From a virus, in the IMG/VR virus record IMGVR_UViG_3300042301_004325, positions 1 through 62,802 of that record: 62,802 bases of DNA; one strand, written 5' to 3'. Positions 1 to 62,802 of this stretch are shown here, one piece after another (position 1 is the first letter of the stretch; the number at the start of each line of letters is the position of its first letter). Both the position numbers and the translations under genes were made by a program. The notes below the pieces were generated by a model. It saw nothing but the letters and a program-made list of their open reading frames with translations, ran no database searches and was not told the DNA's origin.

Positions 1-180
1 TATAATTAATATAGTAAAACTATTTAACTTTTTAAATAGTATTGTATATTTATAGTAGAACTTATTTTTCTCACAGTTAGAAATTAGTTAATCAGTAATC
101 CAAGTGATACGTAAAGATTAAGATGAGATCAACCAAAACAAATTGTCACTTTCCTATCTAACGGTGGGGAATTTTTTTAT

Positions 181-200
181 GCTTTATAATATTATAAAGC
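181..200. repeat. Perfect 20-bp palindrome
   Basis: GCTTTATAAT is followed directly by its exact reverse complement ATTATAAAGC. It could bind a dimeric repressor or form a cruciform; there is no loop and no T-run, so it is a poor terminator. Confidence 0.75.
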
Positions 201-399
201 GTATTGGAGTCCACCCTCTGCAAGAAGTTGTCCCCCTCTTGAACCCGTCGTCGGAATTACCATAGACAATACAAAGGTACAAATAATAAATGACATGGCC
301 AAATGTTTCCCCATATATTTTATATAACTTATTAAGATGACATACTGACAAAGGGTGGGGTGTGGATAACTATATAACCCCCCTCTCTAGTTTGGCATA

Positions 400-434
400 C
401 CCCCTCCCCCTTAATTAGTACTCCCCCCTCCCCC
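400..434 (-). other. Potential G-quadruplex (C-tracts on plus strand)
   Basis: The plus strand has C5-T-C5, a 12-nt spacer, then C6-T-C5, with another C6 at 378-383. The minus strand therefore carries four G-runs of 5-6, the pattern of an intramolecular G-quadruplex. This is striking in such an AT-rich genome. Confidence 0.5.
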
Positions 435-543
435 GTATCCTCCCTCTTATATGACACATTGTCAGGGTCAAAAGGGGGGTCAATCCCCTTTATCAAGTGT
501 ATATTATAAAAAACTAAATATGGGGGTATATACTTAAAAAATA

Positions 544-565
544 TTTCTGGAAAATTTTTCAGAAA
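544..565. promoter_or_regulatory. Operator-like near-palindrome before the first gene
   Basis: TTTCTG...CAGAAA forms a 22-nt inverted repeat with one mismatched pair, 7 nt upstream of the TATTTATA box at 573. A degenerate copy (TTTCTGGAAA) lies at the same position before the box at 1175. Confidence 0.4.
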
Positions 566-572
566 ATCGGGG

Positions 573-580
573 TATTTATA
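573..580 (+). promoter_or_regulatory. TATTTATA promoter box
   Basis: Ends 16 nt before the start at 597. It is one of about 30 such boxes in the window, nearly all on the coding strand just before a gene or gene cluster. Confidence 0.55.
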
Positions 581-596
581 TATAAATTAAAATATT

Positions 597-1046
597 ATGA
601 AAAGAATTATAAAATTAACAGAGTCTGATTTGGCACGTATTGTTAGACGTGTAATTAATGAACAAGACGAAAAAGACGTATATTCGGATCTTTATGGTAA
701 AACGGTAACTTTTAAATCAATAGAAATGAGTGGTGTAGTTATAAAAGGGATTATTAAAGGGGTTAGTACTCAAGGAGACGGAATAGATATAAAACTAAAA
801 GAATCAATAACCGATGGTGATACTGATGGGTTATCTTTTGACGAGAATAATAATGACTATTTTGGAAATTTAAATTACGATTGCTCCACAAAAACATTTT
901 ATATTAAATTAGAAGGAAAACGAAAAGACTACAAGTTTAGTAAATTCACTTGTAAAGGTTTATCTGATGTTTTATCTCAAAGATACCCATGTGCAACTGA
1001 TTTCAGTATGAATAGTGATTTTGATGTCCCAAATAATTTGGCATAA
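597..1046 (+). CDS. Leader-bearing putative internal head protein
   Basis: A 149-aa protein of unknown function. Residues 1-22 are a clear copy of the leader that recurs across the window: K-I-I-x-L-T-E-S-D-L, then a basic amphipathic helix, ending I20-N-E22 before Q23. By analogy with T4 capsid-targeting sequences, the leader should direct the protein into the prohead and be removed after E22 by the gp21-like protease encoded at 59898. The rest is a small, mixed charged domain with two cysteines near the end and no recognised family. A TATTTATA box lies 16 nt upstream and a terminator follows at 1068, so it is probably a single-gene transcript. Confidence 0.75.
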   Translation: MKRIIKLTESDLARIVRRVINEQDEKDVYSDLYGKTVTFKSIEMSGVVIKGIIKGVSTQGDGIDIKLKESITDGDTDGLSFDENNNDYFGNLNYDCSTKTFYIKLEGKRKDYKFSKFTCKGLSDVLSQRYPCATDFSMNSDFDVPNNLA

Positions 1047-1067
1047 ATTTTCAAAATACTTTATATC

Positions 1068-1096
1068 AACCCCATCCCAACAGGTGGGGTTTTTTA
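1068..1096 (+). terminator. Rho-independent terminator
   Basis: AACCCCA pairs with TGGGGTT, followed by a T-run. The same hairpin sequence recurs at 2812. Confidence 0.8.
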
Positions 1097-1174
1097 TTTC
1101 CCAAAAATTCCTGTAAAACTATAAAGGGGTAAAATCACAAAAAAAATTTCTGGAAAAAATTTACAAAAATGGAG

Positions 1175-1180
1175 TATTTA
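1175..1180 (+). promoter_or_regulatory. TATTTA promoter box
   Basis: Ends 26 nt before the start at 1207. About 40 nt around and upstream of it (1143-1182) align without gaps to 541-580. Confidence 0.45.
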
Positions 1181-1206
1181 ACTATCATTATTAAAAAATC
1201 AAAACT

Positions 1207-1629
1207 ATGAAACACTTACTAATTTTATTTTCACTTTTAATTACCACATCAATTTTTTCACAATATTCAAAAGTTCCTGATAAAGGAATTATGTATGACT
1301 CATTAAGAAATGAAAGTTATTACAGAGATTACGGATATAGAAATATGGATATAAGTGGCATCAATACACCAGGGAAAGAATTTAACATATACGTTAAACA
1401 TCATTATAGAGGAGTGATATTATCAACAATCGGCGGAGGTGCTTTAGGTGTAAGTTCTATTTTATATGCTAATGGAGATCATGATGGTCTTGGGGGTTAT
1501 GTTTTGGGTGCTGGTTGTATCTTATCTTTAATTGGTGGGATATACATATTGGAAGCCCCAATTCATATTAAACGAGCATCCCTCTTAATGGATCAGAACG
1601 GTGTTGGGGTAATTATAAATTTGGATTAA
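1207..1629 (+). CDS. Secreted/membrane protein, unknown function
   Basis: A 140-aa protein. Residues 1-18 form a signal peptide ending in IFS, and the mature protein would start at Gln19, following the Bacteroidetes rule that Gln follows signal peptidase I cleavage. Two Gly-rich hydrophobic stretches at about residues 75-90 and 97-115 could be transmembrane segments, so the protein may sit in the cell envelope. No family is recognised. Unlike its neighbours it has no prohead leader. A terminator directly follows it. Confidence 0.75.
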   Translation: MKHLLILFSLLITTSIFSQYSKVPDKGIMYDSLRNESYYRDYGYRNMDISGINTPGKEFNIYVKHHYRGVILSTIGGGALGVSSILYANGDHDGLGGYVLGAGCILSLIGGIYILEAPIHIKRASLLMDQNGVGVIINLD

Positions 1630-1631
1630 TT

Positions 1632-1660
1632 AACCCCTCCAACTAAAGAGGGGTTTTTTA
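1632..1660 (+). terminator. Rho-independent terminator
   Basis: AACCCCTC pairs with GAGGGGTT, followed by six T. Confidence 0.8.
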
Positions 1661-1670
1661 TTTATACACA

Positions 1671-1677
1671 TATTTAT
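1671..1677 (+). promoter_or_regulatory. TATTTAT promoter box
   Basis: Ends 5 nt before the start at 1683, implying a leaderless or almost leaderless mRNA. Confidence 0.5.
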
Positions 1678-1682
1678 TTTAT

Positions 1683-1973
1683 ATGAAATCAATTAACGAA
1701 TATAACCTTAGACAATCTATAAAGAAAGTATTAAAAGAAGAGTTTAATTCTATTCAACTACAGGACGCATTAGATAATGTTAAAAAAATAATTAAAAATT
1801 TTGATACAATAGATTGTGATGATTATTCTGATGAAGAATATGTTAATGTTTATTGCAATCATTATAAAGATGTATCATTGGGGGACATGAATAAAATTAA
1901 AGATGCCATTGATTCTAAATTGAAATCTTTAATCTATCGTGAATTTAAAAACAAAGCTTCTTGGATGAGGTAA
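1683..1973 (+). CDS. Small leader-bearing protein
   Basis: A 96-aa protein of unknown function. The N-terminus is a variant leader with INEYNLRQSIKKVLKEE; the candidate cleavage motif is L17-K-E19. The remainder is short, charged and mostly helical with two cysteines. The start fits the very close TATTTAT box. It is probably a small internal head protein by analogy with its neighbours, but the leader is less canonical than those at 597 or 2864. Confidence 0.65.
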   Translation: MKSINEYNLRQSIKKVLKEEFNSIQLQDALDNVKKIIKNFDTIDCDDYSDEEYVNVYCNHYKDVSLGDMNKIKDAIDSKLKSLIYREFKNKASWMR

Positions 1974-2038
1974 TATTTTCTAAAAATTTTTTTCACACCG
2001 AATCACCCCCAGCCCCCTCTTTATTCTTTATATTGATA

Positions 2039-2046
2039 TATTTATA
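2039..2046 (+). promoter_or_regulatory. TATTTATA promoter box
   Basis: Ends 14 nt before the start at 2061. Confidence 0.5.
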
Positions 2047-2060
2047 AATAAAATAATATT

Positions 2061-2792
2061 ATGCAAAATTTAAACGAACACATTAATAGAATGAAACAAC
2101 TATTTGGTGCCCAACATGGTATCATTAAACCTCTTGTATCTGAACAAGATTATCCTTACGATTATGAAAAACTTCAGGATATAACTCAATATGATGATTT
2201 GATTAATAAACCAAATGACCCAACCCCACCAAAGGAAAATGATATAGTAAAAGGAAAACCAAGTCCATACAAAAAAGACGAACCTCTTTTTGGTGATGAA
2301 GGAAATGAAATGATCAATAAACCTGGTAGTGGAAGAAACATTCAATCATCTGTTGATATGACAATTAAAAACTTAACTTCAGGTAAAATTGAAAAACCAA
2401 CAAATACTTTATATGAAGATGAGGATGCGTATCAAATTTTGCAATCTAAAATAGACGACCCAACTGTAAATTTGGAATTTGATTTAAGAACATACGGATA
2501 TTTGGTATCGGCATTGGCAAAAAAAGATAACTATAGTGCGTATGATGGTATTGAAATTAGTTTTGAGTTACCTTTTGCTGTAACATCTTTGGAAGAAGCA
2601 CATAAAGATGACGGTTTAATATCTAACATTGAAAGACAAGTAAGTGGAGATAATACAAAAATCAAAATAAATGCAAAAATACCTGAATCTATGTCTGTTT
2701 TTGGAATTTGGGCAATAGGAAAAACAGATATTCCAAGCCCATTAAAGGCAGGAGAATTCAACCGAGTAGCTGTAGCGATTAGATTTCGTTAA
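2061..2792 (+). CDS. Leader-bearing protein, unknown function
   Basis: A 243-aa protein. The leader belongs to the second class seen here (LNEHINRMKQLFG), with a candidate cleavage after V26-S-E28 before Gln29. A Pro- and Lys-rich linker (about 30-95) joins it to a C-terminal domain of alternating strands (about 125-243). No family is recognised. It lies between two terminators and has its own TATTTATA box, so it is likely monocistronic. It is probably head-packaged cargo. Confidence 0.75.
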   Translation: MQNLNEHINRMKQLFGAQHGIIKPLVSEQDYPYDYEKLQDITQYDDLINKPNDPTPPKENDIVKGKPSPYKKDEPLFGDEGNEMINKPGSGRNIQSSVDMTIKNLTSGKIEKPTNTLYEDEDAYQILQSKIDDPTVNLEFDLRTYGYLVSALAKKDNYSAYDGIEISFELPFAVTSLEEAHKDDGLISNIERQVSGDNTKIKINAKIPESMSVFGIWAIGKTDIPSPLKAGEFNRVAVAIRFR

Positions 2793-2811
2793 TTTTAAAA
2801 ATAAAATTGGT

Positions 2812-2839
2812 AACCCCATCCCAACAGGTGGGGTTTTTT
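2812..2839 (+). terminator. Rho-independent terminator
   Basis: AACCCCA pairs with TGGGGTT plus a T-run; stem and loop match the terminator at 1068. Confidence 0.8.
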
Positions 2840-2850
2840 GTTTTCCAATA

Positions 2851-2857
2851 TATTTAT
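2851..2857 (+). promoter_or_regulatory. TATTTAT promoter box
   Basis: Ends 6 nt before the start at 2864. This supports 2864 over an upstream in-frame ATG at 2807 that would read through the terminator. Confidence 0.55.
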
Positions 2858-2863
2858 ATTAAT

Positions 2864-3529
2864 ATGAAAACCATTATTAGACTAACCGAATCAGATTTAA
2901 CAGATATAGTTAAACGAGTTATCAAGGAACAGTGGTGGTTGGAGTTTATTGAAGCCGGTGCGTCTGAAGGTCCCGGAATGGGTTGGGGTCCTGATATTGA
3001 TCTTGGATCTTCAGGATCTGGCGGTGATTCTGAATCATTAAAAAAGGTTAATGTTGAATTGGGTAAAGTTGAAAATTTATTAAATCTTGCAAATACCAAA
3101 AAAAATAAAATAAATTCAAGGTGTTCTATTTATACTAACATAAAAAAACCAAATGCAAATGCTGGTGAAATACAAGATTTTTTAATTGCGATTGGTCATA
3201 ACATAACAAAAGATTGGACATTTGGTGATGGTACCGCAACTGCGATTGGGACTTATTTTTATGGTGGTAGTGCTGGTATTAATTCTGTATATAAATTATG
3301 GAATAAACTAAAACAAGAAGGTTTGGATGTTGGTACAACTTCTGGTTATGGTGTTAAAATGGGTACAGCATTATCCACAAAAATAACAAAAATAATTAAC
3401 CAAAAACAAAGTGGATGTAAAACAGATTTGGATAAGGTTAATGGGATATTAAATAATTTATATGGTATTAGAAATAGGTTATGGGACTTACAAAGTAAGT
3501 ACTCACCAAAAAGTGGTTTGAGATCCTAA
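2864..3529 (+). CDS. Leader-bearing protein with Gly-rich linker
   Basis: A 221-aa protein. The leader is canonical (T-I-I-R-L-T-E-S-D-L, basic helix, I20-K-E22 then Gln23). A Gly/Ser/Pro-rich stretch at about 32-58 follows, and then a mostly helical domain that starts with a heptad-like region. There are two cysteines at about residues 85 and 182, and no recognised family. The start was moved to 2864 because the leader, the promoter box and the terminator just upstream all agree on it. Confidence 0.75.
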   Translation: MKTIIRLTESDLTDIVKRVIKEQWWLEFIEAGASEGPGMGWGPDIDLGSSGSGGDSESLKKVNVELGKVENLLNLANTKKNKINSRCSIYTNIKKPNANAGEIQDFLIAIGHNITKDWTFGDGTATAIGTYFYGGSAGINSVYKLWNKLKQEGLDVGTTSGYGVKMGTALSTKITKIINQKQSGCKTDLDKVNGILNNLYGIRNRLWDLQSKYSPKSGLRS

Positions 3530-3547
3530 AATATTTGTTTTATATTA

Positions 3548-3554
3548 TATTTAT
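3548..3554 (+). promoter_or_regulatory. TATTTAT promoter box
   Basis: Ends 6 nt before the start at 3561. Confidence 0.5.
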
Positions 3555-3560
3555 CTTTAT

Positions 3561-4346
3561 ATGAAAATCATCATCACCGAATCACAATTAAAACATTTAA
3601 CTGAAATGGATTTTAGAAATCTTGACGACATTATTAAGTTTGGTGAGTTTTCTGAATATTTTAAAAAAGAAGATTTAAAAAAAATAAATAAGTTCTTACT
3701 TCTTATTAGAAAACTTGGTGTTGTTAATATGTTTCAAGCGGGTGATTTCTTTTTAATGTCAATTCAATATTTTAAAGACTTTATGAAAATAAAATCGTAT
3801 GAAAGAGATTTTGATGAAGAGATTGTTTCTGAAATTGAAGAAATGATGCCACATATTAGTAGTATCATTATTGGTGCTGGAATTAATTTTGTTGAAAAAA
3901 GTGGAGGTGAGATTACACCAAAAAGTGTTGAAAGATCAATTAAAAGGTTGGTGTCAAGTATAATGAAATATTATATGACACAAAATCTACCAAACGTTAA
4001 TGAATCTTATGGTAAGGCAAAAAACTTCTTGAGAGATAATTTTGGATTTGATTTTTCTGGTCGCATTGAACAAATAACTTCCACATATGATGTTCCAATG
4101 TCATTTGATGATGGCATTAGTGCTGAAATGATCAGACAGTTTTTAAATTATTTCGGACCTATGTATCTTTTTGAACTTGATGGTATAAAATATCTATATC
4201 AAGATAGAGGTGACTATGAATGGTTTATTGATGAGGAGGGATATGACTATGTTGATAATGAAATCCCTGAAAAACTTGGAATTGCTGAGATGGGATTTAC
4301 ATTTTCTGATATTTTGGATATGTATTTTGAAGAAGAGGAAGAATAA
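3561..4346 (+). CDS. Leader-bearing protein, unknown function
   Basis: A 261-aa protein. It opens with the ITESQ-type short leader (K-I-I-I-T-E-S-Q-L-K-H); L13-T-E15 is the first candidate cleavage motif. The body is helical up to about residue 155. A more mixed, acidic C-terminal domain rich in Tyr, Phe and Asp then runs to a run of Glu at the end. No family is recognised. It is followed after 12 nt by the next leader gene, so the two may share a transcript. Confidence 0.7.
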   Translation: MKIIITESQLKHLTEMDFRNLDDIIKFGEFSEYFKKEDLKKINKFLLLIRKLGVVNMFQAGDFFLMSIQYFKDFMKIKSYERDFDEEIVSEIEEMMPHISSIIIGAGINFVEKSGGEITPKSVERSIKRLVSSIMKYYMTQNLPNVNESYGKAKNFLRDNFGFDFSGRIEQITSTYDVPMSFDDGISAEMIRQFLNYFGPMYLFELDGIKYLYQDRGDYEWFIDEEGYDYVDNEIPEKLGIAEMGFTFSDILDMYFEEEEE

Positions 4347-4358
4347 ATAAATTATAGT

Positions 4359-4862
4359 ATGAAAAAAATAATAAGATTAACAGAATCTGATCTGACAAAA
4401 CTTGTGGTTACCATTTTAAAAGAACAAGGTGATAAAACGTATATGGGTGAAGATACCGTATACAAATATTCCGTTATTGGAAAATACGAAAAGGACGGAA
4501 AAAAATATGATCTTGTTAGGTATTATTTTACAATAAAAGATAATACAAATGTGGAAACAGAAACAGATGAACCTGAAACAACTAAGGTTGATAAAATCTT
4601 ATTTAAATTTGAATTGATGGATGCGATCCCATTTAACGATATTAAAAAATCAGGATATGTTAAAATAAGTCCGACGACTGATATTCCCCGTGATTTAAGA
4701 AAAGATAATGTGAAAAAAACGTTTACATATTTTTATAGCGGCAGCGAGAAAGATTTGTATGGACAAAACAAAAGATATAAAATAGAAGAAGTTCAATTTG
4801 ATACAACATTTTTGGTTCCCGAAGGTTACCATTTTAATGTTGGATATTTGGATCATATGTAA
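4359..4862 (+). CDS. Leader-bearing protein, unknown function
   Basis: A 167-aa protein with a canonical leader (I-I-R-L-T-E-S-D-L) ending L20-K-E22 before Gln23. The mature part is a beta-rich domain with many Lys, Asp and Tyr and no recognised family. It probably shares a transcript with the gene at 3561, since only 12 nt separate them and there is no strong TATTTAT box in between. Confidence 0.7.
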   Translation: MKKIIRLTESDLTKLVVTILKEQGDKTYMGEDTVYKYSVIGKYEKDGKKYDLVRYYFTIKDNTNVETETDEPETTKVDKILFKFELMDAIPFNDIKKSGYVKISPTTDIPRDLRKDNVKKTFTYFYSGSEKDLYGQNKRYKIEEVQFDTTFLVPEGYHFNVGYLDHM

Positions 4863-4885
4863 TTTTTTTTTATTATTAAGGTATT

Positions 4886-5404
4886 ATGTGTAGTAATACC
4901 TTTCACCCAAATTATTTACCAAAAGTAAGTAGACCTTTTTCAAATTTAAAATATCCATTTCAATATTATCATAGATTGATAGAAGATTTCATGTCTTTTA
5001 TGTATGAAGGTATTGATTTTAGAATCATACCATATAGAGAAGGTTATGATATTTTTATTTTAAATGTTAATCCTTATAAAGAATATAACCCATTTAATTT
5101 TGATCCAAATTATAGAGTAAAGGTGGGGGAAGGGTCTAAACTTATAACCTCATTTGAATTATTTCAAACCTTTTATGCGTACATTCCTGACATTGTTCCA
5201 TATTTAAATTTTAAACTTGCGGCACACCCAAGTTGTTTTAATATGGGTGGAGCTAAATTTGACCATAATGGCGTATTTGAAGAATTCAATTTAAAAGAAT
5301 ATTACTTTAGAGAAGAAGGTATTAGACAATATCACAGTAATGAAAGATTACCTGATTATGAATCAAACATTCGTATGGTTAGATATGACGAATTTACTTG
5401 GTAG
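4886..5404 (+). CDS. Hypothetical phage protein
   Basis: A 172-aa protein rich in aromatic residues (Tyr, Phe). It has no leader and no signal peptide, and no motif I can assign. The N-terminus MCSNTFHPNYLPK is unlike its neighbours. It ends just before the promoter box of the next gene. It is probably a cytoplasmic or virion protein of unknown role. Confidence 0.65.
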   Translation: MCSNTFHPNYLPKVSRPFSNLKYPFQYYHRLIEDFMSFMYEGIDFRIIPYREGYDIFILNVNPYKEYNPFNFDPNYRVKVGEGSKLITSFELFQTFYAYIPDIVPYLNFKLAAHPSCFNMGGAKFDHNGVFEEFNLKEYYFREEGIRQYHSNERLPDYESNIRMVRYDEFTW

Positions 5405-5407
5405 ATA

Positions 5408-5415
5408 TATTTATA
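5408..5415 (+). promoter_or_regulatory. TATTTATA promoter box
   Basis: Ends 15 nt before the start at 5431 and overlaps the 5' side of an in-frame upstream ATG at 5398, which argues for the later start. Confidence 0.5.
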
Positions 5416-5430
5416 TATAAAAATATAGTT

Positions 5431-5955
5431 ATGAGAAAAATATTAATCACCGAATCAGAAAAAAAAAGAATTATAAAACTACATAATAAAAAATATTTAA
5501 CTGAAGACACTGGATGTCTTTGTTCTGATGGTACCATGAGTGACGAATGTTGCAGATCAAAATCACCAACAAAAACTGAAGTTACAGATCAAGAAAAACA
5601 AGAAATCTTAGTTAAGGCGGAAATTCTTAAAAGAAAAGAAGATGAACTAAAAACACAACAAATAGAACAAGAAAAAAAGACAAAAATAGAATCAATACAA
5701 AAACAATTAGATCAAACATACAACGATATTTTGTCAAAACCAAAAATGGATAAGTATCAACAAAAGATTTTTGATGATAGAATTAAAAATTTACAAAACG
5801 AATTGAATTCATTAAAAGGTTTACCTACCTCATCAAGTAACGAACCACAAAAAAGAACTACTGACCAAAAGGTTACTGCTTGGGTAAGTGTTGCAAGTTC
5901 TATGTTGGCTTTATTTACAACAATATCAAATAGTTTTAAAAGACAACAACAATAA
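5431..5955 (+). CDS. Leader-bearing coiled-coil protein
   Basis: A 174-aa protein. The leader is of the ITESE type (K-I-L-I-T-E-S-E-K-K), with candidate cleavage after L23-T-E25 before Asp26. Next comes a Cys-rich patch (C-L-C-S-D-G, then E-C-C-R) that might bind metal or form disulphides. A long Gln/Lys/Glu coiled coil runs from about 60 to 130, and a short hydrophobic C-terminal segment near 150-165 could associate with a membrane. Function unknown; a packaged, membrane-interacting protein is a reasonable guess. Confidence 0.7.
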   Translation: MRKILITESEKKRIIKLHNKKYLTEDTGCLCSDGTMSDECCRSKSPTKTEVTDQEKQEILVKAEILKRKEDELKTQQIEQEKKTKIESIQKQLDQTYNDILSKPKMDKYQQKIFDDRIKNLQNELNSLKGLPTSSSNEPQKRTTDQKVTAWVSVASSMLALFTTISNSFKRQQQ

Positions 5956-5958
5956 TAT

Positions 5959-6150
5959 ATGAGAAAAGTTAGAAGAAGAAAAAACCATATGAATATAATG
6001 GTTTTAAATGAAGAAAATAAAATTGAAATTGTTCATGTACCAAATCATTTGGGAGATGAATATATGAGAAAGTACGACTTGATGACCATTCAAACAAAAG
6101 ATGAAATTTATGATTTTTTATTAGATCATAATAGTTTGAAAGTTAAATGA
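5959..6150 (+). CDS. Small hypothetical protein
   Basis: A 63-aa protein with a strongly basic N-terminus (KVRRRKNH) and a small mixed domain. It starts 3 nt after the previous stop and overlaps the next gene by 4 nt, so it is translationally coupled within an operon. No family is recognised. An internal Met at residue 11 is an alternative start. Confidence 0.55.
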   Translation: MRKVRRRKNHMNIMVLNEENKIEIVHVPNHLGDEYMRKYDLMTIQTKDEIYDFLLDHNSLKVK

Positions 6151-6374
6151 AAGAACAACTCAAAAAAGTTCTAACTGTTGCTTTAGAAGAAAAATATCCT
6201 GAAGTAAAAAATATTATTATTATACCAAATGAATATATAGAAAATAAATTTGATTGTGTATTAAATATTGATTATGAGGATTTTTTAAAAATGGATGCAA
6301 CTGAATTAAAAACCTTAGTGATGGACTACGCCAAATACTTGGGGGCAAAAATTGATACAGTTGTGTTTTATTAG
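6147..6374 (+). CDS. Small hypothetical protein
   Basis: A 75-aa alpha/beta protein of unknown function. It begins with a Lys-rich helix, has one strand-like segment (N-I-I-I-I-P) and a conserved-looking acidic middle. Its ATG overlaps the stop of the preceding gene (ATGA), which supports both as real coupled genes. Confidence 0.6.
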   Translation: MKEQLKKVLTVALEEKYPEVKNIIIIPNEYIENKFDCVLNIDYEDFLKMDATELKTLVMDYAKYLGAKIDTVVFY

Positions 6375-6375
6375 G

Positions 6376-6382
6376 TATTTAT
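6376..6382 (+). promoter_or_regulatory. TATTTAT promoter box
   Basis: Ends 6 nt before the start at 6389. Confidence 0.5.
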
Positions 6383-6388
6383 CATTAT

Positions 6389-6817
6389 ATGTTTAGTGAA
6401 AAAGAAATAGAAAAAATTAATAGGTTTTTATCTGACCAAACATTTGAGTGCTCATCAACACTTATGGGTAATAGAGGTATGACATTTAATTTTGAATATC
6501 AATTTGCCATTACTGGAATTAGGCAAATGATTTCTGTTGGTGAGTGGTATGATAATGTAAAAGTGTATGTAGAAATTATTGATGTTGAAGATCAATACAA
6601 AAAATTTTACAGTATTTTAGGTAAAACCTTTGATAAAGAAAAGATCTCAAATGTATTCTTCAAAGAAGAATATACTTTTACACATAGTTTAAATGGTTGT
6701 ATAAGCGATACTTTAAAACATTTTACTTCTGACCAATTTGTAAGAATATTTTTTGATAATATCATTATATCGGACAATTTATTTGATGAAATAAAAAATA
6801 CTCAAGATACGGCTTAG
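6389..6817 (+). CDS. Hypothetical phage protein
   Basis: A 142-aa cytoplasmic-looking protein with alternating strands and helices. It has no prohead leader, signal peptide or recognisable motif. It has its own TATTTAT box and a strong terminator just downstream, so it is expressed as a single-gene unit. Function unknown. Confidence 0.65.
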   Translation: MFSEKEIEKINRFLSDQTFECSSTLMGNRGMTFNFEYQFAITGIRQMISVGEWYDNVKVYVEIIDVEDQYKKFYSILGKTFDKEKISNVFFKEEYTFTHSLNGCISDTLKHFTSDQFVRIFFDNIIISDNLFDEIKNTQDTA

Positions 6818-6841
6818 GACCGATTATTGCTATGGCAATAA

Positions 6842-6875
6842 AAACCCCCATAAGTGTCGCTACCTGTGGGGGTTT
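6842..6875 (+). terminator. Rho-independent terminator
   Basis: AAACCCCCA pairs with TGGGGGTTT around a 16-nt loop. An in-frame ATG at 6832 lies upstream of the hairpin, so that start for the next gene is unlikely. Confidence 0.75.
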
Positions 6876-6885
6876 ATTTAAAATT

Positions 6886-7299
6886 ATGATAAGTTTTAAT
6901 AAAATAGGAAATCTGAATATTGATTGGTTACATGTATATATTAGCAATCAAAAAAAAATAGGTGAAGCATACCTATATAATTTTAATAATTCTTTTGAGA
7001 TTAATAAAAATACCTATGAGATTTTATCAGAAAAAAATGAATTGTATCTAAACCCAAGTAATTGTTTTTTCATTTCTGATTTTAAAATTTATGAACCATA
7101 TAGAGGTATGGGTTATAGTAAAATTTTATTAGAAAATATTTTGAATATGACAAAAACATATAACGTAAAATATGTTTATCTTAATTGTAAAAAAAATAAT
7201 CAGATTGCTTTGAATTTGTACAAAAAATACAACTTTGAAAAATATGGGGAAAATGATATTGATTATGTTTTAATATATAAAGTCCCCGACATTATATGA
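6886..7299 (+). CDS. GNAT-family N-acetyltransferase
   Basis: A 137-aa protein with the GNAT fold. It has a central strand (F-F-I-S-D-F-K-I) followed by the acetyl-CoA pyrophosphate-binding loop Y-R-G-M-G-Y-S at about residues 72-78. The late region A-L-N-L-Y-K-K-Y-N-F-E is typical of the GNAT C-terminal motif. It should transfer an acetyl group to an unknown protein or small-molecule amine. The start at 6886 follows the terminator; the longer in-frame version would begin inside the upstream hairpin region. GNATs in phages can modify host proteins or inactivate inhibitors, but the substrate here is unknown. Confidence 0.75.
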   Translation: MISFNKIGNLNIDWLHVYISNQKKIGEAYLYNFNNSFEINKNTYEILSEKNELYLNPSNCFFISDFKIYEPYRGMGYSKILLENILNMTKTYNVKYVYLNCKKNNQIALNLYKKYNFEKYGENDIDYVLIYKVPDII

Positions 7300-7308
7300 G
7301 GGGGACTT
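7280..7308. terminator. Hairpin between convergent genes
   Basis: AAGTCCCC pairs with GGGGACTT around a 13-nt loop between the GNAT and FKBP genes. It lacks a good T-run on either side, so it is a weaker call. Confidence 0.5.
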
Positions 7309-7317
7309 AAATAATTA

Positions 7318-7743
7318 TTATTCAATATCAATAACCTCTAAATCAAAAATTAATTTTTTTCCGGCTAACGGATGATTTGCGTCTAAAATAACAACCTCAT
7401 CTTTTATTTCTTTAACCACAAAGTTAATTGGACCCATTTGAGTTTCTGCTTGTAATCCCATACCTACCTCAACTTCACCAGGCATTTGCTCTTTTGGAAC
7501 TTCTTGAACCATGTAATCATTATAATCTCCATACGCATCTTCAGGTAAGATCTCAACAGTTTTTTTATCACCAATTGACATATCATGTAAACCACTTTCA
7601 AATCCTTTGATTAGTTGACCTTGACCCAACGTTGCCTTTAAAGGTTCCCTACCTTCAACCATAGAAGAATCAAAAATACTACCATCTTCTAATCTTCCTG
7701 TGTAATTAACAGACACAGTACTGTTTGTTTCTACTTTTTTCAT
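7318..7743 (-). CDS. SlyD-like FKBP peptidyl-prolyl isomerase
   Basis: A 141-aa protein. The FKBP start V-N-Y-T-G-R-L-E-D-G-S-I-F-D-S-S and the loop L-I-K-G-F-E-S-G-L-H-D-M-S-I-G-D are clear. The flap is replaced by an insert between about residues 70 and 115, as in SlyD-type two-domain FKBPs. It catalyses cis-trans isomerisation of Xaa-Pro bonds and usually has chaperone activity. The His/Cys-rich metal-binding tail of E. coli SlyD is absent. It is cytoplasmic, with no signal peptide. It may help fold phage or host proteins, and lies on the minus strand between plus-strand virion-type genes. Confidence 0.9.
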   Translation of the reverse strand: MKKVETNSTVSVNYTGRLEDGSIFDSSMVEGREPLKATLGQGQLIKGFESGLHDMSIGDKKTVEILPEDAYGDYNDYMVQEVPKEQMPGEVEVGMGLQAETQMGPINFVVKEIKDEVVILDANHPLAGKKLIFDLEVIDIE

Positions 7744-7804
7744 AAAATAATTTTTTTTATAATTATAGAAAAATTTTGACGTATTGTAAAACTATTTATG
7801 AAAA

Positions 7805-7812
7805 TATTTATA
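7805..7812 (+). promoter_or_regulatory. TATTTATA promoter box
   Basis: Ends 4 nt before the start at 7817. A second TATTTAT lies just upstream at about 7793. Confidence 0.5.
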
Positions 7813-7816
7813 AATT

Positions 7817-8134
7817 ATGAGAAGTAGAAAATCCAACGTTATCGCCCAAACTAATTTAATGTTAGAAAAACGATATTTAGATAACAAATTTTTATCAGAA
7901 CAATTTGAACCAAAAAAACCTAAATTACAAGTCACGGCAATTGAAGATAAAGGACCTGTTAAAAAATGGAAAATTTCTTTATTCCAAGAAAAAGATTCAG
8001 GAGGTTTAAAAGATATTATGACACCTGAAATAATTCAAAAACTTGATTTAAAACAAGAATATGCCGACCAAGAATCTGCGGCAATTGATTTAGAAAAAGT
8101 TGATCAATCTGAATTAGAAAAATTGGTTGTTTAA
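7817..8134 (+). CDS. Leader-bearing small protein
   Basis: A 105-aa protein. The N-terminus is basic and amphipathic (SRKSNVIAQTNLMLEKRYL) and ends F25-L-S-E28 before Gln29, a good candidate for the prohead cleavage site. The rest is a small acidic domain ending in a Glu/Leu-rich helix. No family is recognised. Confidence 0.65.
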   Translation: MRSRKSNVIAQTNLMLEKRYLDNKFLSEQFEPKKPKLQVTAIEDKGPVKKWKISLFQEKDSGGLKDIMTPEIIQKLDLKQEYADQESAAIDLEKVDQSELEKLVV

Positions 8135-8152
8135 TAATTTTTTGTATCTTTG
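8123..8152 (+). promoter_or_regulatory. Host-type promoter (TTG-N19-TATCTTTG)
   Basis: A TTG at 8123 and TATCTTTG at 8145 are exactly 19 nt apart, matching the Bacteroidetes primary sigma pattern. It sits 4 nt before the start at 8157 and lies inside the end of the previous gene. Confidence 0.6.
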
Positions 8153-8156
8153 TTTT

Positions 8157-8453
8157 ATGGAAAATTTAAATAACTTAGGATTACCTGAAATAAAATCACT
8201 TTGTAAAAAATACGATATTGGTACTGTTGGTGACAAAAAAGACCTAATCAAAAAGTTAAAGTATTTTTTGGATCCTGTTGAGGGAACATTGAATGTTCAT
8301 ACAGGTAGAAAACTACCCCCTAATAAAAAAATCATAGGACTAAAAGTTTCTGAAAAAGATAAATTAAACTTGGTATTAAAAAATAAAGGAAGTTTTCTTT
8401 ATTACTCTTTTGGGTATCAATATTATATAGTGGATAAACAATTAGAAGTTTAA
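8157..8453 (+). CDS. SAP-domain protein
   Basis: A 98-aa protein. Residues 4-38 match a SAP-type helix-turn-helix: L-P-E-I-K-S-L-C-K-K-Y-D-I-G-T-V-G-D-K, then D-L-I-K-K-L. SAP motifs bind AT-rich DNA or RNA. The C-terminal half is basic with a Tyr-rich end. The start at 8157 was chosen over 8127 because a host-type promoter ends 4 nt before it and the SAP motif begins right after. It may be a small DNA-binding regulator expressed early by the host polymerase. Confidence 0.65.
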   Translation: MENLNNLGLPEIKSLCKKYDIGTVGDKKDLIKKLKYFLDPVEGTLNVHTGRKLPPNKKIIGLKVSEKDKLNLVLKNKGSFLYYSFGYQYYIVDKQLEV

Positions 8454-8455
8454 AG

Positions 8456-8463
8456 TATTTATA
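8456..8463 (+). promoter_or_regulatory. TATTTATA promoter box
   Basis: Ends 4 nt before the start at 8468. Confidence 0.5.
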
Positions 8464-8467
8464 ATAT

Positions 8468-8932
8468 ATGGAGGATTTATCAAAAAAATATGATGAAAGA
8501 ACTTTAAGGTTAATAATTGAAACTCTGTTAGAAAGTGGTTTAGAATATGATGCTGAGTTTGATGATAGTATGTGTGATGTAATAGATGACGCATTAAAAT
8601 ATATTGGAATTAATCCTAAACATTGGGAGGACTACACATTTTATGTTCAACTAGTAAAAATAAATCCAAATTATGAAACTGAAAGTATTAAAGTTCCTGA
8701 ATTAAATAAATATGTAGTTGACACTGATGTCAGGGTTTATGAAACTGCTATTGAAACTTGGCAACGTGAGGTTTTTTCTTATTTTGATAGTAAAGACATG
8801 GTTACACAACAAGTTGAAAATGACAATAATACTATGTATTGGGAAGGAGATATGACACATAGAGAAGTTTATGATAGTTCACATGAAGATGAAAATATAT
8901 CTAATATAAAAAGACTTAAATTTAAAAAATGA
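8468..8932 (+). CDS. Acidic hypothetical protein
   Basis: A 154-aa acidic protein with no leader, signal peptide or recognised motif. It is rich in Asp/Glu and Tyr/Trp in its second half. Its stop overlaps the ATG of the next gene (ATGA), so the two are coupled. It could be a chaperone or a partner of the leader-bearing protein that follows, but nothing in the sequence proves it. Confidence 0.6.
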   Translation: MEDLSKKYDERTLRLIIETLLESGLEYDAEFDDSMCDVIDDALKYIGINPKHWEDYTFYVQLVKINPNYETESIKVPELNKYVVDTDVRVYETAIETWQREVFSYFDSKDMVTQQVENDNNTMYWEGDMTHREVYDSSHEDENISNIKRLKFKK

Positions 8933-10137
8933 AAAATAGATTTGTCATATCAGAAAATGATAGACGAAGTATTTTGTCTATGTATAATCTAATAAATGAA
9001 GATGAGAATAAAACTAGAATTGTAGGTACAATTCAAGTTGTTCCTACTTATTTTAGAGCGCAAAATATTGAATTAAGTTTATATGGTAACAATCAAGATG
9101 ATTCGTATGAACCAATAGATGGTCTTGATATTGAGGATATGGTTTTATTAGGTAAAACAAAAACAAACAATAATGGAAATTATGTTTTTAATAATGTTAC
9201 TGATTTTGATAATTTATTTATTTCATTTGAAGGAAACGATTTTTATGACTCAATAAATTATAGAGTTGTAAAATTAACCCCGAATAAAGACAATACTGTA
9301 GATTTTGATATTAAAAGTAAAAACGGTAAAAAACCAGACGATGAAGAAAAGAAAAAGAAACCAAAAAAAATAAAAAAATGCGAAAAAAAGGAATCGGATA
9401 ATAATAAATTTTATGGTTATGGTGAATATATGATTGATGGAGATACTGAAGAAATAATAAAAGGAGAACCATTCAAAAAAAATGTTCAAGGAAAAATGTA
9501 TCAAGAAGCATCAAAAGTTGCGGTAAAAGACGCGTTATTTGATTACTTGGATTTGTACCCTAATAAGGTTGTTAGTTTTGATACGTTATATAAACATATT
9601 TTAAATATAATCGGTACACAAGATCTTAAAAAATTAACAATCACATGTAAAAAAGTTTTTTATGAAAACGGTAAAATAGTGGCAACAACAATAGTTAAAT
9701 TTAAAAAAACATTTTTAGATCAAGAAATAAAAAAATTAGAACCTAAAATAATTCCTGTTGTAAGAAAAATTGATTTTGAAGATATTGATTTTCAAAAAGC
9801 ATTAGAAGATTCTTTTAAGAATAAAAAGAAAATATTTTTATTTTTCTGTACAGATAATCAAGAATGTAATGGTCTATTAAAAAACTTTGTTGAGTTAGGT
9901 GATTTAGATAAAAAATTAGGCGGTTGGATCAAACTGTATTACAAAGTAGACATGAGTCAAGAAAAAAAATATGTGGTGGCTTCAGAAACACTAAAAGTAT
10001 TTACATACCCGACTGTTGTCATTTTAGAAGCCAGCAAAGATCCAACAAAAAACTATATAAAAGATTCGGTACGAATTATTAAAAAAATTACATCATTTGA
10101 TGAAACAATTTCAGGAATGAGTAATTTATTAAACTAA
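8929..10137 (+). CDS. Leader protein with Ig-like and thioredoxin-like domains
   Basis: A 402-aa protein. Residues 1-24 are an ISEND-type leader with candidate cleavage after I22-N-E24. Residues about 27-120 resemble a carboxypeptidase-regulatory, Ig-like beta sandwich (G-K-T-K-T-N-N-N-G-N-Y-V-F). A very Lys-rich linker (about 125-165) follows. The last 120 residues look like a thioredoxin fold, with K-I-F-L-F-F-C-T-D-N-Q-E-C in place of a CxxC motif and the cis-Pro loop T-Y-P-T-V-V-I-L. The two cysteines are four residues apart, so classic redox activity is doubtful. It is likely a head-packaged protein, coupled to the gene before it. Confidence 0.7.
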   Translation: MKNRFVISENDRRSILSMYNLINEDENKTRIVGTIQVVPTYFRAQNIELSLYGNNQDDSYEPIDGLDIEDMVLLGKTKTNNNGNYVFNNVTDFDNLFISFEGNDFYDSINYRVVKLTPNKDNTVDFDIKSKNGKKPDDEEKKKKPKKIKKCEKKESDNNKFYGYGEYMIDGDTEEIIKGEPFKKNVQGKMYQEASKVAVKDALFDYLDLYPNKVVSFDTLYKHILNIIGTQDLKKLTITCKKVFYENGKIVATTIVKFKKTFLDQEIKKLEPKIIPVVRKIDFEDIDFQKALEDSFKNKKKIFLFFCTDNQECNGLLKNFVELGDLDKKLGGWIKLYYKVDMSQEKKYVVASETLKVFTYPTVVILEASKDPTKNYIKDSVRIIKKITSFDETISGMSNLLN

Positions 10138-10142
10138 TAATA

Positions 10143-10150
10143 TATTTATA
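10143..10150 (+). promoter_or_regulatory. TATTTATA promoter box
   Basis: Ends 12 nt before the start at 10163. Confidence 0.5.
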
Positions 10151-10162
10151 AAAAAAACAATT

Positions 10163-10795
10163 ATGAAAAATTTAAGACAAGAGTTAAATGAAATGAAATT
10201 TTTATTTGGATACAAGCCAGGTAAACTATTATCTGAACAAAATATACCAACTGAAGAAGAGTACGGTATGGAAGAAATGTATGACATGGAAGAAATGTAT
10301 GACATGGAAGAAGGAGAATATCCTATGGAAGAAGATTTTGAAATGGAAGACGATATTTTAATGGCAGATCCTGATGTAATGGAGCCTGAAGTTAAACCTG
10401 ACACAGATAGGGGCGTTGAGGAAAGACCATCTAGACCCGGAAGACCAGATAGAGACCCAAGTAGATTACCATATACCGATCCCGATACACACCCACAAGG
10501 AGAATATGAAGATGATTTAATTATGAAAAAGGGATATGCTGAAAAAAAAGACCGTGATGAGGTTGAATACGAATTAGAAATTGACGATGAACCAAGAAGG
10601 TCTAGAGACGAGGTTGAATACGAATTAGAAATTGATGACGAACCAAGAAGACCAAGACCTATGAGAAGTATGAGTAGAAGAGGGTCTATGGATCGTGAAG
10701 AAATGAATGAACCATTTGTTGATGATGTTGATTCAGAATACGAAAATAGCGATTTAGGAGATTTAGTAAAAAAATATTTAGGTAAAAGACGTTAA
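10163..10795 (+). CDS. Leader-bearing acidic repeat protein
   Basis: A 210-aa, very acidic protein. The leader (LRQELNEMKFLFGYKPGK) ends L23-S-E25 before Gln26. It is followed by repeats of E-E-M-Y-D-M and Y-P-M-E-E, close to the E-E-Y-G-M-E-E-Q repeats of the scaffold encoded at 60976. A Pro/Arg/Asp-rich section and two copies of a D-E-V-E-Y-E-L-E-I-D-D-E-P-R-R unit follow. The similarity to the scaffold and the cleavage-type leader suggest a second core or internal head component. It lies one base before the structural-looking gene at 10797. Confidence 0.7.
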   Translation: MKNLRQELNEMKFLFGYKPGKLLSEQNIPTEEEYGMEEMYDMEEMYDMEEGEYPMEEDFEMEDDILMADPDVMEPEVKPDTDRGVEERPSRPGRPDRDPSRLPYTDPDTHPQGEYEDDLIMKKGYAEKKDRDEVEYELEIDDEPRRSRDEVEYELEIDDEPRRPRPMRSMSRRGSMDREEMNEPFVDDVDSEYENSDLGDLVKKYLGKRR

Positions 10796-10796
10796 T

Positions 10797-11795
10797 ATGC
10801 GAAGAAATAGGTTGATTTATGAAAGACCTGTAAGTGATTACTTACCTGATGAATTTAAAAAAGGGGCAAAAGAGGCGAGTAAACGTTTATATGATGACCC
10901 AACTAACCCTGCGCCTAGTAGTAATCAAGTAGGTATGTTAATGATGGGTTTACCAAGAATGGAATCAGGTAAACAACAACAATTAGTTAATCTTGCGTTA
11001 GAATCATTTTACGGAATGTATCCACATATTAAAAAATTAGTGGATCAAGGTAAAATTATAATGGATGTTCAGTTAGGTAGTGCTGGTGGTAGAATGAAAA
11101 CTCAAACACCCGCAAGACCTTCAGTAGAAAAGGCTAAAGAAACTGATCCTGACTTTGATGAAAGAATAAAACAAAGACATTTTATTAACGCTAAGACACA
11201 AGGTAAGGCTTGGTTAGACGGTTTTGGTGCCATCAAGAAGATGAAAAGTAAAATTGAAGCAATTGATCCTAGTTTATATCAAAACTATGACGGATTTGTT
11301 AGAGGAGCTTCAAGATTTTATTGGGAAAACACCGAAATGTTAGAAAGAATGGCAGCATCAGGAGCTGGTCGTATGGCATATTGTGATGTTTATCCTGACA
11401 AATCAAAAAAAGGTGTGTTTGTTATAGAAGTAAGAGCACCACATCTTCCATTATTAATGCATGAGTTAGTTAAAGGTGCCGAATACTACGATAGTTTATT
11501 TTCATTACCTGGTCAGAAAGAAGTTGGTGATGTTTTAATGGGTATTACTGACGTTCACAAACACGAAATTCAAAATATGAACTACGGTAGGTCTTTGTGG
11601 TCAAAAATTCGTTACATCTTAGAAGAATTTGTAAGTGGTTATGATAGATCTATGGAAAGTGATCTTACTTTTATGTTAGAAAGTCTTGGACCTAAAGTTT
11701 ATAATAGATTTATGGATGGTATTGTTAAAGATGATAACAAAATTATTCAAGAGTTTATTGCCGAGTGTGAAGAATTAGTAAAAGAATTAGATTAA
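10797..11795 (+). CDS. Probable virion structural protein
   Basis: A 332-aa protein of mixed helical character with no signal peptide. The short N-terminus (M-R-R-N-R-L-I-Y-E-R-P) could contain a cleavage motif I7-Y-E9, but this is weak. Sequences such as P-H-L-P-L-L-M-H-E-L-V-K-G-A-E-Y-Y are well formed but not from a family I can name. It follows the acidic repeat protein by one base, so they are co-transcribed. The better codon use and regular composition suggest an abundant structural or head-associated protein. Confidence 0.65.
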   Translation: MRRNRLIYERPVSDYLPDEFKKGAKEASKRLYDDPTNPAPSSNQVGMLMMGLPRMESGKQQQLVNLALESFYGMYPHIKKLVDQGKIIMDVQLGSAGGRMKTQTPARPSVEKAKETDPDFDERIKQRHFINAKTQGKAWLDGFGAIKKMKSKIEAIDPSLYQNYDGFVRGASRFYWENTEMLERMAASGAGRMAYCDVYPDKSKKGVFVIEVRAPHLPLLMHELVKGAEYYDSLFSLPGQKEVGDVLMGITDVHKHEIQNMNYGRSLWSKIRYILEEFVSGYDRSMESDLTFMLESLGPKVYNRFMDGIVKDDNKIIQEFIAECEELVKELD

Positions 11796-11807
11796 AACAC
11801 CAATCCT

Positions 11808-12467
11808 GTGGAAGAGTCACAAGCAAAACAACTTTTTATTGATTTATTTGGTAAAGAATTTAAAATTTATGGTCTTTTAGTAAAATTAATTAGTGTACAT
11901 TACGGAGAAGTAAAAAATTCAAACAAAACTTACTATTTTAGTTTTGAAATAACTAATTCAAATGACGTTTCTTATTATTATTTACCATTTAAATGGGAGA
12001 TTGCTGATATGTTAACTGATTTTAGTAAATATGTTGATGTAAAAACCAAATCAGAAGTATATTTTGATACCAACCAAGGTGATTTATACTTTAATCTAGA
12101 GAAAACTAAAGAAATTGAAAGGTCATTTAAGAAAGTTGGCACAATAAAGTTCACAACAGGGACTCCTTTTATTGGTTATAAGCGTTATGAACTAAAAATT
12201 GAGTCAGTTGGTTACAAAAAAGGGTATAATTATGAAAACATATGGTTAGAAAATATTGCTAAACCTATAAGTGCCACTAAAAATGGTGAACCATGTGAGA
12301 TTGATGAGGTAATTTTACAGTACTACGAAGAATTTTTACCTCAACAAGAAACATATTGGGAATCAGAGAACCTTTATCAACATTTAGACCAAGTTTTATC
12401 GACAATACCATCTATTGGTAACAACGATATACTATTAGAGTACTCAACAACCTTACTTCGTAAGTGA
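11808..12467 (+). CDS. Hypothetical protein (GTG start)
   Basis: A 219-aa protein with many Tyr, Phe and Lys, mostly predicted as strands. It has no leader or signal peptide, and no family is recognised. The first in-frame start is GTG at 11808, 12 nt after the previous stop, so it belongs to the same operon. Its 3' end overlaps the convergent UvrC-like gene by 15 nt. Confidence 0.6.
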   Translation: MEESQAKQLFIDLFGKEFKIYGLLVKLISVHYGEVKNSNKTYYFSFEITNSNDVSYYYLPFKWEIADMLTDFSKYVDVKTKSEVYFDTNQGDLYFNLEKTKEIERSFKKVGTIKFTTGTPFIGYKRYELKIESVGYKKGYNYENIWLENIAKPISATKNGEPCEIDEVILQYYEEFLPQQETYWESENLYQHLDQVLSTIPSIGNNDILLEYSTTLLRK

Positions 12468-13727
12468 TTTACTACGTTTTTTACGGTGAAATGTGATAAC
12501 AAACCTGTGAACCTCATCTTGAATGGTTGCAAGTAGGTTAAAAAACTTAGAATTTTCAAATTTTACAGTATTTCCGTCAATAAAATGTAAAATATCTGAC
12601 TTATGAGACGAATTTTTACTAATTGAGACTAAATCTACCCTATCAAGTATAGAAAGTTCGTTAAAAACCCTTTTTGCTACCCCTAATTGACCCTTACCAC
12701 CATCAATTATAACCATATCAGGTAGTTTTTTCTTCTCTGATAGTAATCTTTGGAACCTACGACGTAAAACTTCATCAAAAGAAGCATAGTCATCAGGACC
12801 TTCTACTGTTTTTATGTTGAATTTACGGTATTCAGAGGTGTTTTTCTTACCATTAGTGTATCTAACTAAGGCAGATACCTGGCAATCACCTCCTGTATGG
12901 GAGTTATCATACATTTCTATGTCAATTGGGGTGTTTTTTAACCCATAAGTGGTCTTAAAGTCGTCTGCAAGTACCAAATAACCACCAATTCTTGTAGTTT
13001 CTACACATTTTTCATACTTATTTAGAGCATATAACCTGAATTTGATGTCATTTGCCTTCTCAAACTCCATATTCTTACTGTATTTACCCATCAAACGGGA
13101 TAACTTACCTCTATATTGATCAATTTTATAAGAAATTACGTCTTTTAGGTCTGAAATGGTGGAGTTATAGGCAAATTTATTGATATTACCAACACATGGA
13201 GCGTCACATCTACCCATATGGGACTCTAAACAGGTAGAAAACTTAGTATTTTCAACATTTTCAGGTGTAATATCATAAGAACATGACCGTAAATTGAATA
13301 TATCATGTAGTAAATCATACATTTCATAGCAAATATTACTACTTGTAACACAAATTAGGGGATCTGAGTCTAAATTTGTCTCATTTTTAACTTCTAAACG
13401 TGGAAAAACCTCATTTGATAGGGTTAAATACCATTTTTTTGACCGATCATCCTTTAATTTAATGTTAAATTTAGGTTTATGGGATTTAATTAGGTCATTT
13501 TCAAGTGTAAGTGCGGAATTTTCGTCTAAAGTGGTCAAAAAATCAACATCTGAGACGTTTTCTACCAATAATTTGGTCTTATCTGAATGATTTTTGTGAG
13601 AAAAGTATGATTTTACCCTGTTTGGAAGGTATTTTGCCTTACCAACATAGATAATTTGACCTTTTTTGTCTTTAAAAAGGTAACAACCACTAGATTTTGG
13701 AATATTTTTTAGTTTTTCTTCTAACAT
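12453..13727 (-). CDS. uvrC: UvrC-like excinuclease subunit lacking the HhH domain
   Basis: A 424-aa UvrC homologue. The N-terminal GIY-YIG nuclease shows G-C-Y-L-F-K-D, I-I-Y-V-G-K-A-K and N-R-V-K-S-Y-F. A UVR-like motif lies near residues 215-235 (F-E-K-A-N-D-I-K). The RNase H-like nuclease domain keeps its acidic residues in Y-D-N-S-H-T-G-G and V-I-I-D-G-G-K-G-Q-L-G, and the late His in V-H-R-F-V-I-T-F-H-R-K-K-R-S-K. The protein stops there, without the C-terminal helix-hairpin-helix pair of the roughly 600-aa bacterial enzyme. Both incision activities could remain, but DNA binding would differ. It may repair phage DNA or nick host DNA. Upstream is a near-consensus host promoter. Confidence 0.9.
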   Translation of the reverse strand: MLEEKLKNIPKSSGCYLFKDKKGQIIYVGKAKYLPNRVKSYFSHKNHSDKTKLLVENVSDVDFLTTLDENSALTLENDLIKSHKPKFNIKLKDDRSKKWYLTLSNEVFPRLEVKNETNLDSDPLICVTSSNICYEMYDLLHDIFNLRSCSYDITPENVENTKFSTCLESHMGRCDAPCVGNINKFAYNSTISDLKDVISYKIDQYRGKLSRLMGKYSKNMEFEKANDIKFRLYALNKYEKCVETTRIGGYLVLADDFKTTYGLKNTPIDIEMYDNSHTGGDCQVSALVRYTNGKKNTSEYRKFNIKTVEGPDDYASFDEVLRRRFQRLLSEKKKLPDMVIIDGGKGQLGVAKRVFNELSILDRVDLVSISKNSSHKSDILHFIDGNTVKFENSKFFNLLATIQDEVHRFVITFHRKKRSKSLTK

Positions 13728-13732
13728 TTAGG

Positions 13733-13763
13733 CTAAAATACGACTTTTTTAGGTAAAAACCAA
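13733..13763 (-). promoter_or_regulatory. Near-consensus host-type promoter for uvrC
   Basis: Read on the minus strand: TATTTTAG (one mismatch to TAnnTTTG) at 13740-13733 and TTG about 20 nt upstream. Confidence 0.4.
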
Positions 13764-13773
13764 CAATTTTGAC

Positions 13774-13780
13774 TATTTAT
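13774..13780 (+). promoter_or_regulatory. TATTTAT promoter box
   Basis: Ends 4 nt before the start at 13785. Confidence 0.5.
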
Positions 13781-13784
13781 TTGT

Positions 13785-14333
13785 ATGAAAATAGTAATAA
13801 CTGAGTCTCAATACCAAAAATTGGTTGAAAATATTGAAATAATTGACGATATTTTAGATAAATTAGGTAAAATTGGGTACGAAAACCTTGAAAATGACGA
13901 AAAAATGACCCTAAATAGGTACTCAGAGTGGTTAAATTCGGGTCAAAAAGGTGAATTTATGGGTGAAATTACCCCTAAAAACACTGATTTTGAGGCCAAA
14001 ATAGGTGAAATATTCACTACAAATATGAGTGATGATAGTGAATTAACATTTCAATATGATTACTCGGATATATTAAAACACGAAAACATACATTACGGTA
14101 CCGTAAAATGGCATGGAGAAGAGTGGATAGGTTTAATTGCAACAGATAAAAATGATAAAATAACTGAAATTGATTTTGTTTTAGATCAAGATTTTTATTT
14201 AGATAGTGATGTAGAGAGTTTTAGCGAATATGACGACAGTAATGAAAAAAGATTACAAGACGAAATAGGTAAAGATTATAAAAGATTAGAATATTTCTTT
14301 CAAGAAGACGTAATACCTTATTTAACCGATTAA
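13785..14333 (+). CDS. Leader-bearing acidic protein
   Basis: A 182-aa protein starting with an ITESQ-type leader (K-I-V-I-T-E-S-Q-Y-Q-K). L13-V-E15 is the first candidate cleavage motif. The mature part is acidic, with a strand-rich middle containing G-T-V-K-W-H-G-E-E-W-I-G-L-I. No family is recognised. It ends 12 nt into the convergent PAP2 gene. Confidence 0.65.
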   Translation: MKIVITESQYQKLVENIEIIDDILDKLGKIGYENLENDEKMTLNRYSEWLNSGQKGEFMGEITPKNTDFEAKIGEIFTTNMSDDSELTFQYDYSDILKHENIHYGTVKWHGEEWIGLIATDKNDKITEIDFVLDQDFYLDSDVESFSEYDDSNEKRLQDEIGKDYKRLEYFFQEDVIPYLTD

Positions 14334-14930
14334 ATTTTCTTTTTTTAAATAATCAAATAGAGATTTTGCCAACTTCTCACCAAATTTTATATCTGATGGG
14401 TAATGTGCTTTAGCCATTTGTCTTGAATAGACGATATCATCTTTGATTTTTTTTAATTCAGATTTAAATTTTGGGTATTTGTAAGATAAAACTAAATAAA
14501 GTAAATTAGATTGTGTTGAATGACCCGATGGGTATGCGAAACCTTCCATAGATTTAAGCATTGGATCCGATAATTTTGAATCAATTCTAAAAGGTCTAGG
14601 TCTTTTATAAAAATTTTTTAACTCAAGTATTATTTCTCTAACGTCAAAAATTAACTTATTTATTAATTTATTTTCTTTTATATTTTTTTCTTTTAAAAAA
14701 TTAATAAAGTTTTGAGGTATATTATCTTTTTCTTGTACAAATTTTTTTTTAAGGTCTATACTTTTTAAAAAATTAATTTCTTTTTTTGTTTGTGTACTGT
14801 TATTTGATGGTGGATATAAATTTTTAAATGGGTAAAGATCAAAATTTTTGAATATATTATTTTTAATGGATTTAGTTTCCTGAATACTCATTAAATTTTT
14901 AATCCTATTAATTTCTTCATGTAATAACAT
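14322..14930 (-). CDS. PAP2-type phosphatase with prohead-type leader
   Basis: A 202-aa protein. The three PAP2/acid phosphatase motifs are present in order: K-R-P-R-P-F near residue 117, P-S-G-H-S-T near 137, and S-R-Q-M-A-K-A-H-Y-P-S-D near 172. They supply the catalytic His pair and phosphate-binding Arg residues. There are no obvious transmembrane helices and no signal peptide, so it is a soluble enzyme, closer to class A acid phosphatases than to lipid phosphatases. The N-terminus (LLHEEINRIKNLM) matches the second leader class and ends I16-Q-E18. That suggests the enzyme is packaged in the head and delivered to the host. Substrate unknown. Confidence 0.8.
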   Translation of the reverse strand: MLLHEEINRIKNLMSIQETKSIKNNIFKNFDLYPFKNLYPPSNNSTQTKKEINFLKSIDLKKKFVQEKDNIPQNFINFLKEKNIKENKLINKLIFDVREIILELKNFYKRPRPFRIDSKLSDPMLKSMEGFAYPSGHSTQSNLLYLVLSYKYPKFKSELKKIKDDIVYSRQMAKAHYPSDIKFGEKLAKSLFDYLKKENLIG

Positions 14931-14947
14931 ATTTATAAGTATCTATA

Positions 14948-14954
14948 TATTTAT
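14948..14954 (+). promoter_or_regulatory. TATTTAT promoter box
   Basis: Ends 4 nt before the start at 14959. A second TATTTATA lies at 14935. Confidence 0.5.
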
Positions 14955-14958
14955 TACT

Positions 14959-15384
14959 ATGATAACAAAAAAAGATTTTTTAAATGGAGGCGGTTTAATA
15001 GTAGAACAAAAAACCTCTAATAGTGATTATGTTGAAATGATTTCATTGTTATTACATTCAAGAACACAGTCACATACACTACATTTACAAACAGAATCAT
15101 ATCCAGAACATATGGCTTTAAATGGGTATTATGATGGTATTGGAAACATCATTGACGGATTAGTGGAATCATATCAAGGGAAATATGGTATATTGAAGGG
15201 ATATAAATCATACCCAATTTCAGAATATAAATCTACCGAATCAACAATTAAATATTTAAAAGATTTATGTTCTAAAATAGAGAAATTAAGAAGTTGTTGT
15301 AAAGATTCATACATACAAAATCAAATAGATACTGCATGTGAATTAATTAATTCAACATTATATAAACTTAGATTTTTAAAATAA
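14959..15384 (+). CDS. Ferritin-like/Dps-like helical phage protein
   Basis: A 141-aa all-helical protein. The core (L-L-L-H-S-R-T-Q-S-H-T-L-H-L-Q-T, then H-M-A-L-N-G-Y-Y-D-G-I) resembles the DUF5856/Dps-like four-helix proteins of T4-like phages; this assignment is from memory of the motif. His and Glu residues in helices 1 and 2 could bind metal. The first 16 residues end L13-I-V-E16 before Gln17, which fits a short prohead leader. A packaged DNA-protecting or iron-binding protein is plausible. Confidence 0.65.
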   Translation: MITKKDFLNGGGLIVEQKTSNSDYVEMISLLLHSRTQSHTLHLQTESYPEHMALNGYYDGIGNIIDGLVESYQGKYGILKGYKSYPISEYKSTESTIKYLKDLCSKIEKLRSCCKDSYIQNQIDTACELINSTLYKLRFLK

Positions 15385-15391
15385 AAAAAAA

Positions 15392-15799
15392 ATGGCAAAA
15401 GAAATTTTAATTAAGGAATCAGATCTTATCAGAATGATAAAAAGAATGGTTAGCGAAGTAAAAAAAGAACAAGAAATGAAAGAAGGTCTATTTGGTCCAA
15501 ATAGAAAAGATTTAGAGTTAAGAAAAACTGATCTAATTAGAAAAATAGACGACTTAATGGAAGAGTTAGAATTAACTGATGAAGATTTATATAACTCAAT
15601 TGATTCGGTAATTAGACAAGCAGAAGAACATAACTACGATGGTGAAGTTGATGTTAAACAAGGAAGAACAGGAAGAATTGTATTGATTTTTAGACCAACA
15701 CCATCTAAATTCCATCAATCAGGATTTTATAAAAATGTTGTAAGCCCTATGGTTGGTGGTATGAGGGGCGGTCATACATTTGGTGGAGGAAGAGACTAA
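15392..15799 (+). CDS. Leader-bearing basic/acidic protein
   Basis: A 135-aa protein. The leader (E-I-L-I-K-E-S-D-L-I-R-M-I-K-R-M) ends V20-S-E22. A charged helical domain follows, with a short strand pair (G-R-I-V-L-I-F-R-P). The Gly/His-rich tail contains G-G-M-R-G-G-H-T-F-G-G-G. It starts 8 nt after the previous gene and is closed by the terminator at 15821. Function unknown. Confidence 0.65.
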   Translation: MAKEILIKESDLIRMIKRMVSEVKKEQEMKEGLFGPNRKDLELRKTDLIRKIDDLMEELELTDEDLYNSIDSVIRQAEEHNYDGEVDVKQGRTGRIVLIFRPTPSKFHQSGFYKNVVSPMVGGMRGGHTFGGGRD

Positions 15800-15820
15800 A
15801 ATTAACATATTAAAATAGTC

Positions 15821-15848
15821 AAGGTGGTTATTTAACCACCTTTTTTTT
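15821..15848 (+). terminator. Rho-independent terminator
   Basis: AAGGTGGTT pairs with AACCACCTT around a 4-nt loop, followed by eight T. It overlaps the end of the minus-strand gene at 15828. Confidence 0.8.
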
Positions 15849-16124
15849 GTCCAATAAATTGTGTATCATTTCTAATGATTTAAGACTAACCTTATGGTAT
15901 TTTAAATAATTGTAAGATCTTATAGTCTGTTGAGTGAAAAAAATAGATGTTACTGAAAAAATAATTATTGGTATTGTACCTAAAGATAGGTTAACTGTAC
16001 AAATGACTAACATTGAAATAAAGAAAAACAAACTGTGAGCTGAAAAATTTAATTTTAACTCCCATTTGTTTACTAGTTTTTTAGCGTCATTAATTTGATT
16101 TTGTTTTTTTTCTTCGTAATTCAT
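15828..16124 (-). CDS. Small two-helix membrane protein
   Basis: A 98-aa protein. A charged N-terminal helix is followed by two hydrophobic segments at about residues 30-46 and 50-64, separated by a short turn (N-L-S-L-G-T), and then a basic C-terminal tail. The layout predicts a hairpin in the inner membrane with both ends in the cytoplasm. A host-type promoter lies 4 nt upstream, suggesting early expression. It could act in superinfection exclusion or membrane remodelling, but nothing specific is recognised. Confidence 0.7.
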   Translation of the reverse strand: MNYEEKKQNQINDAKKLVNKWELKLNFSAHSLFFFISMLVICTVNLSLGTIPIIIFSVTSIFFTQQTIRSYNYLKYHKVSLKSLEMIHNLLDKKKVVK

Positions 16125-16128
16125 ATTA

Positions 16129-16136
16129 CAAATATA
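16129..16136 (-). promoter_or_regulatory. Host-type TATATTTG box
   Basis: Minus-strand TATATTTG ends 4 nt before the start at 16124; the matching -33 element is only TTTT. Confidence 0.5.
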
Positions 16137-16160
16137 AATAAAAAATTTAATACTAAAAAA

Positions 16161-17936
16161 TTAATCTAAACTATTTTTATATTTTTTAAAAAATTCTAAA
16201 GGTATTTTTTCGTGACTCAAAGAAGTCTTAGATAGTATCCCCTTTTCTTCTAAAGATTTTAATCTATCTCTAGTATTTGGATATCCTGTCCAATTGGCGT
16301 GATTTGATAAAGATGCGACATTTGAGGGTAATCCCCCGTTTTTGTATTTTTCATAATGATTTTCTTCAGTAGATGGATCTATTAATCCTATAAATGAATA
16401 TTGATTACTATTTGAAATAATTTCATCCCACACATCAATACCACCGGCAGAAAACCCTAATATTTTATTAACTTGATTATTTTTCTTTATGTTTGGTAAA
16501 TCTGTAGAAGTGTAAGGTAAAAATATAACGTCTTTTTCTGATAGACCCGCAGCAACCCATTGAGATTTCATCCATTCTGGCGTTGCATAATCAGTACCAC
16601 CAAAAACCACCGTTTTTGATGGAAATACGTTTTCTTCATCCTCAATATATTCTTGACCACCAATGTAGTATAAATGCCACGGTTCGGCACCTCTAAGAGG
16701 TCCTTGAGTTTTATAAGTCACCTCAAACCCATAATCTTCACATTTGTTTGCGACCCAATTTTTTACTTTAGGATTTGTATCCCACCACGATGGGTCTGTA
16801 CTAAATATATCAAAAGCCTTTCCTGTATGGTGTTGACTAAACCCTGGTAATGAGTTCCATTTTTGAGTATCATCTATACCCCTAACTTTAGCCTTTGAAC
16901 CAAAATTGGTGACTTGATCTTCAGGTGGTGTAGAAATACTTCTATAACCTGATACTATGTTATAAGGATATTTAACTGAGGGGTTTGCTTTTTTACAATC
17001 ATTTATTAATTGGTTAATTGCTGCTAACGCATCTGAATTAACACTGCCGGCATCGTCTCTGGTTTGACCTTCTTGTTTCATTTCACGATCCAAATGTAAT
17101 TCAGTAATTTCTACACCCCAGTCCGTTTTTAATTTTTTAATTGCATTTTGTACAGGTATTGGTAATCTATCAAATATTTTAACATTTGAAGATCCTCCAC
17201 CTGAGTTGTTATAACCACCGCCTGACCCAATGTCCTCTATATTTTTTTTAAAATTATCTTCCATTCCTGGATTTATAAAAACAATATACTCGTCATCAAT
17301 TTCTGCCGGATCAGTATCTTTAACTGTTTTTTTAACTCCATTTTTTTCTTCAAGTCTATCAGTTGCGTTTGGTGGGTAATATTCAAAATGTTCGTGGGGA
17401 CCTGTTGATGGTTGGGTATTACCTACCTCTTGGAAAATGGATCCCGCAGGTATTATGTCCCCTTCATTAAAAAAAACTTTACTGTAATGACAATGTTTAG
17501 TTTTGGATCCGTCGTCATGTTCTATAGTAAAACATAATGGTCCTATTTTACCCATTTTGCCTGATTTAAGTATGGCCATTGGTGTGCCAAAAGGCGCACC
17601 ATAATCTCTTCCTGCGTGCCAGTGCCAATTACAATATCTTGGTTTTCCTTGTGCACATAAACTAGCGATAGGCCCCCTCCACCCATATTTATTACCTCTT
17701 CTTACGGATGCTAACGTTATGTACGATGGGTTTAATTTACTAACATTTATTTGATTTGCAGACCCCTTACCAATCTCACTTGGACTAATATATCTAACAA
17801 ATTCTCCTTTATCTCCAAATTCTACAGCACCTATTACATCTCCGGTCTTTTCACCTGTTGGTAAAAAAGTATTTTTTCTGTATAAACCTTGCTCAGAAAT
17901 TTGATTTTTAAGTATATCTAATAATTTGATTGACAT
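16161..17936 (-). CDS. Three-domain cell-wall hydrolase: M23 + M15 peptidases + alpha/beta hydrolase
   Basis: A 591-aa protein. Residues 1-15 form a leader (S-I-K-L-L-D-I-L-K-N-Q-I-S-E) ending I13-S-E15 before Gln16. The M23 endopeptidase part (about 70-200) has H-A-G-R-D, H-C-H-Y and H-E-H-F zinc-binding motifs. The M15 carboxypeptidase part (about 330-430) has S-G-Y-R-S, Q-H-H-T-G-K-A-F-D and E-P-W-H-L-Y-Y. The C-terminal part (about 445-591) has a nucleophile elbow G-F-S-A-G-G and a following L-I-D-P-S-T, as in serine hydrolases. It should cut peptide cross-links of peptidoglycan and perhaps an ester. The start at 17936 was chosen because the leader begins there and a TATTTAT box lies upstream. 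The leader suggests a packaged entry enzyme rather than only an endolysin. Confidence 0.88.
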   Translation of the reverse strand: MSIKLLDILKNQISEQGLYRKNTFLPTGEKTGDVIGAVEFGDKGEFVRYISPSEIGKGSANQINVSKLNPSYITLASVRRGNKYGWRGPIASLCAQGKPRYCNWHWHAGRDYGAPFGTPMAILKSGKMGKIGPLCFTIEHDDGSKTKHCHYSKVFFNEGDIIPAGSIFQEVGNTQPSTGPHEHFEYYPPNATDRLEEKNGVKKTVKDTDPAEIDDEYIVFINPGMEDNFKKNIEDIGSGGGYNNSGGGSSNVKIFDRLPIPVQNAIKKLKTDWGVEITELHLDREMKQEGQTRDDAGSVNSDALAAINQLINDCKKANPSVKYPYNIVSGYRSISTPPEDQVTNFGSKAKVRGIDDTQKWNSLPGFSQHHTGKAFDIFSTDPSWWDTNPKVKNWVANKCEDYGFEVTYKTQGPLRGAEPWHLYYIGGQEYIEDEENVFPSKTVVFGGTDYATPEWMKSQWVAAGLSEKDVIFLPYTSTDLPNIKKNNQVNKILGFSAGGIDVWDEIISNSNQYSFIGLIDPSTEENHYEKYKNGGLPSNVASLSNHANWTGYPNTRDRLKSLEEKGILSKTSLSHEKIPLEFFKKYKNSLD

Positions 17937-17940
17937 AATA

Positions 17941-17955
17941 TATAAATAAATATAC
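17941..17955 (-). promoter_or_regulatory. TATTTATTTATA promoter box
   Basis: On the minus strand an ATATTTATTTATATAT run lies within 18 nt of the start at 17936, making this lysin a member of the TATTTAT promoter class. Confidence 0.45.
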
Positions 17956-18026
17956 AATATAATAATTACATATAGTTAAATGTTAAACTATTCAATATTT
18001 AACACTACTAATTTATTTTTTAAACG

Positions 18027-18033
18027 TATTTAT
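18027..18033 (+). promoter_or_regulatory. TATTTAT promoter box
   Basis: Ends 7 nt before the start at 18041 and probably drives the three secreted-protein genes. Confidence 0.5.
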
Positions 18034-18040
18034 TGTATAT

Positions 18041-18634
18041 ATGAAATTTATAATTACCATTTTATTTTTATTTATTTTTACAATTACATTTGGTCAATGT
18101 AACGGTGTACAATCTTTTACTTTAACACCTCCTCCCGTTGGTGGTACTTATTTACCTGGTCAAGTTGTAACCATGTGTTATACTATGAATGGGTATACTC
18201 AGGCAGGGGTCAATTGGATTGAGGGGTTTGATTTAACATTAGGTCCAGGTTGGGCTTCAGTTGCTCCACAAACTGCACCTGCAAATTGTGGAGGAAATAC
18301 TACAGGAGGACAATGGGTTTGGAATACATCGGTAACATCTACAACCACCCCAATAGTTACTGTTGGTCCTGGATACTTTTTTGATTTAACAGTTGATGGT
18401 AATCCAGGAAATGATTTTGGTGATTCAGGTTCTTGTTTATGGACATTTTGTGTAACACTAACAGTTGCAAATGTATGTACACCACAAAACTTATTATTAC
18501 AAGTCACTCCCGGTTCAGATGGTATGTGGGGTAGTTATACCAGTACAAGTTGTGATGTTGCAACACCATTTACAGTATTTAACGGAACAATAAACACAGT
18601 CCCAATTGTACTGGGACCAATAACACACAATTAA
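18041..18634 (+). CDS. Secreted Ig-like protein, first of three
   Basis: A 197-aa protein. A signal peptide (residues 1-18, ending T-F-G) is followed by Gln19. The mature part is a Thr/Gly/Pro-rich beta-sandwich resembling repeat modules of flavobacterial surface adhesins, with several Cys. The C-terminus ends G-P-I-T-H-N, close to the end of the next protein (S-P-I-Q-H-N). Such endings look like module boundaries of a longer adhesin. It is co-transcribed with the two following genes. Confidence 0.75.
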   Translation: MKFIITILFLFIFTITFGQCNGVQSFTLTPPPVGGTYLPGQVVTMCYTMNGYTQAGVNWIEGFDLTLGPGWASVAPQTAPANCGGNTTGGQWVWNTSVTSTTTPIVTVGPGYFFDLTVDGNPGNDFGDSGSCLWTFCVTLTVANVCTPQNLLLQVTPGSDGMWGSYTSTSCDVATPFTVFNGTINTVPIVLGPITHN

Positions 18635-18640
18635 ATTATT

Positions 18641-19222
18641 ATGAAAAAGGTTTTATTTATTTTAATGACAATGATTTCAAGTATTTCATTATCACAATTA
18701 TCAACAGTTAACCCTGATACGGTTTGTTATCAATCAACCGCACTTTCAACCTATACTATACCTTCGGTTGGTTCGGGTACTTATACTTGGACAGTTGCTG
18801 CTCCTGGAGTTATTACTGCAGGTCAAGGTACTAATTCAATATCTGTCAATTGGTCAACCGCCTCCCCTGGTTTGATACCAAATGGTGTGTCTGTTACATA
18901 CTCATCACCAGCACCCGCAAACTGTCCTGCAACCCCTGTAAACTTAAATGTGTTGATCTATCAGGTTATACCTACAATCACGGCTTTAGGTCCATTTTGT
19001 GAATCTGATCCTTGTGTGACTTTAGTTGGGTCCCCTGTAGGTGGAACTTGGTCAGGAACGGGAGTTGTGGGTAATCAATTTTGTCCTGATAACGTAACGA
19101 ATGGTACCAACGCAACTTCAACTGTAACGTATACTGTTGGCTCTGCCGGATGTACATTTTCTACTTCAGTTGTTGTTCCTGTTTATGGGACACCGACATT
19201 GTCACCTATCCAACATAACTAA
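18641..19222 (+). CDS. Secreted PKD/Ig-like protein, second of three
   Basis: A 193-aa protein with a signal peptide (1-18, ending S-L-S) and Gln19 as the first mature residue. It contains two beta-sandwich modules. The first has the PKD-like G-T-Y-T-W-T-V; the second has C-V-T-L-V-G-S-P-V-G-G-T-W-S-G-T-G-V, a motif common in Bacteroidetes gliding-type surface proteins. It starts 6 nt after the first gene. It is probably exported together with, and assembled onto, the CHU_C-domain protein encoded next. Confidence 0.8.
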   Translation: MKKVLFILMTMISSISLSQLSTVNPDTVCYQSTALSTYTIPSVGSGTYTWTVAAPGVITAGQGTNSISVNWSTASPGLIPNGVSVTYSSPAPANCPATPVNLNVLIYQVIPTITALGPFCESDPCVTLVGSPVGGTWSGTGVVGNQFCPDNVTNGTNATSTVTYTVGSAGCTFSTSVVVPVYGTPTLSPIQHN

Positions 19223-19789
19223 ATGAAATTTATTTTTTTCATATCATTTTTATTTATGTCCTTAGTTACTTCGGCACAACAACTTATTGAATTGTGTGCC
19301 GGAGAAACTAAAACCGTTACTTATTTCTCAACATCAACAGGTGATGGGACTACGTCATGGACTGTTAATGGTATTGTATATAACACAGATGAATTAACAT
19401 ACACATATAGTAATGAGGGAACATATAATATCGTTGTGAAAAGAGAAAACGGTCCTTGTTATGTTGAAGAAACTTTACAAGTGGTTGTTACCGAGTGTCC
19501 TGGCGTAACTTATTGGGTTCCTAATTGTTTTACACCTGATGGTAATGAACATAACCAAGTGTTTGGTCCTATTATGATTGATGGGTTTGATGTTAATGGT
19601 TTTGAGTTCAGAATATTTAATAGGTGGGGTAATGTAGTTTGGGAATCACAAGACCCTAACGGAAAATGGGATGGTACATATAAAAATAAAAATTGTACTG
19701 ACGGTGTATATATATGGACTTTAAGATTCAACATTTTTGGTGATGATGGAAAAGTTTTTGATCATGGTCATTTAACCCTTATCCGATAA
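19223..19789 (+). CDS. Secreted protein with CHU_C/T9SS type B sorting domain
   Basis: A 188-aa protein. After a signal peptide (1-18, then Gln19-Gln20) comes an Ig-like module with T-S-W-T-V-N-G. Residues about 93-188 form a clear gliding-motility C-terminal (CHU_C) domain, with V-P-N-C-F-T-P-D-G-N, F-R-I-F-N-R-W-G-N-V-V-W-E, W-D-G-T-Y and D-G-V-Y-I-W-T-L. In Bacteroidetes this domain sends proteins through the type IX secretion system to the cell surface. A phage copy implies display on the infected cell or incorporation into virions as a host-binding adhesin. Its stop overlaps a small convergent gene. Confidence 0.88.
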   Translation: MKFIFFISFLFMSLVTSAQQLIELCAGETKTVTYFSTSTGDGTTSWTVNGIVYNTDELTYTYSNEGTYNIVVKRENGPCYVEETLQVVVTECPGVTYWVPNCFTPDGNEHNQVFGPIMIDGFDVNGFEFRIFNRWGNVVWESQDPNGKWDGTYKNKNCTDGVYIWTLRFNIFGDDGKVFDHGHLTLIR

Positions 19790-19958
19790 CCTCACTAATC
19801 ATACCCATTTCAATTAGATTTTCTATTGTCTTATTAAAAGGTGCTTTAATAAAATAATTTTCACCTTCGTGTCTAAAAAAACACCACCCAGATAAAACCG
19901 TATTTAAATGATTAAACGTTTCTTTATCTTTTACTTTATATACTTTTAATCCCACCAT
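19779..19958 (-). CDS. Small hypothetical protein (59 aa)
   Basis: A 59-aa reading frame filling the gap between the CHU_C gene and 19946. It starts at an ATG inside the last codons of the upstream minus-strand gene (13-nt overlap) and ends within the last 11 nt of the convergent gene. The protein (V-Y-K-V-K-D-K-E-T-F-N, then G-W-C-F-F-R-H-E-G-E-N-Y-F-I-K) looks like a small alpha/beta domain. Tight packing and overlap support it as real. Function unknown. Confidence 0.6.
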   Translation of the reverse strand: MVGLKVYKVKDKETFNHLNTVLSGWCFFRHEGENYFIKAPFNKTIENLIEMGMISEVIG

Positions 19959-20521
19959 CCTTCTATTTTTTCATTTAACATATTAAATAATAACTTTCTC
20001 GCCTTTTCTTGGTTGTGTGTTGCAACTAACATACAAAGAGTTTCTTTATCTATTTCACCTTCTTCTTTTAAGACTTTTCTAACTGATGATTTGTACTTGT
20101 TTAAATATTCATCATATCTTTCAGATAAAACTTCAAATTTCATTTGTTTTAAACTTGTACCTTCAACCGGTATAGTCTCAACTTTCATTTCATAGTAATC
20201 TGTGTGTTCACTTTCATAGTAACCATTTTTTACTCTTTGAAGTAAATTTAAAATTATTGTCATGTCTCGGTTATCTTGCCAAACTCTTGTACTACGATTA
20301 TCATAGACAATCTCTTTTCTTTGAAATTCTATTTTCTTTTGAAGTATTGTGTATATATGATATTGGTCCCAATCTCTATCTTTAAATAAAGTAGGTGCCC
20401 ATTTTATTATGTTTTTACAACCTATAAGAAAGTTTCTGATTCTCCAATGTAAACTTCTCCATAAAGCGTTTCTATCCCAAGCAGAATCTTCAGGTATTAT
20501 CAGTTTTTCGTAATTTTTCAT
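19946..20521 (-). CDS. Conserved-looking phage protein, unknown function
   Basis: A 191-aa, charged, largely helical protein with many Trp/Tyr (W-R-S-L-H-W-R-I-R-N-F and K-D-R-D-W-D-Q-Y-H). It has no signal peptide and no leader. The composition resembles conserved hypothetical proteins of large phages, but I cannot name a function. A host-type TATATTTG box lies 19 nt upstream. It overlaps the small gene downstream by 13 nt and the membrane-protein gene upstream by 32 nt, forming a minus-strand operon. Confidence 0.7.
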   Translation of the reverse strand: MKNYEKLIIPEDSAWDRNALWRSLHWRIRNFLIGCKNIIKWAPTLFKDRDWDQYHIYTILQKKIEFQRKEIVYDNRSTRVWQDNRDMTIILNLLQRVKNGYYESEHTDYYEMKVETIPVEGTSLKQMKFEVLSERYDEYLNKYKSSVRKVLKEEGEIDKETLCMLVATHNQEKARKLLFNMLNEKIEGWWD

Positions 20522-20705
20522 TTTCCTTTTCTTTGTATTGCAAATATACGGAAAAAATAACTAAAAAGTTAACTAATACACAAAAAAAAGTTTCAAGAAT
20601 CCAGTGCCAATCTGTTTGGGTCATTGACACATGAGTGCCGAACCACATAAATGAACCATACTTGTTCATAACCTCAACTAACAAATACTTTAAAAATTTG
20701 ACCAT
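20490..20705 (-). CDS. Small membrane protein
   Basis: A 71-aa protein with one strong transmembrane helix at about residues 36-55 (I-L-E-T-F-F-C-V-L-V-N-F-L-V-I-F) and a charged Lys/Glu-rich C-terminal tail. It heads the minus-strand operon with the genes at 19946 and 19779. It might be a holin-like or spanin-like component, or an exclusion protein; the sequence does not decide. Confidence 0.6.
   Translation of the reverse strand: MVKFLKYLLVEVMNKYGSFMWFGTHVSMTQTDWHWILETFFCVLVNFLVIFSVYLQYKEKENEKLRKTDNT
20541..20548 (-). promoter_or_regulatory. Host-type TATATTTG box
   Basis: Minus-strand TATATTTG 19 nt before the start at 20521. Confidence 0.45.
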
Positions 20706-20730
20706 ATAATTATTATTACAATTATAATTA

Positions 20731-20737
20731 TATTTAT
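20731..20737 (+). promoter_or_regulatory. TATTTAT promoter box
   Basis: Ends 4 nt before the start at 20742. Confidence 0.5.
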
Positions 20738-20741
20738 TTAT

Positions 20742-21071
20742 ATGGAAAAAAGAAATCTTAATGAACCAAATCCCAAATTAAAAGAAGGTGATAGAATCAT
20801 TTTAATATATATGGACGGGGAAGAAATCCCCATAGGTTCAAAAGGAATTGTTGTTGGGATAAACGGACAACCTAGATTTAGACCAACAGATTCTGGTATG
20901 GGTTATTGGGTTGAGTTTTATGATCCTGAAGATAATCAATTTATTTCCAAATTAACATTAATACCCGAAGATGATGTATGGGTATACGATAAAGATTATT
21001 ATGAAAATGAGACTTTAAAGGAAAGTTTATTTTTTATAACTAAAAAAAATATAAACAAAGTAAAATTATAA
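20742..21071 (+). CDS. Small SH3/KOW-like beta-barrel protein
   Basis: A 109-aa protein. The core L-K-E-G-D-R-I-I-L-I-Y-M-D-G, then G-S-K-G-I-V-V-G-I, and Y-W-V-E-F-Y-D-P-E resembles a small SH3-like barrel of the KOW or YorP type. Such barrels bind proteins or nucleic acid. The N-terminus (E-K-R-N-L-N-E-P-N) could be a rudimentary leader but lacks the amphipathic helix. It is followed after 2 nt by the next gene. Confidence 0.6.
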   Translation: MEKRNLNEPNPKLKEGDRIILIYMDGEEIPIGSKGIVVGINGQPRFRPTDSGMGYWVEFYDPEDNQFISKLTLIPEDDVWVYDKDYYENETLKESLFFITKKNINKVKL

Positions 21072-21073
21072 TT

Positions 21074-21601
21074 ATGAGAGGATTTGTAGGATTAACCGCA
21101 AAAGAAAAAGAAGACATTATTAAAAAACATAGTCAACCATACGATGGGTATGCAACTATGGGCCAAAGTGGTAATATGTACCCAATCACGGTATATAACG
21201 ATGCAAGAGACAATCAAGGTATTACATTAGATAATAAGAATAACCCAACACAATATAAAAACCACAGAATTAATGAAATTGCCGCAAAAAATTTACATTA
21301 TGATGAAATAGAACCGGCATATGAGTTTGATTCAAGTGGACCTGGAGACCCAAATTTAGGTTATGATGTTTATAACCAAACAAAAAATGCTTATGATTTT
21401 GATTCACAAGGACCCGCAGATCCTTTTTATGGTGGTGGTTATCAAACGGGTTTTGAGGATCATGGAGAAGACTCAGACAATGATTTTGAGTTTGATATGG
21501 TGGATTTTGAAGATTATATTGAAGGTGAGGATAAAGGTAACATAGAGGAAAGTGTTAATAAAACAATTGATATGTTTAAAAGATTTAAAAAATATAACTA
21601 A
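21074..21601 (+). CDS. Acidic, low-complexity phage protein
   Basis: A 175-aa, Asp/Tyr/Gly-rich protein. Two units of Y-D/E-F-D-S-x-G-P-x-D-P lie at about residues 78-115, followed by an acidic stretch and a basic amphipathic C-terminal helix (N-K-T-I-D-M-F-K-R-F-K-K-Y). It is probably a structural or head-associated protein. The stop overlaps the next ATG (TAATG). Confidence 0.6.
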   Translation: MRGFVGLTAKEKEDIIKKHSQPYDGYATMGQSGNMYPITVYNDARDNQGITLDNKNNPTQYKNHRINEIAAKNLHYDEIEPAYEFDSSGPGDPNLGYDVYNQTKNAYDFDSQGPADPFYGGGYQTGFEDHGEDSDNDFEFDMVDFEDYIEGEDKGNIEESVNKTIDMFKRFKKYN

Positions 21602-21903
21602 TGGAAGTTATTGAAATAATTTCTCATTATATTGATAAAACCCAAAATTTAATAAATGTTGAATTCAAAATGTTGGGTGACGAGGACGATATGGTTAGAG
21701 AAGATTTTATTGAATATTCTTTTTTTGAAGAATTTGGTTATGACAAAACAAAAGATTTTGGAATATTTGAAAATGTTTTAGAAGAAGATGAATGGGAAGA
21801 AGATGACTACGATTATTTTGATAATGAGGATAACCTCATATCTTTTTTAAATGAGTACTATGTAGTATATCCAAAAAAAATACCTAAAGTTGAAATTAAA
21901 TAA
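21601..21903 (+). CDS. Small acidic protein
   Basis: A 100-aa, very acidic protein with a run of Asp, Glu and Tyr at about residues 60-80. It has no leader or signal peptide and no recognised family. It is translationally coupled to the preceding gene and ends 3 nt before the muralidase gene, so it could act as a partner or inhibitor of that enzyme before packaging. Confidence 0.6.
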   Translation: MEVIEIISHYIDKTQNLINVEFKMLGDEDDMVREDFIEYSFFEEFGYDKTKDFGIFENVLEEDEWEEDDYDYFDNEDNLISFLNEYYVVYPKKIPKVEIK

Positions 21904-21906
21904 ATT

Positions 21907-23460
21907 ATGAATTTTTTATCAGAAATTAAAAAAATTAGAAGTCTAATAAATCTTTTTGAAGGTAAAGATAAAATTGAACCGGTAGCAATAATTGGTGATA
22001 ATATTGCAAAATTAGTGAGTACAAATTTTAATAATGAATATTCAGAACTGATTGATGAAAATATGGATTATGAATTATTGTATAATAAATTAAGTAGTTA
22101 TGAAAATGTAGAAGATCAGGTTGAAGACGTTTTTTTGTCAATAGGGTCGGAAGATTTTTTTGATAATAGAATAGATGTTGGTACGTTATTAGATAATTTG
22201 GATAGAATCTTTCCTAACGCCAAAATACACATAATAAAAGGTTATATTGATTCAGTAGAAAATAACTTAGATACTAAAAATATTGAATTATTAGAAGATA
22301 ACTCCGTTTCTTTTTATAGGATTTTTCAAAAAAATAATATTAACGTTGTTGGTGATCATAAAATCTTTGGGTCGGTTAAATTAGATATTGGTGAAAATTT
22401 AATTATTGATTTAGTAGAGATAATTAAACAATATTTTGATTTTAATGAAAGAGAAGAAGAGGATGAAGAAGAAAAAGAAGTAATTTTTAATGATTTAGAT
22501 ATTGACGAAAGAACGGATTTTGATGTTATATATGAGTTTCTTTCTAATTTAGAAAAAATGGTTAAATCTAAAAATGTTTACAATACAGAATTGAAAGATA
22601 AGTATTTGGGTGATGTTGAAATAATACAAATATCTTTAAAATTTTTGGGGGTATCTTTTAGTGAGTCTTTAGAAATAAATGGAAAATATGATGAAAAAAC
22701 TAAAAGATGTGTTGAGGAGTTTCAAAAAACTAAGGGTATATCTCCCGATGGTATTGCGGATACCGATACTTTAGAAGAAATATTATGGGATTTAAAAATA
22801 AAAAGTTTTGATGATGACGATTTATTTAAATTCCTTTCAGGTGAAGAAATTGAAATGAAAGTTTATACACCTGACGTGTACGATCTAGAGGATATAATAG
22901 ATAATATTATTAACAATATTGAGGGTGGGTATGCGGCAACTGAACATTTTATGGCCAACGCACATAAACAAAAAGACCCTACAGTGAGAGACGCTCTTTT
23001 AAACTCAGGTGAAACTATGTTCGGTATTGATAGAAAAAATGGGCCACAGATGGATGAGTTTTGGGAAATAGTAGATGAAAATAGTGGGTATGCCCCCGAA
23101 TCTGCCGATAAAGATAAATGGACTCATGGTTATATGGGTGGTGATGTTGAAGATGAACTAAGAGAACTTGTCTATGAATGGGCAATTCCACTTTACGAAG
23201 ACTACAAAAATAGTAAAATGTCTTCTGAATTAAGAAGGTTGGTAGATGAAGATAAGAGATTGGCAACACACTTTATGTACGCATGTTGGAATGGGATAGT
23301 ATTTTATAATCAATTTAAAAATATTTTAGAGTCCGAAATAAGTAATGGTAATACAGATAGAGATTCACTATGGAAAGTGGCAATTGACTCAAGAAAAAAT
23401 CACTCAAATGGGGTTGCTAGATTGACAGCACCAAAAGTTGAAAAAATTGCAAATATGTAA
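21907..23460 (+). CDS. Leader-bearing muralidase: degenerate SGNH + PG-binding + GH108-like
   Basis: A 517-aa protein. The leader (F-L-S-E-I-K-K-I-R-S-L-I-N) ends L16-F-E18. Residues about 25-120 look like a degenerate SGNH hydrolase (I-I-G-D-N-I, then F-L-S-I-G-S-E-D-F-F), with the nucleophile Ser replaced. Residues about 228-295 form a peptidoglycan-binding repeat (I-N-G-K-Y-D-E-K-T-K-R-C-V-E-E-F-Q, then G-I-S-P-D-G-I-A-D). The C-terminal part contains E-G-G-Y-A-A-T-E-H and G-E-T-M-F-G-I-D-R, reminiscent of GH108 lysozymes where Glu is catalytic. It is probably a packaged enzyme that opens the wall during DNA entry. Confidence 0.7.
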   Translation: MNFLSEIKKIRSLINLFEGKDKIEPVAIIGDNIAKLVSTNFNNEYSELIDENMDYELLYNKLSSYENVEDQVEDVFLSIGSEDFFDNRIDVGTLLDNLDRIFPNAKIHIIKGYIDSVENNLDTKNIELLEDNSVSFYRIFQKNNINVVGDHKIFGSVKLDIGENLIIDLVEIIKQYFDFNEREEEDEEEKEVIFNDLDIDERTDFDVIYEFLSNLEKMVKSKNVYNTELKDKYLGDVEIIQISLKFLGVSFSESLEINGKYDEKTKRCVEEFQKTKGISPDGIADTDTLEEILWDLKIKSFDDDDLFKFLSGEEIEMKVYTPDVYDLEDIIDNIINNIEGGYAATEHFMANAHKQKDPTVRDALLNSGETMFGIDRKNGPQMDEFWEIVDENSGYAPESADKDKWTHGYMGGDVEDELRELVYEWAIPLYEDYKNSKMSSELRRLVDEDKRLATHFMYACWNGIVFYNQFKNILESEISNGNTDRDSLWKVAIDSRKNHSNGVARLTAPKVEKIANM

Positions 23461-23485
23461 GTGATTTTTAAATAAAAAAATACCA

Positions 23486-23493
23486 TATTTATA
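23486..23493 (+). promoter_or_regulatory. TATTTATA promoter box
   Basis: Ends 3 nt before the start at 23497. Confidence 0.5.
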
Positions 23494-23496
23494 TTC

Positions 23497-23763
23497 ATGG
23501 TAGGTTTTTTATTAGATAAATTTACAGGTACACTTATGTTGTCCAAAACTAAGTTTTTTGGTTTAAAAAAATATCATGCAGAAATTCTAATAACCCAAAA
23601 TTTAAAGATAATTTCAGTAAAAACAAATATAAAAGATTTGCCAAATAAAAATGGAGACATTATAGATTTTTTAATTATAAAAAATTGGGCAGAATCAAAT
23701 GGTTACGATATAGTCTTAAAAACAAAAAATAATAAATTAAAACGTTTATTTTATTTTATTTAA
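23497..23763 (+). CDS. Small basic hypothetical protein
   Basis: An 88-aa, Lys-rich protein with alternating strands and helices and no leader or signal peptide. A hydrophobic start (V-G-F-L-L) is too short for a membrane anchor. It has its own promoter box. No family is recognised. Confidence 0.55.
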   Translation: MVGFLLDKFTGTLMLSKTKFFGLKKYHAEILITQNLKIISVKTNIKDLPNKNGDIIDFLIIKNWAESNGYDIVLKTKNNKLKRLFYFI

Positions 23764-23771
23764 TCTTGAAG

Positions 23772-23778
23772 TATTTAT
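23772..23778 (+). promoter_or_regulatory. TATTTAT promoter box
   Basis: Ends 4 nt before the start at 23783 and may also drive the large gene at 24092. Confidence 0.5.
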
Positions 23779-23782
23779 TATT

Positions 23783-24082
23783 ATGGATAAATTATTTGAA
23801 GATATTCGCAGAATAAAGTCTTTGATGGAGTTAAAAAATGAAGATGTTGAGGAGTCAGAAATCAAAGAAGAGGGTGAGGAATCATCTAGTGCGGGATCAA
23901 CCGGAGGTGGGGGTTACCCTACTGTAAAAAAACATTCAGACACTTATCAAACAAAAAGAGGTAAAGCGAATACTTTAGATATGAAAACTAAATGGGAAAG
24001 TGGTGTTGCAAGAGGTAAGGCCAATAAAATAGATAATTCAAAATGGGAAAGTGGTAGAACAATGGGTTCCACAGGTCCTTAA
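23783..24082 (+). CDS. Leader-bearing Gly/Lys-rich small protein
   Basis: A 99-aa protein. The leader is of the second class (L-F-E-D-I-R-R-I-K-S-L-M-E). It is followed by an acidic stretch, a Gly/Ser hinge, and a basic tail with two copies of a K-W-E-S-G unit. The design (acidic pro-region, basic mature part) recalls small T4 internal proteins. It lies 9 nt before the 1013-aa gene. Confidence 0.6.
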   Translation: MDKLFEDIRRIKSLMELKNEDVEESEIKEEGEESSSAGSTGGGGYPTVKKHSDTYQTKRGKANTLDMKTKWESGVARGKANKIDNSKWESGRTMGSTGP

Positions 24083-24091
24083 ATATGTGTT

Positions 24092-27000
24092 ATGAAGGGT
24101 TTAATAATTACAGAAGAAGAAAAAAAACATATTAGGGGTTTGTACTCTTCAAAAAATCAAAAATCTTTGATTACCGAAGAAGAAAAACCAACAATTGCAG
24201 GTGCTAATGAAATATGGCAGTTCCAAAGTTGGATTTGGAATAAAGTTGAGGGTAAGGGAGATCCTGAGAATGCAAATCCGGATTATTTATTTACCTCTAT
24301 GTTATGTACCACACCAAATAGTAAATGTTATGTGTATGGTGTAAGGAAAAGAGTACCTGGTACTAATTATGATGCTTGGTACCCACCAGCAGCTATTGAT
24401 GGTATGTGGGGACCAAAACTTTTAGAATTATGGGATAAATACTGGAAAAGATACACCAAAGAAAATCCAGGATGGAGAGTACCAAAACCTGAAGTTAATG
24501 CAAAATTATTGGGTCAAGAAATACCAACAACATTATTACAAGCTAAAAATTTCCAACAATGGTATTTAGAAGAAATAGAAAAATCAGTTCCAAATAAATA
24601 CGGTTTATACACTACAAAACTTTGTAGTTCTCCATGTAATTTAAACACTGCAGTAAGTGGTACATTTAACAAACAAACACAAGACCTTTGGTTAGAATAT
24701 AGAGAAGCATATATGGCGGTAAATAAACTTTGGATGGTTGAAAAAAAATGGACCGCAGCTGAACAAAAAGTCGTTGACATGGCAAATTCAATAACAAATG
24801 AAGATATTGCAATGTTAAATTTACCAAATTTTTATGAAGATCCGTCAGGGTGGGATGGTATTACACCAATGCCTGCGGTTCGTACTGATTTATGGGGTGA
24901 TTGGAATGGAGAACTTTGGGTTCAAGATAGTAATGCCCAATATTGGGGTGGAAAAAATAATGGTTGGAATGAAAATACATCTGTTTTTCCATACCCTAGA
25001 AAATATACTCAAGAAGAAATTAATATGTTTACTGGTGGTCTTGGCGGTAAAACCTATAAAGCATCATCAATGGATTATTATAGGTATTTAGACCCCTTAG
25101 ATCCCAAATTAGCACAGGCAACTGTTTCTGATAATACAAGGGTTAATATTAATCCAGCAACCGATAAAACCTCTTCAATACCAAACATTTCAAAAGAAAT
25201 TGAAAATAAAATAAAAGAGGTACAAGCGGCAGAAATTCAAGCCAAAAAACAAATTGGATATGCGATGACAAACTGGAATAAGGATCTTGATAGACAGAGC
25301 ACGGATATTCCAAAATATTGTAAATATATAGGATTAACGATTGATGGTGTTAGAAAATATATAAATCCAGAATTGTTGTGTAGTGGTAGGGGTGGTCTTT
25401 GGGTGTATGAAACGGGAACTAAACAAAAGTCATGTGGATGTAGGGCAGGAACACCTAATGTTGATGTAATGAATCAATCAAATGGAAAAAGTTTTTACAT
25501 TAATCCATCTAAATTAATGAAAAACACCGAACAAAGAAGAGAATTCAGATATGATGATGTAACTGATTGGGCAGATATTGTAAATGAAATAGTTCCTGTA
25601 ATTTCAATACCTTTAGCTATTTTTGGAGGAGCATTCATTGCAACGGGAACAGTTGCTAGAATTGTATTCGCATTAGATATGGTAGATGCCGCCGCTTATG
25701 CTGTTAAAGGGGACGCGTATGGGTTTGGGCTTGCATTAACATTCGGTATAATAGGTGGTTCGGAAATTTTTAAAGAAATGCCAGCAGTCCAACAAATTTG
25801 GAACGGATATGATAATACATTAAAATCAGTAATGAAAGAAGGTCAAGAATTATTTGAAAAAATAAGATTTGGTAGATTAGATAATGCAGGAAGAAAGGCT
25901 CTTGCAAGATGGTCTAAAGCCTTAAAAGAAATTGCCGAAAAAATAAAGTCTGGTTGGTTAACAAATAAAATATATGCAGCATCTAAAATTACAGGAGAAG
26001 CATTACAAAAAGTAACAGTTTCCGCAGCAAAAATCGCCTTTAACATTTTTAAAATATCAGGTAAGGTTTTACTTGATGTGATTATGTTTTTGATTAAATC
26101 TGATAAGTTACCAATCTCTTTTTTAAGAAATTTTGGGGTAAATGTTGCTGGAGGATTTTTAACTTGGGACGCAATTGCTTATTTTATGGGTATTTGTAAT
26201 ACAATGCCAATGACAAAATCTATGAATGAATTGGTAAAAGAAATTGAAGAACTTAAAAAGAAAAGCGTTTTTGCATTAGATGAAGAAGAAAGAGATATTT
26301 TAGATGGTGAACCATGGAAGGCAACCGTGGCCTTTGTTAAAACGTTAGGTGCCTTTCAGCAACTATCAACACCATGTTCAAAGTTGAATGTTTTTAATGA
26401 AATGAAAAAAAATAAAAAACTACAAGAAGACATACTAAAATACGAGGCTGAAAAATTCTCAAGTTCAAATAAAGCAATCTATAAAAAAGAATTAGAAAAA
26501 ATTGGAGTTAATGGTTATACAGACATTATGGATGCGTTTGACCCAACGATTTATTCAATTCAGTGCGTGTTAAAACATTGGGCGGATAAAAAATCTTTAG
26601 CTAAAGAAATAGATAATTGGGGTGTTTATGACCAATCAACAAAAGACTTGGTAAAAGAATTTAAAAAATATGCCGGGATAACATACTATAGAGATAAAAC
26701 TGAAGATGAAAAAAACAAGACCCTTACAAAAACAAAAATAAATAAAACCGGTTTATCGGATATTGGTGCCGAACCTGATGTTATTGAAGACATTAGTATT
26801 GAAAAAACAGAATCAATAGACAATCGTTTGGTGGAGTCTTTAATAAAATTTATAGATCAAGTACCTGAAGATATGAAAAATTATAACAACTTTGATTTTT
26901 CTTCTAAAGGATTAGAAGATTTGAAAAAAATGACGGTAGATTTAATTGAGGGATCTAAATCAAAAGGACCGTCTAGCGAAGAACAAGGAAAGATCAAAAA

Positions 27001-27133
27001 ACCAATTGAAGATTTAGATGGAGTTTCCGAAGAACAAAAAAAGGCAAATATTAATGGACTTGAAAATATAATAAAAAGAGAAAAAATGATAGAATTAATT
27101 AAATCACTTGATCCAAACATAACTAAGCAATAG
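24092..27133 (+). CDS. Very large leader-bearing protein with PG-binding-like repeats
   Basis: A 1013-aa protein. The leader (G-L-I-I-T-E-E-E-K-K-H-I) ends L26-I-T-E29. The N-terminal third has two repeats like peptidoglycan-binding modules: I-D-G-M-W-G-P-K-L-L-E-L-W near residue 105 and T-F-N-K-Q-T-Q-D-L-W near 195. A third lies near 845 (W-G-V-Y-D-Q-S-T-K-D-L-V-K-E-F). A Cys-rich patch lies at 440-455. Hydrophobic segments at about 500-530 and 540-560, and again near 695-710, could insert into membranes. This resembles a protein ejected with DNA that crosses or spans the envelope, but no family is recognised. Confidence 0.7.
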   Translation: MKGLIITEEEKKHIRGLYSSKNQKSLITEEEKPTIAGANEIWQFQSWIWNKVEGKGDPENANPDYLFTSMLCTTPNSKCYVYGVRKRVPGTNYDAWYPPAAIDGMWGPKLLELWDKYWKRYTKENPGWRVPKPEVNAKLLGQEIPTTLLQAKNFQQWYLEEIEKSVPNKYGLYTTKLCSSPCNLNTAVSGTFNKQTQDLWLEYREAYMAVNKLWMVEKKWTAAEQKVVDMANSITNEDIAMLNLPNFYEDPSGWDGITPMPAVRTDLWGDWNGELWVQDSNAQYWGGKNNGWNENTSVFPYPRKYTQEEINMFTGGLGGKTYKASSMDYYRYLDPLDPKLAQATVSDNTRVNINPATDKTSSIPNISKEIENKIKEVQAAEIQAKKQIGYAMTNWNKDLDRQSTDIPKYCKYIGLTIDGVRKYINPELLCSGRGGLWVYETGTKQKSCGCRAGTPNVDVMNQSNGKSFYINPSKLMKNTEQRREFRYDDVTDWADIVNEIVPVISIPLAIFGGAFIATGTVARIVFALDMVDAAAYAVKGDAYGFGLALTFGIIGGSEIFKEMPAVQQIWNGYDNTLKSVMKEGQELFEKIRFGRLDNAGRKALARWSKALKEIAEKIKSGWLTNKIYAASKITGEALQKVTVSAAKIAFNIFKISGKVLLDVIMFLIKSDKLPISFLRNFGVNVAGGFLTWDAIAYFMGICNTMPMTKSMNELVKEIEELKKKSVFALDEEERDILDGEPWKATVAFVKTLGAFQQLSTPCSKLNVFNEMKKNKKLQEDILKYEAEKFSSSNKAIYKKELEKIGVNGYTDIMDAFDPTIYSIQCVLKHWADKKSLAKEIDNWGVYDQSTKDLVKEFKKYAGITYYRDKTEDEKNKTLTKTKINKTGLSDIGAEPDVIEDISIEKTESIDNRLVESLIKFIDQVPEDMKNYNNFDFSSKGLEDLKKMTVDLIEGSKSKGPSSEEQGKIKKPIEDLDGVSEEQKKANINGLENIIKREKMIELIKSLDPNITKQ

Positions 27134-27139
27134 TTTTTT

Positions 27140-27853
27140 ATGAAAAAAGAACTTATTTCAGAAATATCACGTATTCATAAAATAATGGGGGTTAAAAATG
27201 CAACAATCATTAAAGAAAGTACTGGTTGCCCATTATGCGATGTTATTAATTCAAAAATTGATGATTTGGCAAGAAAGTTTGCCAATAAAGAAATTGGATA
27301 TTCAAGATTTCAATATGAGGTTGATGATCTAATAAAAAAAGTAGAATCCGGTGTTGATAACACTGGTAAAAAAATATTAAACTCTGCAGAATTAGAAGGA
27401 CTTACACAAATCAAAAAAAATCTAGATAATCTAAAGAAAACTTCAGATAATATTGATTCATATAAAACAGCAGTAAAAAACACAATTAATAATGCAGACC
27501 TTTTAAGTAAAAAAACATTTCAAGAGGCATCAACAATAAAAACAAATATTATTGATAACATTGATTGGGATGCCATTAGCAAAACTCAAGAATATTCAGA
27601 CTATGTTTTTAAAAATTCATCGGAAGTGAATGGTACTTTGTCATCATTTGATTCAGATTGGTTATCTAAAACTGAAGATCAAATAAAAAAATTTATTGAT
27701 ACGTATAAAACAATTGATGTGTATGCTGAAAACATTAAAAAGGTAATGAAGTCTTATTTTATTGAAAGCGGTATTGAGGAAACTTTATCTGAAAACCTAT
27801 CAAATATGTTCAAAACATGGACAAAGGAAAACCCAAACATAAATAAACATTTT
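27140..27853 (+). repeat. Duplicated 5' module, copy 1
   Basis: About 714 nt encoding 238 residues recur at 30540-31253 with the same length and long identical stretches. Examples are the segments near 27550-27620 and 27816-27853. Confidence 0.85.
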
Positions 27854-30457
27854 GTTGAACCAACAACAATTTATAAAAAGGCAGAAGATAGAACAGTACC
27901 ACAAAGGTTTGGTAAAAATTATGATGATATAGATAGTGAATATTATGCATCCTTAGAATTAAATGAAGTGGATCCTCATTTTATTAAACCTCTTGATTTA
28001 GATAATGGTGTTGGGTATAGTATGGAGAATTTTACTGATTCTAAAACTTTACAAGATTACTTGGGTGGGGGTAATAAAATTTCTGAAAAAATGGCAGATG
28101 ACATAAAATTGTCTATTGAAAAGGCACATGATAATGGATTATGTCATGGAGATTTAAATACTAATAACATTTTAATTAAAAATGATGGATCAGATTTTAG
28201 AATCATAGATCCCGTTGGTTATCCGCCAAAAGATGAAGGGTTTAAAGATTTTGATTTGGCAAAGGCCGATGATTTAGAAAAATTAAAACTGATAATAGAT
28301 CCAAAAAATATAAAAGTAGATGAAACGTTTAACCCAAAAAATTTCACAATAGTTTCTGACTTTAACAGTGATAAATTTCTTAATTTAATTAATCAATTTG
28401 TTGAATCTTCAGACCCAATTAAAAGAGTGTCAATATTGAAAATTTTAACTAAAACAAAAGGAGAAAAAGATATATTAGATGCGTTTGTGACTAAATTTTC
28501 TGATAACATTTCACAGACAGAAAAAATACAAAGTATTGATCAATTATTTGACCCAAATAAAATTGTTGATTTAACAAATTTAGCGAAAAGTTTGGTTCAA
28601 AATAAACAAACTTTGGTTAAGGGTGTATACCCACAATTCAATCAAGTTAGATACCCAAATTTAATTGAATTTGCATCAAGTTCAAACGCTTTGATAAGAG
28701 AGATTAAATCAAAAATGACGGACGTTGATGTGGATAATGTTGTTTCTTATGTAAAAAATGGGGTAGAAGGGTTATCGTCTGAAAGTGTTGAAAAATTAAG
28801 TAATGGTTTACAAAACATTAATAAATCAACAACTAATCCTGATGTTAAAAAATTTATAGAAAATGTTTTATTGGATGTTAATAAATTGTCTGATGATTTA
28901 ACAAATGTTAAATTTCAAATTAATAGATTGACTACCGCTGCCGAAAATTTTGAAGTAAAACAAGTTGCTGGTGTTAAAATAAATGAATCAGAATTAAAAA
29001 ACATACAAAGAATCGTTAAAGAAAGGGGTGTTATGGAATGGGGTTGGGATAGGTCACTAGACGAGCCGTTATTTGAAAATGTAACCATAAATGGGGAACC
29101 TGTGAAATTTACAATTTCAAGAAAAGGTCCAAGAAGATATGACGGTAATAGGGCATATCAAGATAAGATTTACGATCAATTTGAAGAAGAATATCTTAAA
29201 GAATTTAATGTTAGTAACATATCTTTTGAAGATTTTTTAAAAAAACAGTTTAAAAATGATCAATCTATGCTTGATAGATATTTTCCAAAATACAATGTTA
29301 GTGGTGGTGTAAAAATGGCCGATGATGATGGTTTTACTTGGGTTATTGTAAATCCTGAGCTGACGAAGAAAAAAAATATTGATTTTGTAACATTTCATGA
29401 AATGACTCATGTAGGTCAGAAATCTGATTATATGAGTACTTCAAGTAATTATAGATCTCGTTTTAGTTCTTCACAAGATGCTCTAGAGTTTATGAATTCC
29501 AAAACCAATTACTCTTTTGAAAAAGGATTGTCACCTGATAAAGAATTTGAATTTTGGAAGTTTAGAATAAGCCCAGAGGCCGGTGATGTAATTGCAAATT
29601 ACAGAAAACTCACAGGTGGTGCGGATCCTTTTGGTGACTACAATGATTTTTTACCATTTAAAGAATGGGCATTGAAAAATCAATCTTTAGTTGGAGAGAA
29701 ATTTTTCAAAAATGCAAAAATTTATGAAAATATAGAAAAGAATAATTTTAGTACTGACGTAAAAAGAAGGTCTTTATTATTATCATTAGAAGAAACAAGA
29801 AAAAGAGCCTATCAAAATGGTATTCCTGAAGGAATTGAAAAGATTGAAAAAATGATTGATAACGTTAAAAATTTACCTGAAGATAAATTAAATCGTTATT
29901 TAAAAAATAATGTTGACGACCCCATGCTAAGTCATAACATCATAGATTCTGCAAAAAGATTAGGTTATGGGTTAAATATACAAGAAATGGAAGCCAATTT
30001 TACTGCACTAATAAGAGAGTTAATGGAAAACGGAACAAATAAAGAAAATGTAGGTTTAGCAACGTGGATAGTTAATTATTTGAAAAAAAATAATAAGTTA
30101 GAAACATTATCAAATCTACAAAACAAACAAGATTTTTCAAAACAGGTTTACAGTTATATGCCAAATTTAAACATAGCACAAAAAAGTAGGGCAGAAAAAT
30201 ACGCAAATAATTCATCTGAACAATTTTGGGAATTTTTAGAAAAAATAGAAAAAGAATATAAGGCGGTTTATCCTGATGATGCGCAAAAACTTTATAGTAA
30301 GTTGTATAAACAGGCTTACCAAATTATTAGTAAAGGATTTCCTGTCGTTGCTGGTGTTGTATTTGCGGATGGAATTACAGATATTGGTGGTGGAAGTGAA
30401 GTAACCACTGAATCTTTTGTTAAATTTAAACTAAAAGAGTTTTTTGAAATACAATAA
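27140..30457 (+). CDS. Giant leader protein with kinase-like and HExxH domains
   Basis: A 1105-aa protein. Residues 1-26 are a leader (E-L-I-S-E-I-S-R-I-H-K-I-M) ending I24-K-E26. Residues 1-238 are nearly identical to the start of the protein encoded at 30540. A kinase-like segment follows: L-C-H-G-D-L-N-T-N-N-I-L near residue 336 matches the catalytic loop, and F-R-I-I-D-P near 354 the metal-binding Asp. An obvious ATP-binding Lys is not seen. A zinc-peptidase motif F-H-E-M-T-H lies at about 752, in a domain spanning about 620-830. The C-terminus is helical, ending near a hydrophobic stretch. The layout (constant delivery part plus enzymatic parts) suggests an injected effector acting on host proteins. 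Confidence 0.75.
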   Translation: MKKELISEISRIHKIMGVKNATIIKESTGCPLCDVINSKIDDLARKFANKEIGYSRFQYEVDDLIKKVESGVDNTGKKILNSAELEGLTQIKKNLDNLKKTSDNIDSYKTAVKNTINNADLLSKKTFQEASTIKTNIIDNIDWDAISKTQEYSDYVFKNSSEVNGTLSSFDSDWLSKTEDQIKKFIDTYKTIDVYAENIKKVMKSYFIESGIEETLSENLSNMFKTWTKENPNINKHFVEPTTIYKKAEDRTVPQRFGKNYDDIDSEYYASLELNEVDPHFIKPLDLDNGVGYSMENFTDSKTLQDYLGGGNKISEKMADDIKLSIEKAHDNGLCHGDLNTNNILIKNDGSDFRIIDPVGYPPKDEGFKDFDLAKADDLEKLKLIIDPKNIKVDETFNPKNFTIVSDFNSDKFLNLINQFVESSDPIKRVSILKILTKTKGEKDILDAFVTKFSDNISQTEKIQSIDQLFDPNKIVDLTNLAKSLVQNKQTLVKGVYPQFNQVRYPNLIEFASSSNALIREIKSKMTDVDVDNVVSYVKNGVEGLSSESVEKLSNGLQNINKSTTNPDVKKFIENVLLDVNKLSDDLTNVKFQINRLTTAAENFEVKQVAGVKINESELKNIQRIVKERGVMEWGWDRSLDEPLFENVTINGEPVKFTISRKGPRRYDGNRAYQDKIYDQFEEEYLKEFNVSNISFEDFLKKQFKNDQSMLDRYFPKYNVSGGVKMADDDGFTWVIVNPELTKKKNIDFVTFHEMTHVGQKSDYMSTSSNYRSRFSSSQDALEFMNSKTNYSFEKGLSPDKEFEFWKFRISPEAGDVIANYRKLTGGADPFGDYNDFLPFKEWALKNQSLVGEKFFKNAKIYENIEKNNFSTDVKRRSLLLSLEETRKRAYQNGIPEGIEKIEKMIDNVKNLPEDKLNRYLKNNVDDPMLSHNIIDSAKRLGYGLNIQEMEANFTALIRELMENGTNKENVGLATWIVNYLKKNNKLETLSNLQNKQDFSKQVYSYMPNLNIAQKSRAEKYANNSSEQFWEFLEKIEKEYKAVYPDDAQKLYSKLYKQAYQIISKGFPVVAGVVFADGITDIGGGSEVTTESFVKFKLKEFFEIQ

Positions 30458-30527
30458 CATAAAAGGATAAACCTGACATATATACATTAAAAAGATAATT
30501 TACATTAGTTAAATTGTTTTTAAGATA

Positions 30528-30535
30528 TATTTATA
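30528..30535 (+). promoter_or_regulatory. TATTTATA promoter box
   Basis: Ends 4 nt before the start at 30540. Confidence 0.5.
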
Positions 30536-30539
30536 TATT

Positions 30540-31253
30540 ATGAAAAAAGAACTTATTTCAGAAATATCACGTATTCATGAGATAATGGGGGTTAAAAATG
30601 CGATAATTCTTAATGAAAACGTCGCCTGTCCATTATGCGATGTTATTAATTCAAAAATTGATGATTTGGCGAGAAAATTTGCCAATAAAGAAATTGGATA
30701 CTCAAGATTTCAATATGAGGTTGATGAGCTAATAAGAAAAGTAGAATCAGGCGTTGACGATACTGGTAAAAAAATACTAACAGGTAATGAGTTAGCGGGT
30801 CTTTCACAAATTAAAAAAAATCTAGATAATCTAAAGAAAACTTCAGATAATATTGATTCATATAAAACAGCAGTAAAAAACACAATTAATAATACCGGAT
30901 CTTTAAGTGACAGACCTTTATCAAGTGCAAAAAATATTAAAACAAAAATTATTGATAACATTGATTGGGATGCCATTAGCAAAACTCAAGAATATTCAGA
31001 CTATGTTTTTAAAAATTCATCAGAAATATCCGGCACTTTATCAGATACTGATAACCTTTGGTTATCTCAAACTGAAGAACAAATAAAACAATATGTTGAT
31101 TTTTATAAAACAGTTGATGTTTATGCTGAAAACCTTAAAAAAACACTTAAACAATATTTTATTGGAAAAGGTTTTGATGAAACGTTTGCGGAGAATTTAT
31201 CAGAAGCATTTAAAACATGGACAAAGGAAAACCCAAACATAAATAAACATTTT
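30540..31253 (+). repeat. Duplicated 5' module, copy 2
   Basis: The partner of 27140-27853. Sequence similarity stops abruptly after the N-I-N-K-H-F codons. Confidence 0.85.
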
Positions 31254-33242
31254 CCAAATACTTCACCTGTAATTGATGATGGTGCGGATGACGTTGTTGA
31301 TGACGTTGTTGATGATGTAGGTACCGATCTAAATCCCCCTGAAATTAAAAAAACAAGTGATTCTGAAATAAAGACAATGTTTGAAGAAAATAGAACTTCT
31401 GTTGATATTGAAGGTATAAAAAATGTTGATCATCTTAGAAAAAAAGTTGCTAGCAACAATAAAACCGATTCTAATTGGGGTGTTGTTGATGAGGTAAACA
31501 CCGCAATCATGAAAGGTAAAAAAATTGATGTTTCAACATATTCAGATGATTTAATAAAAAATGCATTTAAAGAAACTGGCGAATTTTCTGACGAACAAAT
31601 AAATACATATTTAAAACTTTTAAGAAACCCTGTTAAGGGTTATGGTATTGCCGATTACGTTTGGTGGAATATTTTTGAACCAATATTTAAAAAGTTTACC
31701 GTATTAATACCCGAAATAATCACAAAGGTTAAAGTTGCGTTAGGAATGATGAAAAAACCAACACAACAAGATCTTGTTGATAATTTTATGGAAAAAGTAC
31801 AAAAAATGATGTTGACTCCAGACATTATGTCGGACCCAAGAAAATTATCAGCAGCATTAAAAGAATTAAGAGTTAAGTTTGGTCAATTAAGATCTATAAA
31901 TCCATCCGCATATCCATATTATCAAACAATTTGGAAAGATTTGGACAGTTTTATGAGAAAAGAATTATCTGGTAGTGTTGACTCAATAAAGTTATGGGAT
32001 GAATTTATTGATGCGACTAAAGCACAAAAAGATGGATTTTTGAGTTCTAGTTGGAATTATTTATTAAAACGAACAATAGATGAAAAGGGGTTAGCTAATG
32101 ACATTGATTTAAGTATATTACCAATGTACGGTGCACAAAAAAAGGCTGTAGAACAAGTTATAAAAAGTAGTAAAACACAGGCATTTTTTAAAAAATTAAA
32201 AAATTCATTACTAGGTTATTTTTTAGCAAATACGTTTAGAACACCAAAACAAATGGAACAGTTTTTTATTGATAATGCGTATAGAACAAAAGGAACTAAA
32301 TGGAGTTTAAAAAATCCTTTAGGTGTAGGTAGTGCTGCTGTTGCAAATTTACTTTATGGTCCAATAATACGTTATATTTATATTCCTGTGGTTGGGACCG
32401 CACTGATTGGATTTACAGAAATGCTTATGTCAAGTGGTAGTAACGTGGATCCAATACCTGGAGATCTTGAAGATTATTTTAAAATGTTTATTAATGGTTT
32501 TAATTTGGATGGTCCATTAGATTTTAGTGGTTACCCTGAATGGTATCAAATAATAAAAAATAACAAGGTGATTGATTGGTTTACTCCTCCCGCCGCAGAT
32601 GTATTATTACAGTTAACTGCTTGGTATACTATGGAAAAAGTACCTATTGAAAAAGCAATAGAACAAAAATCTCAAGAAGGATATAAAGAAGGAGTAAAAA
32701 CCGCAAATGAAGAAGCGTTAAAAAAATATGAAAATAGTAATGAAGCAACTAAAGAAGAAATTAAAAAAAGAAGTCAATATACCACGACTTTAGATTTATT
32801 AACAACTCGTGGATACCGATCACCTAGTAGAGTACAACAAGATTGTTTAAAAAATAAAATATTATTTGAACCAACACCAACAATAGGGTTTGAACCAAAG
32901 GTAGACGTTAAAAAAATTGATGTTAAATCTACTATAGATGCAGTTAAAAATACAAACCCAAAAGATTTGATAAATTCTGATGAGATAAAAAAACAAATTA
33001 CCGCAAACGTTATTGGTAATACGGTTTTTAAAGCTAAAGACGGTAAAAAATATGTTTTAGTTCCTGCCTATTCGGGCAACGACCCTTTGGATGTTTTGGA
33101 TAAAACTGACAATAAATCAATTATTGATGATGGTGCTGCGATTGTTTTACCAGCATATGAAGACATAAAACCTGGTATTACAAAATATACGTTTATTAGT
33201 TTAAAAGAATTTGCAGATAAATACATAGAATGTTCTAAATAA
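30540..33242 (+). CDS. Giant leader protein, paralogue of the preceding one
   Basis: A 900-aa protein. The first 238 residues align without gaps to those of the protein at 27140, including the C-P-L-C-D-V motif, and end at the same N-I-N-K-H-F. After that the two proteins diverge completely. Here an Asp/Val-rich spacer (about 245-265) leads to a long helical region. A hydrophobic segment at about 615-640 (I-I-R-Y-I-Y-I-P-V-V-G-T-A-L-I-G) probably inserts in a membrane, and a soluble C-terminal domain starts near 760. No enzyme motif is recognised. It is likely packaged and ejected like its paralogue. Confidence 0.72.
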   Translation: MKKELISEISRIHEIMGVKNAIILNENVACPLCDVINSKIDDLARKFANKEIGYSRFQYEVDELIRKVESGVDDTGKKILTGNELAGLSQIKKNLDNLKKTSDNIDSYKTAVKNTINNTGSLSDRPLSSAKNIKTKIIDNIDWDAISKTQEYSDYVFKNSSEISGTLSDTDNLWLSQTEEQIKQYVDFYKTVDVYAENLKKTLKQYFIGKGFDETFAENLSEAFKTWTKENPNINKHFPNTSPVIDDGADDVVDDVVDDVGTDLNPPEIKKTSDSEIKTMFEENRTSVDIEGIKNVDHLRKKVASNNKTDSNWGVVDEVNTAIMKGKKIDVSTYSDDLIKNAFKETGEFSDEQINTYLKLLRNPVKGYGIADYVWWNIFEPIFKKFTVLIPEIITKVKVALGMMKKPTQQDLVDNFMEKVQKMMLTPDIMSDPRKLSAALKELRVKFGQLRSINPSAYPYYQTIWKDLDSFMRKELSGSVDSIKLWDEFIDATKAQKDGFLSSSWNYLLKRTIDEKGLANDIDLSILPMYGAQKKAVEQVIKSSKTQAFFKKLKNSLLGYFLANTFRTPKQMEQFFIDNAYRTKGTKWSLKNPLGVGSAAVANLLYGPIIRYIYIPVVGTALIGFTEMLMSSGSNVDPIPGDLEDYFKMFINGFNLDGPLDFSGYPEWYQIIKNNKVIDWFTPPAADVLLQLTAWYTMEKVPIEKAIEQKSQEGYKEGVKTANEEALKKYENSNEATKEEIKKRSQYTTTLDLLTTRGYRSPSRVQQDCLKNKILFEPTPTIGFEPKVDVKKIDVKSTIDAVKNTNPKDLINSDEIKKQITANVIGNTVFKAKDGKKYVLVPAYSGNDPLDVLDKTDNKSIIDDGAAIVLPAYEDIKPGITKYTFISLKEFADKYIECSK

Positions 33243-33262
33243 AAAAAAATATAACTTAAATT

Positions 33263-34129
33263 ATGAGTAAAAGATTTGACGAAGATAATTTTAAACACTG
33301 GAAAGACACATTCAAGTTCCAATCATACGATGAGGAAAATGGTGAGTATAAAGATGTTAAAATTAAAATGGAAGATGTAATGGATAGAATTGACCATTAC
33401 AGAAAAAAATATGACGAGGATGATTCCTTTGTTAGAGCAGTAGTTGATACTCATGAAGATGTTGTAAAAATTATGTTTACAAAAGATTTGGCACACTTAA
33501 CTGAATCAACAAGGTTGGTTGGGTTTGCAAAACTACTTCAAAACATAACTGAAAGTAGAGGTGAAATGGAAATATGGTCAGTTGCTAGACCTGCAGATGG
33601 AAACTGGTTTTTAGTAAAAGGGTCTTTCAATAAAAGACAATTAGCAAATATGGATTTACATAAAAAAGAAAGACCAGATAAAGAACCTGAACATAGAGAA
33701 AAACCCGAACAAGGGTTAAAAAAAAAAGAAGAAAGCGCAATCCAAACACTGAAGACTAATGAAGTTCAAGGACTTGAGTTACTACCCGTTAAAATAAAAC
33801 AAAAGGTAAAAGAAAAAATGTCCAAAGGATGGACAACTGAAACTCCTTTTGATTTTTTTAGTGATTTTTATACAACAAGTGAAATAAATTCAGTTTTTAA
33901 TGAAAAAATTAAAATTTATAAACTTAAAGCCACTCATGAATTTTTTAACGCATTAAAAGAACATTCTGCAAAAATATCACTGAAAAGAGGTTTATGTAGA
34001 GCGATTTATTTGGCAAAAAATGATTCTGACATAACACAAGATCAAGAAAAAGTCGTAAGACACGTTATTAATAGATGTGATCAAAAATTTGAAGGTAAAT
34101 TAGGAATTTATAGGTCACAACCGAATTAA
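33263..34129 (+). CDS. Hypothetical phage protein
   Basis: A 288-aa, highly charged protein with no leader or signal peptide. The N-terminal half is an alpha/beta domain (F-V-R-A-V-V-D-T-H-E-D-V-V-K-I-M-F, then W-S-V-A-R-P-A-D-G-N-W-F-L-V). A Lys/Glu/Pro-rich linker leads to a helical C-terminal domain. It lies between two giant leader genes. It could be a chaperone for them or a virion component; unknown. Confidence 0.6.
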   Translation: MSKRFDEDNFKHWKDTFKFQSYDEENGEYKDVKIKMEDVMDRIDHYRKKYDEDDSFVRAVVDTHEDVVKIMFTKDLAHLTESTRLVGFAKLLQNITESRGEMEIWSVARPADGNWFLVKGSFNKRQLANMDLHKKERPDKEPEHREKPEQGLKKKEESAIQTLKTNEVQGLELLPVKIKQKVKEKMSKGWTTETPFDFFSDFYTTSEINSVFNEKIKIYKLKATHEFFNALKEHSAKISLKRGLCRAIYLAKNDSDITQDQEKVVRHVINRCDQKFEGKLGIYRSQPN

Positions 34130-34142
34130 ACAAATTATCAAA

Positions 34143-34149
34143 TATTTAT
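34143..34149 (+). promoter_or_regulatory. TATTTAT promoter box
   Basis: Ends 5 nt before the start at 34155. Confidence 0.5.
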
Positions 34150-34154
34150 TGTAA

Positions 34155-36620
34155 ATGAAAAGAAGTTTACAAATAAGCGAGGATGAAAAAAAACACATCC
34201 TAAACAAATATAACTTATTAAAAGAGGCGCTAGACCCTAGAGTAAAATCAATTACTTGTGGAAGTGGTAACACAGAAAAAGGTCAAGGGTTAGATTGTGT
34301 AATTGAATACACAAATGGGGATTCTTTTGAGGGGATGACCCAAAACGGATTACCACAAAATGGTAAATATATCTTTGCTGACGGTCATTTCTATTATGGT
34401 TCCTTTGAGTTCACCGAAAGTCATTCCAAATTACACTATCAAGGATGGGGTATGGATGGTGACGCATATAGAAAAGTTGATACTGAAGATTTAATTGATT
34501 ATCACAAAAAATTTATTGGTTCATCTGATGATGAAGAAGAAGTTAAACCCGAAGATAAACCCGAAGATAAGCCTGAAGAAATAGTAAAACCTAATGAAGT
34601 AACTATTTCTGACGAGTTAAGAAAAAAATGGGAAGGGTGTGTAAAAACTCAAGATCCGGCATTTCATTTTGATGGAGGAAGAACAGGAAGTAAAGATTTA
34701 GGCACATTAACTAAAATGCCTGAAATGGGATTTGCAAAATTCAAAGGAACCGTTGATGGTAAAACCATTGAGTTTAGGGGGTGTTTTGATAAGTTCAAAA
34801 TGGTTAGGGGGTTTGAAACAGGAGATAGAGGGTCTTTTGATGGTTATTACTATACAGAAGATGAAACCGCATCATTTTTTCTTGGTGATGAAACTAAGGG
34901 AAATAAATTCATGTGGGGTCAATTAAGTAAGTCTAAAGATTATAAATTTCACGATGCCGATTGGGTCTACACGGGTAGTTTTGTTGATGGTAAAATCAAC
35001 GGGACTTCTAAAGATATACCTCCTGTTACTGCTGACATACATTTTGGGGATATTAAATTTAGTGACGGTAAAAAATATGAAGGAGATTTTGAAGGAGAAC
35101 AAATAAACGGTAAGGGAATTTTCTTATTTCCAAATGGAATGAAGTTGGAAGGAGATTTCAAAACAAATGCCGAAGAAGGCGTTACTATAAGTGTTACCAC
35201 AAATGAAAATCAGTTTATTCCCGACATATTCAAATATAATGAAACGTACAAACACGTTACAAAAAAAGAAGAGAAAAAAACAGTCGGAGCAATAAAGACA
35301 AGTAATTTTAATGGTATTACTAAATTTAAATTTAATTTAGAAAGTAAAAAAACAGGCAAGAAAAAAGATTTTCAAGGACCACTACCTTATGTTTTTGTGA
35401 GAATAACTAATACCAAAGACAGAAAAATATTTTTTGAAACTAAATCTGACTCGTCAGGTAATTTTAAAATACCAAATGTACCATACGGAACCTACAAATT
35501 ATTTTTTGCGGTGGATGGCAATATAAGAGAATTTATTTATAAAAAATCAAAATATGTGATTAACAAAGAAGAACAAAAAGTTAGTGTTCCTCTTAAACCA
35601 TCAAAATATTTATATAAATCTCTACGTTTTGATGTAATTAATTTTGATAGATCTGAAACAAGGTCAGATGGTAGTACCTTTTTACCAGGTACAGGTGCAG
35701 AAACATATGATTTATTAGGTATGACCAATGAAGAAATGATAGAATACGTATTTTCAAGTATTCATCAAACTGACGACAAAGATTGGTTATCTGATTTAAT
35801 TGCCGGTAGATTTGAAAAAAAATATGGTGAGGTGACAAGCAAAGAAGCGTGTTTAAGAGAATTTAAAAACTACGCCGACATAATCAGAAAAATACAAAAA
35901 AAGGAAATAGATTTAGAAATACTAAAAAAACCAGGTAATGATTTACAACCAACTAAAGAATATCTAAAAAAATGTGTACAAGTTTATGGTAAACAAATCA
36001 ACGACAAAGATGATGTAAAATTAGTTGCAAACCCACCTGGTGAAGCCTATGGTTATGGGGTAAGATTAGAAAATAAAAATAAACAAAATATTTATAAAGA
36101 TATGGGACTTTCAAGAACAATTAATAAAGTGGTTACTGAACACGCAAATAATAAAAAGTCTTTAATTCAAGAATCAAGAATTATTAATAATAGGTTGAAA
36201 ATGATAGCTGAAAGTTATAATTTAAATCGTAAATCAGAAAAAAGATTAGCATTCAATGAGTTAAGAAATGAAAAAATAAAATTAATAAGTTTGGGTTATG
36301 ACCGAAACATTGTGAAAGAATCTTTTATAGATGTTATGAAAGGTTTATTTGGTAGTACAGGTCAAGACCCAATTGCTGACTTTAAAAAGGGTTTAAGTGA
36401 AAAATTATCAACACCGATAGATTTGAAAGTGATTGCAAATGAACTTGATGTTGCGATTATAGAAGAAGCGTTTAAAACTGAAAACCCAAAAGATTTAATA
36501 TTAGAAACCATAATAGAAAAAATAAAAGAAAAGATAGATCCACAAATTGATGTTGTATTTCAAAATATTAATAAAAAAATGGATGACTTTCGCAATGCCG
36601 TTGGCGGATTACAAGTATAA
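34155..36620 (+). CDS. Leader protein with MORN repeats and Ig-like domain
   Basis: An 821-aa protein. The leader (S-L-Q-I-S-E-D-E-K-K-H-I-L) ends L22-K-E24. MORN-like repeats are visible: N-G-D-S-F-E-G near 55, D-W-V-Y-T-G-S-F-V-D-G-K-I-N-G near 270, K-Y-E-G-D-F-E-G-E-Q-I-N-G-K-G near 310 and L-E-G-D-F near 333. A carboxypeptidase-regulatory-like Ig domain (about 390-475) has S-S-G-N-F-K-I-P-N-V-P-Y-G-T-Y. The C-terminal 300 residues are helical and basic. MORN repeats commonly bind membranes or proteins. It is probably ejected into the host, with the target unknown. Confidence 0.75.
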   Translation: MKRSLQISEDEKKHILNKYNLLKEALDPRVKSITCGSGNTEKGQGLDCVIEYTNGDSFEGMTQNGLPQNGKYIFADGHFYYGSFEFTESHSKLHYQGWGMDGDAYRKVDTEDLIDYHKKFIGSSDDEEEVKPEDKPEDKPEEIVKPNEVTISDELRKKWEGCVKTQDPAFHFDGGRTGSKDLGTLTKMPEMGFAKFKGTVDGKTIEFRGCFDKFKMVRGFETGDRGSFDGYYYTEDETASFFLGDETKGNKFMWGQLSKSKDYKFHDADWVYTGSFVDGKINGTSKDIPPVTADIHFGDIKFSDGKKYEGDFEGEQINGKGIFLFPNGMKLEGDFKTNAEEGVTISVTTNENQFIPDIFKYNETYKHVTKKEEKKTVGAIKTSNFNGITKFKFNLESKKTGKKKDFQGPLPYVFVRITNTKDRKIFFETKSDSSGNFKIPNVPYGTYKLFFAVDGNIREFIYKKSKYVINKEEQKVSVPLKPSKYLYKSLRFDVINFDRSETRSDGSTFLPGTGAETYDLLGMTNEEMIEYVFSSIHQTDDKDWLSDLIAGRFEKKYGEVTSKEACLREFKNYADIIRKIQKKEIDLEILKKPGNDLQPTKEYLKKCVQVYGKQINDKDDVKLVANPPGEAYGYGVRLENKNKQNIYKDMGLSRTINKVVTEHANNKKSLIQESRIINNRLKMIAESYNLNRKSEKRLAFNELRNEKIKLISLGYDRNIVKESFIDVMKGLFGSTGQDPIADFKKGLSEKLSTPIDLKVIANELDVAIIEEAFKTENPKDLILETIIEKIKEKIDPQIDVVFQNINKKMDDFRNAVGGLQV

Positions 36621-36685
36621 CGGTAGAAACTTTGGGTAGAATCTTAGTTTCATAAACCTTAAAGAAAGGGAGGTGTTCTAAATCT

Positions 36686-36720
36686 AAGAAAGGTGTTCCG
36701 AGAGGAATACCTTTTCTTTT
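36686..36720 (+). terminator. Rho-independent terminator
   Basis: AAGAAAGGTGTTCC pairs with GGAATACCTTTTCTT around a GAGA loop, followed by T-rich sequence. A partial copy of the 5' arm lies just upstream at 36662. Confidence 0.7.
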
Positions 36721-36727
36721 ATTAGGG

Positions 36728-36734
36728 TATTTAT
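36728..36734 (+). promoter_or_regulatory. TATTTAT promoter box
   Basis: Ends 5 nt before the start at 36740. Confidence 0.5.
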
Positions 36735-36739
36735 TATAT

Positions 36740-37096
36740 ATGGAATTTAATATCAGAAAAAGGGCAACGTTACCATATTTAGAAGTTGATTTGTTTAAAT
36801 CAGGTAGATTAGATTATAATTTTAAAAATACTAACTTATCTGAGGCAACAATTTATTTGTATATGAAAAATGTTGAAACAGGGATATATAAAATCGCTAA
36901 AGGTGTTTGTGTGTATTCACAAGAAAATAATTCAATATATTATCAATTTACAAAAAAGAATACATCAGATATTGGTAGGTTTGAGGTTGAGTTTAGAATT
37001 TCAAACGATCAAGGTGAAATCACATTACCATTAACTGAAAAAATTTTTGTTAATGTTTTAGAATCATTTTCAAATAGCGACTTTTGTTGTACATAA
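36740..37096 (+). CDS. Putative baseplate/tail-fibre attachment protein
   Basis: A 118-aa beta-rich protein. The pattern R-A-T-L-P-Y-L-E-V-D-L-F, then A-T-I-Y-L-Y-M-K-N, and a later I-G-R-F-E-V-E-F resembles the N-terminal domain of BppU-type baseplate upper proteins, which dock receptor-binding proteins. It precedes two probable tail genes, which fits. No leader or signal peptide. The family match is from the motif pattern only. Confidence 0.5.
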   Translation: MEFNIRKRATLPYLEVDLFKSGRLDYNFKNTNLSEATIYLYMKNVETGIYKIAKGVCVYSQENNSIYYQFTKKNTSDIGRFEVEFRISNDQGEITLPLTEKIFVNVLESFSNSDFCCT

Positions 37097-37110
37097 AAAA
37101 TACAAAAAAC

Positions 37111-37117
37111 TATTTAT
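37111..37117 (+). promoter_or_regulatory. TATTTAT promoter box
   Basis: Ends 13 nt before the start at 37131. Confidence 0.5.
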
Positions 37118-37130
37118 TAAATAAAATAGA

Positions 37131-37994
37131 ATGGCGAATAAAAAAATCTCCGAATTACCATATATAGATGGTGGTAAAATATCAGGAAATACTTTGGTTC
37201 CTTTGGTTACGTATTTTAGTGCCACGACAGGCGATACGGTACACACATACGTTAGTGATTTACAAACATATTTAACTTCAGGAATAACGGGAAATACGGT
37301 GGTAGTTGGTGATTTTTTACCATTAAGTGGTGGAACTGTTACAGGACAAACGTTTTTTACATCAGGATTAACTATTACGGGAGATACGATTATAATAGAC
37401 TCAACAGGTACCTCAACCGCCATTGATACATCAACAAGAGAATTGGTGGATCCATCATCCTTTGTGAGTGTAGATTGGGGTCAAAGAAGTATGTACGATG
37501 ATTTAGGTACATCCGCCTTAGAGTGGGCTTCAAGTAAAAGAAAACTATTAGATATAGCTTCAGCTGGCTCTGTAAATTGGGGGGATAGGATTTTAACAAA
37601 ATCTGACGGAGCAACGATTTCTTTTGATTGGGAAAACGGAATATTAACAGGCCAAACAAATATTGAGTCCTCAACAATATACGCAACAACATATTTGAAT
37701 TTACCTAATGGATATTATGATACTACAGGTATAACAAGTTCTCAATCTATAACGTGGGATAAAACATATTGGGGGGTAAGTGGGTTAACAAATGTTGATA
37801 TAACTTTACCGTCAACAACATCAAAAGATGGGTATAGTTTAATAATAAAGGATGAAGGAGGAACCGCAGGAACTTATCGGATTAGGGTAACACCAACGTC
37901 AGGTTTGATAGATGGTAATAGTTATATAGATATGAACATAAACTATATGTCACTTACTTTTGTGGCAAGAAATAATAATTGGTGGATAATATGA
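37131..37994 (+). CDS. Probable tail fibre protein
   Basis: A 287-aa, Thr/Ser/Gly-rich, strand-rich protein. The N-terminus K-K-I-S-E-L-P is a recurrent opening of phage tail fibres. The repeated L-P-L-S-G-G-T-V-T-G-Q pattern near residue 63 is the fibre motif that forms triple-beta-helix units. The C-terminal third looks like a compact beta domain that could end the fibre. Its stop overlaps the start of the next gene (ATGA). It probably takes part in host recognition. Confidence 0.75.
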   Translation: MANKKISELPYIDGGKISGNTLVPLVTYFSATTGDTVHTYVSDLQTYLTSGITGNTVVVGDFLPLSGGTVTGQTFFTSGLTITGDTIIIDSTGTSTAIDTSTRELVDPSSFVSVDWGQRSMYDDLGTSALEWASSKRKLLDIASAGSVNWGDRILTKSDGATISFDWENGILTGQTNIESSTIYATTYLNLPNGYYDTTGITSSQSITWDKTYWGVSGLTNVDITLPSTTSKDGYSLIIKDEGGTAGTYRIRVTPTSGLIDGNSYIDMNINYMSLTFVARNNNWWII

Positions 37995-39211
37995 GTTTCA
38001 TTTTTAACAATAAAGTTTCTTATTCTGATAGCCCAAATCTTGACGCTTTTGGTAGACTAAGAACTGCCGCGGTACAAAATTTAGTGGATATAAAACACGT
38101 TTATGATAAAAACCCACTACAAATAAACGAAGTTACTGCAGGAACCGCAACATCAATATTTAATCAAGAGTATGCTAGAGTTAGAATGTCAACATCCGCA
38201 AATAATGATTTGGTAATTAGACAAGGTAAAACACACCCAATTTATCAACCAGGGAAGAGTCAATTATACCAAGCGAGCTTCTCAAATTTTCAATTAGAAA
38301 CAAATATCATAAAAAGAGTTGGGGCTTTTACAACAATAACAGGGTCACCATACAATTCGGTTTTTGATGGATACTTTTTGGAAAGTAATGGGGTTACAAA
38401 TGAAATAAGTTTTCAGATATGGAGGTCGGGTACAACGATATATAGTGCCGCAACAACAGTGTGGGATATTAATGGGTTTGACCCAGTAGGAATAAATTGG
38501 TCTAACACTAATTTAATGTCGGTTGATTATCAATGGTTAGGTGTTGGTAGAATGAGATTTGGTTTGGATATTGCGGGACAATTATTTTATTTTACAGAAC
38601 ATAATTGTGCAAATAATGAACCAAACGTTTATATGTCATCACCCAATCAACCAATTAGATATGAGATAAGACAGATTGGTGTTGGTTCGGGGTATTTTGA
38701 TATGATTTGTTCACAAGTGTGTTCAGAAGGTGCATTAAACGGGTTGTACTCAACTGTTGGAGTTATAAACTCAACAGTAGCAACTTTAGATTTATCAGGT
38801 ACAAAATACCCATATATTGGTTATAGACTTAAACAAGGTTATAAATCAGTTACATCACAATATAGTAGTTTGAGTATTTTAAACACCTCAAATGACAATT
38901 ACCTACTAACCATTGAATATAACCCTACATTATCTGTAACCCCAAGTTGGACAGACATACCAAATTCACCATTTCAATATTCAGTTTACAACGGAACTGT
39001 GACGGCAACAATAACATCGCCAGGTCACATTATGTCATCCTTAATTGGTGAATCTGGAACATCAGCACTTACAACGATTAAGGTGGATGATAACCAAATT
39101 AGAGTTGGTTCTAATGTTAATGGAACACTTGATGAAATGTGGGTGTGTATAACACCATTAAGTGCAAATGCAACATTTTTAGGTACTGCAGAAGTATTAT
39201 ATTATTTATGA
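37991..39211 (+). CDS. Probable virion/tail structural protein
   Basis: A 406-aa protein starting M-S-F-I-F-N-N-K. The early motif S-P-N-L-D-A-F-G-R-L-R-T-A is typical of a structural protein family that recurs in large marine phages. The rest is beta-rich, with Thr, Ser, Asn and aromatic residues typical of tail or decoration proteins. The start at 37991 overlaps the previous stop by 4 nt and is preferred to the upstream ATG at 37979. It may be a fibre-associated or receptor-binding protein. Confidence 0.7.
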   Translation: MSFIFNNKVSYSDSPNLDAFGRLRTAAVQNLVDIKHVYDKNPLQINEVTAGTATSIFNQEYARVRMSTSANNDLVIRQGKTHPIYQPGKSQLYQASFSNFQLETNIIKRVGAFTTITGSPYNSVFDGYFLESNGVTNEISFQIWRSGTTIYSAATTVWDINGFDPVGINWSNTNLMSVDYQWLGVGRMRFGLDIAGQLFYFTEHNCANNEPNVYMSSPNQPIRYEIRQIGVGSGYFDMICSQVCSEGALNGLYSTVGVINSTVATLDLSGTKYPYIGYRLKQGYKSVTSQYSSLSILNTSNDNYLLTIEYNPTLSVTPSWTDIPNSPFQYSVYNGTVTATITSPGHIMSSLIGESGTSALTTIKVDDNQIRVGSNVNGTLDEMWVCITPLSANATFLGTAEVLYYL

Positions 39212-39697
39212 TTAACTGAATACCTCAAAATACATTCTCTCTTTAGTACCAACCATTTGTTTATACCACAATCCTTTATCATCCATCCAAACATAAGGAT
39301 CTTCAGGATTATCAGTCCACCCGTGTTTTGAATAATAATCAAAATCTTTTCTTAATAAGTTGGATCTGTGAGATGCATGAAATTCAGGATCACCCAACCA
39401 ATGAGGTAAAATAAACTCACCTTCAATAGTTTCATATTCCATTGTGTTTTTAAATCCACGAGACTTCCACACGTCAATAGAGTCGTTGTAATACAGTTTA
39501 AGAGCATTTACATAATCACGCCACATAACAGAACAAGGATGTGATGTCCAACCCTTATATGGTTGTCCATTCTTTTTTGGTCTGCCCGTGATTGCAGATA
39601 TAATTTGGTAAGCCTCAACTCGTTGTTTACCGAGTCGTTTATTATCTAAAGATTCTAATGACCTTTTAAAATCTAAATATGGAAGGAATGTTTGCAT
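39212..39697 (-). CDS. Pyrimidine-dimer glycosylase-like protein (MSMEG_6728/DenV-like)
   Basis: A 161-aa protein. The N-terminal block Q-T-F-L-P-Y-L-D-F-K-R-S, L-D-N-K-R-L-G-K-Q-R-V-E-A and G-W-T-S-H-P-C-S-V-M-W matches the MSMEG_6728 family, related to T4 endonuclease V. T4 DenV cuts the glycosyl bond at UV-induced pyrimidine dimers. The start at 39697 is chosen because a host promoter lies 4 nt before it, and the first residues (M-Q-T-F) match the family. Together with the phage UvrC it suggests strong exposure to sunlight. Confidence 0.8.
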   Translation of the reverse strand: MQTFLPYLDFKRSLESLDNKRLGKQRVEAYQIISAITGRPKKNGQPYKGWTSHPCSVMWRDYVNALKLYYNDSIDVWKSRGFKNTMEYETIEGEFILPHWLGDPEFHASHRSNLLRKDFDYYSKHGWTDNPEDPYVWMDDKGLWYKQMVGTKERMYFEVFS

Positions 39698-39701
39698 ATC
39701 A

Positions 39702-39731
39702 CAAAGATACAACAATTTTTGATATAACCAA
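39702..39731 (-). promoter_or_regulatory. Host-type promoter (TTG-N19-TATCTTTG)
   Basis: On the minus strand, TATCTTTG at 39709-39702 and TTG at 39731-39729 are exactly 19 nt apart; the box ends 4 nt before the start at 39697. Confidence 0.6.
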
Positions 39732-39790
39732 TTGACTTAAATGATTTTTTATGATATATATTATATAAATAAACGTTTAATTTTTATAAA

Positions 39791-39976
39791 ATGAAAAAGT
39801 TAGTATTAGTGTGTCTTACGGTTTTGACCACAATTTCTCTATTGACTTCTTGTGGTGAAAAAACGGCAACTCAAAATGCTACTGAAGTGGCTACACCTAC
39901 AGCGTCACCTGAAGCAACTGCGGTTGATTCTACGGCAACTGCTACAGACGTTGTTGTTGACACAACAAAAAAGTAA
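39791..39976 (+). CDS. Small secreted lipoprotein
   Basis: A 61-aa protein with a signal peptide and lipobox (L-L-T-S-C-G), giving lipidated Cys21. The mature part of about 40 residues is Thr/Ala/Glu-rich and probably disordered. It should be anchored to the inner or outer membrane of the host. It could act in superinfection exclusion, a role known for phage lipoproteins, but no homologue is recognised. A strong terminator follows. Confidence 0.75.
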   Translation: MKKLVLVCLTVLTTISLLTSCGEKTATQNATEVATPTASPEATAVDSTATATDVVVDTTKK

Positions 39977-39997
39977 TTAGGGTTTAACCTAAAAAAC

Positions 39998-40027
39998 AAA
40001 ACCCACTTCAAAAGAGTGGGTTTTTTA
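39998..40027 (+). terminator. Rho-independent terminator
   Basis: AAACCCACT pairs with AGTGGGTTT, followed by a T-run, between the lipoprotein gene and the convergent tmRNA. Confidence 0.8.
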
Positions 40028-40029
40028 AT

Positions 40030-40434
40030 TGGTGGAGGTGCGGAGGCTCGAACTCCGGTCCATAATATCCTGTCAGATAAGGACTACACGTTTAGGTTAA
40101 CATTTTCTAATGTTCCAAAATAGATGGTTTTTTAAAATCCGAACCAACAAACAGATACAATCAAATGACCCCCTGATTATTAGGGGTTGTTCCTTTTCGG
40201 GTAGAAACCACACCTTTGTAAAGACTTCTGTTGCTAGGTTATATGTCCACCGACCCCCCGTTTCCGTGCTTAACTTAAGCTACAGTAACTTGCTCAGTTG
40301 AAATTAAACCAACCACTGAAAGGTTATCAAGTACGTTGCCGTATATAAATGTGAATCAGTTTTTAAGGAGATTAATTCAGTCCCCACGTGCCCTTATTCC
40401 TCAGCCGATACCTGTCAAATCCAAAAACACCCCC
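40030..40434 (-). ncRNA. ssrA: tmRNA (one-piece, CCA-encoded)
   Basis: A 405-nt transfer-messenger RNA. The acceptor stem is formed by GGGGGTG at the 5' end (40434) and CACCTCC at the 3' end, seven pairs with one G-U, followed by A and an encoded CCA at 40030. The 5' part continues TTTTTGGATTTGACAGG, typical of tmRNA. The T-arm is CGGAG-TTCGAGC-CTCCG. It rescues ribosomes stalled on mRNAs and adds a degradation tag. In the best tag frame, GGC (nt 95, plus-strand 40340-40338) is the resume codon and the frame runs 21 codons, ending ...STEQVTVA then TAA at 40275. This is longer than usual and does not end in ALAA. Confidence 0.93.
40275..40340 (-). other. Candidate tmRNA tag reading frame
   Basis: Begins with GGC, the Gly resume codon I recall from Bacteroidetes tmRNAs, and encodes G-N-V-L-D-N-L-S then, later, S-T-E-Q-V-T-V-A and a TAA stop. 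An alternative frame from the overlapping GCA would give an 11-residue tag ending W-L-V, so the assignment is provisional. Confidence 0.5.
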
Positions 40435-40487
40435 ATATTTTCAAAGAACTTATACAAAGATAATATATTTGTTTCTATTATCCAATA

Positions 40488-40495
40488 TATTTATA
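40488..40495 (+). promoter_or_regulatory. TATTTATA promoter box
   Basis: Ends 5 nt before the start at 40501; an ATG at 40336 is rejected because it lies inside the tmRNA. Confidence 0.55.
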
Positions 40496-40500
40496 TAAAT

Positions 40501-41697
40501 ATGTTGAAAAAAAAGTTTATTTTTGAAAACGAAGATGAAGATCCTGACAACTGGTCTGATTATAAAAACATCATGCATTTAGCAAAAAATAGAATCAGTC
40601 CATATAGAGTTACTTTTGAAACATCTGATGGTAAAAGTTTTGATGATATTATTGAAGTTACTCGCGATGGTATAATTTTTACTTTTGATGGGTTAGAAGA
40701 TTATTTAAAATTTTTCTTTCCTGATGTTTACGGTGAAGATGATGATGGTGAATATGATGCTAGATATTATGATGCGATGTATAACGGTAGATGGGAGTGG
40801 TATGATGACTTTTATAATAGAGATAGTGATGATTGGAAAGAAGGATATGTTACAGATCGTTTTAGAAAAAATCATTTAGAATTAATTAGAGATATAACAA
40901 AAACCATTTCACCAAGACTTTATACAAAACTATCAAAAATGTTGGAAGAAGGAACTCCTCTTGAATCAGAATTAAATATTGAAATAAGAGATTTTTTAGA
41001 GACGATAAATATTGGTGATGAAATAACAGAAGCCTACACAGATGCGAATTATGCTGCAGTTGTAGATGAAATACCAAAAGGAATTAAAGACACATATTGT
41101 GATTGTTTAAAAAATGTTGGTGTTGAAAGGTATAGTCAAAAATATTGTTTTTGGAAATATCAAATGGATTGGGGATCTTGTATGATGTTATATGCTCGTT
41201 TTGGAACTGATGAAGATAAACTTTTAGATTTATTATTTGAAGCCATTAAAAAAGATGGTATTAGACATTTGCCGGTTTATTATGAAATGCAATATGAATT
41301 TTGGGATAGTCAAAAATTTGACGAGACTTGGAATAGTGGTGTTGAAAGAGTATTAGAAAAGAAATTGGAAGAAATACAAAGTGATTCTGAAAAATATGAT
41401 GAAAAATATTTTGAAGTTTTAGATAAAGTAATGGAACTTGGGGGTATTAATACTTGGATCAGAACAAAAGACAAAAAATATGAAATATTAATTGATGATA
41501 TTGAACCAAGTACTAGTTTAATTAGATATAAAATTAAAGAACCTTATCTTCAAAACTTAATTCATAATAAGTGGAATACTAAAGTAGGAAAAACTGATAT
41601 TGATAGTTTAATTAGTATGATTTATAATGAAAAGTTATTTAACATGATGGAGCATCTTGATAAATTTTCAATACTTAGAAATAAGACGTTCCTTTAA
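40501..41697 (+). CDS. Leader-bearing protein, unknown function
   Basis: A 398-aa protein. A short basic leader (L-K-K-K-F-I-F-E) ends I7-F-E9, a possible cleavage motif. The body is rich in Asp, Glu, Tyr and Trp, with a helical middle and two Cys clusters at about 197-212. No family is recognised. The 3' end overlaps the convergent peptidase gene by 30 nt. Confidence 0.65.
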   Translation: MLKKKFIFENEDEDPDNWSDYKNIMHLAKNRISPYRVTFETSDGKSFDDIIEVTRDGIIFTFDGLEDYLKFFFPDVYGEDDDGEYDARYYDAMYNGRWEWYDDFYNRDSDDWKEGYVTDRFRKNHLELIRDITKTISPRLYTKLSKMLEEGTPLESELNIEIRDFLETINIGDEITEAYTDANYAAVVDEIPKGIKDTYCDCLKNVGVERYSQKYCFWKYQMDWGSCMMLYARFGTDEDKLLDLLFEAIKKDGIRHLPVYYEMQYEFWDSQKFDETWNSGVERVLEKKLEEIQSDSEKYDEKYFEVLDKVMELGGINTWIRTKDKKYEILIDDIEPSTSLIRYKIKEPYLQNLIHNKWNTKVGKTDIDSLISMIYNEKLFNMMEHLDKFSILRNKTFL

Positions 41698-42708
41698 TAT
41701 CTCATATAAGTAAACCAAGTCATCATCATTTATAAAAAGATTATTACCATCAAAAATATCTGATATTGTAATACCATCTTTTTCTTCAATTACATCAATA
41801 CTTTCTAATTGATGAACAGGGTAATCTTCTTCCTCATCTTGAAATTGTAATAACGAGTTCATAACAGTTTGTGGTGTATAAACAATTGGTTTATATTCGT
41901 ATTTATATTTTTTCAAACCCAATTCTTTAACCATATTTAATCCTGCTGTAATTGCATTTTCAACATCTTCTATTGAAATAAATTCTTGGTTTGAGTGCAT
42001 GTTATAATAACCACAAGACATATTGATACAACAAACATCAATTTTCTTTTTTAATTGTGATATATCAGTATAGGGGTGTGATTGAACAAGCATTTCATTT
42101 CCAAACGCATTTTCAATAACATCTAATGTTTTAATAAAAAATTCACTATCACGTTCAAATAAACGAACTCCCGAGCAAATCTCGGAGATTAAATGATTTC
42201 CTGGTGCATCATATTGCGTAATGTATCCAACATCTTGTAAAAAGTTTTCATCACATTTTGAAGATCCGTGACAACCTGTCTCTTCTGAAACAAATAGACC
42301 AATTTTTACTTTATCTAAAGTTTTTAATAACTCTAAACAGATAAAAATACCACATTTATCATCACCACCAATACCTGTTGGATTACCATCTTCGGTGTAC
42401 GCCTTTAAACATGGGACTTTAACCTCATCAAACTTTTTTCCAAATGTATTGGGTCTGATGAGGTCTTCTTCTTTAACTACTATTTTATCTACCTTATGAT
42501 GAACGGTGTCCGTGTGTGCAATAAACATTGGGTAGTATTCACCTTCGTTTAATTCACCTTTAGTTGCATATATATTCATCATATCATCTCGGTAGTAGGA
42601 GACGCCTGGAATTGTGTCAAGTTCATTACAAAGATATTCTACCATATCTTCTTCTTGATATGTTTTAGAAGGGACTGATAGCAACTCTTTGAATTTATTT
42701 ATGTTCAT
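41668..42708 (-). CDS. M20/M28-type zinc metallopeptidase
   Basis: A 346-aa aminopeptidase-like protein. Metal-binding motifs are visible in order: I-A-H-T-D-T-V-H near residue 64, G-G-D-D-K-C-G near 114, and S-E-E-T-G-C-H-G-S near 140, where the double Glu is catalytic. A further late His lies in S-H-P-Y-T-D. This matches the tripeptidase/PepT-like M20 fold. It probably cleaves short peptides in the cytoplasm, releasing amino acids for phage protein synthesis; it has no signal peptide. A near-host-type TATCTTTA box lies upstream. Confidence 0.88.
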   Translation of the reverse strand: MNINKFKELLSVPSKTYQEEDMVEYLCNELDTIPGVSYYRDDMMNIYATKGELNEGEYYPMFIAHTDTVHHKVDKIVVKEEDLIRPNTFGKKFDEVKVPCLKAYTEDGNPTGIGGDDKCGIFICLELLKTLDKVKIGLFVSEETGCHGSSKCDENFLQDVGYITQYDAPGNHLISEICSGVRLFERDSEFFIKTLDVIENAFGNEMLVQSHPYTDISQLKKKIDVCCINMSCGYYNMHSNQEFISIEDVENAITAGLNMVKELGLKKYKYEYKPIVYTPQTVMNSLLQFQDEEEDYPVHQLESIDVIEEKDGITISDIFDGNNLFINDDDLVYLYEILKERLISKY

Positions 42709-42731
42709 TTAATTTTTTTATAAAGATAGTA

Positions 42732-42739
42732 TATTTATA
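42732..42739 (+). promoter_or_regulatory. TATTTATA promoter box
   Basis: Ends 17 nt before the start at 42757. Confidence 0.5.
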
Positions 42740-42756
42740 TAGAAAAAACAAATTTT

Positions 42757-44490
42757 ATGAAAAAAAATTTATTAGAGAGTGAAATTAAAAGGTTTCAAGA
42801 ATTATCAAATTACGACGCAAATAATAATAGTGTATTATCTGAAAATAAAATAGATTTTTATGATAATGAAAATGAAAGAATTTTAGAAATGCACCATAGA
42901 GCAATTAATAAAGAATTTTTAACTGAGGATGAAGATGATCCTGTAGTTAGAAAAAAGTTTGATTTTGGTGCAAAAGTCAAAGGCCAAAAATACCCAAGGT
43001 GGTGGGGTAAACATGGTGGAGGGGCCGAAGCTAGATTAACTTTAGATTACAAAAAATATAGAGAAATAGATAAAGAACTTAATACCGGTGCCGATCTACT
43101 AGCAAAAATGAATGAAGATATAGGTGGTAATAAAGATTGGGCAATGATACCACCAAATGTTAAATCTGCACTGGCTAACGGATTCAACGAATTTTTACAA
43201 GTCGCATCAAAGTCAGAACACATAAAAAAATTAAGCAGACAAAAAAGAAGAGATTTAAGAAAAATATTTAAAAAGGCTCAAAGATGGAAATTCAAAATAG
43301 TTGATTTAAAAAATAATCTATCACAACCCGAAGAAGGTAAAAAGAAAGCGTCAAAAATAAAACCAGAACTTACAGTGACGTTTCCACAAGGAGAGGGAGC
43401 ACCAACAGAAGAACAAATAATAGCAGAAATAAGAGAAAGTTTAAATGATATTAACATGGCTAACTGTGAAGGTCCAACTATTGGTGCACCTAGTTGTAGT
43501 GCTTTAGTAGGTCAAAATGTGACTGTCACTGAAGATGATGGTACAAGTTACACTTTAGTACAACCTGTATCTAGAGAAGTATCAAAAGGTGCGTTAGAAA
43601 CCGCAGTTGTTTATGAGATGATAACACCAGCATCATATAAAAGAGGTGAGGGGGGGACGTATTTTTTACAAGACACCAAACAAATTGTTATACCTAATGA
43701 AGATTCAGGTTTTGCCCCTGGTAGCGATGTTGTTGATACCACTTATGTTGATAAAACTGTTCAAACAATATATGATCAACTTATGAATACCACCTTTGAA
43801 CTTACAGATGAAAAGACAAAAAAAGTTATAGTTACTAAAACGGGTAGGGATATAGTTGATGATATAAATGCTGGATTAACAAAATCTGCAATTGTGTTTG
43901 AATATATGGACACCACCTCATCGGCAAGTAATATTTGGTCAGGAAAAAAAGCTTTAGATTTTACACATAAAAATGATGGAACAAAGGTTAAAAACCTTAA
44001 TGACTTACCTACAACTGGTGAGGATAAATCGAACACAAACTTAGCAATAAGAAGAAATAAAAATTTAACAGCAGCAGTACTTGCGGCTTTAGACAAACTA
44101 CCGGGAATTAAAAGGTATGGTGATTTTAAATTAAGTCAAGAATTGAGGGTTACCGATACGGGTGGTAAAACAGATGATACAAGAGATAAAAGTAAATATC
44201 CTAATATTGGACAATATGGAGGATTTAAAGTTGGGTTTATGGCATATGTTGAAGAGGCTGTGGTAAAGAAGGAAAAAACGGGAGTAAAAGGTAAGATCGG
44301 CCAAAGTTTAATAAAACTTGTATGGGTTGGTGCCCCTGATACGGGTGTGGAATTTAATTTTGATATTGACTTTGACTGGTGGCCAGGAACAACAAATAGA
44401 ATAGTTCATAAAAATATTTTTACGGGTCAATTACAGGCAGGAGGTGCTTGGTGGAGTAAAAATTTAAGAGGTTATAATAAAGTTTTTTAA
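42757..44490 (+). CDS. Leader-bearing protein with two candidate cleavage sites
   Basis: A 577-aa protein. The leader (N-L-L-E-S-E-I-K-R-F-Q-E-L) is followed by V-L-S-E near residue 29 and F-L-T-E near 55, so it may be processed twice. The N-terminal domain (about 60-190) is basic; a beta-rich middle has T-V-T-E-D-D-G-T-S-Y-T-L-V; the C-terminal domain (about 420-577) contains W-V-G-A-P-D-T-G-V-E and a Trp-rich end. No family is recognised. It is probably a packaged protein. Confidence 0.68.
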   Translation: MKKNLLESEIKRFQELSNYDANNNSVLSENKIDFYDNENERILEMHHRAINKEFLTEDEDDPVVRKKFDFGAKVKGQKYPRWWGKHGGGAEARLTLDYKKYREIDKELNTGADLLAKMNEDIGGNKDWAMIPPNVKSALANGFNEFLQVASKSEHIKKLSRQKRRDLRKIFKKAQRWKFKIVDLKNNLSQPEEGKKKASKIKPELTVTFPQGEGAPTEEQIIAEIRESLNDINMANCEGPTIGAPSCSALVGQNVTVTEDDGTSYTLVQPVSREVSKGALETAVVYEMITPASYKRGEGGTYFLQDTKQIVIPNEDSGFAPGSDVVDTTYVDKTVQTIYDQLMNTTFELTDEKTKKVIVTKTGRDIVDDINAGLTKSAIVFEYMDTTSSASNIWSGKKALDFTHKNDGTKVKNLNDLPTTGEDKSNTNLAIRRNKNLTAAVLAALDKLPGIKRYGDFKLSQELRVTDTGGKTDDTRDKSKYPNIGQYGGFKVGFMAYVEEAVVKKEKTGVKGKIGQSLIKLVWVGAPDTGVEFNFDIDFDWWPGTTNRIVHKNIFTGQLQAGGAWWSKNLRGYNKVF

Positions 44491-45083
44491 TCTAATTTTT
44501 TATTAGATAAAACCGAAACAACACATAAGGTATTAGATTCTATATTAAAATAAACACTGACCCCTATTTTATTTAATCTACTATTTTCTACTGTATATTT
44601 GTGACCTTTAGAGTTTAACCAAGCATTTAAAACGTAATTTGATATAATTTTTTCACTTCTATCGGGATTATTGATTATTCGTGATAAACCACCTATTCCA
44701 AAAATAATTTCATAAACATTATTGAACTTATTTTCTTTGTCAAATTTTAATACTCTATCATCTGAAGTTTTTAATATTTCATTATCACCCACATATGTTA
44801 ATTTGTCTACGGTTCTAACTTCGGTGTGTGATATGTAGAAACTTTTTGAATTATCCCCATTTAAAACCTTTAAATATTCATTATGATAACTTGACGCACT
44901 ATCTAAAACAGATTCTCTATTTACTGTGATGATATTATTTTTTGTTCTGTGTTCGTTAATACTTTCAATAATTGAATTTTCAAGATCTAAAATAAATTTT
45001 GAAATACTGTCATGTCTATCTTTTTTTTGAGAAAAAGAAAACAAAGATAAAAATAAGAATAAAGAAAAAAGAAAAGTTTTCAT
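44487..45083 (-). CDS. Secreted CAP/SCP-domain protein
   Basis: A 198-aa protein with a signal peptide (1-18, ending S-F-S) then Gln19. The mature part resembles a CAP (SCP/PR1) domain: S-I-N-E-H-R-T-K-N-N near residue 40, S-S-Y-H-N-E-Y-L near 68, and L-N-A-W-L-N-S-K-G-H-K-Y-T-V near 158. In bacteria, CAP proteins are exported and of varied role. Expression from a perfect host-type promoter suggests production by the infected cell in the early phase. It ends overlapping the convergent gene by 4 nt. Confidence 0.75.
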   Translation of the reverse strand: MKTFLFSLFLFLSLFSFSQKKDRHDSISKFILDLENSIIESINEHRTKNNIITVNRESVLDSASSYHNEYLKVLNGDNSKSFYISHTEVRTVDKLTYVGDNEILKTSDDRVLKFDKENKFNNVYEIIFGIGGLSRIINNPDRSEKIISNYVLNAWLNSKGHKYTVENSRLNKIGVSVYFNIESNTLCVVSVLSNKKLD

Positions 45084-45109
45084 ATGTGTTATATTAAATA
45101 ATTATAATA

Positions 45110-45140
45110 CAAACATACGAAAACTTTTGATATTTACAAA
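45110..45140 (-). promoter_or_regulatory. Consensus host promoter (TTTG-N19-TATGTTTG)
   Basis: On the minus strand, TATGTTTG at 45117-45110 and TTTG at 45140-45137 are separated by exactly 19 nt, the Bacteroidetes sigma consensus. It is 26 nt upstream of 45083. Confidence 0.7.
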
Positions 45141-45141
45141 A

Positions 45142-47178
45142 CTATTTTTTACGTTTTGTTGGTTTTTTTATTTTAACCTCAGTTTTTTTATCTTTTTCAT
45201 TATATGATAAAATAAACTTGGATCCTTTTTCAGGGTTATCGCTAATTACTTTATCGGTAACCGCATCATCAACCCATTTTTGAATGGTTCTTTTTAATAT
45301 ACGAGCACCAAATCTAGTGTCTGTACCAACAGTTATTATATGTTTTTTTAATGTCTCATCCACTTCTAATTCAAAATCAATTGCAGATACTCTTTCATAA
45401 ACTTTTTCAAGTTCTAGATCTACAATTTTTAATAAGTCAGTTTCATTAAGGTCTTTAAAATAAATTATCTCATCAAAACGGTTAATGAATTCAGGTGCAA
45501 ACTTTTTGAATAATTCTTTTTCTAAAAGTGATTTTACCTCCTCTTCTTTTTTCTCAACTTTTGAATTTGTTGCAAACCCAACACCGGTACCAAAATCTTG
45601 AACTACCTTTGTCCCAACGTTAGAAGTCATTAAAATTATACAATTTTTAAAATTAATTTTTCTACCATGACCGTCAGTTAAAAAACCTTCATCTAACATT
45701 TGTAAAAATACATTAAAAATTTCAGGATGTGCCTTTTCTATTTCGTCTAACAATATTACAGAATAAGGTTTATTTTTAATTTTATTTAAAAATGGAGAAC
45801 CATCTTCATAACCAACATAACCCGGTGATGTTCCTGTTAATTTTGATGTTGCAATTTTATCTGAAAATTCACTCATATCTAATCTAATAAGTGCGTCTTC
45901 GGTATTAAACATATGTTTTGCCAATTGTTTTGCTAACTCAGTTTTACCAACACCCGAATTACCAATTAATAATCCACTAAATATTGGTTTTTTAGGGTCG
46001 TTTAATCCGACCTTATTTCTTTGAATTGATCTTGATATTTTTGCAACAGCATCATCTTGACCAATAACTTTTGTTGATAAAGTATCTTTTAAAGTTTTTA
46101 ATTGTTCGGTTTCGTCTGTTGAAATTTTTGATATTGGAATTTTTGTCATTAATGATACAACATCATATACAATATCGTCAGTTACTTCTCTTTTAAATAA
46201 ATTTCTATTTTTTTCAAATTCAGCCTTTTCTCTTTCTAAATCATTTAAAACTTTTCTTTCTTTATCTCTAAGATTTGCGGCCTCCTCATATCTTTGACTA
46301 TTGATAACTCTAACCTTTTCTTCTTTGATTTCTTGAGCTTGCCTTTTTAGGTCCTCAATAATCTCAGGTAATTTAATTTCAACTTGAGATCTTGCGCCAA
46401 CCTCATCAATAATATCAAATGCTTTATCAGGAAACTCTCTATCTGTAATATAACGGTCAGCTAACTCAACACATAATTTTAATATATCATCACTATAAGT
46501 TACTTTATGGTGGTTTTCATATCTATCTTTTGAATTTTGAAGTATCTGTAAGGTTTCTTCTTTTGTTGATGGATCAACCATTACTTTTTGAAATCTTCTT
46601 TCTAATGCTCCGTCCTTTTCAATGTTTTTTCTATACTCTTCAAGTGTAGTTGCACCAATACATTGTAATTCACCACGAGATAATGCCGGTTTAAATATAT
46701 TTGACGCATCCATTGATCCCGATGAATTACCCGCACCAATCATTGTATGTATTTCATCAATAAAAATAATTATATCAGGATTGTTGTATAACTCTTCAAT
46801 AATTACTTTCATTCTTTCTTCAAACTGACCTCTATATTTTGTTCCCGCAACAATTGATGTCATGTCTAATGAAACAATTCTTTTTCCTGATAAATTCTGT
46901 GGACAATCACCCTCAAATATTTTTTTAGCCAATCCTTCAACTATTGCCGTTTTACCACAACCTGGTTCACCTAAAATAATTGGGTTATTTTTCTTTCTTC
47001 TAGAAAGTATTTGAGCGATTCTATTAATCTCATTTTCTCTACCAACAACAGGATCCAATTTTCCTTCTTCCGCCAGTTTTATAAGGTCTCTTGAAAAGTT
47101 ATCTAAAACAGGTGTTTTTGTTTTTGTCTCTGTATTTTTACTTTTAGATTTTTCTGATTCGTCAAATGATTCAATCAT
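45142..47178 (-). CDS. clpC: ClpC-like AAA+ unfoldase without N-domain
   Basis: A 678-aa protein with two AAA+ modules. The first has G-E-P-G-C-G-K-T (about 70) and I-I-F-I-D-E-I-H; the second has G-N-S-G-V-G-K-T (about 405) and V-I-L-L-D-E-I-E-K. Between them lies a UVR/middle segment (R-Y-E-E-A-A-N-L-R-D-K-E). A V-G-F tripeptide in F-G-T-G-V-G-F-A-T matches the IGF/LGF-type loop that docks onto ClpP. The Clp N-domain that binds adaptors is missing. It should unfold proteins and feed them to the host ClpP. It is divergent from the UVR-motif gene at 47354, a likely adaptor. Confidence 0.92.
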   Translation of the reverse strand: MIESFDESEKSKSKNTETKTKTPVLDNFSRDLIKLAEEGKLDPVVGRENEINRIAQILSRRKKNNPIILGEPGCGKTAIVEGLAKKIFEGDCPQNLSGKRIVSLDMTSIVAGTKYRGQFEERMKVIIEELYNNPDIIIFIDEIHTMIGAGNSSGSMDASNIFKPALSRGELQCIGATTLEEYRKNIEKDGALERRFQKVMVDPSTKEETLQILQNSKDRYENHHKVTYSDDILKLCVELADRYITDREFPDKAFDIIDEVGARSQVEIKLPEIIEDLKRQAQEIKEEKVRVINSQRYEEAANLRDKERKVLNDLEREKAEFEKNRNLFKREVTDDIVYDVVSLMTKIPISKISTDETEQLKTLKDTLSTKVIGQDDAVAKISRSIQRNKVGLNDPKKPIFSGLLIGNSGVGKTELAKQLAKHMFNTEDALIRLDMSEFSDKIATSKLTGTSPGYVGYEDGSPFLNKIKNKPYSVILLDEIEKAHPEIFNVFLQMLDEGFLTDGHGRKINFKNCIILMTSNVGTKVVQDFGTGVGFATNSKVEKKEEEVKSLLEKELFKKFAPEFINRFDEIIYFKDLNETDLLKIVDLELEKVYERVSAIDFELEVDETLKKHIITVGTDTRFGARILKRTIQKWVDDAVTDKVISDNPEKGSKFILSYNEKDKKTEVKIKKPTKRKK

Positions 47179-47252
47179 AATAATTTTTTTAATTTTTTAT
47201 TTGTTTAAAAGTTAATTAAATATAGATTAATAATCAATAATTTTTAATTTTT

Positions 47253-47285
47253 TGTCATCATGTCATATATACTGACATTTTGTCA
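47253..47285. promoter_or_regulatory. TGTCA/TGACA operator cluster
   Basis: Four half-sites: TGTCA at 47253, 47261 and 47281, and TGACA at 47273. The last two form a perfect inverted repeat, TGACA-TTT-TGTCA. They lie between the divergent clpC and UVR genes, upstream of a sigma-54-like promoter, as enhancer or operator sites would. Confidence 0.5.
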
Positions 47286-47296
47286 TGTTTTTATGT

Positions 47297-47313
47297 TTGG
47301 CATTTAATTGGTG
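47297..47313 (+). promoter_or_regulatory. Sigma-54-like -24/-12 promoter
   Basis: TTGGCATTTAATTGGTG has GG and GT 10 nt apart, close to the GG-N10-GC rule, with TGGCA at the -24 site. It would start transcription about 30 nt before 47354. Confidence 0.45.
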
Positions 47314-47353
47314 TAAAATCATACCAAAATAAACTTATAAAAAAAATAAAATT

Positions 47354-47719
47354 ATGTTTAGTAGAAATTTTGAAAAATTATTTAATGAACTATGGTCATC
47401 AGATCCATTATTTAATGGTGATAATTGGGAAAGAAAAAACTATAAGTCTGAAGATGGTAGTATCTCATTTACCTACGTTACAAATAAACGTGGGGGACTT
47501 AATAAACAAGATGAAATATCTTTACTGAAACAAAAATTAGATATTGCTGTTGATGAACAGAATTTTGAAGAGGCGGTAGAGTTAAGAGACAAGATTAAAA
47601 ATTTAGAAAAAAATAAAGAAGAACTTACAAAACTTAATAAAGAACTAGATGAATATGTAAAAAAACAAGATTTTGAAAATGCAATCAAAATAAGAGATAA
47701 AATTAGAAGTTTAAAATAA
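47354..47719 (+). CDS. UVR-motif protein, candidate Clp adaptor
   Basis: A 121-aa protein. The C-terminal half has two UVR motifs: A-V-D-E-Q-N-F-E-E-A-V-E-L-R-D-K-I at about 62-78 and Y-V-K-K-Q-D-F-E-N-A-I-K-I-R-D-K-I at about 100-117, in a charged coiled coil. The N-terminal 45 residues form a small separate domain. UVR motifs occur in UvrB/UvrC and in the Clp adaptor McsA. Next to a ClpC lacking its adaptor domain, an adaptor role is likely; a UvrC-type role is the alternative. Confidence 0.7.
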   Translation: MFSRNFEKLFNELWSSDPLFNGDNWERKNYKSEDGSISFTYVTNKRGGLNKQDEISLLKQKLDIAVDEQNFEEAVELRDKIKNLEKNKEELTKLNKELDEYVKKQDFENAIKIRDKIRSLK

Positions 47720-47741
47720 AAATGTTCTTATTTTAGTTTTT

Positions 47742-47773
47742 AAACCTGTCCGTAAGGATGGGTTTTTTTTTTT
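47742..47773 (+). terminator. Rho-independent terminator
   Basis: AACCTGTCC pairs with GGATGGGTT (two G-U pairs) around a 4-nt loop, followed by a long T-run. Confidence 0.75.
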
Positions 47774-47801
47774 GATTTACAACTTTTTTTTAAAAGGAAT
47801 A

Positions 47802-47808
47802 TATTTAT
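47802..47808 (+). promoter_or_regulatory. TATTTAT promoter box
   Basis: Ends 19 nt before the start at 47828. Confidence 0.5.
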
Positions 47809-47827
47809 TTGAAAAGAAAATAAAATT

Positions 47828-48445
47828 ATGAAAAGAATAGTTAGACTAACAGAATCAGATCTTACAAAAATTGTAAGAAGAGTAATAAATGAGCAATATG
47901 ACGATAATTGGTTTGCGGGGATACAGAGTATGGTCGCATCAGTTAACTCAAAATTACCAAAAGGATGCCCAAAATTAAAAGCGATTGGGCCGGATCCACA
48001 CCCAACTTCACCAAATTCAAGAACCGCATGGGTTACTGTGGATTTTAAAAGTTTAGGTAGCTCAACCGATGGTTTATTAATGATGTTTAGTGTTTTGAGA
48101 CAAAAAGACGGTGTAGTTACATCTGTTAACCCTACCTTTAGAAACCCTATAAACGACGGATCTGTTGTTTTTGGTTCAATGAAAACGATTGACCCCACTA
48201 CAAAAAAATTAGAAGTAGGCCCTGGTGGTCAAATCAGTACAGGTACTTTATTTACGGTTGGGTCTGCATTACAAAAGACTCCTGATAAATCAGTACAACT
48301 ACTTGGTTCGGTTTTAAAAGGCCAAAAAGGAAAGAACGATAAAGGACAAATAGTTTATGATTATTCTGCAATACCTACTGAAATTGTTAATTCTTTTAAT
48401 TCTGTAATAAAATCATTACATACGATGGTAAAAGCAAAGGCATAA
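47828..48445 (+). CDS. Leader-bearing protein, cassette family member 1
   Basis: A 205-aa protein. The leader is canonical (R-I-V-R-L-T-E-S-D-L), ending I20-N-E22 before Gln23. The first 28 residues are almost identical to those of the proteins at 48466 and 49758. The mature domains share a layout: an early M-V-A-S-V-N-S-K-L-P-K-G, a strand-rich middle, and a helical end with L-Q-L-L-G-S-V-L-K-G and I-P-T-E-I-V. No family is recognised. They look like a set of small packaged proteins. Confidence 0.75.
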   Translation: MKRIVRLTESDLTKIVRRVINEQYDDNWFAGIQSMVASVNSKLPKGCPKLKAIGPDPHPTSPNSRTAWVTVDFKSLGSSTDGLLMMFSVLRQKDGVVTSVNPTFRNPINDGSVVFGSMKTIDPTTKKLEVGPGGQISTGTLFTVGSALQKTPDKSVQLLGSVLKGQKGKNDKGQIVYDYSAIPTEIVNSFNSVIKSLHTMVKAKA

Positions 48446-48465
48446 TAAATAAATAAATAAATAAA

Positions 48466-49086
48466 ATGAAAAGAATAGTTAGATTAACAGAATCAGATCT
48501 TACAAGAATTGTAAGAAGAGTAATAAATGAGCAATATGACGATAATTGGGCATCCGCATTACAACGTATAGTTGATGATGTAAATTCAAAGCTACCGGCA
48601 AATAGTGCAAGACTTATTGCATATCAACCTAACATTACAAAACAACCTGGCGGTACAGAACAAATCAATGCGTCTATAGGTATAGATATGAAAAATTTAG
48701 GTATGGGCGGTTCTGGTTTACTTTTCCGTTTTGGGGTTTTAAAAATGAAAGACGGAGTTGTTCAGGCCGTCTCAGTAACATTAACAAATCCTATAGGTGA
48801 TAAACAAGTGGCAAGAGCTCAAAAAACTTTAGATGTACAAACTAAAAAATTAAAATATCCTGTTAGTCCGGATTTTAATTATACACCAATATATGAGATT
48901 GCAAAGGCTCTTGAGACTAGTGGAAACCCAAAACTTACAATATTAGGTAACGCTTTATATGGAAGAAAAAGTAGAAATACTAAAACAAATGAAGTAACTG
49001 ATTTTTCACAAATACCAGGAAAAATTTTAACAGGAATTAATTCGGTTAAAAAAGCAATACAGACATTTATACCTGTAAATGCATAA
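48466..49086 (+). CDS. Leader-bearing protein, cassette family member 2
   Basis: A 206-aa paralogue of the protein at 47828. The leader is the same, with I20-N-E22 before Gln23, and I-V-D-D-V-N-S-K-L-P follows. The mature domain has diverged strongly but keeps the late L-T-I-L-G-N-A-L-Y-G and I-P-G-K-I-L-T-G motifs. It is 20 nt after the first copy, so they are co-transcribed, and is closed by the bidirectional terminator at 49103. Confidence 0.75.
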   Translation: MKRIVRLTESDLTRIVRRVINEQYDDNWASALQRIVDDVNSKLPANSARLIAYQPNITKQPGGTEQINASIGIDMKNLGMGGSGLLFRFGVLKMKDGVVQAVSVTLTNPIGDKQVARAQKTLDVQTKKLKYPVSPDFNYTPIYEIAKALETSGNPKLTILGNALYGRKSRNTKTNEVTDFSQIPGKILTGINSVKKAIQTFIPVNA

Positions 49087-49102
49087 CAAAAAATTAAATA
49101 AC

Positions 49103-49136
49103 AAAAAAAGGAGGATTTGATCCTCCTTTTTTATTT
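49103..49136. terminator. Bidirectional terminator
   Basis: AAAAAGGAGGAT pairs with ATCCTCCTTTTT; A- and T-runs on the two sides suit both convergent genes. Confidence 0.8.
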
Positions 49137-49146
49137 TATAGTAATA

Positions 49147-49632
49147 TTAGTTTACTGGTATGTACTCAACTAAAATAGTTACATTTTCACTTTCATCATA
49201 AAAATAACGACAAGGACTTTTTGACATATCTGAGGTGTAAACAAAATTCATATCATATTCTTGAATTATTGATCCATTTTTCCACTTGTATCCTGTGTAA
49301 ACAAATTTAATTGAGTTTGTTTCTTTTTTGAAATTAAATACTTGTCTTTGTAATGCTACTAAATCATTTTCATCAATAACTATAAAATCTTGATGACTTA
49401 CCTCATCTATCAACACCATTACCTTTTCGTTTTTTGGTGTTACTATTGTGTCGTAACTTTTGTTTTTAATGTTGTAAAAACTTTGTCTTCCTTTTGCTTT
49501 ATACATTACTTGACCACTTGAAAGGAACTCTATTTTTAAATTCCACGGACCTTCATCACTACTATATTCTTGTGGTTGTGAAAAAGAGATAAAACTTAAA
49601 ACTGTAAGTAAGAAGATCAATAGTGTTTTCAT
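49147..49632 (-). CDS. Secreted protein, cassette family A
   Basis: A 161-aa protein with a signal peptide (1-18, ending I-S-F-S) then Gln19. The mature domain is beta-rich, with G-Q-V-M-Y-K-A-K-G-R near residue 39, D-F-I-V-I-D-E-N-D-L near 83 and Y-T-G-Y-K-W near 110. It is a paralogue of the protein at 50391. It is exported to the periplasm or surface from a consensus host promoter. Function unknown; an envelope role in the infected cell is likely. Confidence 0.72.
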   Translation of the reverse strand: MKTLLIFLLTVLSFISFSQPQEYSSDEGPWNLKIEFLSSGQVMYKAKGRQSFYNIKNKSYDTIVTPKNEKVMVLIDEVSHQDFIVIDENDLVALQRQVFNFKKETNSIKFVYTGYKWKNGSIIQEYDMNFVYTSDMSKSPCRYFYDESENVTILVEYIPVN

Positions 49633-49664
49633 GTGGTTTATTTTTTAGGTTAATAATTATATTA

Positions 49665-49695
49665 CAAATATAATAATATTTTTTTAATCTACAAA
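49665..49695 (-). promoter_or_regulatory. Consensus host promoter (TTTG-N19-TATATTTG)
   Basis: On the minus strand, TATATTTG at 49672-49665 and TTTG at 49695-49692 with exactly 19 nt between them. Confidence 0.7.
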
Positions 49696-49715
49696 TTTTT
49701 TTTGTGTTTTTAATA

Positions 49716-49722
49716 TATTTAT
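49716..49722 (+). promoter_or_regulatory. TATTTAT promoter box
   Basis: Ends 35 nt before the start at 49758, giving a longer leader than most. Confidence 0.45.
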
Positions 49723-49757
49723 TAGTTAGACATCAAATAAATAAATAAATTAAAAGT

Positions 49758-50366
49758 ATGAAAAGAATAGTTAGACTAACAGAATCAGATCTTACAAGAA
49801 TTGTAAGAAGAGTATTAAACGAACAATATAATGATAGTTATACAGGGGCGCTAAAACAACTTGTTGATAACGTTAATTCAATGTTACCTAAAGGTGGGTA
49901 TAAGTTAGCGTTCGGTGGACCAAATGAAAGAAAAATTAACAATTGTCCTATGGGTAAACAATATTCATCATATATAAGTGTAGTTAATTCGGCAGGTCAA
50001 CCTTTGGGTAAATCTTCAGTAACTTTAGCTATGTTTACAGTGACAACTAATTGTAAAGTTGAGGGGCAAGTAGGGTTATCTAGCGTTACTATATTTGGTT
50101 TAGGAGACACCCAAATTGGTAATTATAGTAAAAACTCTCAGCAAAAAGGAGGGACAGCAATTCAAGGAGGTGCTTTATATCAAGCGGCTACAAGTTATAT
50201 AAAAAGTGGAGACAAAGGTTTACAACAACTTGGTTATGCTCTTAGAGGTACAATATCCACTAATGCTCAAGGAGTTAAAACGGATTATTCAAAAATACCT
50301 ACTACCTTACTTACCGGTCTTAATTCCGCAAAAAATTCAATAGAAACTTTAATAAAAACAGTATAA
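49758..50366 (+). CDS. Leader-bearing protein, cassette family member 3
   Basis: A 202-aa paralogue of the proteins at 47828 and 48466. The leader ends V19-L-N-E22 before Gln23. The mature domain again begins L-V-D-N-V-N-S-M-L-P-K-G and ends with L-Q-Q-L-G-Y-A-L-R-G and I-P-T-T-L-L-T-G. It is separated from copy 2 by a convergent secreted-protein gene, and together with 50391 makes a second leader/secreted cassette. Confidence 0.75.
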   Translation: MKRIVRLTESDLTRIVRRVLNEQYNDSYTGALKQLVDNVNSMLPKGGYKLAFGGPNERKINNCPMGKQYSSYISVVNSAGQPLGKSSVTLAMFTVTTNCKVEGQVGLSSVTIFGLGDTQIGNYSKNSQQKGGTAIQGGALYQAATSYIKSGDKGLQQLGYALRGTISTNAQGVKTDYSKIPTTLLTGLNSAKNSIETLIKTV

Positions 50367-50396
50367 AAAAAGGGAGTCTAACTCCCTTTTTTATTT
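50366..50396. terminator. Bidirectional terminator
   Basis: AAAAAGGGAGT pairs with ACTCCCTTTTT around a CTA loop between convergent genes. Confidence 0.8.
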
Positions 50397-50864
50397 TACA
50401 ACAATATACTCAATTAATACTGTTAGATTTTCAATCTTATCGTAAAAATACTTACAAGGATTTTTAGACAAATTTTTTGTGTAAATGAAATCAATATCAT
50501 ATTCTTGTTTAATCAAACCACCCTCCCATTGGTATCCTGTGTAATAGAATTTATCTTCATTTGGTTTTTGTTCAAACCCATATATTAATCTTTGTAGAAC
50601 AGTTATATCATTTTCTTGAATCACAATAAAATCATTTTGAGAATATCTGTCAACTAAGATATTAATATTCTCATCAATCATTGTCACCGAACTATCAACC
50701 GAATTAGATTTTATGTCCTCAAATGATAACTTACCTTTAGCTTTATACATTATTTGACCTTTGGATTTAAATTTTAATTTGTAATCCCATATATCTTCAT
50801 TTTCTTGTGAAAAGGAAAAAGAAGAAATTAAAAAAAGAAAAGTTAATTTAAAAAAGGTTTTCAT
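50391..50864 (-). CDS. Secreted protein, cassette family B
   Basis: A 157-aa paralogue of the protein at 49147. It has a signal peptide ending S-F-S, then Gln20. The same motifs recur: G-Q-I-M-Y-K-A-K-G-K, D-F-I-V-I-Q-E-N-D-I and Y-T-G-Y-Q-W, with the ending N-P-C-K-Y-F-Y-D. A host-type TATATTTG box lies 31 nt upstream. Function unknown. Confidence 0.72.
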   Translation of the reverse strand: MKTFFKLTFLFLISSFSFSQENEDIWDYKLKFKSKGQIMYKAKGKLSFEDIKSNSVDSSVTMIDENINILVDRYSQNDFIVIQENDITVLQRLIYGFEQKPNEDKFYYTGYQWEGGLIKQEYDIDFIYTKNLSKNPCKYFYDKIENLTVLIEYIVVK

Positions 50865-50895
50865 AATGTTTATTTTTTGGTTAATAATTATACTA

Positions 50896-50903
50896 CAAAT
50901 ATA
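50896..50903 (-). promoter_or_regulatory. Host-type TATATTTG box
   Basis: On the minus strand; the -33 element is only TTTT, so weaker than at 49665. Confidence 0.5.
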
Positions 50904-50957
50904 AATCTTTTTTCTTGATTTAAAAAACTTTTTTAATATTATTTTTAATAAAAAAAT

Positions 50958-51206
50958 ATGGCAATTAAAAGAACGGATATTGATGGAACAAAAATTACTT
51001 GTGAGATAGACTCTAGTAATTTAAAAACAACAACATATGATACTGAAACAAAGAAGTTAGTTGTTGAATTTAAAAATGGTTTCAAATATGAATATGATGA
51101 AGTTCCCCATAATATCTATGCACAATTTAGACTTTCAGAATCTCAGGGTAAATTCTTTAATACTCAAATATCAAAAACATTCAAATATAAAAAAATAGAT
51201 AAATAA
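50958..51206 (+). CDS. KTSC-domain protein
   Basis: An 82-aa protein matching the KTSC domain: I-D-S-S-N-L, Y-D-T-E-T-K-K-L-V-V-E-F-K-N-G, Y-E-Y-D-E-V-P and G-K-F-F-N. The domain takes its name from the end of some lysyl-tRNA synthetases, and stand-alone copies occur in bacteria and phages. It may bind RNA or ribonucleoproteins; its role here is unknown. Confidence 0.85.
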   Translation: MAIKRTDIDGTKITCEIDSSNLKTTTYDTETKKLVVEFKNGFKYEYDEVPHNIYAQFRLSESQGKFFNTQISKTFKYKKIDK

Positions 51207-51217
51207 ATATTACGCCA

Positions 51218-51225
51218 TATTTATA
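51218..51225 (+). promoter_or_regulatory. TATTTATA promoter box
   Basis: Ends 3 nt before the start at 51229. Confidence 0.5.
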
Positions 51226-51228
51226 TAC

Positions 51229-51981
51229 ATGGCAATTGATAAAAAAATAATCAAAAGTTTTTATTTACAGGATGAATTAAATCCCGAAGTTTGGGAAAGT
51301 TCAAAAAACACAACAAAACCTAAATTAGATACCCAAATAAGGGATAGGTTGTTAAAGATCGCAAATTTATTTATTGATTTTTTAAACGTGGAGATTTTTG
51401 TTCACGATGTTTACTTATTAGGATCTTTAACTGGTTATAATTGGAGTGAGTTTTCTGATTTTGATTTACATATTATTTATGATTTCAATGACGCTGGTGA
51501 AAAAAAAGAAACATACGAAGAGCTATTCAGATTAAAAAAAACAGTTTTTAATTCTTCTCATGATATTAGAATAAAAGGTTATGAGGTTGAGTTATATGTA
51601 CAGGACCTTAATGAAGAAAACGAAAGTATGGGTGTATATTCTTTAATTTATGACAAGTGGTTAAAAACACCACAAAAAGAAGACTTTAAGGTCAATGAGA
51701 AAAAATTAAAAGAAAAGGCACAACAATGGATGGATATTATTGACGGTGTTTTAGAAAATGCTGAAGATGAAGATTTAGAAACCGCCACAAAACTAATTGA
51801 TAAGTATAAAGAAAAAATTAGAAAATACAGATCGTGTGGTTTAAAAAAAGAAGGTGAGTTTTCTTATGAAAATTTAGTTTTTAAATACCTAAGAAGAAGT
51901 GGATATATAGGTAAACTTAACGATTATAAAAATACTATGATAGATAAAAAATTATCTTTAGAACAAGAAAATTACGAGTAG
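51229..51981 (+). CDS. Nucleotidyltransferase-fold protein
   Basis: A 250-aa protein. The nucleotidyltransferase signature is clear: L-L-G-S-L-T-G-Y-N-W near residue 64, then S-D-F-D-L-H-I-I near 77 (two Asp binding metal) and a third acidic strand V-E-L-Y-V-Q-D near 118. A helical domain with coiled-coil character follows. Such proteins occur next to head genes in large phages. It could transfer a nucleotide to RNA or protein; the substrate is unknown. Confidence 0.8.
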   Translation: MAIDKKIIKSFYLQDELNPEVWESSKNTTKPKLDTQIRDRLLKIANLFIDFLNVEIFVHDVYLLGSLTGYNWSEFSDFDLHIIYDFNDAGEKKETYEELFRLKKTVFNSSHDIRIKGYEVELYVQDLNEENESMGVYSLIYDKWLKTPQKEDFKVNEKKLKEKAQQWMDIIDGVLENAEDEDLETATKLIDKYKEKIRKYRSCGLKKEGEFSYENLVFKYLRRSGYIGKLNDYKNTMIDKKLSLEQENYE

Positions 51982-52005
51982 TTTGCAAAATACAAAAAAA
52001 CAATA

Positions 52006-52013
52006 TATTTATA
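52006..52013 (+). promoter_or_regulatory. TATTTATA promoter box with longer leader
   Basis: Lies 65 nt before the start at 52079, making one of the longest 5' leaders of this class. Confidence 0.5.
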
Positions 52014-52078
52014 TAAAAAAATGTTTTAGGATTAAACACCCTAATACTTAATGTACTAAACAATTAAAACAAATTAAA

Positions 52079-53485
52079 ATGGCAGATTTAAGACCTTTAG
52101 GTAGTGAAAAATTACAAGGTATGGATAAAATTAGACGTATCATGGAAATTGCACGATATAATGAAGTACCTAAACAAGAGATTAATGAACTTTCTACCAC
52201 AAATTATACTATAACTTTATCAGATGGTAAAACATATGGTATTGTAAAAGAAAAATTAGGTTATATAATTAAAAGCGGATTAAATGAATCTACTTTGGAT
52301 TATACAGAATCTATGAAACATAGAAGACATTATAAATCTTATTCAGAAGCAATGAAAAGATTGAATATCATGGCCGGAGAAATTAATAGATCCACAGGTT
52401 ATGAATATGGTATTCCTTTGATTGGTGAACAAGCTGAAGGAAAAAAAAAATTCGTATTAAAACAAAATAAACCAAAAACCACTGACGCCCCACCAGCTGA
52501 TATGGGAGCAGGAGCCCCACCAGCCGATATGGGAGCAGGAGCACCACCATCTGATATGGGAGCAGGATCGCCACCTATGGACGATATGGGAGCAGGATCG
52601 CCACCTATGGACGACATGGGTGCAGGAGCACCACCAGCTGATATGGGTGCAGGAGCACCACCAGCCGATATGGGTGCAGGAGCACCACCAACAGACGCAG
52701 GAGCACCACCTATGGACGACATGGGAGCAGGATCACCACCATCAGATGATATGGGCGGAGAAGGAATGGAACCACCAATGGACGATATGGGCGAACCTGA
52801 AGATGGTGAAGAACCATCAGGACCTTCAGGATTAAAATCAATTCAAAAACTAACAGGAAGGTTAAGTCAAAAAATTAGATCTTTTGATAAAGACAAAGGT
52901 ATGGATTCTCAAGATATTAAATATGTTGTAAATTCCATATTATCTGCGATAAATTTAGAAAATTTAGATGAGGATGATAGAGATGATATTATGGCAAAAT
53001 TTGACGAGGTTGATGAATATGATATGGGTGATGAAGAAATTGATATGGAGGGAAGTGACGATTTAGGAATGGAAGAACCTGATATGGGTGGTGAAATGGA
53101 TATGGGTGGTGAAATGACACCTCCTGATATGGGGACATCGCCAGCACCTGAGAAAACAGAAGGTTATTCTCACATTATGGATTCATTATTTGCTGAATCT
53201 AAAGTAGAAAAAGTTTTATCTAAATATTTTGATATCAAACCTGAAGAAAAACCAATTCTTGAGGAAAAAAGAAAAAAGGATTTTTTAAAGGAAAAATTAA
53301 AAAGAATTGAAGTTAAAAAAGAATTTATAAAACTTAGTGAAAGTCTTTCTCAATTAGAGTCAGCCAATGAATTTTATAAATCAAATAAAAATGCAAAATT
53401 TTTAGGTAAATCAAATAAAGAAAACTTAATTTTTGTTGTTGAAAACAAACAATATAAAGTAACACCAAGAGGAATAATTATATGA
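52079..53485 (+). CDS. Repeat-rich virion-associated protein
   Basis: A 468-aa protein. The N-terminal 130 residues are a mixed domain (I-T-L-S-D-G-K-T-Y-G-I-V-K-E-K). The middle (about 137-235) is a low-complexity array of A-D-M-G-A-G-A-P-P units. An acidic D/E/M-rich stretch (about 300-360) resembles the scaffold, and a basic helical C-terminal domain follows. It heads the head-morphogenesis module. It is probably a structural or core component; the Gly/Pro tail of the portal protein is similar in style. Confidence 0.7.
   Translation: MADLRPLGSEKLQGMDKIRRIMEIARYNEVPKQEINELSTTNYTITLSDGKTYGIVKEKLGYIIKSGLNESTLDYTESMKHRRHYKSYSEAMKRLNIMAGEINRSTGYEYGIPLIGEQAEGKKKFVLKQNKPKTTDAPPADMGAGAPPADMGAGAPPSDMGAGSPPMDDMGAGSPPMDDMGAGAPPADMGAGAPPADMGAGAPPTDAGAPPMDDMGAGSPPSDDMGGEGMEPPMDDMGEPEDGEEPSGPSGLKSIQKLTGRLSQKIRSFDKDKGMDSQDIKYVVNSILSAINLENLDEDDRDDIMAKFDEVDEYDMGDEEIDMEGSDDLGMEEPDMGGEMDMGGEMTPPDMGTSPAPEKTEGYSHIMDSLFAESKVEKVLSKYFDIKPEEKPILEEKRKKDFLKEKLKRIEVKKEFIKLSESLSQLESANEFYKSNKNAKFLGKSNKENLIFVVENKQYKVTPRGIII
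52487..52760 (+). repeat. Coding tandem repeat (A-D-M-G-A-G-A-P-P)
   Basis: About ten imperfect units of 24-33 nt (GGAGCAGGAGCACCACCA-like) in one frame of the gene at 52079. Unit number is likely to vary between isolates. Confidence 0.85.
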
Positions 53486-53895
53486 TTTTAGTATATGTAA
53501 ACGAATTAGGACCAAACTATAAAGGAGATAATATATATGAATTTATATTTTCAGACTTGGATGATGTTTGGGGTGAAGATTGGGATGCCGAACCAGCATC
53601 AGGAAAACCGTTACCGCCTAATTTTGATTACATAAAAAAAGTTGGGGTTTTAAAAAATTCAGAAATTGATTTAAACTTAATTCAAAACTCTGATTTTTTT
53701 GGTGTTTATGATGCAATTGACGGTGTCATATCTTTAGCTTGGGAAAGATCAGATAGTGATGAAATTTTAATACACAAAAGAAAAAGATTAGTTTTTCAAT
53801 ACGGAGATACCGTAGAAACAGTAGAAAATAAATTATACGAAAGAGACATCGTATTAAAATGGGAAAAAAACTTAGTTCAAGATGAAACATATTAA
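53482..53895 (+). CDS. Conserved-looking phage protein, unknown function
   Basis: A 137-aa acidic alpha/beta protein. It overlaps the preceding gene by 4 nt (ATGA) and the following by 14 nt, so it is part of the head operon. The N-terminal block V-Y-V-N-E-L-G-P-N-Y-K-G-D-N-I-Y-E-F looks like a phage-specific family. It may be involved in head assembly or packaging; not assigned. Confidence 0.65.
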   Translation: MILVYVNELGPNYKGDNIYEFIFSDLDDVWGEDWDAEPASGKPLPPNFDYIKKVGVLKNSEIDLNLIQNSDFFGVYDAIDGVISLAWERSDSDEILIHKRKRLVFQYGDTVETVENKLYERDIVLKWEKNLVQDETY

Positions 53896-54484
53896 TCCTA
53901 AAATAGCAATCCTTTTACATGAAGGATTTTCAATTTCAACTTTAGAAAAAATGTCTAACGACCAACTTAATTTACTTTATAGTAAAGTAGTAAAAGAACA
54001 AACAGTTCCCCCAAACAAAACAGAGACAGTAACTGCAACTAAAACAACCGTACCACAGGGTGGAAATGCGACAGTTGCAGCAGGTTCTAAAGTTGAGGTT
54101 CAGGGAAATAGCGCTATTATAACAACAACCGAAACCGAATTAGGTGAAGAAGAAAAGGTTGGTAAAAATAAAGAGGTTAAAGAAAAGGCAATGTCAAAAA
54201 AACAACAACAATTTTTTGGTATTGTAAGAGGAATGCAAAAAGGAGATACACCAAAAAAAGGTAAAGCCGGAAAAGTGGCTAAAGATATTGATCCTGAAGA
54301 TGCCGAAGATTTTGCTAAAACAAAACATAAGGGATTACCGACAAGAAAAACAAACAAAAAATCAGATTCAAAAGAAGATGTTAAAAAATTAGAAGAAGGA
54401 ATAATGAGATTGATTGAAAGTCATTTACCTCCACACACAACAAAAGGTGAATTATTATACGCAATCAGAAGAAACAAAAGATAA
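53882..54484 (+). CDS. Basic protein upstream of terminase
   Basis: A 200-aa protein immediately before the large terminase gene. The N-terminal helix (I-N-P-K-I-A-I-L-L-H-E-G-F) is followed by V-V-K-E-Q near residue 40, a possible cleavage motif. A Thr/Ala-rich region with Q-G-G-N-A-T-V-A leads into a Lys-rich, DNA-binding-like C-terminal half. It is a small-terminase candidate by position only, because no helix-turn-helix is evident. Alternatively, an internal DNA-binding protein. Confidence 0.6.
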   Translation: MKHINPKIAILLHEGFSISTLEKMSNDQLNLLYSKVVKEQTVPPNKTETVTATKTTVPQGGNATVAAGSKVEVQGNSAIITTTETELGEEEKVGKNKEVKEKAMSKKQQQFFGIVRGMQKGDTPKKGKAGKVAKDIDPEDAEDFAKTKHKGLPTRKTNKKSDSKEDVKKLEEGIMRLIESHLPPHTTKGELLYAIRRNKR

Positions 54485-54487
54485 TGA

Positions 54488-56272
54488 ATGTCGTTAACAA
54501 AAGAACAAGCGTTATTAGAATATGCAAAATGTGTAAATGATACTCCTTACGCATTAAAAACATATCTACAAACATACGACAATACACAATCCAAATACGT
54601 ACCGTTAGAATTATTTAATGATCAAGTTACCCTTGTAAAAGATTACGATACATGTGAAGAAAATATTGCATTAAAGTATCGTCAGGCGGGCGTGTCTACT
54701 GTGACTTCTGCATGGGCATCAAAAAGATTAGTTTTCGCTCGTAAAGAAAAACCTGAAAAAATCCTTATAATTGCCAACAAAATGGATACTGCCGTGGAAA
54801 TGGCAAATAAAGTTCGTGCGTTTGTTGACCAATGGCCAAAATGGATGGGTGTTGGGTTTTCTTCTGAAAAAAACTCACAGAGACACTTTAAATTAACTAA
54901 TGGTTGTGAGGTTAAGGCAGTTGCAACATCAAAAGATGCCTTACGTGGTTATACACCAACAATATTGATATTTGATGAGGCCGCGTACATCAATGCGGAC
55001 GAGGACTTTTGGTCTGCTTGTATGGCGTCCCTTTCAACAGGAGGTAAAGTAATTGTAATATCAACACCAAACGGATTTGATCCAATTTATTATTCTATTT
55101 ACAGTCAGGCAGTTAAAGGAATGAATGACTTTAGAATAACTGAAATGTATTGGTTTAGAGATCCAAGATACTCTAAAGATTTACGACTAATTAAATGTGA
55201 TGATATTGTTCATTACATGTTAAATAGAGGTGATTATGTTGATACAGATATCACAATTGATTATGGTAATATAAAAGTTAGTGAAAGAAACTTTGAACAG
55301 ATAAAACAAAAAATAGAAAACGAAGGGTATAAGGCTTATAGTTCTTGGTTTGAGGCTATGGCCAAAAAATTAAAGTTTGATAAGAGAAAGATTTCACAAG
55401 AGTTGGAATGTAATTTTTTAGGTTCGGGGGATAATGTTATACCTGCTGAAACTATGAAAAAAATTAAAGAAAAACATATTAAAGAACCCGAAAATAAATT
55501 TATGGGTGGTGCTCTTTGGCAATGGAAAGAACCTATTGTCGGCCACAGATATATTATGGGGGTTGACGTTTCAAGAGGAGATAGTGAAGATTTTACAACA
55601 TTTACAATTATTGATTTTGATGAAAGAGAACAGGTTTTAGAATATTTAGGAAAAGTCCCACCTGATGTTGTAGCAGAAATTGCATATAAATGGGCAACCA
55701 TGTATAATGCGTTTATTGTTACTGATATAACTGGAGGTATGGGTGTTGCAACATCAAGAAAATTACAGGAACTTGGGTATAAAAATTTATATGTGGATGG
55801 AGTTAATCCGGCTGATAAATGGAAATGGGATCCAAAATCACAAGATAAAATACCTGGAATTAATTTTAACTCAAAAAGAGTTCAAATAATCGCAGCTTTT
55901 GAGGAATCATTGAGACATGGTTTTGGTGTTAGATCACAAAGATTATTTAATGAGTTAAACACATTTGTTTATGTAAATGGAAGACCCGATCACCAAAAGG
56001 GACAACATGATGATTTAATCATGGCATTAGCTATGGCGATATATGTTGGGGAAAATTCTTTCGCCCAATTAGAAAAGGCAACCGAACACGCTAAAGCAAT
56101 GTTGAATTCATGGTCCACAGAAAAAAAAGAATTTAGAGAATCCCACCAAAATTTTAATCCAGGCGTTCCTGTAAGTTACATGGATAGAATGAATATGGGT
56201 ATGAGTAGAAGTTCCTTAACACAAAGTGATTACCAAAACTATTTATGGTTATTCGGAGGAAAAAGAGTTTAA
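54488..56272 (+). CDS. Terminase large subunit (gp17-like)
   Basis: A 594-aa DNA-packaging motor protein. The ATPase part has a Walker A-like loop Y-R-Q-A-G-V-S-T near residue 64, matching the T4-type variant, and a Walker B I-L-I-F-D-E-A-A near 160. The nuclease part has acidic residues in G-V-D-V-S-R-G-D near 357, V-T-D-I-T-G-G near 410 and D-D-L-I-M-A-L-A near 507. It docks on the portal, translocates DNA with ATP and cuts the concatemer. The ATG at 54488 lies 3 nt after the previous stop. Confidence 0.95.
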   Translation: MSLTKEQALLEYAKCVNDTPYALKTYLQTYDNTQSKYVPLELFNDQVTLVKDYDTCEENIALKYRQAGVSTVTSAWASKRLVFARKEKPEKILIIANKMDTAVEMANKVRAFVDQWPKWMGVGFSSEKNSQRHFKLTNGCEVKAVATSKDALRGYTPTILIFDEAAYINADEDFWSACMASLSTGGKVIVISTPNGFDPIYYSIYSQAVKGMNDFRITEMYWFRDPRYSKDLRLIKCDDIVHYMLNRGDYVDTDITIDYGNIKVSERNFEQIKQKIENEGYKAYSSWFEAMAKKLKFDKRKISQELECNFLGSGDNVIPAETMKKIKEKHIKEPENKFMGGALWQWKEPIVGHRYIMGVDVSRGDSEDFTTFTIIDFDEREQVLEYLGKVPPDVVAEIAYKWATMYNAFIVTDITGGMGVATSRKLQELGYKNLYVDGVNPADKWKWDPKSQDKIPGINFNSKRVQIIAAFEESLRHGFGVRSQRLFNELNTFVYVNGRPDHQKGQHDDLIMALAMAIYVGENSFAQLEKATEHAKAMLNSWSTEKKEFRESHQNFNPGVPVSYMDRMNMGMSRSSLTQSDYQNYLWLFGGKRV

Positions 56273-56310
56273 TTTATAAATTCTAAAACTATTTTTAAAA
56301 TAAAAAACAT

Positions 56311-58128
56311 ATGGCACAAGAAAAATATACAGTTTGGCAGAGGTTGGGTAAGGTTTTTGGACCTAACGCAACTTTAGATCAACAGGCACCAGTATTTAAA
56401 TTTGATAAAAAAGAATTATTAAAAACTACAGATAAAAAAGAATTTGAGATTGAAAAGTTACAAGCTCAACAATCATTATATATTGGGCAACAATGGCAAA
56501 AAGTTGAAAGTAACCTGTACCAACAAGCGGTCTATTACGAACCAACAAGAATGGCGTCGTACTATGATTACGAATCAATGGAATATACTCCTGAAATTTC
56601 AGCGGCTTTAGACATTTATGCGGAAGAATCAACAACGCCAGATCAAGACGGATTAATATTAAAAGTTTATTCTGAATCAAAAAGAATAAAACAAGTTTTA
56701 ACGGATCTTTTTACAAACAAATTGGATATAAATACTAACTTACCTATGTGGACAAGAAATACATGTAAGTTTGGTGATAATTTTGTGTATCTAAAATTGG
56801 ATCCCGAAAAAGGGATAGTTGGGTGTCAGCAATTACCAAATATTCAAATTGAAAGATTAGAAAAAGGTATGAGATTTCAACCAGACAAATATTCTCAAGA
56901 AATGGAGAACGATGCACTTAAATTTGTTTGGAAAGAAAAAAACATGGAATTTAACACTTGGGAAGTTGGTCATTTTAGAATTTTAGGTGACGATAGAAAA
57001 CTTCCTTACGGTACATCTATGTTAGAAAAAGCAAGACGTATTTGGAAACAACTACTATTATGTGAAGACGCTATGTTAATTTATCGTGTATCAAGAGCAC
57101 CCGAAAGAAGAGTATTTAAAGTGTTTGTTGGTAACATGGACGATAAAGATGTTGATGCATATGTACAAAAAGTGGCAAATAAATTCAAAAGAGATCAAAT
57201 TGTAGATTCAAAAACAGGTAACGTTGATATGAGATACAATCAAATGGCGGTTGATCAAGACTTCTTTATCCCTGTACGTGACGCTTCGGCACCTGAACCC
57301 GTAACAACATTGGCGGGAGCATCAAACTTAGCTGAAATTGCAGATATTGAATATATTCAAAAGAAACTTGTTACTGCACTTAGAATACCAAAGGCTTATT
57401 TAGGTTTTGAAGAAGCTGTTGGTGATGGTAAAAACTTATCATTATTAGACATAAGATTTGCTAGAACAATTAATAGAATTCAAAAATCTATGATTGCAGA
57501 ATTAAATAAAATAGCAATTATTCATTTATTTTTATTAGGGTTTGAAGACGAATTAACGAACTTTACTTTATCATTGAATAATCCGTCTAAACAAGGAGAA
57601 CTATTATCTTTAGAAATTTGGAAAGAAAAAATTACATTATATAAAGACGCAACTGCTGAGATTGCAAAATCATTAGCACCTGTTTCTGCTTCTTGGGCTA
57701 AAAAACACATATTAGGATTTTCCGATGAAGAAATTAGATTGGACATCCAACAACAAAGAGTTGAACGTGCGGTTTATGCTGAATTAGAAAAAACTGCAGA
57801 AGTTATCACTAAAACAGGTTTATTTGATAATATTGATAAATTATACGGTAAAAAAGAAGGTGAAGCAGCTGGAGCAGCTGGAGGTGATGCCGCGGCAGGT
57901 GGAGCACCACCGGCAGGAGGAGACATGGGTGGAGGAGCACCTCCGCCACCACCACCATCAGGCGGTGCGGAAGGAGGAGGCGTCACTCCCGAAAGATTTG
58001 TAAGAAATGACTTAGATTTAATTTTGGAAGAGACGTTATTTAACGAATCAAATAATTTAGATTTATCAAAAGGTAGAAATTCTTTAGTGGAAATTGATCA
58101 AAAATTAAAAAATTTGATTGATAAGTAA
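56311..58128 (+). CDS. Portal protein (gp20-like)
   Basis: A 605-aa T4-type portal. Typical segments are Y-E-S-M-E-Y-T-P-E-I-S-A-A-L-D-I-Y near residue 90, Y-R-V-S-R-A-P-E-R-R-V-F near 260, and a late I-P-K-A-Y-L-G-F-E. Twelve copies form the channel at the unique head vertex. A Gly/Ala/Pro-rich C-terminal insert (about 520-555) is unusual and resembles the repeats at 52487. It is followed by prohead-associated genes. Confidence 0.92.
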   Translation: MAQEKYTVWQRLGKVFGPNATLDQQAPVFKFDKKELLKTTDKKEFEIEKLQAQQSLYIGQQWQKVESNLYQQAVYYEPTRMASYYDYESMEYTPEISAALDIYAEESTTPDQDGLILKVYSESKRIKQVLTDLFTNKLDINTNLPMWTRNTCKFGDNFVYLKLDPEKGIVGCQQLPNIQIERLEKGMRFQPDKYSQEMENDALKFVWKEKNMEFNTWEVGHFRILGDDRKLPYGTSMLEKARRIWKQLLLCEDAMLIYRVSRAPERRVFKVFVGNMDDKDVDAYVQKVANKFKRDQIVDSKTGNVDMRYNQMAVDQDFFIPVRDASAPEPVTTLAGASNLAEIADIEYIQKKLVTALRIPKAYLGFEEAVGDGKNLSLLDIRFARTINRIQKSMIAELNKIAIIHLFLLGFEDELTNFTLSLNNPSKQGELLSLEIWKEKITLYKDATAEIAKSLAPVSASWAKKHILGFSDEEIRLDIQQQRVERAVYAELEKTAEVITKTGLFDNIDKLYGKKEGEAAGAAGGDAAAGGAPPAGGDMGGGAPPPPPPSGGAEGGGVTPERFVRNDLDLILEETLFNESNNLDLSKGRNSLVEIDQKLKNLIDK

Positions 58129-58136
58129 TATTTATA
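58129..58136 (+). promoter_or_regulatory. TATTTATA promoter box
   Basis: Ends 12 nt before the start at 58149. Confidence 0.5.
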
Positions 58137-58148
58137 TTAAAAAATAAT

Positions 58149-58880
58149 ATGAATACATTCGGTAACATTAAAACAAATATAGAAAATACAGCTATAGGGA
58201 TTGCAAAAAAACCAAGTTTTAAAAAATTCATAAAAGAATTTAATACTATAGTTTTAGAGAATAAAGATCTGGCAGAACTATATTTTATATATGACGATCT
58301 ATCATCTAACAAAGGTTTAGACATTGATTTAGCAAATGATTATATTAACGAATCAATTGAGTATTCTCAAATTTTAATTGAAAATCAAACTTCAGATATT
58401 AGAAGATTAAATAATTGGATTACTTCTTGGAACAAAACAAATAAAAATAACTATTCTGATATAGATAATGTAATTTACACTAAAGGAATAAAAAATTTAG
58501 AATCAATATTAGAATCTAAAAAAAATATCAAAAACTTATTAATAAAAGAACCAAGCAGAAAAGAAATTTCAGAAAATTATAATATGCCTATTTCTACTAT
58601 GGTAAAAATCGCTAATGAGTCTTTGAAAAAAGAAATTTCAACATTACCAATATCTGAACAAAAAGAATTAGAAAGTATTGTTTCTTTAAGTTATGATGAT
58701 TTAGTTGTGGAAATGAAAAATCTTAAAAATGACGTGGTAAAAAAATTGAGGTCATCATTAAATGAATCAAAAGAAATTGATTTGAAGGAATCAATAAATA
58801 AAACAATCAATAAAGTAATGGATTCTAAAGTTAGCCATTATGATTATTATAAACTAAAAAAACTAAGTTTGGGACTATGA
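58149..58880 (+). CDS. Helical head-associated protein
   Basis: A 243-aa, almost fully helical, Lys/Glu/Asn-rich protein located between portal and protease. It has no signal peptide or canonical leader. By position it could be a prohead core component comparable to T4 gp67/gp68, but it is longer than those and no family is recognised. It overlaps the next gene by 4 nt. Confidence 0.6.
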   Translation: MNTFGNIKTNIENTAIGIAKKPSFKKFIKEFNTIVLENKDLAELYFIYDDLSSNKGLDIDLANDYINESIEYSQILIENQTSDIRRLNNWITSWNKTNKNNYSDIDNVIYTKGIKNLESILESKKNIKNLLIKEPSRKEISENYNMPISTMVKIANESLKKEISTLPISEQKELESIVSLSYDDLVVEMKNLKNDVVKKLRSSLNESKEIDLKESINKTINKVMDSKVSHYDYYKLKKLSLGL

Positions 58881-59149
58881 AAAAAATTTTTAGTGGGATT
58901 GGAAGATTGTTTACGGACAGCAAGGGAAACCCTTCATCAAAAAGATTTATAGGAATCTTGTGTGGTGTTTCTCTTTGTATAACTTTATATGTTAATAGTT
59001 ATACTCATGGTGACATTAAACCGTCAGACACATTAGTGAATGCGGTTGCAATGTTAGCGTTCGGTTGTCTAGGTCTTACATCTACAGAAAAGATTTTTGG
59101 AAAAAAATCTGAAGAGAAAAAAGAGGAAGAAACTCAAGAAGTTGTTTGA
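58877..59149 (+). CDS. Holin-like membrane protein
   Basis: A 90-aa protein. After a basic N-terminus (R-L-F-T-D-S-K-G-N-P-S-S-K-R) come two hydrophobic segments at about 24-40 and 53-70, followed by a Lys/Glu-rich cytoplasmic tail. This layout is typical of class II holins, which trigger lysis. The tail end overlaps the convergent bS21 gene by 16 nt. Confidence 0.65.
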   Translation: MKKIFSGIGRLFTDSKGNPSSKRFIGILCGVSLCITLYVNSYTHGDIKPSDTLVNAVAMLAFGCLGLTSTEKIFGKKSEEKKEEETQEVV

Positions 59150-59322
59150 TTCTTCTGTTTGTATTGAGCCTTTTTAATTTGAGCCCTTCGTTTTACGGAG
59201 GGTTTTTTATATTCCTGCCTTTCTTGTAATTTTTGTATTTGTTTTGTTTTATAAATTTTAAACTTATAAGTTTTTAATGCTTGTTCTAAAGAAGATGAAT
59301 TTTTAACAGGTACTATAATCAT
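59134..59322 (-). CDS. rpsU: Ribosomal protein bS21 homologue
   Basis: A 62-aa basic protein. It matches bS21 end to end: I-I-V-P-V-K-N near the start, L-E-Q-A-L-K-T-Y-K-F-K, then Q-E-R-Q-E-Y-K-K-P-S-V-K-R-R and a Lys-rich tail with A-Q-Y-K-Q-K. Native bS21 sits on the 30S platform beside the 3' end of 16S rRNA and affects initiation. In Flavobacterium it helps hide the anti-Shine-Dalgarno sequence. A phage copy could adapt ribosomes to phage mRNAs. The start at 59322 is chosen because the family begins there; a TATTTATA box precedes it on the minus strand. Confidence 0.88.
   Translation of the reverse strand: MIIVPVKNSSSLEQALKTYKFKIYKTKQIQKLQERQEYKKPSVKRRAQIKKAQYKQKNQTTS
59183..59208 (+). 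terminator. Rho-independent terminator inside bS21 gene
   Basis: CCCTTCG pairs with CGGAGGG around a 5-nt loop, followed by six T, in the plus direction. It ends the holin-like transcript within the convergent bS21 coding region. Confidence 0.65.
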
Positions 59323-59342
59323 ATTTTTTTGGTTTACACTAT

Positions 59343-59350
59343 AAATAGTA
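59343..59350 (-). promoter_or_regulatory. TATTTATA box for bS21
   Basis: Read on the minus strand, ACTATTTATAGTG lies about 20 nt before 59322 and is itself nearly palindromic. Confidence 0.45.
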
Positions 59351-59427
59351 ACAAAAAAATTAAATTTTGACAAGAACTAAAAGTTTTACTATAATTGTTA
59401 AAACAATAAACTTTCAAGATATGAAAA

Positions 59428-59877
59428 ATGAAAAAAGGAAAAACATCAAAACTCAATATTTTTGGTGATGCAAAATGTCAGTATGGTACGGTAGATTCAA
59501 AAAATTTAAAATCAATTTATATAATATTACAAACTTGGATTGAACCAAACGATGACTACGAAAATTGGTCAAAATTAACAGGAGATTTAAAAAGAAATAT
59601 TTTACATACACTTTTAGAAGTGATTGATAGAACAATATTTGAAAAAAAATTTATTGTGGACTTAGATTTAAGAACTAGTGGGATACAAAAAAATAAAAAA
59701 AGTTTCCTCAATTTAGAAATAACATTATTCGTTCATAAAGAAAATTTAGATTTCAAATCAATATTATTAAAAAATAAAATAAAAAATATTTTAACTTCTG
59801 TTTATAAAGACGACCTAAAAAATTCAAAGTATTTTACATTAAGTATGACTAAAACGAAACAAACTGTAAGTATATAA
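59428..59877 (+). CDS. Hypothetical phage protein
   Basis: A 149-aa alpha/beta protein with conserved-looking W-I-E-P-N-D-D-Y-E-N-W-S-K-L-T-G-D-L near the middle and a strand pair later. No leader or signal peptide. It sits between bS21 and the prohead protease and is probably part of the head module. An unknown family. Confidence 0.65.
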   Translation: MKKGKTSKLNIFGDAKCQYGTVDSKNLKSIYIILQTWIEPNDDYENWSKLTGDLKRNILHTLLEVIDRTIFEKKFIVDLDLRTSGIQKNKKSFLNLEITLFVHKENLDFKSILLKNKIKNILTSVYKDDLKNSKYFTLSMTKTKQTVSI

Positions 59878-59884
59878 TATTTAT
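59878..59884 (+). promoter_or_regulatory. TATTTAT promoter box
   Basis: Ends 13 nt before the start at 59898. Confidence 0.5.
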
Positions 59885-59897
59885 CATAAAAAAGATT

Positions 59898-60602
59898 ATG
59901 AAAATATTAGGACCTAAAGATACGGGTAAAGGAATACTTGTTGAGTGGGATGCTGGAATCATTAACCCAAATGAGTATAGAAACAGTCAAGTTTTAAAAG
60001 AATCGTATGGCCAACTAGACCACTCAAAACCATTTGTTTTTTACGCTACTTTACAAAAATATGGAGTACCAAATAGAAATGGTAGAATTTATCCTGAAAA
60101 AATATTAAAAAGAGAAACTGAAAAGTATAAAGAGATGATCAATAGAGGGATGTCTATTTCTGAACTTAATCACCCAGAATCTTCTCTGATTGATTTAGAT
60201 AGAGTTGCTCACCTTATTACTGATGTGTGGTGGGAAGATAACGTATTGATGGGTAAAATTAAATTATTGACAACACCAGGATTTCATGAAAGAGGGATTG
60301 TTTCATCAAAAGGTGACATTGCGGCAAACATGATGAGACAAGGTGTGACTATGGGTGTTTCTTCTCGTGGTGTAGGATCTTTAGTAAAAAAAGGAGAACA
60401 AAATGAAGTGCAGGATGATTTTGAATTAATTTGTTTTGATTTGGTTTCTTCACCATCAACACCTGGTGCATATCTTTACCTTAATAAAGAAGATAGACCT
60501 AAATACGAAGAAAATTTAACAGAGCATCAAGAAATAGAATCAAATCCTTTGAGTAAATCTGTTGACTTAATGAAAAGATTATCCGATTATTTGGATAAAT
60601 AA
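59898..60602 (+). CDS. Prohead serine protease (gp21-like)
   Basis: A 234-aa protease of the T4 gp21/herpesvirus assemblin type. The catalytic His is in S-E-L-N-H-P-E near residue 90 and the nucleophile Ser in M-G-V-S-S-R-G-V-G-S near 154. N-R-N-G-R-I-Y-P near 55 is also typical. It assembles inside the prohead and cuts scaffold, capsid and internal proteins. T4 gp21 cleaves after L/I-x-E, exactly the motif that ends the leaders found across this window. It precedes the scaffold gene, as in T4. Confidence 0.93.
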   Translation: MKILGPKDTGKGILVEWDAGIINPNEYRNSQVLKESYGQLDHSKPFVFYATLQKYGVPNRNGRIYPEKILKRETEKYKEMINRGMSISELNHPESSLIDLDRVAHLITDVWWEDNVLMGKIKLLTTPGFHERGIVSSKGDIAANMMRQGVTMGVSSRGVGSLVKKGEQNEVQDDFELICFDLVSSPSTPGAYLYLNKEDRPKYEENLTEHQEIESNPLSKSVDLMKRLSDYLDK

Positions 60603-60612
60603 AAATTAAGTT

Positions 60613-60822
60613 ATGGATGAAAAGTATTTTGTTGCAAGAGTTACCACAGACATGGTAGACGAGAACACAGGGAAAGTTAAAAAAATTAAAGAAGAAAAAT
60701 TAGTTAAGGCTTTTTCACCAACAGACGTAGAGGCAAAAGTCACAAAGGCGTATGAAACATACACTATGGATTGGAGAATTACTGCTATTGTTGAAAGTAA
60801 AATTGATGAGGTTATTGAATAA
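60613..60822 (+). CDS. DUF4494-like small protein
   Basis: A 69-aa protein. The pattern K-Y-F-V-A-R-V, a short insert, then E-K-L-V-K-A-F-S-P-T-D-V-E-A-K-V and I-T-A-I-V-E resembles DUF4494, a small family I know mainly from Bacteroidetes and their phages. Function unknown. It is co-transcribed with the protease. Confidence 0.65.
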   Translation: MDEKYFVARVTTDMVDENTGKVKKIKEEKLVKAFSPTDVEAKVTKAYETYTMDWRITAIVESKIDEVIE

Positions 60823-60847
60823 TTAATAATTTTTTATTTAAAATTTT

Positions 60848-60882
60848 AAGGGAGGTACGTTAAGTGTCTCCCTTTTTTATTT
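60848..60882 (+). terminator. Rho-independent terminator
   Basis: AAGGGAG pairs with CTCCCTT around a 13-nt loop, followed by a T-run. Confidence 0.75.
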
Positions 60883-60934
60883 TTTAGTTTTTTCATTATA
60901 ACACAAAAAAATAAGTTTTTTTCAAACATCTACA

Positions 60935-60941
60935 TATTTAT
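60935..60941 (+). promoter_or_regulatory. TATTTAT promoter box
   Basis: Ends 34 nt before the scaffold gene start at 60976. Confidence 0.5.
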
Positions 60942-60975
60942 TTAAAAAATAAACGCATAACATATTGTTTAAAAA

Positions 60976-62616
60976 ATGAGTATGAATGAAAAATCGGTAG
61001 TAGAAGACGCTTTATTACAAATTAAGGCGGTTGAAAATGCTATCAGTGAAAATGCAAAAGGAATACTTGCTTCTACTATGAAGGAAGAAATCAGTGAATT
61101 AGTAAGGGAATCTCTTGGAGGTTCAAAAAAAAGAAGTCTACGTGAACAAGAAGAACAAGGCCAAGAAGTTGGTGTAGAAGACGAAGAAGTAGACGTAGAA
61201 GAACCTGTTGATGGTATGGAAGGTGAGGAAGTTGTTGTTGATGACGAAACGGAAGTTGTTGATGATGGTGAAGAATTACCTGTAGAACCTGAAATGGGAG
61301 ATAATCTAGGCGGTGAATTACCACCATTAGATATGACGCAATCATCAATTGGTGACGTAATCAAAGTTTTTAAATTAATGGGTGACGAAGATGGTATTAT
61401 TGTTAAAAAAGACGAAAAAGGTATCCATTTATCTGACCCAAAAAATGAAACAGAATATCTAATACAAATGGATGGTGACACCGAAAATCCACAAAATATG
61501 ATGGAAAATTCAATGATAGATGCAATTAGATCAGTCAGACCAAATCAATATGAAAATTATGGATCTGAATTTAATGAGCAAGAAGAAACCGGTTTCGGGT
61601 ACGATGAGTATGGTGATGAGGGTGAAGACTACAGTGATTCTTATTTTGATGAATTAGAAGAAGAGTACGGTATGGAAGAACAAGATTTTCCTATGGAAGA
61701 GTACGGTATGGAAGAACAAGATTTTCCTATGGAAGAGTATGGTATGGAAGAACAAGATTTTCCTATGGAAGAACAAGATTTTCCTATGGAAGAACAAGAT
61801 TTTCCTATGGAAGAGTACGGTATGGAGGAAAACGTTTACGAGATAGATCAAGAAGCTCTTGAGTCTGTTTTGGAATCTTTTAAAGCTAAAGGACTTGGAA
61901 TGGGTAAACCAGGTAATGGTTTCTCAAAAATGTCAGTTAACGATAAAGGTTTCAAAGAAGATAGAAAAAGTGGAGGTAAAGGTTTAACAGGTAAAGGTCC
62001 TAAATTCAAATATCCTAAAATCAAACACGGAGTAACTGAAAATGAATTTGAAGAAGAAGAATTCAATGAGTGGGAAGACGAAACAAACGAAGAATTAATT
62101 GATACTAAAGAACAACCGGAAACTACTGAAGCCTCAAGAACTTTAGGTAATGGTAAATATTGGGGTAGAAAAGGTTTACCTAAACCAAGAACCGCACCTA
62201 GACACCTTAGAGTAGAATCAGTAAACGGAGAGTTAAACTTGTTGAGAGAAAAAAATGAAGAATACAAAAAAGCGTTAGATTTCTTTAGAACAAAACTTAA
62301 TGAAGTTGCGGTATTTAATTCTAACTTAGCGTATTCTACACGTTTGTTTACAGAACACTCAACAACAAAACAAGAAAAGATTAATATTCTTAGAAGATTT
62401 GACTCAGTTGAATCATTAAAAGAATCTAAAAATCTTTACCAATCAATCAAAAGAGAACTTGACGGAAAAGGTACTCAACCTGTGGTTACTGAATCAATTC
62501 AGAGAAAAGTAACTAAAACTCCACAATCAGGATCAGCAACAAATTTGATTGAAAGTAAAACTTATGAAAATCCACAATTTATGAGAATTAAGGATTTAAT
62601 GACAAAAATAAACTAA
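60976..62616 (+). CDS. Prohead core scaffold protein (gp22-like)
   Basis: A 546-aa, very acidic protein between protease and major capsid genes, the position of T4 gp22. The N-terminal helix region (about 1-45) is followed by long Glu/Asp stretches, a small folded part (about 115-180), acidic repeats (about 228-286), a basic Lys/Gly section and a helical C-terminal domain. It should form the internal core around which the capsid assembles and then be digested by the protease. Its repeats resemble those in the leader protein at 10163. Confidence 0.82.
   Translation: MSMNEKSVVEDALLQIKAVENAISENAKGILASTMKEEISELVRESLGGSKKRSLREQEEQGQEVGVEDEEVDVEEPVDGMEGEEVVVDDETEVVDDGEELPVEPEMGDNLGGELPPLDMTQSSIGDVIKVFKLMGDEDGIIVKKDEKGIHLSDPKNETEYLIQMDGDTENPQNMMENSMIDAIRSVRPNQYENYGSEFNEQEETGFGYDEYGDEGEDYSDSYFDELEEEYGMEEQDFPMEEYGMEEQDFPMEEYGMEEQDFPMEEQDFPMEEQDFPMEEYGMEENVYEIDQEALESVLESFKAKGLGMGKPGNGFSKMSVNDKGFKEDRKSGGKGLTGKGPKFKYPKIKHGVTENEFEEEEFNEWEDETNEELIDTKEQPETTEASRTLGNGKYWGRKGLPKPRTAPRHLRVESVNGELNLLREKNEEYKKALDFFRTKLNEVAVFNSNLAYSTRLFTEHSTTKQEKINILRRFDSVESLKESKNLYQSIKRELDGKGTQPVVTESIQRKVTKTPQSGSATNLIESKTYENPQFMRIKDLMTKIN
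61660..61832 (+). repeat. Coding tandem repeat in the scaffold gene
   Basis: Repeats of E-E-Y-G-M-E-E-Q-D-F-P-M (36 nt) and the shorter E-E-Q-D-F-P-M (21 nt), with nearly identical DNA, so recent expansion is likely. Confidence 0.88.
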
Positions 62617-62642
62617 AAAATAAACTTTTTTAAAAAACTGTA

Positions 62643-62650
62643 TATTTATA
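62643..62650 (+). promoter_or_regulatory. TATTTATA promoter box
   Basis: Lies 43 nt before the capsid gene start at 62694; a longer leader, as at the scaffold gene. Confidence 0.5.
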
Positions 62651-62693
62651 TACAAAATAATAAAAAAATAAACTCTAATTAAAAAAATTAAAA

Positions 62694-62802
62694 ATGGGAG
62701 CATTATTAGAATCAGGTCTTGTTGGTAACATCGGTCTTAAGCACTTGAAAGTTATCAAAGAAGATACAATTAACAAATGGGATAGATTAGGATTCCTAGA
62801 CG
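62694..62802 (+). CDS. Major capsid protein (gp23-like), 5' part only
   Basis: The window ends after 36 codons. The visible sequence (G-L-V-G-N-I-G-L-K-H-L-K, then T-I-N-K-W-D-R-L-G-F-L) fits the N-terminal pro-region of T4-type capsid proteins, where an N-K-W motif also occurs. Position after the scaffold gene supports the call. In T4, gp21 removes the N-terminal 65 residues. The rest lies outside the window. Confidence 0.75.
   Translation, partial: MGALLESGLVGNIGLKHLKVIKEDTINKWDRLGFLD

Follow-up and report, generated by a model that had tools for sequence, protein, structure and literature searches.

A conserved cassette of large phages that may encode a surface adhesin split into three exported chains

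What do three adjacent phage genes for exported proteins make together, when only the last ends in a sorting domain of the type IX secretion system (T9SS)? The window, that is, the whole stretch of DNA analysed here, is an IMG/VR virus record 62.8 kb long that encodes a T4-like terminase and portal. It contains three consecutive plus-strand open reading frames, P1, P2 and P3, of 197, 193 and 188 residues and spaced within 6 nt of one another (Table 1). An earlier note, made from the letters alone, had read them as signal-peptide proteins derived from one long adhesin. Our preferred reading, to which we give a probability of roughly 55%, is that P1–P2–P3 constitute one surface adhesin made as three exported chains, docked through their C-terminal tails and displayed via P3 and the host T9SS, so that the surface of the infected cell is remodelled.

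Table 1 Features of the cassette and related elements in the window
Feature	Position	Strand	Description
TATTTAT promoter-like box	18027..18033	+	Motif ends 7 nt before the P1 ATG; TATTTATTGTA at 18027-18037
P1 (slot 1)	18041..18634	+	Exported beta-sandwich protein, 197 aa
P1 signal peptide, residues 1-18	18041..18094	+	Gln19 at predicted mature start; invariant in 42 homologues
P1 C-terminal tail P-I-T-H-N	18617..18631	+	I/V-x-H-N/D end in 65/65 slot-1 homologues; 0/68 fused forms
P2	18641..19222	+	Exported PKD/Ig-like stalk protein (predicted), 193 aa; PKD_6, model, 45-row alignment
P2 signal peptide, residues 1-18	18641..18694	+	Followed by Gln19, invariant in 45 homologues
P2 PKD_6 domain, residues 24-75	18710..18865	+	Profile match
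P2 C-terminal tail P-I-Q-H-N	19205..19219	+	65/65 PIxH[N/D]; aligns with fused interdomain linker, e.g. SPITPYN
P3	19223..19789	+	Exported anchor protein (predicted), 188 aa; ATG immediately 3' of the P2 stop
P3 signal peptide, residues 1-18	19223..19276	+	Followed by Gln19, invariant in 44 homologues
P3 N-terminal PKD-like domain, residues 19-93	19277..19501	+	Weak PKD match, E 0.044; matches in fused proteins
P3 type B T9SS C-terminal domain (CHU_C / TIGR04131)	19517..19786	+	Pfam 52.4 bits, NCBIfam 37.8 bits
N-terminal tag genes, list 1 (starts)	597, 2864, 3561, 4359, 5431, 13785, 15392, 24092, 47828, 48466, 49758		
N-terminal tag genes, list 2 (positions)	10163, 14322, 21907, 23783, 27140, 30540		

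Three probably exported proteins in a recurrent cassette

All three frames begin with a hydrophobic segment followed directly by Gln19, which is invariant in alignments of 42 P1, 45 P2 and 44 P3 homologues; the consecutive signal-peptide genes described by the earlier note are thus confirmed. According to PMC5837995, the Bacteroidetes Q-rule predicts a glutamine at this position for signal peptidase I substrates. The dN/dS values between the window and its relatives (0–0.18) point to purifying selection on P1, P2 and P3. Because the invariant Gln19 fits the Q-rule and dN/dS is low, the genes are kept by selection and the proteins are very probably exported in a Bacteroidota host. Four further window proteins carry Q-rule-like signal peptides (1207-1629, 44487-45083, 49147-49632 and 50391-50864), so export by this phage does not seem to be limited to the cassette.

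P3 ends in a CHU_C domain, as first noticed from the letters (52.4 bits against a Pfam cut-off of 27), and also matches the type B family TIGR04131 up to its last residue, at 37.8 bits and barely above the NCBIfam cut-off of 35. The Ig/PKD-like modules ascribed to all three proteins are found in P2 (PKD_6, 35.8 bits against a Pfam cut-off of 25) and weakly in P3, whose N-terminal domain is matched in a bacterial fused protein (L200) and, through the L130 homologue, in a phage fused protein (L202); P1 has no family match and is predicted to be a beta sandwich (pLDDT 79). The P1 model returns generic Ig-like matches from the PDB, none at E 0.001. P2 is likewise modelled as a beta sandwich (pLDDT 88), and both models lose confidence at the last residues. 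The best PDB match of the P2 model is GhpA, the grappling hook of Aureispira (9fly; TM 0.36, E 3e-4), a Bacteroidota surface protein; this weak match is common to many Ig proteins and we claim no kinship.

The P1–P2–P3 set, carried by large viruses of Bacteroidota, recurs in about 70 viral contigs of up to 436 kb with its order kept and with dissimilar flanks. Searches of viral contigs recovered 23 loci for P3, 56 for P1 and, for P2, the best 80 of 105 candidates. None of the other window genes recurs in more than a minority of cassette loci.

Single-chain relatives and the shared tail

The idea that one long adhesin was divided into parts that are exported separately has strong support from single chains that carry the modules in cassette order, and from a bacterial fusion of P2 with the first P3 domain. 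In the 634 kb phage LR745206, one chain of 732 residues is tiled by all three modules: a slot-1 protein (the position that P1 occupies; here L105) matches up to residue 400, P2 of L130 matches 402-558, and P3 of L130 matches 554-732. Another 68 distinct IMG/VR viral proteins, mostly of about 735 residues, are fusions of slot 1, P2 and P3. On a 665 kb contig, a bacterial gene codes for a single chain of 400 residues comprising P2, the first P3 domain and a type A sorting domain (pairwise E 6e-28 for P2 and 4e-5 for the first P3 domain). In bacteria, homologues of the long slot-1 form make up the N-terminal part of proteins that run from about 1000 to more than 3300 residues; the complete giants end in a CHU_C-like domain, and each of the three scanned scores as type B. 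A genome scan with the P2 alignment returned no bacterial relatives of P2, and a later six-frame search found them, with P2-like repeats lying inside long bacterial T9SS-type proteins. The 642 kb phage LR756502 (L203:4379-9391) encodes, near topoisomerase-like and rhomboid-like genes, an adhesin of 1670 residues that combines a P1-like domain with many SprB-like repeats and ends in a CHU_C-like region.

A tree built from 26 split and 49 fused forms needs only 2–3 changes of label, compared with 22 in shuffles, with bootstrap support not settled and the fused rows L260, L261 and L263 doubtful. These three rows sit apart from the others at the end of a very long branch, probably as a result of mis-slicing. 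The bacterial fused gene is placed among the fused forms, a possible hint at a change from fused to split. Two records, G006 and G015 (L163 and L150), each encode a split cassette together with a separate single-chain adhesin, and the split form is therefore not merely a replacement.

The similar tails of P1 and P2 (PITHN and PIQHN), which the earlier note had pointed out, are present far beyond chance. In all 65 distinct P1/P2 pairs the slot-1 protein ends in I/V-x-H-N/D and P2 in P-I-x-H-N/D, and the search patterns that found the homologues did not include the tail. A PIxH[N/D]-stop pattern has 32 matches in 18 phage records (2.63 Mb), of which 31 are P1 or P2 genes, against 4 in a reversed control; in five Bacteroidota genomes (17 Mb) it is not enriched (2 against 6 in the control). 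Where the slot-1 protein ends in Asp, as in two pairs, P2 does likewise, which is only a hint at a common partner, as the two loci may be related. The tail codons vary synonymously across the 65 pairs, ruling out a DNA or RNA signal, and the stop is nearly always TAA. An intein-like role for the final His-Asn is also ruled out, since there is no splicing domain and Asn is the last residue, as is stop-codon read-through joining the chains, since each next frame has its own signal peptide.

The PIxHN tail is absent from all 68 distinct fused viral proteins. At the junction of slot 1 and P2, fused forms read VVGPITYN-DTVC and split forms VLGPITHN-stop; at the junction of P2 and P3, the fused ISPITPYN-EFYEIC corresponds to LSPIQHN-stop, followed by QQxIELC in P3. 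By this alignment the tail occupies the place of the interdomain linker of the fused form (GPITYN-D, SPITPYN). Its P-I appears inherited from, or common to, the linker, and its final H-N specific to split forms and nearly fixed. The presence of P-I in fused-form linkers would also fit a tail that is a mere remnant of the old linker, capping the last strand of each domain and having no binding role. We regard this as improbable: none of 30 linker types between slot 1 and P2 in fused forms contains a His, H-N is almost invariant after the split across differing domain content and length, and the models place the tail outside the strands, with low confidence. Residues specific to split forms that might mark a docking site are few at the P2 N-terminus and otherwise scattered, with no clear pocket.

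The tail is also kept where P1 itself is not. Some phages replace P1 by proteins of 262–632 residues, all ending in the tail, that contain SprB repeats, a glycine-rich ALK/LTK-like domain, or a galactose-binding-like domain with a P1-like domain. SprB repeats score above cut-off in the slot-1 proteins L129 and L105, and the P1 of the window lacks them. Single linkage at 100 residues groups the slot-1 proteins into only three clusters, because many of the proteins have SprB-like repeats in common; the idea that they are wholly unrelated families was dropped on this account. Judged from the sequences, a fair statement is that modules are exchanged before a constant tail, and P1 is probably the exchangeable, adhesive module of the cassette.

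Proposed export route and assembly of the chains

The earlier note had also assigned the operon to T9SS export. Export itself is well supported by the invariant Gln19, and the domain scores support the T9SS route for P3; neither a type A nor a type B T9SS C-terminal domain is detected in P1 or P2 (Pfam and NCBIfam, E 0.5), and for this reason these two are putative surface proteins. Type B substrates require cognate PorP/SprF-like shuttles (PMC12618676), and SprB binds the PorP-like SprF (PMC9143113). No PorP/SprF was found in 19 phage records, many of which are fragments, and four bacterial genomes of candidate host relatives contain 6–15 matches each; P3 would therefore need shuttles of the host.

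In the mechanism that we propose, P1, P2 and P3 would cross the inner membrane by Sec and, as their sequences support, be cut before Gln19. The host T9SS would then recognise P3 through its type B C-terminal domain with a host PorP/SprF shuttle, and P3 would anchor on the cell surface, as domain membership and published work on such substrates suggest. With P1 as an exchangeable head and P2 as a stalk, PIxHN-COOH may dock P1 to P2 and P2 to P3, re-joining the chains either in the periplasm or at the cell surface, and the assembly could be carried out, or displayed, together with P3. Expressed from the phage's own promoter class, such an adhesin might remodel the surface of the infected cell; its most likely roles, which are speculative, are masking or altering phage receptors and contact between cells or with a substrate. 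The earlier note had suggested that the proteins may coat the cell, block superinfection, affect gliding or join virions, roles that are equally hypothetical.

Re-joining by the tail is the simplest reading, since the two chains without a sorting domain, P1 and P2, share a tail at the site of the lost linker. A different division of labour would have P1 and P2 acting in the periplasm and P3 alone reaching the surface, with the tail as a periplasmic retention or quality-control signal. That the T9SS domain is confined to P3, and the tail to exactly the two proteins without it, would suit such an arrangement, which we nonetheless consider unlikely, since the surface-adhesin modules of slot 1 (SprB repeats, glycine-rich and galactose-binding-like domains) sit in T9SS proteins of bacteria, and in fused forms one T9SS domain serves all parts.

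Alternatively, the three proteins could belong to the virion, as fibres or decorations that reach the periplasm by export and are added to particles at lysis or later. Ig-like domains occur on phage particles, the promoter-like box of the cassette is shared with genes around a predicted virion protein at 37979, and the cassette of the window borders an M23/VanY peptidoglycan hydrolase. Against this, virion proteins are not characterised by invariant Q-rule signal peptides or by a T9SS domain. In PHROG, P1–P3 have no match beyond a weak hit of P3 to an entry of unknown function; the flanks vary from phage to phage, and virion genes do not recur next to the cassette. The fused form of the 634 kb phage lies near tRNA-synthetase-like and elongation-factor-like genes. 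A virion role thus seems doubtful to us.

Within the surface-adhesin reading, a more specific and more tentative idea is that PIxHN-COOH is a new C-terminal docking tag. It would join an exported protein that lacks a T9SS domain end to end to a T9SS-anchored partner, which carries it to the surface, so that a virus can build a modular adhesin from separate genes. We think this possible, with the odds somewhat against it; no case of such piggy-back export through the T9SS was found in this analysis. If the surface-adhesin reading is true, large Bacteroidota phages use the secretion and gliding machinery of the host to assemble a modular adhesin on the cell that they infect. The five-residue tail offers a handle for testing and might reveal a general route to the surface for proteins without T9SS domains, and the split and fused pairs would be a natural experiment in which a covalent linker becomes a C-terminal recognition peptide.

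Known systems, expression and neighbouring genes

SprB-type gliding adhesins and other type B substrates of Flavobacteriia resemble the cassette in SprB repeats (PF13573, in some slot-1 proteins), PKD repeats and the TIGR04131 domain, and the same export route is expected. Their homologues found here in bacteria are single chains of about 400 to more than 3300 residues, whereas the cassette has three chains, each with a signal peptide of its own, and a common C-terminal tail; adhesive modules and T9SS domain, united in one polypeptide in SprB-type adhesins, lie in three stopped frames in the window and its relatives. The single-chain adhesin of huge phages (LR745206 and the 68 IMG/VR proteins) has homologous modules in the same order, but is one chain, lacks the PIxHN tail and occupies a branch of its own in the tree. 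Phage genes with T9SS sorting domains are also known from Cryophage, whose cargo comprises an endoglucanase, a glycoside hydrolase and a PA14 protein with type A domains (PMC7468147), and from crAss-BACON cluster 2 phages (PMC6949934). The Cryophage authors suggest that this cargo alters the host surface or excludes superinfection (PMC7468147); unlike the cassette, it consists of single chains, and neither a split nor a shared tail is reported. Phage-encoded T9SS cargo is thus already known, and what appears new is that an SprB-like adhesin is split into three parts, that this arrangement is widely conserved in large phages and that it comes with a conserved C-terminal tail. No paper describing a three-part split adhesin with such a tail was found in the literature searched, mostly outside subscription journals.

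The TATTTAT box upstream of P1 had been taken as a sign of late expression. The motif lies within 30 nt upstream of 28 of the 68 window genes (3.4 expected; 7 for its complement), most often 4–6 nt before the ATG, and precedes 41 of 56 homologous cassettes, all of which marks it as a promoter-like element of this phage group. The timing is a plausible extension of this, as the box precedes large genes near the predicted virion protein. Were TATTTAT a -10 element, its distance of 4–6 nt from the ATG would make the transcripts nearly leaderless.

The hydrolase that adjoins the cassette (16161-17957, minus strand) combines an M23 peptidase with a VanY carboxypeptidase and has a tag-like N-terminus, and a PAP2 phosphatase with a weak likeness to undecaprenyl-diphosphatase (14322-14930, minus strand) carries an N-terminal tag. 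About 20 of the 77 predicted proteins of the window fit either of two such tag patterns ('MKRIVRLTESDLTRIVRRVINEQ' / 'MKIVITESQ' or 'LHEEINRIKNLMSI'), against about 0.6 expected from internal rates, with the patterns chosen after inspection (Table 1). These tags are possibly T4-like capsid-targeting sequences, carried by proteins that are packaged into the head.
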